Shown piece by piece: positions 1-20,276 of a stretch of DNA of 20,276 nt; within the stretch, counting starts at the first letter, position 1; every line of letters starts with the position of its first letter. Both the position numbers and the translations under genes were made by a program. The notes under the pieces are model-generated. The model was given only the letters and a program-made list of their open reading frames with translations, was not told the origin of the DNA and did not search any database. Source of the DNA: a virus; IMG/VR virus record IMGVR_UViG_3300017746_004298, positions 1 to 20,276 of that record; one strand, 5' to 3'.

Positions 1-2
1 CA

Positions 3-1784
3 CATCTGTGTACCTTCATGGGAAGGGAAAATAATGTAAAGACTTTGATCCAATATGTTGATAGAGCGTTGCAGATTGATGCAGTGGATAATTATTGGAT
101 GATCGACATGACACGATGTGTTGAGGATCATGAGTATATACATGAACTACAACAAAAGCTCGACAGTAAGTATCCAGGACGTGTACATGTGTACAATCGC
201 GACAAGAGAGCGCAAGAATTGAAAGACCCGCAAGCGATTAAAGATGGTATTGGTGGGTGGAAAACGTTCTATGAATTTTTAAATAGGTTCACAGACAATG
301 ATGTAATCGCCAAGTGTGATGACGACACATTGTATTTTGATATAGAAACACTAAAAGCCGCATTCGATTTTCGTTGGAACAACAAACAGCCCTACCTGAT
401 GCACGCCAATTGTATCAACAATGGCGTCACGGCATATCATCAACACAAGAAAGGTATATGGAAAACAAAAGAAACAGATATATACCCTGCATGTGGTCTG
501 ACCGGACCGTTGTTCTCGTTTCCAGAAATTGCATGCAATCATCACAAGAAATTCACTAGTGATTTGATCAAATCACCTGACAACATTAACAAATACAAAC
601 TAGAGCAAAACATACTGTTTCAAAACCGCGTGTCAATCAATTTTATATTCATGCTAGGTTCTGATAGAAAATCATTGAGCACAATTGATCTTCAAGATGA
701 ATATGAAACCAGCTGCAAAAAACCGCAGGCAAACGACCGGCCCAATTGTATAATCGGAGATTTCACAGCAGCACACCACACGTATGGTGTACAAGAGCCG
801 GTGATGGAAGAGTTAGGCACACAGCAATGCTACGAGAAACTAGCAGATGTGCTTGCAAAGAAAAACGATTACGAGCATAAATCAATAACAGACAATATGA
901 ATAGAATTGTGACTTTGAGTGACAAGCCAAACAAACCAAATGAGTATGTTGCAAAGCTACCATATAACAAGAACACAAAAATAATACAGCATGTTCCTTC
1001 CGGAATGTATATCAGCATAACAGGTAACAAACAAGAAAAAATTCGTTTTGATAAAGATAGGAACAAAATTCCCACCGGGGATTGCATGCTACAGAATCAA
1101 TTGTGTGCAGAAGAGTCAGAATCAAATGCAACGTTGATGGATATCGAGTTAAACAAACCGACACTGCTTGAATTCACTAACAGTAATAAATTGATCCGCA
1201 CCGGGGGTAGTCGTAAGGAGATACAAGAGAAGTACACCCCAGAAAAAGATTTTTATCCGGGTCATATGATCGCCAAATTTTTCCAAGGTGGTTATAAAAC
1301 TGAACTAGCCAATTTCATCAAACAACCTTCTGGTAATTATCGCATCCAATCAAACACACACAAGGATTATTATTTGAAGGCAATGGTCAACAAGAAAACA
1401 TCTAGACTAAATTTAAGATGGGAGAAAAACTGTGAAGATGAATTTAATGTGATTAGTTTCGCCGACCGGGCTCATGATATTGATACAATACGCGTGCATC
1501 GCTGCAAAGACAACTTAATGAATGATGGGACGTATTACGAATCGATTACAGACAATCGACGATTCTATAAAGCCAGAGAGTATTATTGGATGATTGATCA
1601 CTACATTTGGGAACTAGTTCCTTCCGGTAAGAACGTGCATGTCAAACTCGTCGCGGACGATTTAGAAGATTTGTACCTAGCTGTATCAAATGATACGTTG
1701 AAAGTCACATCAAAACCTTGCGAGTGGATCCTAGTCGATAATAAAAAAATTAAATTAAAGCAGACAGTCTTAGATCTTAAGTAG
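3..1784 (+). CDS. Glycosyltransferase with C-terminal beta-rich region (5' partial)
   Basis: The frame is open to the left edge: the codons before the first ATG (position 18) read H-L-C-T-F-M-G-R-E. This resembles an internal strand of a GT-A type glycosyltransferase rather than a start, so the gene probably begins outside the window. Numbered from that ATG, residues 99-104 (KCDDDT) form a DxD-type nucleotide-sugar/metal motif. The first ~290 residues look like a GT-A catalytic domain. The remaining ~300 residues are beta-rich with repeated PSG-containing segments (PSGMYISI, PSGNYRIQ), perhaps a trefoil/lectin-like carbohydrate-binding region; that part is inference. It ends 10 bp before the dehydrogenase gene and so probably shares its transcript. 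Donor and acceptor sugars cannot be read from the sequence. Confidence 0.75.
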   Translation, partial: HLCTFMGRENNVKTLIQYVDRALQIDAVDNYWMIDMTRCVEDHEYIHELQQKLDSKYPGRVHVYNRDKRAQELKDPQAIKDGIGGWKTFYEFLNRFTDNDVIAKCDDDTLYFDIETLKAAFDFRWNNKQPYLMHANCINNGVTAYHQHKKGIWKTKETDIYPACGLTGPLFSFPEIACNHHKKFTSDLIKSPDNINKYKLEQNILFQNRVSINFIFMLGSDRKSLSTIDLQDEYETSCKKPQANDRPNCIIGDFTAAHHTYGVQEPVMEELGTQQCYEKLADVLAKKNDYEHKSITDNMNRIVTLSDKPNKPNEYVAKLPYNKNTKIIQHVPSGMYISITGNKQEKIRFDKDRNKIPTGDCMLQNQLCAEESESNATLMDIELNKPTLLEFTNSNKLIRTGGSRKEIQEKYTPEKDFYPGHMIAKFFQGGYKTELANFIKQPSGNYRIQSNTHKDYYLKAMVNKKTSRLNLRWEKNCEDEFNVISFADRAHDIDTIRVHRCKDNLMNDGTYYESITDNRRFYKAREYYWMIDHYIWELVPSGKNVHVKLVADDLEDLYLAVSNDTLKVTSKPCEWILVDNKKIKLKQTVLDLK

Positions 1785-1794
1785 AGGTATAATA

Positions 1795-2625
1795 ATGAGA
1801 GTTGGTGTCATAGGTAACGGGTTCGTTGGTCATGCAATGACGTTGTTACGACCCGGTGTAGCAGTGCTAGTATGGGATATCGAACCAGACAAATGCGAGC
1901 CATTCGGATTAGGTTTCAATCAGTTTGTTGAGATGTCTGAGATCATCTTTGTTGCAGTTCCTACACCTATGAATCAAGACGGTACATGTCACCTAGACAT
2001 TGTGGAGACAGTGGTGCAAAAAGTCAAGAACCAAGATTCAGACACGCCGATCGTTTTACGTTCAACAGTGTTGCCCGGTACCAGTGACAAGCTCGGCGTA
2101 AGTTTCATGCCAGAGTTTCTGACCGAGAAGCATTGGAAGGATGATTTTTACAATTGTGATCAATGGATCATAGGCACTGATGACGATACACTGATGACCA
2201 AGTTGCAACACATGTTCAGTCTAGCACATGTAGAAGACTGCGTGTGTAACAAACAAGTCATACACATGAAACCTGCTGAAGCGGAGATGATAAAATATAT
2301 CAAGAATTGTTTCTTGGCTACCAAAGTGAGCTTCTTCAACGAGATGTACCAGACATGTGAAGCTGCTGGTATTGATTTTGAGACTGTACGAAACATAGCA
2401 TGTGATGACACAAGAATTGGACACGGACACAGCACTGTACCAGGTCATGATGGCATGTGCGGATATGGAGGAACATGCTTCCCTAAAGACACGAACGCTC
2501 TATTGAAGTTCATGGAACAACACGGTGTTCTGAGTCACGTGCTGAGTGGAGCGGTGACCAGAAATGAAACAATCGATCGTGCAGAGAAAGATTGGACCAA
2601 AGATGTGGGACGAGCGTCAATTTAA
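1795..2625 (+). CDS. UDP-glucose/GDP-mannose dehydrogenase family protein, short form
   Basis: The family oxidises the C6 hydroxyl of a nucleotide sugar to a uronic acid using two NAD+. Residues 4-12 (GVIGNGFVG) are the N-terminal Rossmann GxGxxG motif, VAVPTPMN (53-60) the family NAD-site segment, YIKN (168-171) holds the conserved Lys/Asn, and GYGGTCFPKD (223-232) contains the catalytic Cys228. At 276 residues it is much shorter than typical enzymes (about 390-440): the C-terminal UDP-binding domain is missing although the active-site Cys is kept. An AGAGGT Shine-Dalgarno-like stretch lies 6 bases before the ATG. It sits between a glycosyltransferase and UDP-galactopyranose mutase, consistent with nucleotide-sugar supply for surface glycans. 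Exact substrate unknown. Confidence 0.85.
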   Translation: MRVGVIGNGFVGHAMTLLRPGVAVLVWDIEPDKCEPFGLGFNQFVEMSEIIFVAVPTPMNQDGTCHLDIVETVVQKVKNQDSDTPIVLRSTVLPGTSDKLGVSFMPEFLTEKHWKDDFYNCDQWIIGTDDDTLMTKLQHMFSLAHVEDCVCNKQVIHMKPAEAEMIKYIKNCFLATKVSFFNEMYQTCEAAGIDFETVRNIACDDTRIGHGHSTVPGHDGMCGYGGTCFPKDTNALLKFMEQHGVLSHVLSGAVTRNETIDRAEKDWTKDVGRASI

Positions 2626-2648
2626 TTTACCGTAAGTCGATGTAAATT
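2624..2648 (+). other. Short A/T-rich inverted repeat after the dehydrogenase gene
   Basis: AATTTAC (2624-2630) and GTAAATT (2642-2648) can form a 7-bp stem with an 11-base loop overlapping the stop codon region. There is no T run after it, so a terminator role is doubtful; it might protect the 3' end. Confidence 0.3.
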
Positions 2649-2671
2649 GTGTGGTTCCATACCATAAAAAG

Positions 2672-2679
2672 AGTAAATA
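2672..2679 (+). promoter_or_regulatory. T4-type late promoter (AGTAAATA)
   Basis: The octamer AGTAAATA matches the T4 late consensus TATAAATA at 6 of 8 positions and ends 7 bases before the ATG at 2687. Since T4 late transcripts start about 6 bases after the octamer, the predicted 5' leader is 1-2 bases. Confidence 0.6.
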
Positions 2680-2686
2680 CATATAC

Positions 2687-3703
2687 ATGAAGATTCATAT
2701 TTACGGATGCGGCATGAGCGGTGTCACAGCTGCCATTTTATTCAAAGAACAAGGGCATGATGTTGAGATTTTCGAAGTGAGAGATCACATCGCGGGCAAT
2801 TGTTATGACGAGAAGAATGACGATGGATGTACAGTACATAAATATGGTAGCCATATATTTCACACAAACAATGAACAGGTGTGGACATTCTTGAACAGAT
2901 ACACCAAGTTCAACAGTTACGAGCATCGTGTACGTGCTAACACCAAAGAAGGTCTGTTGAGCATACCATTCAGCAAGAAGACAGAGGAGCAACTGGGTCG
3001 TGATCTGGATCCAAAAGAGATACAAGACCTGTTGTTCCGAGAATATTCAGAACGTCATTGGGGCATACCTTGGGAACAGTTACCCAAGAGCATCAGCGGC
3101 AGAGTGCCCAACAAACGTGACAATCATGACGACAGATATTTCACAGACAAATATCAAGGCATACCCGAGAATGGATACACTGACATGTTCAAAAACATGC
3201 TTGATGGCATCAAGGTTAACCTGGGTGCAGAGCGTGGTTTACACAAGCGTCTCAAAGCAGATCTTGTGGTTTGGACAGGCAAGATATCTGAGTATTTTGA
3301 CTTGAAATTCGGTCATCTCCCTTATCGCTCGTTACGCTTCGACCACACACGAGTCAAGAAGGATCCAATGTACACATGGGACGCTGGTGCGGTGATCAAC
3401 GAGTGTAACACCAAACCATTCAATCGCACCATGGACAACAGCGTGTATTTGAATGAGGATGTGACACACACCATACACACTCGTGATTTTCCAGAAGAGT
3501 ATGAAGAGGGTAAAAATGATCCTATCTATCCTAAAACATTTGGAGAAGGACCTAAAGTGTATCAAAAGTATCTGAGAGCGGCCATGGCCGATCAGAACAC
3601 CATATTCTTGGGTCGATTAGCAACATACAAATACCTTGACATGTGGATGGCAGTGTCTCAAGTGATGGCCAAGCTCAAAACAAGTGACAAGTTAAAAAAA
3701 TAA
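2687..3703 (+). CDS. glf: UDP-galactopyranose mutase
   Basis: This flavoenzyme interconverts UDP-galactopyranose and UDP-galactofuranose, the donor for galactofuranose-containing glycans. The N-terminus (MKIHIYGCGMSGVTAA) carries the FAD-binding Rossmann glycine motif, followed by EIFEVRDHIAGNCYD, YGSHIFHTNN and, near the C-terminus, GRLATYKYLDMW, all hallmarks of the family. Length is 338 residues, slightly shorter than most bacterial enzymes. An in-frame GTG at 2651 would add 12 residues, but that extension covers the late promoter octamer at 2672-2679, so the ATG at 2687 is preferred. It follows the glycosyltransferase and dehydrogenase genes and suggests this phage helps make or alter a galactofuranose-containing structure. 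Conserved Arg residues were not checked individually. Confidence 0.93.
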   Translation: MKIHIYGCGMSGVTAAILFKEQGHDVEIFEVRDHIAGNCYDEKNDDGCTVHKYGSHIFHTNNEQVWTFLNRYTKFNSYEHRVRANTKEGLLSIPFSKKTEEQLGRDLDPKEIQDLLFREYSERHWGIPWEQLPKSISGRVPNKRDNHDDRYFTDKYQGIPENGYTDMFKNMLDGIKVNLGAERGLHKRLKADLVVWTGKISEYFDLKFGHLPYRSLRFDHTRVKKDPMYTWDAGAVINECNTKPFNRTMDNSVYLNEDVTHTIHTRDFPEEYEEGKNDPIYPKTFGEGPKVYQKYLRAAMADQNTIFLGRLATYKYLDMWMAVSQVMAKLKTSDKLKK

Positions 3704-3718
3704 TTACACAGTAGTCTG

Positions 3719-3726
3719 AATAAATA
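3719..3726 (+). promoter_or_regulatory. T4-type late promoter (AATAAATA)
   Basis: AATAAATA differs from TATAAATA at one position and ends 7 bases before the ATG at 3734, leaving no room for a Shine-Dalgarno sequence in the expected transcript. Confidence 0.7.
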
Positions 3727-3733
3727 CTTACAT

Positions 3734-4774
3734 ATGAGTAGTCAGACAACAGTACGCCCCCTTAGTTCATTTTACAGCACCAATCTCAACCCTATAGTCA
3801 GATCATACGAGAAGCTGGCCACTCGTATAGCATACACGTTGGGATATCCTCAAGTGAACGTCGAAGCTCATCAGAACCAGGTGTATGAGAACATCGCTAT
3901 CGCTCTGGAGATGTTCACCAAGTATGCTGGTTACACAGAAGAGCTACTCACATTCAATTCAGAGCTGTACAGACCTGGTGAAGGTCTTCGCATGGATGTG
4001 TTGTTCACAGCGACAGATCAGATGAGTGTGCCAGAAACATATAACAATCCGACAGATGATGAACAAGATGAATTAGACAAAAGCTTGTACGAGATCGGAG
4101 TGATGGAGATCGATTCCGGTACCAATCCGTTTGTGGTGGGTGGAGCACCTACAGACGATCAGATTGTGAGTTCTGCGGTGAGGGATGATATAGTTGGCAC
4201 CAAAGGATGGGACACGTTGACGGACAGTTATCGACGAGTGGTGGATGTGTTCGCATTTGAAGAAGGAAGTTCTTCCGGTATAAACACGTTGTTCACGCTG
4301 GAACAAACCCTCGCACAGCAAACATATTTCAGTTATGCTCTCGGCAAATACGGCTTCGATTTGATCAGCTGGACCACCATGAAAAATTGGTTGGACATGA
4401 GACGCAAGCTGTTGTCACAAGACTATTATTTCAGATTTGATGACCGTAGACAAACACTGTATCTAACTCCGGAACCAGGAGTGGGTAAAAGACGCACACA
4501 TTTTTATGGCATCGTTGGTGCGTATGTGGAGCGACCGGTGCATCAATTGGTTAGTGAGCCGTGGGTGTATCAATACGCGTTGGCGTTGACTAAGATCATA
4601 ATCGGGAGAATTCGAGGCAAATACAGTGGCACCAATCTGTTCGGAGGAGGGTCACCAAACTACAGTGAGCTGTTGAGTGAAGGTAACACTGAAAAAGACA
4701 AGCTGGAGACAAGCTTGTACGAGGGTGTGCCAGGTTTTGGAGACGGACAGCCGCCGTTGTTCTTCGTAGGGTGA
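3734..4774 (+). CDS. Probable virion structural protein, neck/connector type (gp13-like candidate)
   Basis: 346 residues, acidic, with no signal peptide or membrane segment. The N-terminal segment around residues 36-64 (LGYPQVNVE, then helices with NIAIALEMF) resembles the opening of neck/head-tail connector proteins of marine T4-like phages, which often read LG-x-P-x-V-x-V-E followed by an amphipathic helix. The late promoter directly upstream and the position just before the head genes support a virion role. The assignment to gp13 rests on memory of family patterns, not a search; baseplate or other connector roles remain possible. The C-terminus is rich in Gly, Pro and Phe. Its stop codon overlaps the GTG start of the sulfotransferase by 4 bases. 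Confidence 0.6.
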   Translation: MSSQTTVRPLSSFYSTNLNPIVRSYEKLATRIAYTLGYPQVNVEAHQNQVYENIAIALEMFTKYAGYTEELLTFNSELYRPGEGLRMDVLFTATDQMSVPETYNNPTDDEQDELDKSLYEIGVMEIDSGTNPFVVGGAPTDDQIVSSAVRDDIVGTKGWDTLTDSYRRVVDVFAFEEGSSSGINTLFTLEQTLAQQTYFSYALGKYGFDLISWTTMKNWLDMRRKLLSQDYYFRFDDRRQTLYLTPEPGVGKRRTHFYGIVGAYVERPVHQLVSEPWVYQYALALTKIIIGRIRGKYSGTNLFGGGSPNYSELLSEGNTEKDKLETSLYEGVPGFGDGQPPLFFVG

Positions 4775-5337
4775 TCTGTCACAAACATAAATGCATATTC
4801 ATCCATGTGCCAAAAACCGGTGGTACGAGTGTTGAGTGGGCTTTGCAAAATAAAAAAGAACCGTTGAACCGGAAACATAAAACATCCAATGAGATTTATA
4901 AACTTCATCCGGTGGAGTGGGAGCAATATTTTAAGTTCACAGTAGTCAGAAACCCATGGGACTGGTTAGTGTCTTGGTATTACTGGAGAAAATTAGTAGA
5001 TAGAATGTCATTTAAAGAGTTTTTACTGAATTATAATTTATCCCGACCGGTCACTGTAACCGAAAAAAAACGCGACTATCTACCAGATGTGATAAACTTT
5101 ACAAATTATTTAACAATTGATGACAAACTGGTGATGGACCACACGTGTAGGTTCGAAAACTTACAGCATGACTTTCAAGTGGTGTGCGATGAATTAAACA
5201 TTAATGCGACACTTCCACATAAAAATAAAACAAATCACAAACACTACACTGAATATTACGATGACGAAACAAAACAAATTGTCGCGGAAAAATACGCGAA
5301 AGATATAGAGTATTTTGGATATCGATTCGGAGAATAA
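4771..5337 (+). CDS. Sulfotransferase family protein
   Basis: Sulfotransferases move sulfate from PAPS to hydroxyls, usually of glycans in this subfamily. Residues 10-20 (FIHVPKTGGTS) are the 5'-phosphosulfate-binding P-loop, with Lys14 in the catalytic position. TVVRNPWDWLVSWYYW (57-72) is the 3'-phosphate-binding strand-helix with Arg60 and Ser68, and RFENL lies near the expected helix. Length is 188 residues, compact for the family. The start is GTG, chosen because it overlaps the preceding stop codon (GTGA) and places the P-loop near the N-terminus; translation is probably coupled to the structural gene. Together with the sugar genes upstream it suggests sulfation of a phage or host glycan. 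The acceptor is unknown; a tyrosyl-protein acceptor is an alternative. Confidence 0.85.
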   Translation: MICHKHKCIFIHVPKTGGTSVEWALQNKKEPLNRKHKTSNEIYKLHPVEWEQYFKFTVVRNPWDWLVSWYYWRKLVDRMSFKEFLLNYNLSRPVTVTEKKRDYLPDVINFTNYLTIDDKLVMDHTCRFENLQHDFQVVCDELNINATLPHKNKTNHKHYTEYYDDETKQIVAEKYAKDIEYFGYRFGE

Positions 5338-5340
5338 ATA
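5333..5340 (+). promoter_or_regulatory. T4-type late promoter (AATAAATA)
   Basis: AATAAATA overlaps the stop codon of the sulfotransferase gene and ends 5 bases (AGGGT) before the ATG at 5346. With T4 spacing the predicted first transcribed base is the A of the ATG. Confidence 0.65.
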
Positions 5341-5345
5341 AGGGT

Positions 5346-5693
5346 ATGGAATATATTTACAAAGTCAAAGTGACTCGAGTGATCGATGGAGACACCGTCG
5401 ACGTGGAAATCGATCTAGGGTTCGATTTGAGACTGAATAAACGTGTACGTTTGCATGGAATCGACACACCAGAGACACGCACTCGAGACAAAGCGGAAAA
5501 AGCTCGAGGACTCAAAGCCAAGGCTCGACTGGAACAGATCATACAAGACAACAATCATGAGATATATCTCAAATCAATGGACAAAGGCAAGTTCGGTAGA
5601 TGTGTTGGAATTTTGTTCGAACAAGATTTTGTACATGACAGTATAAATGACAGACTGTTGATGGAAGGCCATGCGGTACCGTACGGTAAATGA
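5346..5693 (+). CDS. Staphylococcal-type (thermonuclease fold) nuclease
   Basis: 115-residue SNase-like OB-fold nuclease. Conserved motifs are visible in order: VIDGDTVDVEID (12-23, metal ligand Asp14), RVRLHGIDTPET (33-44, with catalytic Arg35, Asp40 and Glu43), and GKFGR (81-85, with the second catalytic Arg85). All key residues of the Ca2+-dependent active site appear present. There is no signal peptide, so it acts in the host cytoplasm or in the virion. The gene overlaps the gp4 gene by 4 bases (ATGA). Host DNA degradation or a head-related DNA-processing role are both possible; the sequence does not decide. Confidence 0.9.
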   Translation: MEYIYKVKVTRVIDGDTVDVEIDLGFDLRLNKRVRLHGIDTPETRTRDKAEKARGLKAKARLEQIIQDNNHEIYLKSMDKGKFGRCVGILFEQDFVHDSINDRLLMEGHAVPYGK

Positions 5694-6163
5694 AAAAGAA
5701 AAAACCGTACAAAAAGTACACACAATACAGACAAGGTGTGTACAAACCTGTCAACACACAAAAATATGTCGGTAAAGGCACGCCTAGGTATCTGAGCAGC
5801 TGGGAGTTGAAGTTTTTCAAATGGTGTGACAGAAATCCATTTGTTGAATCCTGGAGCAGTGAGAGTGTTTGTTTGCCATACATATCACCTGTAGATGGCA
5901 AGATGCATCGATATTTCGTTGACAATACAGTACACATACGAGAAGGAACTGAGCTAGTGAAGTATTTGATCGAGATCAAACCACATAGACAAACTCGACC
6001 TCCAACAACACATGGTAACAAAAAACAATCAACGGTGATTCACGAACACGTGACCTGGAATGTAAACCAAGCTAAATGGCATGCGGCTGCCACATGGAGC
6101 AAAAAGAATGGTTACATTTTTCAGATCGTGACAGAAAAAGATTTTAGTCTGTTTTGTAGATAA
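5690..6163 (+). CDS. 4: T4 gp4-like head completion nuclease
   Basis: Family role: T4 gp4 (also called gp50/gp65 in older maps) finishes DNA-filled heads before tail joining. The 157-residue protein begins with a Lys-rich tail, then has YLSSWELKFFKWCDRNP (34-50), ISPVDGKMHRYFVDN (65-79) and YLIEIKP (92-98). These give the TnsA/PD-(D/E)xK-like endonuclease pattern Glu39, Asp78, Glu95-x-Lys97. The start overlaps the stop of the SNase gene (ATGA), so the two are translationally coupled. Placement immediately before gp21 differs from T4 itself but fits marine T4-like genomes, where head genes are regrouped. High confidence in family, moderate in the exact function. Confidence 0.88.
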   Translation: MKKKKPYKKYTQYRQGVYKPVNTQKYVGKGTPRYLSSWELKFFKWCDRNPFVESWSSESVCLPYISPVDGKMHRYFVDNTVHIREGTELVKYLIEIKPHRQTRPPTTHGNKKQSTVIHEHVTWNVNQAKWHAAATWSKKNGYIFQIVTEKDFSLFCR

Positions 6164-6185
6164 TCCTGGAAATAATATATATCTA

Positions 6186-6193
6186 GATAAATA
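6186..6193 (+). promoter_or_regulatory. T4-type late promoter (GATAAATA)
   Basis: GATAAATA (one mismatch to TATAAATA) ends 9 bases before the ATG of the prohead protease gene at 6203; predicted leader 3-4 bases. Confidence 0.65.
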
Positions 6194-6202
6194 ATTAATA
6201 CA

Positions 6203-6886
6203 ATGCATGCCAAACTATTAGTAGAGACAACTGATCCGGAACAATTTGAATATATAATTGAAGAGAAGAACAACCTAGGTGAACAGACTGTGTACATCAA
6301 AGGACCATATGCCATGGCGGGGGGTGAGAACAAGAACGGTAGAGTTTATTGTGAGAAAGAGATGGCAAATGAAGTTGATCGATACAATGAGAAGATGGTC
6401 AAAACATCCAGAGCTTTAGGAGAATTGAATCATCCCACAAGTGCAGATGTAGACCTCGAGCGCGCCTGTCACATGGTGACTGAACTGACAGCCGATCCTC
6501 GGAACCCGAATATATATATTGGCAAATCTAAAGTGTTGAGCACACCTACTGGCATGATTGTCAAATCTTTAATCAAAGACGGTTGTAGTGTCGGTATGAG
6601 CACAAGATCGTTAGGAAAATTGATAGCGAATGAAGACACTGGAGTTAACAAGGTACAAGACATGCGACTAATCGCGATCGATTGTGTAGCAGATCCGAGC
6701 TTTGGAGAGGCATTTGTCAATGGCATTCTCGAGAGCAAACAATATGTACTTGACAATTACGGCCAGTATGTTGAAGCTTATGAAAATTTTGAGCGTGGTA
6801 TAAGTCAATTACCAAAAACAGATGTAGAGCAACACATCAAGAGCAGCATACTTTCATTCATAAATGATATAAAGAAGAAAATTTAA
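6203..6886 (+). CDS. 21: Prohead core protease gp21
   Basis: In T4, gp21 is the serine-type protease inside the prohead that cleaves the scaffold and trims the capsid protein during maturation. The 227-residue protein has GELNHP (73-78) with the presumed catalytic His77, GMSTRSLG (131-138) with the presumed nucleophile Ser133, and DCVADPSF (160-167), all in the family order, and the TPTGMIVKSLI strand between them. The C-terminal ~50 residues are helical and charged, as expected for a propeptide removed by self-cleavage. It is followed after one base by a small core gene, then gp22 and gp23, the conserved T4 head order. Confidence 0.95.
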   Translation: MHAKLLVETTDPEQFEYIIEEKNNLGEQTVYIKGPYAMAGGENKNGRVYCEKEMANEVDRYNEKMVKTSRALGELNHPTSADVDLERACHMVTELTADPRNPNIYIGKSKVLSTPTGMIVKSLIKDGCSVGMSTRSLGKLIANEDTGVNKVQDMRLIAIDCVADPSFGEAFVNGILESKQYVLDNYGQYVEAYENFERGISQLPKTDVEQHIKSSILSFINDIKKKI

Positions 6887-6887
6887 C

Positions 6888-7061
6888 ATGAAAAAAACAC
6901 AACAAAATCCTGATCAGAAAAAACTAATCACTAAATTCATACAGAAGATTGGTGAGAAAAACTACTCCGGAGCCAATGATTATTTAAAGAAAACCATAGA
7001 AAATAAGATTTTAGGTCGGATCAGTCAGCATAAAAACATAAATATTTTTAGCGATGAGTGA
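6888..7061 (+). CDS. Small prohead core protein, gp67-like
   Basis: A 57-residue ORF starting at the ATG at 6888, one base after the gp21 stop, and ending at 7061 inside the gp22 start (overlap of 8 bases). It is Lys/Asn-rich and helical. The core segment LITKFIQKIGEKNY followed by an NDYLKKTIENKI-type stretch resembles the helical part of T4 gp67 (a small internal core protein), though the acidic tail of T4 gp67 is absent. In T4, gene 67 precedes gene 21; here it lies between 21 and 22. The late promoter of gp22 lies within its 3' end. Family assignment is by pattern and position only. Confidence 0.7.
   Translation: MKKTQQNPDQKKLITKFIQKIGEKNYSGANDYLKKTIENKILGRISQHKNINIFSDE
7037..7044 (+). 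promoter_or_regulatory. T4-type late promoter (CATAAATA)
   Basis: CATAAATA (one mismatch to TATAAATA) lies inside the 3' end of the gp67-like gene and ends 9 bases before the gp22 ATG at 7054, giving the scaffold and capsid genes an extra internal start. Confidence 0.6.
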
Positions 7062-7983
7062 AAACCCAATTACAGAACAGTTGAAAAAAGTGGCTGATGA
7101 TGTTTTGACCGAAGAGACGTTCGAAGCGATCGAGGCAGCATTTAATGAATCAGTAGAGAGCAAAGCCGACGAGCTTGCTCAATTACGTGTAGAGAAAGCG
7201 TTAGTCGAACAAGACGAAGAACACGCTGTTAAATTGGAGAGGTTATTGGAAGCGATCGACACCGATCACACAAAGAAATTACACCGCGTGGTTGGAGCTA
7301 TAGACAAGAACCATACACAAAAACTGGTCGCACTAGTTGAGAAGTTCCGCTCCGAACTGGATGGGGATGCTAATTTGTTCAAAGAGGGTTTAGTTGACAA
7401 CATAAGCAATTACTTGGACCTATATATAGAGAAAGCCATACCGGCAGAAGATATCAAAGAAGCAACCAAGAACAATCATGCAGCAAGCATCTTGGAAACA
7501 CTTCGCAAATCACTCTCTATTGACAATGTGTTGCAAAACGAATCAGTACGTGAGGCTGTTATTGACGGTAAACATCAAATCGAGCAAGCAAAAGCTGAGG
7601 CTGAAACATTGGCTGAACAGAACGCATCTCTCGTAGCAAGTCTACAACAACGAGACGCTGCATTAGCTCTAGAGAAGTTGACAGAAGGTCTACCAAATGC
7701 CAAGAAGAGACACATGGAGAAGGTGTTGGCAGGTAAGAATGCAAATTTTATTAATGAAAATTTCGAATACACATTGCAGATGTTCGAGAAGAGTGAAACT
7801 GACAAACTAGACGTCTTGAAAGAACAAGCCACAGTAGGTAAACGGGTCAAGGACCGAGCACCAGTGGATAAAAAACAAGTTGTAGCAGAGAGTGTCGACA
7901 CACAAATAGCTCAAACAGAGCCGAGCAATTTACAAGACGGTAACCTATTTAACTCCTATATGGGGGAACTAGGTAGATCCTAA
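7054..7983 (+). CDS. 22: Prohead core scaffold protein gp22
   Basis: Major internal scaffold that templates head assembly and is degraded by gp21 afterwards. The 309-residue protein is highly charged (Glu/Lys/Asp/Ala-rich) and almost entirely helical, with coiled-coil stretches around residues 35-115 and 165-215. Two similar segments read LLEAIDTDHTKKLHRVV and VVGAIDKNHTQKLVALV, an internal near-repeat of about 20 residues. The C-terminus ends in FNSYMGELGRS, resembling the conserved tail of gp22 proteins. Position between gp21 and gp23 makes the call secure. Several L/I-x-E sequences could be protease sites, but none can be assigned. Confidence 0.93.
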   Translation: MSENPITEQLKKVADDVLTEETFEAIEAAFNESVESKADELAQLRVEKALVEQDEEHAVKLERLLEAIDTDHTKKLHRVVGAIDKNHTQKLVALVEKFRSELDGDANLFKEGLVDNISNYLDLYIEKAIPAEDIKEATKNNHAASILETLRKSLSIDNVLQNESVREAVIDGKHQIEQAKAEAETLAEQNASLVASLQQRDAALALEKLTEGLPNAKKRHMEKVLAGKNANFINENFEYTLQMFEKSETDKLDVLKEQATVGKRVKDRAPVDKKQVVAESVDTQIAQTEPSNLQDGNLFNSYMGELGRS

Positions 7984-7993
7984 TTTTTTAATG

Positions 7994-8007
7994 AGGTCGT
8001 ATGACCT
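7994..8007 (+). promoter_or_regulatory. Hairpin in the gp23 leader
   Basis: AGGTC, loop GTAT, GACCT forms a 5-bp stem 25 bases before the gp23 ATG. There is no T run after it. It could influence gp23 mRNA stability or translation. The downstream AAGGT at 8019-8023 is a weak, distant Shine-Dalgarno candidate, 9-10 bases before the ATG. Confidence 0.4.
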
Positions 8008-8032
8008 GAGTATGTAGAAGGTAATTATAATA

Positions 8033-9466
8033 ATGTCACAGGTAAAACCCGCACAATCATATATCGATCAGGAACGCGCAGGCGTGCTTCTTGAGAAATG
8101 GGCCCCAGTGCTTGACTATAGTTCTGATAACGTCGCTGCTATCGAAGATGATCACTCTCGTTTGAACACAGCCATCCTCTTGGAAAACCAAGAAGCATGG
8201 TGCTTGAATGAGAACTCATACGGAGGTGGTACGCTTGGCGCAGGAAGTTCTTTTGGTCAGCTCGGAGGTCAGTCATCTGCTGGTGGTGGAGATCACTACG
8301 CAACAGGAGACAATCGTCTTCCCAAGATTCTGATTCCAATGATTCGTCGTACATTCCCTGAACTTATTACTAATGAAATCGTAGGTGTTCAACCAATGAG
8401 CGGTCCAGTAGGACTCGCTTTCGCAATGCGCTATAAGTACGAATCCGACAGTCTCGGTACCGGAATTGATGGTAAATCAATTCCGAATCCAACTGGCGCT
8501 CGTGCTGCATCTGCTTATGCAGATAATAAAGAAGCTGGTTATCAAGAACTTGACACTCGTTTCACAGGTGCTGAATCCGACGCTCTTAGCGGCGGAGACA
8601 TCTTTGACTCAGAGCATCAAGATCAAGATTCTGGTGTTGCTGCGTTGCTACAAGATTACGAATTGACCGGAGATATTCCACAGATGGTAGTTTCTTTTGA
8701 AAAGACCGCTGTTGAAGCTGGTACTCGTAGACTTGCAGCTCGTTGGTCAGTAGAACTCGAACAAGACCTCAAGAACATGAATGGTATCGATATCGACACC
8801 GAATTGACAAACGCTATGTCGTATGAAATTCAGGCTGAGATCGACCGTGAAATGCTCATGAGAATGGTTCAAGTTTGTATCGAAGCAGGTTCCGGAAAAG
8901 GTGTTAGCACCTGGAGCCCAGCAAGTGCTGATGGACGTTGGTTGGCCGAACGTAATCGTGACCTCTATGCTAAGATCATTGTTGAGGCGAATAGAATCGC
9001 TATCCGCAACCGTCGTGGTGCTGCAAACTTTTTAGTTGCAACTCCTCGTGTTTGTGCAATCTTGGAAATGCTCCCTGAGTTTCAGTGGATGCAAGTTCAA
9101 GGCAACGTGAACACCCAACCAGTGGGCATCGCTCGCGTTGGTAATCTTGGTGGTAGATTCAACGTTTACCGCGACACGCGTACTGAGGGTCAATTCGAAG
9201 CTGGTAATCGTTCCACTCGTCTTGAGTACATCCTCTTGGGTTACAAGGGTCCTGAGTTTTACGACACAGGAATCGTGTATTGCCCGTACATCCCAGTGAT
9301 GGTACAACGTACAGTCGGTCCTAATGATTTCGCACCCCGTGTCGGTCTGTTGACACGTTATGGTGTGGTTGACAACATTTTTGGAGCCAACCTATACTAT
9401 CACGTTATTGTGTGCAAGGGTCTTGGAGATCATTTCACTCAAGAAGGTCAAACGTACCTCGGGTAA
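8033..9466 (+). CDS. 23: Major capsid protein gp23
   Basis: 477 residues with the T4-like capsid core: LPKILIPMIRRTFPELITNEIVGVQPMSGPVG (about residues 100-131) is the classic conserved block, followed by AMRYKYES, VSFEKTAVEAGTRRLAARWS and AEIDREMLMRMV, and the C-terminal LTRYGVVDN. It forms the hexamers of the head after gp21 removes the N-terminal part; a site near the LLENQEAW region (about 50-57) is plausible but unproven. Codon choice differs from neighbouring genes (more CGT, GCT, CTC and fewer AGA/CGA), as expected for the most abundant late protein. A strong terminator follows at 9546-9583. Confidence 0.97.
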   Translation: MSQVKPAQSYIDQERAGVLLEKWAPVLDYSSDNVAAIEDDHSRLNTAILLENQEAWCLNENSYGGGTLGAGSSFGQLGGQSSAGGGDHYATGDNRLPKILIPMIRRTFPELITNEIVGVQPMSGPVGLAFAMRYKYESDSLGTGIDGKSIPNPTGARAASAYADNKEAGYQELDTRFTGAESDALSGGDIFDSEHQDQDSGVAALLQDYELTGDIPQMVVSFEKTAVEAGTRRLAARWSVELEQDLKNMNGIDIDTELTNAMSYEIQAEIDREMLMRMVQVCIEAGSGKGVSTWSPASADGRWLAERNRDLYAKIIVEANRIAIRNRRGAANFLVATPRVCAILEMLPEFQWMQVQGNVNTQPVGIARVGNLGGRFNVYRDTRTEGQFEAGNRSTRLEYILLGYKGPEFYDTGIVYCPYIPVMVQRTVGPNDFAPRVGLLTRYGVVDNIFGANLYYHVIVCKGLGDHFTQEGQTYLG

Positions 9467-9545
9467 GTAAGTTCAAGTACTTCGAATAGTTCGTATAGAT
9501 ACTCAAAGCCGTTGAAATGATACATACGGCGATAAAACAATTTTT

Positions 9546-9583
9546 CGACTCTCACAGGTGATGCTGGAGAGTCGTTTTTTTTT
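9546..9583 (+). terminator. Rho-independent terminator after gp23
   Basis: CGACTCTC (9546-9553) pairs perfectly with GAGAGTCG (9567-9574) across a 13-base loop, followed by nine T residues. It ends the late head transcript just before the convergent queF gene. The other strand has only five T after the stem, so it is mainly one-directional. The 79 bases between the gp23 stop and this stem hold no gene that I can see. Confidence 0.93.
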
Positions 9584-9587
9584 GTCT

Positions 9588-10520
9588 CTATTGCTTGGCA
9601 GTTTTGACATGCATCACATTCTCGTCACCCAGATCATGAGCCTCTTGAAATATCAAAGGAAAATCAGTCGCTCTCACTGGATTAATATCTATACCACCTC
9701 TACGAGCATACAAACATGTAACACATAGTCTCGAGGGGGACAACACATCATGTAAACGCTTGTATAGCGTCTCACATATCTCCTCATGGAAATGACACTC
9801 GTCTCGGAAAGACACGATGTACTTCAACAAACTCTCAGGTGTGACCTGATTGTGACCTTCACACATCACATACACATCACCCCAATCCGGTTGACTCGTG
9901 ACACGACAATTGCTCTTGAGCAAGCTGCTGTGATACCTTGTGGTTGTTGACAACACTTCACATGGCTCTTCAACTTCTAACAGCTCTGGGGACTCTTCAT
10001 ATGTATCCAACATCATCTTCCCTAGTCTCTCTTGTGAATACATCGCTTCTATAGTCATATACTTATCATCACATAAAACACTGTCTCCTGGGGCTCTGTT
10101 ACTAGCAGGTATTGTTTTGACGGTGACATGTGTTCCTAACAGTTCAGACAGATCTTTCGCTGCTGTAGTGTCAATAAAATCCATCACTTGAGCTGGAGTG
10201 TCTCCACATTTGAACATGTTGAACGAATTGAAGTACAACTTGATACTCTTGCTCTCCACTATATATTTGCTATCACACGAGTATATAACTTTCGTAACTC
10301 CGGCTACTGGCAGACCGTTGTTAGTTAGCGCGCTCACTTCATACGCATTCCATGTGTCAAAACCAACAAAAGGTAGATCATCATCTTCGATGCTCAAATG
10401 CTTTCTGTTGTTGCTTCTAGGTTCATTGACTAACAATCCAGAATCATACTGATCTTTGTACTGTGATGTCTGCCCTAAATGCTTTGATATTCTACTATTA
10501 TCTAATACTATATTACTCAT
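9588..10520 (-). CDS. queF: NADPH-dependent 7-cyano-7-deazaguanine (preQ0) reductase QueF
   Basis: QueF reduces the nitrile of preQ0 to the aminomethyl of preQ1 with two NADPH. The 310-residue protein has the long, two-domain bacterial architecture. The QueF motif ESKSIKLYFNSFN (89-101) is in the N-terminal half. The catalytic block LLKSNCRVTSQPDWGD (200-215) gives nucleophile Cys205 and Asp212, HFHEE (243-247) supplies His245-Glu246, and ARRGGIDINPVR (272-283) is the conserved C-terminal strand. It is the last gene of a minus-strand operon, overlapping the kinase gene by 8 bases. Host QueF serves tRNA queuosine; here the linked DpdA-like transglycosylase and formyltransferase suggest preQ1 is meant for DNA. 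No queC, queD or queE is in the window. Confidence 0.95.
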   Translation of the reverse strand: MSNIVLDNSRISKHLGQTSQYKDQYDSGLLVNEPRSNNRKHLSIEDDDLPFVGFDTWNAYEVSALTNNGLPVAGVTKVIYSCDSKYIVESKSIKLYFNSFNMFKCGDTPAQVMDFIDTTAAKDLSELLGTHVTVKTIPASNRAPGDSVLCDDKYMTIEAMYSQERLGKMMLDTYEESPELLEVEEPCEVLSTTTRYHSSLLKSNCRVTSQPDWGDVYVMCEGHNQVTPESLLKYIVSFRDECHFHEEICETLYKRLHDVLSPSRLCVTCLYARRGGIDINPVRATDFPLIFQEAHDLGDENVMHVKTAKQ

Positions 10521-11115
10521 TTAAAATTGATCTTATTTTTTCCATCCTCTGCTCGACAGATCCACTCAATCGGATTATCTTATCGCGCCAGGTGTCTTTA
10601 CCGGGTGTCGACATGGATTTGCTCATGATGTCCTCATATATATCCACAATATCTTTCCGGAATTGTGTATTCACACTACGTTCACCATCATCTTCAATTG
10701 GTATATCATCTGGCTCGGTATAGAGTATATAATCCAATCTCTCACCCAACATGCTCAACAAACCACATGCATAGTTTAACACCCACTTTTCAACCGAACC
10801 TTGTTCATGTAACCATCTTGTGAACACATAACCATCTAGTATACACCTATCAAGCACCCATCTCTCATTTTTATTAACGGTGTGATTCTGTAGATGTTCT
10901 TTAAGTATGAACAACTGTGTCACATCATCTCCCTCTTCGTTGATCTTCAGGCCTCCTCGCATCACTTTACGGGTAACTTCCGGTACGAAATTCCATTCAT
11001 CTCGGTACACCTCGTCAACCCCCTGTGTCCATTTTTTCCCGCACAGCTCATCTCTTAATAGATTTAACAGAGTAGTTTTACCTGTACATTGTGCTCCTGT
11101 AAACCCTATCAACAT
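10513..11115 (-). CDS. P-loop nucleoside/nucleotide kinase-like protein (AAA_28/NadR-like)
   Basis: 200 residues. GFTGAQCTGKTT (4-15) is a Walker A loop with Lys13, and WVLDRCILDGYVFTRW (86-101) contains the DR-x motif typical of the deoxynucleoside/nucleotide kinase and NadR-like kinase groups. TEPDDIPIEDDGER (about 133-146) resembles the phosphate-donor lid region. The protein could phosphorylate a nucleoside, a nucleotide or a modified base derivative; the substrate cannot be told from motifs. It has its own sigma70-like promoter only 6 bases upstream of the ATG and overlaps queF, so the pair can be made independently of the rest of the operon. Other members of this family act on nicotinamide riboside, so the dNTP role is inference. 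Confidence 0.75.
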   Translation of the reverse strand: MLIGFTGAQCTGKTTLLNLLRDELCGKKWTQGVDEVYRDEWNFVPEVTRKVMRGGLKINEEGDDVTQLFILKEHLQNHTVNKNERWVLDRCILDGYVFTRWLHEQGSVEKWVLNYACGLLSMLGERLDYILYTEPDDIPIEDDGERSVNTQFRKDIVDIYEDIMSKSMSTPGKDTWRDKIIRLSGSVEQRMEKIRSILNE

Positions 11116-11121
11116 AATATT

Positions 11122-11150
11122 ATTATAACGTCATGTAGATATAAAATCAA
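11122..11150 (-). promoter_or_regulatory. Sigma70-type early promoter for kinase-queF
   Basis: On the minus strand TTGATT (11150-11145), a 17-bp spacer, then a perfect TATAAT (11127-11122), then 6 bases (AATATT) and the ATG at 11115. The usual start 7 bases after the -10 box would be the A of the ATG, so the mRNA would be leaderless. Confidence 0.8.
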
Positions 11151-11155
11151 CTCGA

Positions 11156-11527
11156 TCATCTCGGAAAATTATGTCTATCTTCTACTATCTGTTGAAACTC
11201 CATCTGCTCTTCTGTCGGTTCTTCTCCAACCCAACTGTTGTCTTCAACCCACATGGCACATAGCATGTTCCACACAACTGCTGCTGCGTGATCTTCATCG
11301 TCCTTACCTGACCACCAGGCTTCTAGATGTCGATGCGCACAATCATAAAACACACTCATGGGCATGCCCTTCATCCAGTTGTTCTCTCCATACTTTTCTG
11401 CACCATCCAAGTATCTTCTCATCACACGTTTCAACTCCTTCTGTGGTAAGAGACTCATTCGAAGTTTACCTTCTCCTGTGTCGCGTTGTGCTCCGGTGTC
11501 AAATTGTCTATTCTTCTCTTCCATCAT
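11156..11527 (-). CDS. dATP/dGTP diphosphohydrolase-like protein (MazG-like/MazZ-like)
   Basis: From the preferred start the protein has 123 residues. Its opening FDTGAQRDTGEGK followed by LLP, then GAEKYGENNWMKG and DEDHAAAVVWNML, matches the N-terminal domain called dATP/dGTP diphosphohydrolase (formerly DUF5664), an all-alpha NTP pyrophosphatase related to MazG and to MazZ of 2-aminoadenine phages. Such enzymes hydrolyse purine dNTPs to dNMP. Upstream in-frame starts exist at 11596 and 11542, but they lie inside the membrane-protein gene; the ATG at 11527 has AAGAGA about 6 bases upstream and removes a sequence unlike the family. It sits in the dpd operon, so a role in shaping the purine dNTP pool is likely but unproven. 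No PurZ is visible. Confidence 0.8.
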   Translation of the reverse strand: MMEEKNRQFDTGAQRDTGEGKLRMSLLPQKELKRVMRRYLDGAEKYGENNWMKGMPMSVFYDCAHRHLEAWWSGKDDEDHAAAVVWNMLCAMWVEDNSWVGEEPTEEQMEFQQIVEDRHNFPR

Positions 11528-11756
11528 TAATATCTCTTGCATCTTGGTGTTGATAATGCTTGTTGTATGTCCAGCAACCACACCAAGCTGCGACAATGGT
11601 TGAGAACACTGCTAGCATGGATCCAACGCTCACCAGGTAAACAGCCATCAACATGTTCAACACACACCCGACTACCATCCATTTGCCTTTTTGATTTAAG
11701 TTGCTCCATGGAGCGATCATTTGTTGTGTATAATTTTCGGTCCGGACCGGTTCCAT
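11508..11756 (-). CDS. Small membrane protein, two transmembrane segments
   Basis: 82 residues from the ATG at 11756, with two hydrophobic stretches, roughly residues 27-44 (MVVGCVLNMLMAVYLVSV) and 46-61 (SMLAVFSTIVAAWCGC), joined by a very short turn. The C-terminus is charged. The 11756 ATG has a good GAGGTGG Shine-Dalgarno 4 bases upstream; a second ATG at 11720 overlaps the preceding stop as ATGA and would give 70 residues with the same membrane part. Both starts remain possible. It overlaps genes on both sides, showing it belongs to the operon. Function unknown; its place within a modification/nucleotide operon is not explained. Confidence 0.7.
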   Translation of the reverse strand: MEPVRTENYTQQMIAPWSNLNQKGKWMVVGCVLNMLMAVYLVSVGSMLAVFSTIVAAWCGCWTYNKHYQHQDARDINDGREE

Positions 11757-12259
11757 AGATCCACCTCACAGGTGCTCAATCTCTCGTTCAATGTACTGAA
11801 CCTCTTGATGTTACCTTCATGATCTCTTTCTCTAGTCAAACCTCTCTTGGTTATCTCAACACAATCTATCAGATCAGTGCCATTGTACCCGTTCTCATAT
11901 GATGTACTAAATAAGCCGTCAGGATGGGTAAATCCAATAATAACACCATACTTGACACGAGCGTTATGTTTCTTGACAACCACGTCACCAAGTTCATAGT
12001 TTGTTTCATATTTGAATTTGAAGTTTTCATCTATTAATTTACATTTGTCAGCAGATACTCTTTTTATTTTGTATGTACCGTCTGCTCGGAACATTGGTTT
12101 AAGTCGCTTGTCATACACGATCAATTCGAATCTAGGAGCTCCGGAGCCATCAATTACACTGAACACCTCTCCTACTTGTCGTGTGGTTCCAGTTTTGTAT
12201 CGAACAACACTACCTACCTCTATAGGATCATCTTTGTTTATTTTGAATATTTTCTTCAT
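11717..12259 (-). CDS. Unknown protein with two beta-barrel-like segments
   Basis: 180 residues, basic, without signal peptide or membrane helix. The segments VGSVVRYKTGTTRQVGEVFS (16-35) and YELGDVVVKKHNARVKYGVI (about 90-109) both look like the start of a small SH3/KOW-like barrel, with a hydrophobic strand, a turn of charged residues, then a V-G-x-I/V strand, so the protein may have two such domains. No catalytic motif is seen. Its first bases overlap the lipoprotein gene and its end overlaps the membrane-protein gene. An AGTAAATA octamer lies about 19 bases before its ATG, further than in the other late-promoter genes. I do not recognise a family. Confidence 0.7.
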   Translation of the reverse strand: MKKIFKINKDDPIEVGSVVRYKTGTTRQVGEVFSVIDGSGAPRFELIVYDKRLKPMFRADGTYKIKRVSADKCKLIDENFKFKYETNYELGDVVVKKHNARVKYGVIIGFTHPDGLFSTSYENGYNGTDLIDCVEITKRGLTRERDHEGNIKRFSTLNERLSTCEVDLWNRSGPKIIHNK

Positions 12260-12431
12260 GCTTGTTTGTTTTTGTGTTATTTACTAGTTCTCTCAATAAA
12301 TTTGATGATTGTTGCTCCACCTCTATTGTTATTCTATGATCTATTTGAATTTTGTGTTCTGAAACAAATTTTGTGCAGCTTGTGAGTGTTGATAATATTA
12401 ATAGTGTTGTTATTACTTTATGTGGCTTCAT
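12228..12431 (-). CDS. Small predicted lipoprotein
   Basis: 67 residues. The N-terminus is a signal peptide (MKPHKV, then ITTLLILSTLTSC) ending in the lipobox LTSC, with Cys19 as the lipidated residue. The mature part is 49 residues, hydrophilic and probably helical. The ATG lies inside the 3' end of the formyltransferase gene (14-base overlap) and the 3' end overlaps the next gene by 32 bases. The architecture fits an outer-membrane spanin subunit (Rz1-like) or a superinfection-exclusion lipoprotein; neither can be chosen. A spanin would be unusual in an early-type operon. Confidence 0.7.
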   Translation of the reverse strand: MKPHKVITTLLILSTLTSCTKFVSEHKIQIDHRITIEVEQQSSNLLRELVNNTKTNKHEENIQNKQR

Positions 12432-12981
12432 TTGAATTGCAGGTTAATACTTGTACCCACAATTCTGTAGCCATCTCATGTAAGTGGCAACTTAATTGAT
12501 CTGCTGATGAAAATCTGTTTTGTGTAGAACTTTCTGCCATTACAGGGCCTTCATCTACACCAGCTTCTACTCGATGTATCACACAACCAACGACATCATA
12601 CTCCTTCAAACCACCAGTACTGGCATGACTGTTCTCAAACACCTGCCTTTGTGGATCTTTACCTTTCAACTCTGGATATTTTGTTATGAGCCCGGGATGC
12701 AGATTGTACATCTCATACTCGTTACAAATCTCAGGAGGTATTATCCTCATCCAACCATGTAACGTGACCACAGTGTCAGGATTCAACACCGCCCGGTAAT
12801 CCTGGATGCTGGGTTTTTTAGGAGTGTATATGTTTTCCCGTATACCCTCATGTATATTTTCACACCCTGGTGGTTTGTTAGTCACCACGACGTCTGGATA
12901 TCTACCTATCCTGTTGGCAACATTAACTATTTCAGATCCAGTCTGACTGAAAAACGCGGTCCAATGTTTGTCTTTTATCAT
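12418..12981 (-). CDS. Formyltransferase (PurN-like fold), DpdN-like candidate
   Basis: 187 residues of the formyl_transf fold using 10-formyltetrahydrofolate. The catalytic triad is present in family order: MYNLHPGLITKYPELKGKDP (91-110) gives Asn93 and His95, and GCVIHRVEAGVDEGPV (132-147) gives Asp143. FFSQTGSEI (10-18) replaces the usual substrate-phosphate loop of PurN, LVSGNGSNLQ, suggesting a different acceptor; this is a comparison from memory. The ATG overlaps the stop of the transglycosylase gene by 4 bases (ATGA), which implies coupled synthesis. Phages with DNA containing (formylamino)methyl-deazaguanine are reported to carry a dedicated formyltransferase (DpdN), so this gene is a strong candidate for that role. 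The alternative is an ordinary GAR transformylase for purine synthesis. Confidence 0.85.
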   Translation of the reverse strand: MIKDKHWTAFFSQTGSEIVNVANRIGRYPDVVVTNKPPGCENIHEGIRENIYTPKKPSIQDYRAVLNPDTVVTLHGWMRIIPPEICNEYEMYNLHPGLITKYPELKGKDPQRQVFENSHASTGGLKEYDVVGCVIHRVEAGVDEGPVMAESSTQNRFSSADQLSCHLHEMATELWVQVLTCNSNEAT

Positions 12982-13796
12982 CTGTTAATAATTTTTTTAA
13001 ACATTCTAGTGTTGTATTGTATGTCTTCCATCTGATCATCTGTTACTTGATGTTCAATCAAATCAGCTAACATGGTGCTCGGTTTGTGATATAGGCCCAT
13101 GCTATCATTATATCGGTATCCTTTTATTCCGGCAACTACCGGGTTACTTGTGTCAACACTTCTGATGTTGTATATGTTGTTATCTACATAATACTTAAAC
13201 TCTCTAGCCAAACTACAACCTAATAAGTGGTGAGGTTTTTCCCAGTTCCAATATCCCTCATCAATCAATTGACTGATAAACCTTTTCCTACCGGAGCTGT
13301 ATTTGACTAGTTTCTCTGGTGCCCAGTCACCTTCAACCAATCCAGTTGTTTGATAATAACTATAATCAAAACTTATAGCTATATAATCAGCCCGGTCCTT
13401 CATGAAATTATAACATCTAACCAATTCATTCCAATCTCGTCCTTGCACAACACCAATTCTCAATGCATCTGTCTTATCTGTATACAACTGCTCCCAGTCT
13501 TTCCATTGCTGTATTGTGTCATAACAACTCTCAAGTACATCCGGCACAATGTACCAATTGGGGTGTAACTTGTCTATCCACTCAACGTACTTCTTAGGTT
13601 CAAAGCTTTTACCTAACTCGAATATGCTGTTGTCCAATAGCACCGGTTTATCATCTTTGATCACCATGTTGGAATAATGTTCAAAATACTGCGGATGTGT
13701 TTCAAACAAATGAACCAACGCGTATCCGTAATCGTTATACTCACAAGCTTGATCTAATATGCTTATGGGACTCTCATGTGATACTTCTATTCTCAT
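12978..13796 (-). CDS. dpdA: TGT-like DNA guanine transglycosylase (DpdA-like)
   Basis: 272 residues. TIM-barrel motifs of tRNA-guanine transglycosylases occur in order: LLDNSIFELG (53-62, Asp55), WYIVPDVL (81-88, Asp86), RIGVVQGRD (113-121, Gln118), IAISFDY (139-145), HHLLGCS (189-195), and RSVDTSNPV (212-220), where Asp215 is the likely nucleophile. The C-terminal zinc-binding cysteine cluster of bacterial Tgt is absent and the protein is about 100 residues shorter, as in phage DpdA proteins that insert 7-deazaguanines into DNA rather than tRNA. An upstream in-frame ATG at 13850 is rejected because that extension would cover the sigma70 promoter. First gene of the operon ending in queF. Which DpdA subfamily and which sequence context it prefers cannot be told. 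Confidence 0.85.
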   Translation of the reverse strand: MRIEVSHESPISILDQACEYNDYGYALVHLFETHPQYFEHYSNMVIKDDKPVLLDNSIFELGKSFEPKKYVEWIDKLHPNWYIVPDVLESCYDTIQQWKDWEQLYTDKTDALRIGVVQGRDWNELVRCYNFMKDRADYIAISFDYSYYQTTGLVEGDWAPEKLVKYSSGRKRFISQLIDEGYWNWEKPHHLLGCSLAREFKYYVDNNIYNIRSVDTSNPVVAGIKGYRYNDSMGLYHKPSTMLADLIEHQVTDDQMEDIQYNTRMFKKIINR

Positions 13797-13802
13797 ACTA
13801 TT

Positions 13803-13831
13803 ATTATAACACCTTATGTTGCATATGTCAA
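13803..13831 (-). promoter_or_regulatory. Consensus sigma70 early promoter of the dpd operon
   Basis: On the minus strand a perfect TTGACA (13831-13826), exactly 17 bp, and a perfect TATAAT (13808-13803). AATAGT (6 bases) then leads directly to the dpdA ATG at 13796. Transcription is expected to start on the A of the ATG. No ribosome binding site fits before it. Confidence 0.92.
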
Positions 13832-13847
13832 CAACAATGTATATAAT

Positions 13848-13855
13848 CATAAATA
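13848..13855 (+). promoter_or_regulatory. T4-type late promoter of the clpC-like gene (CATAAATA)
   Basis: CATAAATA (one mismatch to TATAAATA) ends 5 bases (CACAT) before the ATG at 13861, so the predicted first base is the A of the ATG. It lies 17 bp from the -35 box of the divergent early dpd promoter. Confidence 0.75.
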
Positions 13856-13860
13856 CACAT

Positions 13861-16311
13861 ATGAAAGTAACACCTGAACTGTCCCCTGGAGCTAGGCGAG
13901 TAATGTCACGCGCGAAAAGCGTGGCACGTGATTACAAGCATGATTTTATTACAACAGAGCACGTACTGTTGGGTATACTCGAGAGAGAGCGACCCACTAT
14001 AGGTGTGTCTCTCATGAGAGAATTAGATGTTGATGTGGACAAATTCAAGTCTTTTGTTATATCCAATCTCAAAAAGTACGTTGGTCCAAAAAAACCCAAG
14101 CTCGATAGTGTGGAACCATCCTCTCGTGTGCTGAAAATGCTGACATACGCAGGAGCAATTGCGAGTGAGATGGGTGTTGACCTGGTGATGGTGGATCACA
14201 TACTGTTGAGTATATTAGTTAGTGATGCTGGTAGCGGTAACAATCTGTTCAGATTGAAGAACATTGATGTCAACTTTCTATATGAGATGATATACACAGA
14301 AGTGTATCCTAAAAGATCTAAAACCAAAAAGAAACAACCAGTGACTGATGATCATGGTGACATGATCGAGTCATTCGAGGAAGAGACAAACGACAAGCTC
14401 GAGAAATATGCTGTCAATTTGACTAGACAAGCTCTTGAAAGAGAGTTGGATCCAGTGATTGGTAGGGACGCAGAAACACAAAACATGATACAGATATTGT
14501 GTCGCAGGACCAAGAACAATCCAGTATTGATCGGAGAACCCGGAGTGGGTAAAACAGCAGTTGTAGAGTTACTGGCTCATAAAATTGTGAATGGTGATGT
14601 GCCACGACCACTTAGAAACAAACACATATACACTCTGGACCTGGCTAGACTAGTAGCTGGTACAATATATCGTGGACAATTCGAAGAGAGGCTCAAGGAG
14701 GTTATATCCATAGCACAGTCAAAAGCCGATATCATATTGTTCATTGATGAGTTGCACATGCTAGTAGGAGCTGGAAGCAGCACCGGTAGCATGGACGCTA
14801 GCAACATACTCAAACCGGCGTTGGCTCGTGGACAATTATCATGTATAGGTGCCACGACAATACAAGAATATAAGGAGTTTATCGAGAGTGATGGAGCCCT
14901 GGAGAGAAGGTTTCAGACTGTACATGTGGATCAACCTACAAATCAAGAGACGGTAGTGATACTCAAAGGCATTAAGGACAAGTATGAGCAGTTCCACCAC
15001 GTTAGATACAGCAACGATGTGATAGATGAGATCATACATCTTTGTGATCGATACGTAACTGATAAAAACTTTCCAGACAAAGCGATTGACGTGTTGGATG
15101 AAGTCGGTTCACGTGCCAACGTGAGTAGATACACACCAACCAAAGAGCTTGAAGAGTTGCGCGATGAGGCTGAGTGTGTCAAGAAAAGAAAAGAACTCGC
15201 CACTGAAAATCAAGAATTTGATCTGGCAATAGGTTACAGGGAGACTGAGTATTGTTTGGTTGAAAACCTAGCAGGGTTGTTGATACAGCAAGAGAAACTC
15301 GAATCCGGTGACACGAAGCGCATCCGCATCAACAAGGATCATGTGAAAGACTTGATAAGTGAGAAGACCGGAGTACCGGTGACCAACATGAACACAGACG
15401 AGGCCACCAAAATGTCCTCTCTGGAGTCTAAAATCAACAAAAGTGTGATAGGTCAGTCTGACGGTGTCAAGAAGATATGTAATGCAATCAAGCGCAACCG
15501 AGCCGGAGTGAGTGACCCCAACAAGCCCATATGCTCTTTGCTATTTCTAGGCCCCACAGGTGTGGGTAAGACATATCTAGCCAAGACTTTGGGTGATGAG
15601 ATGTTCGACAACTCATGCTTCAAACAATACGACATGTCAGAATTTTCTGAAAAACATTCCACAAGCAAATTGATAGGCAGCCCTCCAGGATACGTCGGTT
15701 ACGGAGAAGGGGGGAGCTTAACGGAGTTTGTTAGACACACACCTCATAGTGTGATACTATTGGATGAGATAGAAAAAGCTCATCCTGAGGTGCTACAACT
15801 GTTTCTCCAGGTGTTAGAGTATGGATGCTTGACAGATAGTGAGGGACTTGAAGTCAATTTTAAGAACACCGTGATCGTGATGACCAGCAACATTGGTGCA
15901 CATAAGTTTGAAAAACAACCCACCGTGGGGTTCGGACAAACGAGCAACCTGACTGAGAGTGTGATTAGTGAGCTCAAGAAGATGTACGCTCCGGAGCTAC
16001 TCAACAGATTTGATGAACTCATCGTGTTCAACAAACTAGAACAACAACATTTACACAAGATCACAACGCGACTACTCAACACGATACGTAAAACTGTACG
16101 AGCCAATAGCAAAAAGATTATTGAATTTTCACCAGAAGTGTGCGAACATGTGGTGAGTAAGTGTGAACAAGTGTCAACATATGGAGCCAGACCCATGAAA
16201 CGTACCATTACTGAGTTGATAGAGACACCATTGGCTGAGTTCATAATATCCAACCTGACAAACAAACGAATCAAAGTGCAGGTGCAACAGGATCAGATCA
16301 CTTTTTGCTGA
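13861..16311 (+). CDS. ClpC-type Hsp100 AAA+ unfoldase
   Basis: 816 residues. The N-terminal double Clp domain (residues 1-145, [13 protein letters not shown] near 27-39) binds adaptors and substrates. The first AAA+ module has Walker A GEPGVGKT (225-232) and Walker [10 protein letters not shown] short middle linker with a UVR-like [12 protein letters not shown] stretch is of ClpC type, not the long ClpB arm. The second AAA+ module has Walker A GPTGVGKT (564-571) and Walker [12 protein letters not shown] (631-641). VGF at 689-691 matches the ClpP-docking loop, so it may feed the host ClpP protease. An earlier in-frame ATG (13816) would span the late promoter, so 13861 is preferred. Phage-borne full-length ClpC is unusual. 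Targets unknown; degradation of host regulators or an assembly chaperone role are options. Confidence 0.93.
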
Positions 16312-16585
16312 TTTTACACAGCTTCAACATCTCTTGTTCCACCTGCTCTATCAACTGGACCACCACTCCCCTGGTCAGGTCCGGGAATTCACCATGTTCG
16401 ATCAAGTGATCTCGTAAATATATCTCCAACAGTTGTGTTTTGTAGCACTCTATCATGTGTTCCATGTCTTGTATCTTGTTGTGTTCTAATATCTGTTCAT
16501 AACAAACCGGACAGTGTGTGCTGTCTTGTTCCAGATTGATCAGATACTGATCAATATAGTCGCTCAATGATAAAGTGAACTGCAT
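16298..16585 (-). CDS. Small protein with a C2HC zinc-finger-like motif
   Basis: 95 residues. THCPVCYEQILEHNK followed by HMIEC gives Cys-x2-Cys-x14-His-x3-Cys, a spacing close to Rad18-type/UBZ and related C2HC fingers. The rest is helical and rich in Leu, Glu and Gln. It has a perfect late promoter octamer 8 bases upstream of its ATG. Its 3' end overlaps the convergent clpC-like gene by 14 bases, so mRNA from both could pair. It might bind DNA, RNA or protein; nothing more specific is visible. Confidence 0.75.
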   Translation of the reverse strand: MQFTLSLSDYIDQYLINLEQDSTHCPVCYEQILEHNKIQDMEHMIECYKTQLLEIYLRDHLIEHGEFPDLTRGVVVQLIEQVEQEMLKLCKISKK

Positions 16586-16587
16586 CG

Positions 16588-16601
16588 CCTAAATATTTAT
16601 A
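16588..16601. promoter_or_regulatory. Overlapping bidirectional late promoter
   Basis: Only 15 bp separate the ATGs at 16585 (minus) and 16601 (plus). The minus strand reads a perfect TATAAATA (16601-16594) and the plus strand CCTAAATA (16588-16595). Both share the palindrome TAAATATTTA (16590-16599). Spacing to the ATG is 8 bases on minus and 5 on plus. Confidence 0.75.
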
Positions 16602-17035
16602 TGGGACCTGTACTTAATACAATCATCGGCGCCGGCATCAAGATCGGTGTGAACTGGATAAACGCTTGGATCGAACAAAAACGCATGGATCAAATGATGC
16701 TAGCGGCACGCGATGACAAGATGATGGACGCGTTGCTTGCCAATCAACAAGCTCAGGCCAACGATCCATTTGTCAAAGTGACCAGACGTGTGTTGTTCAT
16801 GAGCATCACATTCACATTGTGTTTCTTGATGATCTATTACGCGTTGAACCCCGGCATCACATATGATGTGATCGTGCCAAAAGGTGACAACGCACGTTGG
16901 GGCATATTCACCTGGGTGTTTGGTGGTACAGATTGGGAGCTAGTACAAATGACTGGAGGGTTGTTGCTCACCAGTTTCTTTGATCTTTGCTTCATGGTGG
17001 TCGGTTTTTACGCCGTGCCTAGCAAACGCCGTTAA
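16601..17035 (+). CDS. Small membrane protein, holin-like candidate
   Basis: 144 residues. An amphipathic N-terminus (NTIIGAGIKIGVNWINAW) and a polar helix to about residue 55 are followed by two clear membrane segments, about 64-83 (VLFMSITFTLCFLMIYYA) and 117-138 (TGGLLLTSFFDLCFMVVGFY), and a basic tail (PSKRR). The topology resembles the 3TM holin family seen in gene transfer agents and marine phages, but I cannot confirm homology. A late promoter lies directly upstream. It overlaps the convergent gene by 4 bases at its 3' end. No endolysin is recognised in the window. Confidence 0.75.
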   Translation: MGPVLNTIIGAGIKIGVNWINAWIEQKRMDQMMLAARDDKMMDALLANQQAQANDPFVKVTRRVLFMSITFTLCFLMIYYALNPGITYDVIVPKGDNARWGIFTWVFGGTDWELVQMTGGLLLTSFFDLCFMVVGFYAVPSKRR

Positions 17036-17607
17036 CTCGCTGAAGTTTCTGTTGTTTCGGACGCTGGCTCTTTGTTGGCACCAAACACAGCAACCAGTTT
17101 GGCTATCACCGCCTCACCGTCTCCTAAATCTACTGGTGGTTTCACCGGCATTGTGATGCTGTTAGCATCATCATATTTCTCGTCACCGTATCCATAATCA
17201 CCATATATGTCCTCTCCGGTAGCATCTGCATCGATCTGCAGAGCCTCGGTGTTGACAGGTGCTGGGGGTGGTGTCCATCCATCAGCCTCTTGCTTGTAAA
17301 TGTCACTGAATATCACATACAACAACTGCTTGGTGCTGGTGTTCCTCTTGGTACGAGCCACAAAGTCTATCACGTCCGCCTTGCTGAACACACCTTTGAG
17401 TGTGTTTATCGGGTCTTTGATGCTACTGTAACACTTGAGTGGTATGTACTCGTTGGCTATGGTGGCACAGTCACGTATCACATAATAGGCGCTCTTCTTC
17501 TTGATCTCCACTCCGGTGTCCGGTTTGACCATGGCCACACTGCTGGGCTGTAACAATTTGCGCTGTGGTATCTTACTGGCGCTCAGTATTTTTTTCTCAA
17601 AGTTCAT
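17032..17607 (-). CDS. Unknown protein with acidic, Gly/Tyr-rich C-terminal part
   Basis: 191 residues. The first ~110 residues look globular (basic N-terminus, AYYVIRDCATIANEYIPLKC, VFSKADVIDFVARTKR). After a Pro-rich hinge (WTPPPAPV) comes a low-complexity acidic, Gly/Tyr/Asp-rich stretch (GEDIYGDYGYGDEKYDD) and an Ala/Ser/Thr/Glu-rich tail. This composition suggests a structural or assembly protein, but I recognise no family. It lies 15 bases after the coiled-coil gene and is probably co-transcribed with it. Its 3' end overlaps the plus-strand membrane-protein gene by 4 bases. Confidence 0.65.
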   Translation of the reverse strand: MNFEKKILSASKIPQRKLLQPSSVAMVKPDTGVEIKKKSAYYVIRDCATIANEYIPLKCYSSIKDPINTLKGVFSKADVIDFVARTKRNTSTKQLLYVIFSDIYKQEADGWTPPPAPVNTEALQIDADATGEDIYGDYGYGDEKYDDANSITMPVKPPVDLGDGEAVIAKLVAVFGANKEPASETTETSAS

Positions 17608-17622
17608 AGTAACATTAATTCA

Positions 17623-17901
17623 TCACTTTTTGCCGGTCTTTCTGGTCACACGCTTGGTCTTGACAGGTGTCAACAAACGCTTGATCTCGGCTAGATCCGA
17701 TCTGATATCATCATGATCATCGAATCCATTCCCACCGGTGGCATTATTCACGTACACCTGCAATTGTTTGTTCTGCTTGAGCAGACTCACGTTCTGTTCC
17801 TCCAGTCGCGTGTTGTGTTCATTCAACCGGTTGTTCTGTTGCTTGACTTGATCCAGCTGCTCGTACAGCTCGTTGACTTTCTTCACTTCCCATTTCTTCA
17901 T
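17623..17901 (-). CDS. Small coiled-coil protein
   Basis: 92 residues. Residues 8-52 form a canonical parallel coiled coil with Leu and Asn at heptad positions (ELYEQLDQVKQQNNRLNEHN, then TRLEEQNVSLLKQNKQLQ). A Gly/Asp linker (NATGGNGFDDHDD) and a short amphipathic helix precede a very basic tail (KTKRVTRKTGKK) that could bind nucleic acid. Function unknown. An ATTAAGTA octamer lies 8 bases upstream of the ATG and a UUCG-type hairpin just before that. Confidence 0.75.
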   Translation of the reverse strand: MKKWEVKKVNELYEQLDQVKQQNNRLNEHNTRLEEQNVSLLKQNKQLQVYVNNATGGNGFDDHDDIRSDLAEIKRLLTPVKTKRVTRKTGKK

Positions 17902-17909
17902 ATAACAAA

Positions 17910-17917
17910 TACTTAAT
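17910..17917 (-). promoter_or_regulatory. Late-promoter variant (ATTAAGTA)
   Basis: Minus-strand ATTAAGTA (17917-17910) is 8 bases before the ATG at 17901. The identical octamer precedes the gene at 18475. It matches TATAAATA in the T-A-A-x-T-A frame with G for A. Confidence 0.4.
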
Positions 17918-17933
17918 ACAAGGTGATCCCTGA

Positions 17934-17948
17934 AGCACCGAAGGTGCT
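17934..17948 (-). other. UUCG-loop hairpin
   Basis: On the minus strand AGCACC-TTC-GGTGCT folds into a stem closed by C(UUCG)G, one of the most stable RNA tetraloops. It lies right after the T run of the terminator at 17949-17970, so the same tract is followed by a second stem. It may act as a backup terminator part or as a 5' mRNA stabiliser. Confidence 0.55.
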
Positions 17949-17970
17949 AAAAAAATTGAGCCGCAGGCTC
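17949..17970 (-). terminator. Rho-independent terminator downstream of the EF-hand gene
   Basis: Minus strand GAGCC (17970-17966), loop TGC, GGCTC (17962-17958), then AA and seven T (17955-17949). It lies 44 bases past the stop at 18014 and separates that gene from the coiled-coil gene. Confidence 0.75.
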
Positions 17971-18013
17971 CCGAATCCGCCGGTTGTTGCCGTTTGCCCG
18001 TCGTTCACTTCGT

Positions 18014-18475
18014 TCACTTGCGGTGATCCCGTTGTTCAAATTGTTGGCCTGAGTCCAGCCAATCCCCTCCGTCAGAGACATCAGCGACATCATGTTGCAC
18101 ACCATCAAAGTCCCTCTCCTGTATCAACTGATCCTCTGGGGAGTCATGTGAGGTGTCAGGTGACTGTTGTTCACTGTCAATGGATCGTCTGCAGATCCAG
18201 GCAGATCCCAGGCATATCAAGATGGTGGCGCCACCGATGCACATGAACGTGCTCAACACGCCTGGTGTGTTGTCTGTGAGATGCTGCTGTTCTGTGGTGT
18301 CTATCATGCCGTCCTGATTCAGATCTATCTGATCGACCGGTATGGGTTGTTGAGATGTGGTGACTTTTTGCTGCTTCGCAGGGTTTGGTTTGACCATCCG
18401 ATTCGCACAACAGCACAACGTCATGATCCACGCCAGCATGGTCAACAGCAACAACAGTTTGAGCATGGGTCTCAT
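18014..18475 (-). CDS. Membrane-anchored protein with an EF-hand calcium-binding loop
   Basis: 153 residues from the ATG at 18475. A hydrophobic N-terminus (MLKLLLLLTMLAWIMTLCCC) looks like a signal peptide or lipoprotein signal, with Cys21-23 as possible lipid sites. Residues 51-62 (DLNQDGMIDTTE) match the canonical EF-hand loop: Asp1, Asn3, Asp5, Gly6, Ile8, Asp9, Glu12. A second membrane segment at about 74-95 (LSTFMCIGGATILICLGSAWIC) is followed by RR and a long acidic, Gln/Asp-rich cytoplasmic-type tail. An in-frame extension up to 18688 is rejected because it contains a terminator and another gene on the same strand. Function unknown; calcium-sensing at the envelope is inference. Confidence 0.7.
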   Translation of the reverse strand: MRPMLKLLLLLTMLAWIMTLCCCANRMVKPNPAKQQKVTTSQQPIPVDQIDLNQDGMIDTTEQQHLTDNTPGVLSTFMCIGGATILICLGSAWICRRSIDSEQQSPDTSHDSPEDQLIQERDFDGVQHDVADVSDGGDWLDSGQQFEQRDHRK

Positions 18476-18550
18476 CAGAGTACTTAATGTACAAACTACC
18501 AATGGCCACCATGAAAAAAAATTCCGCGAAAAAATGGGAGCATGGGTCTC
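18461..18550. repeat. 13-bp direct repeat, two copies 77 bp apart
   Basis: GAGCATGGGTCTC occurs at 18461-18473 and at 18538-18550. On the minus strand it reads GAGACCCATGCTC. One copy is the first codons of the EF-hand gene and the other forms most of the terminator hairpin upstream of it. Confidence 0.7.
18481..18488 (-). promoter_or_regulatory. Late-promoter variant (ATTAAGTA)
   Basis: Minus-strand ATTAAGTA (18488-18481) lies 5 bases (CTCTG) before the ATG at 18475, the same octamer as upstream of 17901 and the same 5-base spacing as at 5346, 13861 and 16601. Confidence 0.45.
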
Positions 18551-18552
18551 CC
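18530..18552 (-). terminator. Rho-independent terminator of the 56-residue gene
   Basis: Minus strand GGGAG (18552-18548), 7-base loop ACCCATG, CTCCC (18540-18536), then A and six T. It lies 24 bases beyond the stop codon at 18577. Confidence 0.7.
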
Positions 18553-18576
18553 CGTTAACCGTATATACGGGTCTCT

Positions 18577-18747
18577 CTATTTGTTTCTCGCACGACCGGT
18601 GTTCTCTATCACCCGCCCTGTCTCTGAGACCCAGTCGTGTATCTGAGACCAACCTGATTCTGCCAGACACCTGACATGTTTCAAACAACTGGCTGGAACG
18701 AAGCTACAACTGATCACGGTGGTGACTATCACGAGCATTAGTTTCAT
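18577..18747 (-). CDS. Small secreted or lipid-anchored peptide (56 residues)
   Basis: The ORF runs from the ATG at 18747 to a TAG at 18577. The N-terminus MKLMLVIVTTVISC is a short signal peptide ending in VISC, an acceptable lipobox with Cys14. The mature ~42 residues include two more Cys (CLKHVRC) and a polar tail (VSETGRVIENTGRARNK). Support for it being real comes from context: a promoter of the local TTGCAC type with its -10 box 8 bases before the ATG, and a terminator just after the stop. Could be a spanin-like or superinfection-exclusion lipoprotein; no family recognised. Confidence 0.65.
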   Translation of the reverse strand: MKLMLVIVTTVISCSFVPASCLKHVRCLAESGWSQIHDWVSETGRVIENTGRARNK

Positions 18748-18755
18748 GTATCTAT

Positions 18756-18784
18756 ATTGTAACAGGTGTGGTGCTGATGTGCAA
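18756..18784 (-). promoter_or_regulatory. TTGCAC-class promoter
   Basis: Minus strand TTGCAC (18784-18779), a 17-bp spacer beginning ATCAG, then TACAAT (18761-18756), 8 bases before the ATG at 18747. The -35 box directly abuts the T run of the preceding terminator. Confidence 0.75.
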
Positions 18785-18785
18785 C

Positions 18786-18818
18786 AAAAGAGGAGGCGGC
18801 TTGTGGCTCACCTCCTCT
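18786..18818 (-). terminator. Rho-independent terminator of the 110-residue gene
   Basis: AGAGGAGG and CCTCCTCT (18818-18811 and 18796-18789 on the minus strand) form a perfect 8-bp stem with a 14-base loop, then a short T run. It lies 21 bases after the stop at 18840. Confidence 0.8.
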
Positions 18819-18839
18819 CAGGATCAGTTATGGAAAGTG

Positions 18840-19172
18840 TTATGCGGCTGGGAAGGTGACTGTGCCGGTTTTCACTTCGGCCAGCTCTCCTTTCAGATTG
18901 CTGATCTGTTTGAACAAGCGATCGATCCTGGACTGTAACGCCTGAGCCTTTCGAGTGTTCTTGTCCGGACCAGCCTCTCTGCTCACGTAAGTGTCTTCGA
19001 ACGTGCTGATGCAGTTGTTGAATCTGGTGCGGATCATGTTGGCAAGATACTTGTGATAGAACTTTTTGATGTGTCCGGTCTTGCTGCACTTGACTGTGTA
19101 GTTGTTCAGGTCGATTGATACCTCGCCGGCGCTGCTGTTGAAACTGTAGAAGTGTGTTGATTTTTTACTCAT
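18840..19172 (-). CDS. Unknown 110-residue protein
   Basis: Starts MSKKSTHFYSFNSS. The first half has beta-strand-like segments (GEVSIDLNNYTVKC) and a basic helix (HIKKFYHKYLANMIRTRF); the second half is a charged helix, probably coiled coil (QALQSRIDRLFKQISNLKGE). No signal, membrane segment or known motif. It is a single-gene unit with its own TATAAT promoter and terminator. The 5' leader is about 27-33 bases and lacks a clear Shine-Dalgarno sequence. Confidence 0.75.
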   Translation of the reverse strand: MSKKSTHFYSFNSSAGEVSIDLNNYTVKCSKTGHIKKFYHKYLANMIRTRFNNCISTFEDTYVSREAGPDKNTRKAQALQSRIDRLFKQISNLKGELAEVKTGTVTFPAA

Positions 19173-19205
19173 GACTGATGTGTGTGTTGTTGTTGTTAAA
19201 ATGTT

Positions 19206-19234
19206 ATTATATGGTCTGTTTGTGTGACGCGCAA
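19206..19234 (-). promoter_or_regulatory. TTGCGC-class promoter
   Basis: Minus strand TTGCGC (19234-19229), 17-bp spacer, perfect TATAAT (19211-19206), upstream of the gene starting at 19172. The -35 box starts two bases after the stop codon of the preceding gene. Confidence 0.85.
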
Positions 19235-19235
19235 C

Positions 19236-19430
19236 TTAATTGTGTTGAATGTGGTCTGGTGCTCCAACCTTCACGCCTGGGCGTGCCACATCCTCTGCTC
19301 GGACGATGGTGTATGGTGAGTGATTGTTGTGTCGATGGATTCCGCTCTCCAGGCTCTGAACGAAACGAATGGCCGTGTCTAGATTGTCGCAGTCGATCAC
19401 TGGTGTTTTGCCTCTTAGTATGGTGTACAT
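19236..19430 (-). CDS. Unknown 64-residue protein
   Basis: Starts MYTILRGKTPVIDCDNLD, with AAGGA 5 bases before the ATG. A longer in-frame version starting at TTG 19496 is rejected because it spans the promoter at 19468-19496. The sequence alternates strands and a helix (DTAIRFVQSLESG), suggesting a small alpha/beta protein. No family recognised. Among the short right-end genes it is the only one with both a leader and a Shine-Dalgarno sequence. Confidence 0.65.
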   Translation of the reverse strand: MYTILRGKTPVIDCDNLDTAIRFVQSLESGIHRHNNHSPYTIVRAEDVARPGVKVGAPDHIQHN

Positions 19431-19467
19431 ATGTTCCTTTGTGTTGGTGTTGTCTGATTGTTTATAC

Positions 19468-19496
19468 AGTATAACGTGGTTTGTTCTGATGCGCAA
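19468..19496 (-). promoter_or_regulatory. TTGCGC-class promoter
   Basis: Minus strand TTGCGC (19496-19491), 17-bp spacer beginning ATCAG, TATACT (19473-19468). Predicted start is about 30 bases before the ATG at 19430. Confidence 0.85.
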
Positions 19497-19504
19497 CTAA
19501 TTAG

Positions 19505-19714
19505 TCACACCTTGATGTCGATCAATTCGTTTGGAAACATGATGGTCAAGCTGTCTCTCAAGTTCTCCACAGCATTCTTGCGACTTTTATCCTCAGTCCA
19601 ATCGAGCTCTTGTGTGAAGTCAGGATCATTCATGTCCTGTTCCACTTGAGCCTGGATGAATCCTTCTAGATAAGTGCGCAACTCTCGCCAGTCGTGTTTG
19701 TTTTGTTGTGTCAT
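19505..19714 (-). CDS. Unknown acidic 69-residue protein
   Basis: Starts MTQQNKHDWRELRTYLEGF and is mostly helical and acidic (QVEQDMNDPDFTQELDW, NAVENLRDSLTIMF). The ATG at 19714 is preferred over upstream in-frame starts because the -10 box lies just 6 bases before it and the longer frame would read through two promoters and another gene. No family recognised. Small acidic early proteins of phages often inhibit host enzymes; that is only a general expectation. Confidence 0.65.
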   Translation of the reverse strand: MTQQNKHDWRELRTYLEGFIQAQVEQDMNDPDFTQELDWTEDKSRKNAVENLRDSLTIMFPNELIDIKV

Positions 19715-19720
19715 ATGCTT

Positions 19721-19749
19721 ATTATCGGTGTTTTTTTCAGTATGCGCAA
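19721..19749 (-). promoter_or_regulatory. TTGCGC-class promoter
   Basis: Minus strand TTGCGC (19749-19744), 17-bp spacer beginning ATACTG, GATAAT (19726-19721), then 6 bases to the ATG at 19714: a leaderless transcript is expected. Confidence 0.85.
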
Positions 19750-19755
19750 CTTGTT

Positions 19756-19836
19756 TTACAGCACGATCACTGTCGGTAGCAAACCGAACAACCAAAGCAG
19801 CGTTAATGTGAGTGTGATGGTTAGTATTGTCTTCAT
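19756..19836 (-). CDS. 26-residue single-membrane-span peptide
   Basis: ATG at 19836, stop TAA at 19756. Sequence: MKTILTITLTLTLL, then WLFGLLPTVIVL. Apart from Lys2 it is wholly hydrophobic, so it is either a membrane micropeptide or a bare signal peptide. It has its own promoter with the -10 box 7 bases before the ATG, and its stop lies just before the next promoter, which argues that the unit is real despite its size. Function unknown. Confidence 0.55.
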   Translation of the reverse strand: MKTILTITLTLTLLWLFGLLPTVIVL

Positions 19837-19843
19837 TGTTGTT

Positions 19844-19872
19844 ATAATAGCGTGTTTTTCTCTGATGCGCAA
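19844..19872 (-). promoter_or_regulatory. TTGCGC-class promoter
   Basis: Minus strand TTGCGC (19872-19867), 17-bp spacer beginning ATCAG, TATTAT (19849-19844), 7 bases before the ATG at 19836. Confidence 0.85.
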
Positions 19873-19887
19873 CTTGTGTTTTCCGGG

Positions 19888-20094
19888 TCAAACAGGTGTG
19901 ACGAACTCTTGTGCGTCTAAATTCCTGATCTCATCCTCGATTCTCATGATGTCACATCGTCGTCTGGTGCTGGGCCAGTTCCATTCAGCTTGTTCGGCCT
20001 GTTGTAGTCTGTGTTTGAGTCGATCACGTCGTTGCGTGAACCAAGCATGCCATTGAGTTCGTGTGGTGATCTGTGAAGGATGTGTGATGTTCAT
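19888..20094 (-). CDS. Unknown basic helical 68-residue protein
   Basis: Starts MNITHPSQITTRTQWHAWF and continues as an Arg/Gln-rich helix (TQRRDRLKHRLQQAEQAEW) and a second charged helix (RRRCDIMRIEDEIRNLD). The ATG at 20094 overlaps the stop of the upstream small ORF (ATGA). Longer in-frame starts up to 20244 cover the two upstream coding segments and are rejected. The residue mix suggests a nucleic-acid- or protein-binding helical hairpin; no family recognised. Confidence 0.65.
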   Translation of the reverse strand: MNITHPSQITTRTQWHAWFTQRRDRLKHRLQQAEQAEWNWPSTRRRCDIMRIEDEIRNLDAQEFVTPV

Positions 20095-20222
20095 TGATTG
20101 TTTATGTTGAAGATTGCTCGTATGATGCCTTTGATGTGAAACACCACCCGGCGATAGTGATGCAGGTGGAATTGCTGACGAATGCAGCGTGTGTGGAGTA
20201 TGATTTGATCTCGTTGTGACAC
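20091..20222 (-). CDS. Possible 43-residue basic protein (GTG start)
   Basis: From GTG 20222 to TGA 20091, reading MSQRDQIILHTRCIRQQF and ending in KGIIRAIFNINNQ. It overlaps the upstream stop as TAGTG and the downstream start as ATGA, so three consecutive frames are knit together as in coupled translation. The protein is His/Arg/Ile-rich. It is short and lacks a family, so it may be chance; the two overlaps are the main support. Confidence 0.4.
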   Translation of the reverse strand: MSQRDQIILHTRCIRQQFHLHHYRRVVFHIKGIIRAIFNINNQ

Positions 20223-20276
20223 TATTGATTGTCGAGATCGTCAAGTTCTTGTTGATACCTGTACAGATCGATGATG
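20222..20276 (-). CDS. C-terminal end of a gene cut by the window edge
   Basis: The minus strand frame entering from the right edge reads IIDLYRYQQELDDLDNQ and then TAG at 20224-20222. The residues look like the end of a charged helix. Only 17 codons are visible, so its identity cannot be judged; the tight TAGTG junction with the next ORF supports it being coding. Confidence 0.45.
   Translation of the reverse strand, partial: IIDLYRYQQELDDLDNQ

Follow-up and report, generated by a model that had tools for sequence, protein, structure and literature searches.

A predicted DpdA3-type 7-deazaguanine DNA-modification cassette with a kinase partner in a T4-like phage genome fragment

Gene content and promoters of the locus

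The DNA analysed here ('the window') comprises positions 1 to 20,276 of IMG/VR record IMGVR_UViG_3300017746_004298, a fragment of a viral genome. Profile searches identified matches to Gp23 (2e-91) and Peptidase_S77 (1.6e-25), in agreement with a previous sequence-only reading of this DNA that had called the genome T4-like. On the minus strand, from 9588 to 13831, lies a cluster of predicted base-modification genes with their neighbors and two promoter-like elements (Table 1). The smallest reading frames have no assigned function; homologues of the 82-residue one occur in eight loci. No genes for preQ0 synthesis are present in the 20,276-nucleotide window, and a PADLOC defence search returned zero matches.

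Table 1. Features of the cassette region, in window coordinates
Feature	Coordinates	Strand	Details
Sigma70-type promoter, 12/12, extended -10	13803..13831	-	TTGACA-17-TATAAT
DpdA3-type guanine transglycosylase (predicted)	12978..13796	-	272 aa; phrog_19058 5.1e-47, conserved residues, predicted fold
DpdN-like formyltransferase (predicted)	12418..12981	-	187 aa; PF00551 (Formyl_trans_N) 1.9e-12; N93/H95/D143 triad
Three small ORFs (67, 180, 82 aa), no assigned function	11508..12431	-	Interval from dpdN to the PF18909 gene
dATP/dGTP diphosphohydrolase N-terminal domain protein, optional neighbor	11156..11596	-	PF18909 3e-21
Promoter-like site, 10/12	11122..11150	-	Few nucleotides before the kinase ATG
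P-loop deoxynucleoside/thymidylate-kinase-like protein	10513..11115	-	200 aa; AAA_28 2.3e-14; PDB profile matches to dNK, NadR and TMK
QueF, predicted preQ0 to preQ1 reductase	9588..10520	-	310 aa; PF14819 3.7e-32, PF14489 1.4e-19

The dpdA reading frame reaches position 13850, and its 272 residues are counted from a conserved ATG (13798-13796). The consensus sigma70 promoter described earlier is indeed there, ending about 4 nucleotides before this ATG. It is the sole site with its score in the region, where weaker promoter-like sites occur at chance level, and its geometry is the same in most close relatives, as is that of the site preceding the kinase gene. The stop codon of dpdA and the start codon of dpdN share an ATGA, a 4-nucleotide overlap at 12978-12981. 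A single minus-strand operon with overlapping genes had been proposed; the strand and the dpdA/dpdN overlap hold, while the single operon stays a proposal, since a separate promoter-like element precedes the kinase gene and four further reading frames stand between this gene and dpdN.

Predicted modification enzymes

The product of dpdA had been described as a short TGT-like enzyme with VVQG and SVDTSNP motifs and no zinc cluster, and all of these features were found: LLDNS starts at residue 53, VVQG at 116 and SVDTSNP at 213, and no zinc-type cluster (three Cys and one His) occurs among its cysteine and histidine residues. Given that the zinc site is absent, we do not class the protein as a tRNA-type TGT. 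D55, Q118-G119 and D215 are invariant in an alignment of 49 homologues, with D86 and G193 invariant or nearly so, and the positions of the TGT-like catalytic Asp pair and guanine-binding Gln-Gly are present. Sequence profiles failed to prove the proposed TGT membership, as neither the Pfam TGT profile nor PDB-sequence profiles gave a match; only structure did so. All 50 matches listed in a Foldseek search of the PDB with the AlphaFold model (pLDDT 95.4) are TGT structures (best E 7.6e-8, probability 1.00; TM 0.56-0.66 by query length), and this modeled structure clearly places DpdA in the TGT superfamily, with a (beta/alpha)8 fold. Earlier work on DpdA2 likewise needed HHpred (PMC6884629). In a weak profile alignment the VVQG motif pairs with IIQG of Tgt, and by eye D215-xxx-P resembles D264-xxx-P of Tgt. 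The protein is 41-43% identical over 85-93% to the DpdA proteins of Campylobacter phage CP220 and Flavobacterium phage immuto, and has at least 555 relatives in IMG/VR. We take it to be a DpdA3, a subfamily reportedly described by Cui et al. (2023). Protein charge was uninformative as a sign of DNA binding and cannot discriminate the mode of action, because DpdA3 proteins (median pI 5.3) resemble the DpdA of phage 9g (pI 5.6).

The formyltransferase, coupled to dpdA as first noted, has the expected fold and Asn-His-Asp triad, N93-x-H95 with D143, which is invariant in homologue alignments (n = 49-51). Its score against the PurN equivalog TIGR00639 is 41.8 bits, compared with a cut-off of 150.1, and it thus falls outside bona fide PurN. 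Because formyltransferases take many amines, the likely substrate has to be judged from the neighboring genes: formyltransferase-seeded loci with enough sequence contain DpdA, the kinase and QueF.

QueF carries the Cys205 (within SNCRVTSQPDWGD) and Asp212 anticipated by the sequence-only reading, as well as an NADPH motif, ESKSIKLY, at 89-95. Its score against TIGR03138, 242.2 bits, is below the cut-off of 293.45. Since both Pfam cut-offs are passed and the alignment is nearly full-length despite this shortfall, we regard this protein as a diverged phage representative of the QueF family.

A kinase gene that accompanies DpdA

The kinase gene, overlooked in the first reading, belongs to the cassette. 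Residues G12, K13 and D89-R90 (P-loop and DR motif) are invariant in the homologue alignment, and the best Foldseek matches of the AlphaFold model are deoxynucleoside kinases; by these motifs and its predicted fold, the protein is a member of the deoxynucleoside/thymidylate kinase superfamily. Of the 52 usable viral loci seeded with this DpdA, 51 contain the kinase, as against 36 that contain the formyltransferase. An apparent exception, CC_R7, on follow-up has a divergent DpdA with an adjoining kinase; locus L112 lacks both the kinase and QueF. For L268, kinases turned up on different contigs of its genome bin, which does not imply origin from the same phage. Ten of 19 long viral records have a second copy of the kinase gene, near QueE/QueD; CP220 and CC_R7 likewise carry two copies. 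Searching 50,697 phage records by tblastn with the kinase matched only immuto and Campylobacter phages, and this kinase clade is absent from phages 9g, Dp-1, nt-1 and KVP40, which have DpdA1- or DpdA2-type enzymes. The kinase query gives only weak matches in nt-1 and KVP40, to a 327-residue frame.

The same neighbors recur in dozens of distinct viral loci, so linkage within the cassette is more than chance. One 11.6 kb contig unites QueE, QueD, FolE, DpdA, DpdN, the kinase, QueF and QueC. A constant dGTP-hydrolase partner, as Z-genome logic would suggest, was rejected: PF18909 is found in 24 of 53 kinase-seeded loci, yet among long records it occurs in just 1 of 21, and PRA-PH occurs in 4 of 22.

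The cassette itself is not new, contrary to what had been implied for the three-enzyme set. Flavobacterium phage vB_FspM_immuto_2-6A (NC_055915) has the same order of DpdA (annotated as such, 43% identity), formyltransferase (44%), thymidylate-kinase-like protein (31%) and QueF (47%). In immuto, and not in the window, the cassette is preceded by a MazG/PRA-PH-type gene, with FolE, QueD and QueE also close upstream; in the window, the PF18909 gene and the three small reading frames lie between DpdN and the kinase. The Firehammervirus phages CP220 and CPt10 of Campylobacter have a DpdA 41-42% identical to ours (CP220 42%), with a kinase directly downstream and a second copy; tblastn finds neither the formyltransferase nor QueF in them. 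Their product is dADG, unlike the formylated dPreQ1 predicted here, and 100% of their dG is reported to be replaced by a 7-deazaguanine (PMC8306585). Phages 9g (DpdA) and nt-1 (DpdA2) also place 7-deazaguanine in phage DNA by means of a TGT-like enzyme, and the 9g enzyme is able to modify a plasmid in E. coli (PMC6884629). Neither has a DpdA with detectable sequence similarity to that of the window, including by profile for 9g.

Predicted product and route of incorporation

From the computed gene content, gene order, predicted folds, conserved residues and co-occurrence, we infer that this is very probably a DpdA3-type 7-deazaguanine DNA-modification cassette, in which QueF, DpdA and DpdN would yield a formylated base and the kinase would be part of the pathway; enzyme activities, product, full replacement and protection are all predicted from these. 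The precursor preQ0 would come from the host or from FolE, QueD, QueE and QueC elsewhere in the phage genome, a source sought outside the window because the window is only a fragment. QueF would reduce preQ0 to preQ1; DpdA, using TGT chemistry in which D215 is the likely nucleophile, would put preQ1 in the place of guanine; and DpdN would formylate the aminomethyl group with 10-formyl-tetrahydrofolate. The probable substrate of the kinase is a deoxynucleoside or deoxynucleotide of the guanine type. In phage DNA, 7-(formylamino)methyl-7-deazaguanine would then replace most or all guanine and hide the DNA from host restriction enzymes. Cui et al. (2023) reportedly described DpdN as a dPreQ1 formyltransferase with just this product (fdPreQ1), and DpdA3 as a transglycosylase subfamily allowing complete guanine replacement. 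The earlier prediction of formylated dPreQ1 gains support from a DpdA with a TGT fold and a non-PurN formyltransferase linked to DpdA and QueF. Where 'some or all' guanines had been proposed, our reading leans to 'all', since the nearest measured relatives, CP220 and CPt10, are reported to be wholly replaced.

Two other functions for these genes appear highly unlikely. Since QueF and enzymes of the TGT fold are also used in making the queuosine of tRNA, the genes might boost queuosine in host tRNA instead of modifying phage DNA; yet this DpdA has no TGT zinc site, a formyl group has no role in queuosine, and relatives of this DpdA are in phages with measured DNA replacement. Just as improbable is a phage PurN supplying purines: the PF00551 fold and remote PurN similarity would fit, but the TIGR00639 score and the tight linkage to DpdA and QueF do not.

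Within the cassette explanation, there are two alternative modes by which the base could enter DNA. We give an even chance to post-replicative exchange, in which DpdA3 acts on finished DNA and DpdN formylates the base or the DNA. The role of the kinase would then be limited to dGTP synthesis or to salvaging nucleotides from degraded host DNA. Such exchange is the accepted mechanism for characterized DpdA/TGT enzymes, it suits the TGT fold, and Cui et al. (2023) are said to have concluded in its favor; it leaves unexplained why the kinase clade tracks DpdA3 and not DpdA1 or DpdA2, and why a second copy lies beside QueE. A nucleotide-level route, which we hold to be tenable if somewhat short of an even chance, would have DpdA3 swap the base on a deoxynucleoside or deoxynucleotide, DpdN formylate it there, and one or more kinases help produce the triphosphate for the phage polymerase. 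PurN-type enzymes normally use small molecules. The kinase is more constant with DpdA than is DpdN, is nearest to deoxynucleoside kinases in its model, has the restricted distribution and second copy described above, and is found in CP220 and CPt10 with their reported complete replacement; a modified dGTP had been proposed earlier for Campylobacter phages (PMC6884629). Against this, polymers are the substrates of TGTs and of other DpdAs, no dGTP hydrolase is a constant partner, and the kinase could have a general role in providing dNTPs. The co-occurrence of the kinase, its second copy and its absence with other DpdA types thus favor, without proving, nucleotide-level incorporation in DpdA3 phages, as opposed to the usual post-replicative view. 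In its most specific form, which we put forward more tentatively still, DpdA3 would be a base-exchange enzyme for deoxynucleotides and not DNA, DpdN would add the formyl group at the nucleotide stage, and one or two dedicated kinases would assist in providing the phage polymerase with a formyl-preQ1 dNTP, so that guanine is replaced before replication.

With these results, a marine-type T4-like phage joins the predicted carriers of a formyl-deazaguanine cassette, and the number of DpdA relatives shows that the type is common. Complete guanine replacement has been ascribed in separate proposals to a modified-dGTP route and to exchange after replication, and the near-constant kinase is a testable handle on how some phages achieve it. 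If the nucleotide-level route is true, it would share with the Z-genome (aminoadenine) phages the logic of a purine nucleotide modified before replication, differing in that no PurZ-type enzyme is seen in the window and no dGTP-hydrolase partner is constant. It would then be, next to the Z-genome, a second way in which nature substitutes one purine throughout a genome, and its enzymes would lend themselves to the production of fully modified DNA.

Gene order and enzyme identities

The window is an entire viral contig of 20,276 bases with T4-type head genes (gp23, 2e-91; gp21 prohead protease, 1.6e-25). The sequence-only reading had proposed a DpdA-like, formyltransferase and QueF operon here; every motif, triad and promoter it claimed was found in the window, and the genes it named did not include a P-loop kinase.

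Cassette genes and neighboring features of the window
Feature	Position	Strand	Remark
dpdA promoter	13803-13831	-	
DpdA-like gene	12978-13796	-	
Formyltransferase gene	12418-12981	-	ATGA overlap with DpdA-like gene
Three small ORFs		-	Between formyltransferase and diphosphohydrolase-domain genes
dATP/dGTP diphosphohydrolase-domain gene		-	Between small ORFs and kinase
Kinase promoter-like site	11122-11150	-	
P-loop kinase gene	10513-11115	-	
QueF gene	9588-10520	-	
ClpA/ClpC-type AAA+ unfoldase gene	13861-16311	+	Divergent from dpdA
UDP-glucose dehydrogenase-like, UDP-galactopyranose mutase and sulfotransferase genes	1795-3703 and 4771-5337	+	Shortly before head genes

The -10 boxes of the dpdA and kinase promoters end a few nucleotides before the ATG, a geometry kept in most close relatives, which suggests that both transcripts may be leaderless. 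ATAAATA-type boxes just 5' of start codons at 3734, 6203, 7054, 13861 and 16601 (+; TAAATA in the last case) and 16585 (-) resemble T4 late promoters whose leaders would be very short. For a T4-like phage, the unfoldase seems an unusual gene to carry.

For the DpdA-like protein, profile searches of Pfam and NCBIfam found no relative, and searches of PDB sequences found none that was significant. Its AlphaFold model, built from 49 homologues (pLDDT 95.4, pTM 0.92), was searched against solved structures, and tRNA-guanine transglycosylases outranked all others (50 of 50 listed hits), bearing out the earlier assignment. D55, D86, Q118-G119, G193 and D215 are invariant or nearly so among the 49 homologues. 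A weak profile alignment pairs VVQG with the IIQG motif of E. coli Tgt; by eye, D215-xxx-P resembles the Tgt nucleophile motif D264-xxx-P. The zinc site of tRNA-type enzymes is absent. The formyltransferase keeps its Asn-His-Asp triad in 51 homologues and, at 41.8 bits against a PurN cut-off of 150.1, falls outside bona fide PurN, in keeping with the sequence-only reading. QueF scores below the curated cut-off of TIGR03138; it should make preQ1, not the archaeosine base, since the catalytic Cys/Asp and NADPH motif are present.

Distribution of the cassette and its kinase

A formyltransferase-seeded search of IMG/VR returned more than 100 loci; among the best 80, those with enough sequence carry DpdA, kinase and QueF, although in a few one member is missing where the contig ends or from the stretch available. 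Among the best 80 of at least 555 relatives in a DpdA-seeded scan, loci with at least 4 kb downstream carry the kinase (51/52) and DpdN (36/52), and those with 5 kb carry QueF (45/46). DpdA is present in all 53 usable loci of a kinase-seeded search. The loci share phylogeny, and so are not independent, and a best-scoring set is biased to close relatives. Loci lacking DpdN are predicted to make unformylated dPreQ1, because they run simply DpdA-kinase-QueF. No non-cassette neighbor exceeds 24 of 73 loci; the flanks have therefore turned over while the core was kept. In long records preQ0 genes lie away from the cassette (QueC 18/22, QueD 20/22), and one 11.6 kb contig, L265, holds the complete pathway in one place. 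A 79-amino-acid protein (viral locus L081, 5926-6162, and homologues) with no match in Pfam or PHROG sits between DpdA and DpdN in nine loci. Near the cassette in 16 loci is a phosphoribosyltransferase (viral locus L026, 3758-4192, and homologues), which might salvage guanine released by DpdA.

In the isolated Flavobacterium phage vB_FspM_immuto_2-6A (NC_055915) the order of DpdA, formyltransferase, kinase and QueF is that of the window, with FolE, QueD and QueE upstream. Campylobacter phage CP220 and relatives share DpdA (41-42%) and the kinase but, unlike the window, have no formyltransferase or QueF that we could find.

The kinase matches deoxynucleoside kinase, NadR and thymidylate kinase profiles, and its model is nearest to deoxynucleoside kinases. 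Among 50,697 phage records, matches were confined to the Flavobacterium phage and Campylobacter phages; phages with other DpdA types (9g, Dp-1, nt-1, KVP40) lack a kinase of this clade. It occurs in all 21 long records with window-type DpdA (19 viral contigs, the Flavobacterium phage and CP220). At one locus, L112, DpdA and DpdN occur but kinase and QueF are both absent. CC_R7 was rejected as a kinase exception, having a very divergent DpdA with a kinase 64 nucleotides downstream. In Bacillus phage BSP7 and Weizmannia phage Youna2, the gene immediately before a more remote DpdA relative (hhalign probability 99) encodes another P-loop protein, with weak similarity to the kinase, and DNA polymerase A comes after the DpdA relative. 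In 10 of the 19 long viral contigs a second kinase paralogue lies no more than a few kb from QueD, in most cases adjoining QueE; the second copy in CP220 is at another site in its genome. QueD, QueE and the second kinase form a recurrent neighborhood in large viral contigs (L247-L256).

Timing of guanine exchange

In the proposed pathway, QueF would make preQ1, DpdA would swap guanine for it and DpdN would add a formyl group, leaving formyl-dPreQ1 in DNA. That DpdA acts on finished DNA is the accepted view, and we give it about an even chance of holding here. Exchange on the nucleotide, followed by phosphorylation, is a serious possibility somewhat short of even: it is favored by the near-constant kinase, by the second copy adjoining QueE and by the complete replacement of guanine in relatives, reported as 100% by dADG in CP220 and CPt10 (PMC8306585). 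The idea itself is older: modified dGTP was proposed for Campylobacter phages (PMC6884629). Against exchange on the nucleotide, the kinase may instead serve dNTP supply in general.

Cui et al. reportedly described, in 2023, the formyl-dPreQ1 product and the DpdA, formyltransferase and QueF of the sequence-only reading. With its gene set also present in an isolated phage, the window cassette is thus a further example of a known system. The linkage of kinase and DpdA, of which we could find no description in a limited literature search whose scope excluded the two most relevant papers, is a candidate new element beyond that product and those three enzymes.
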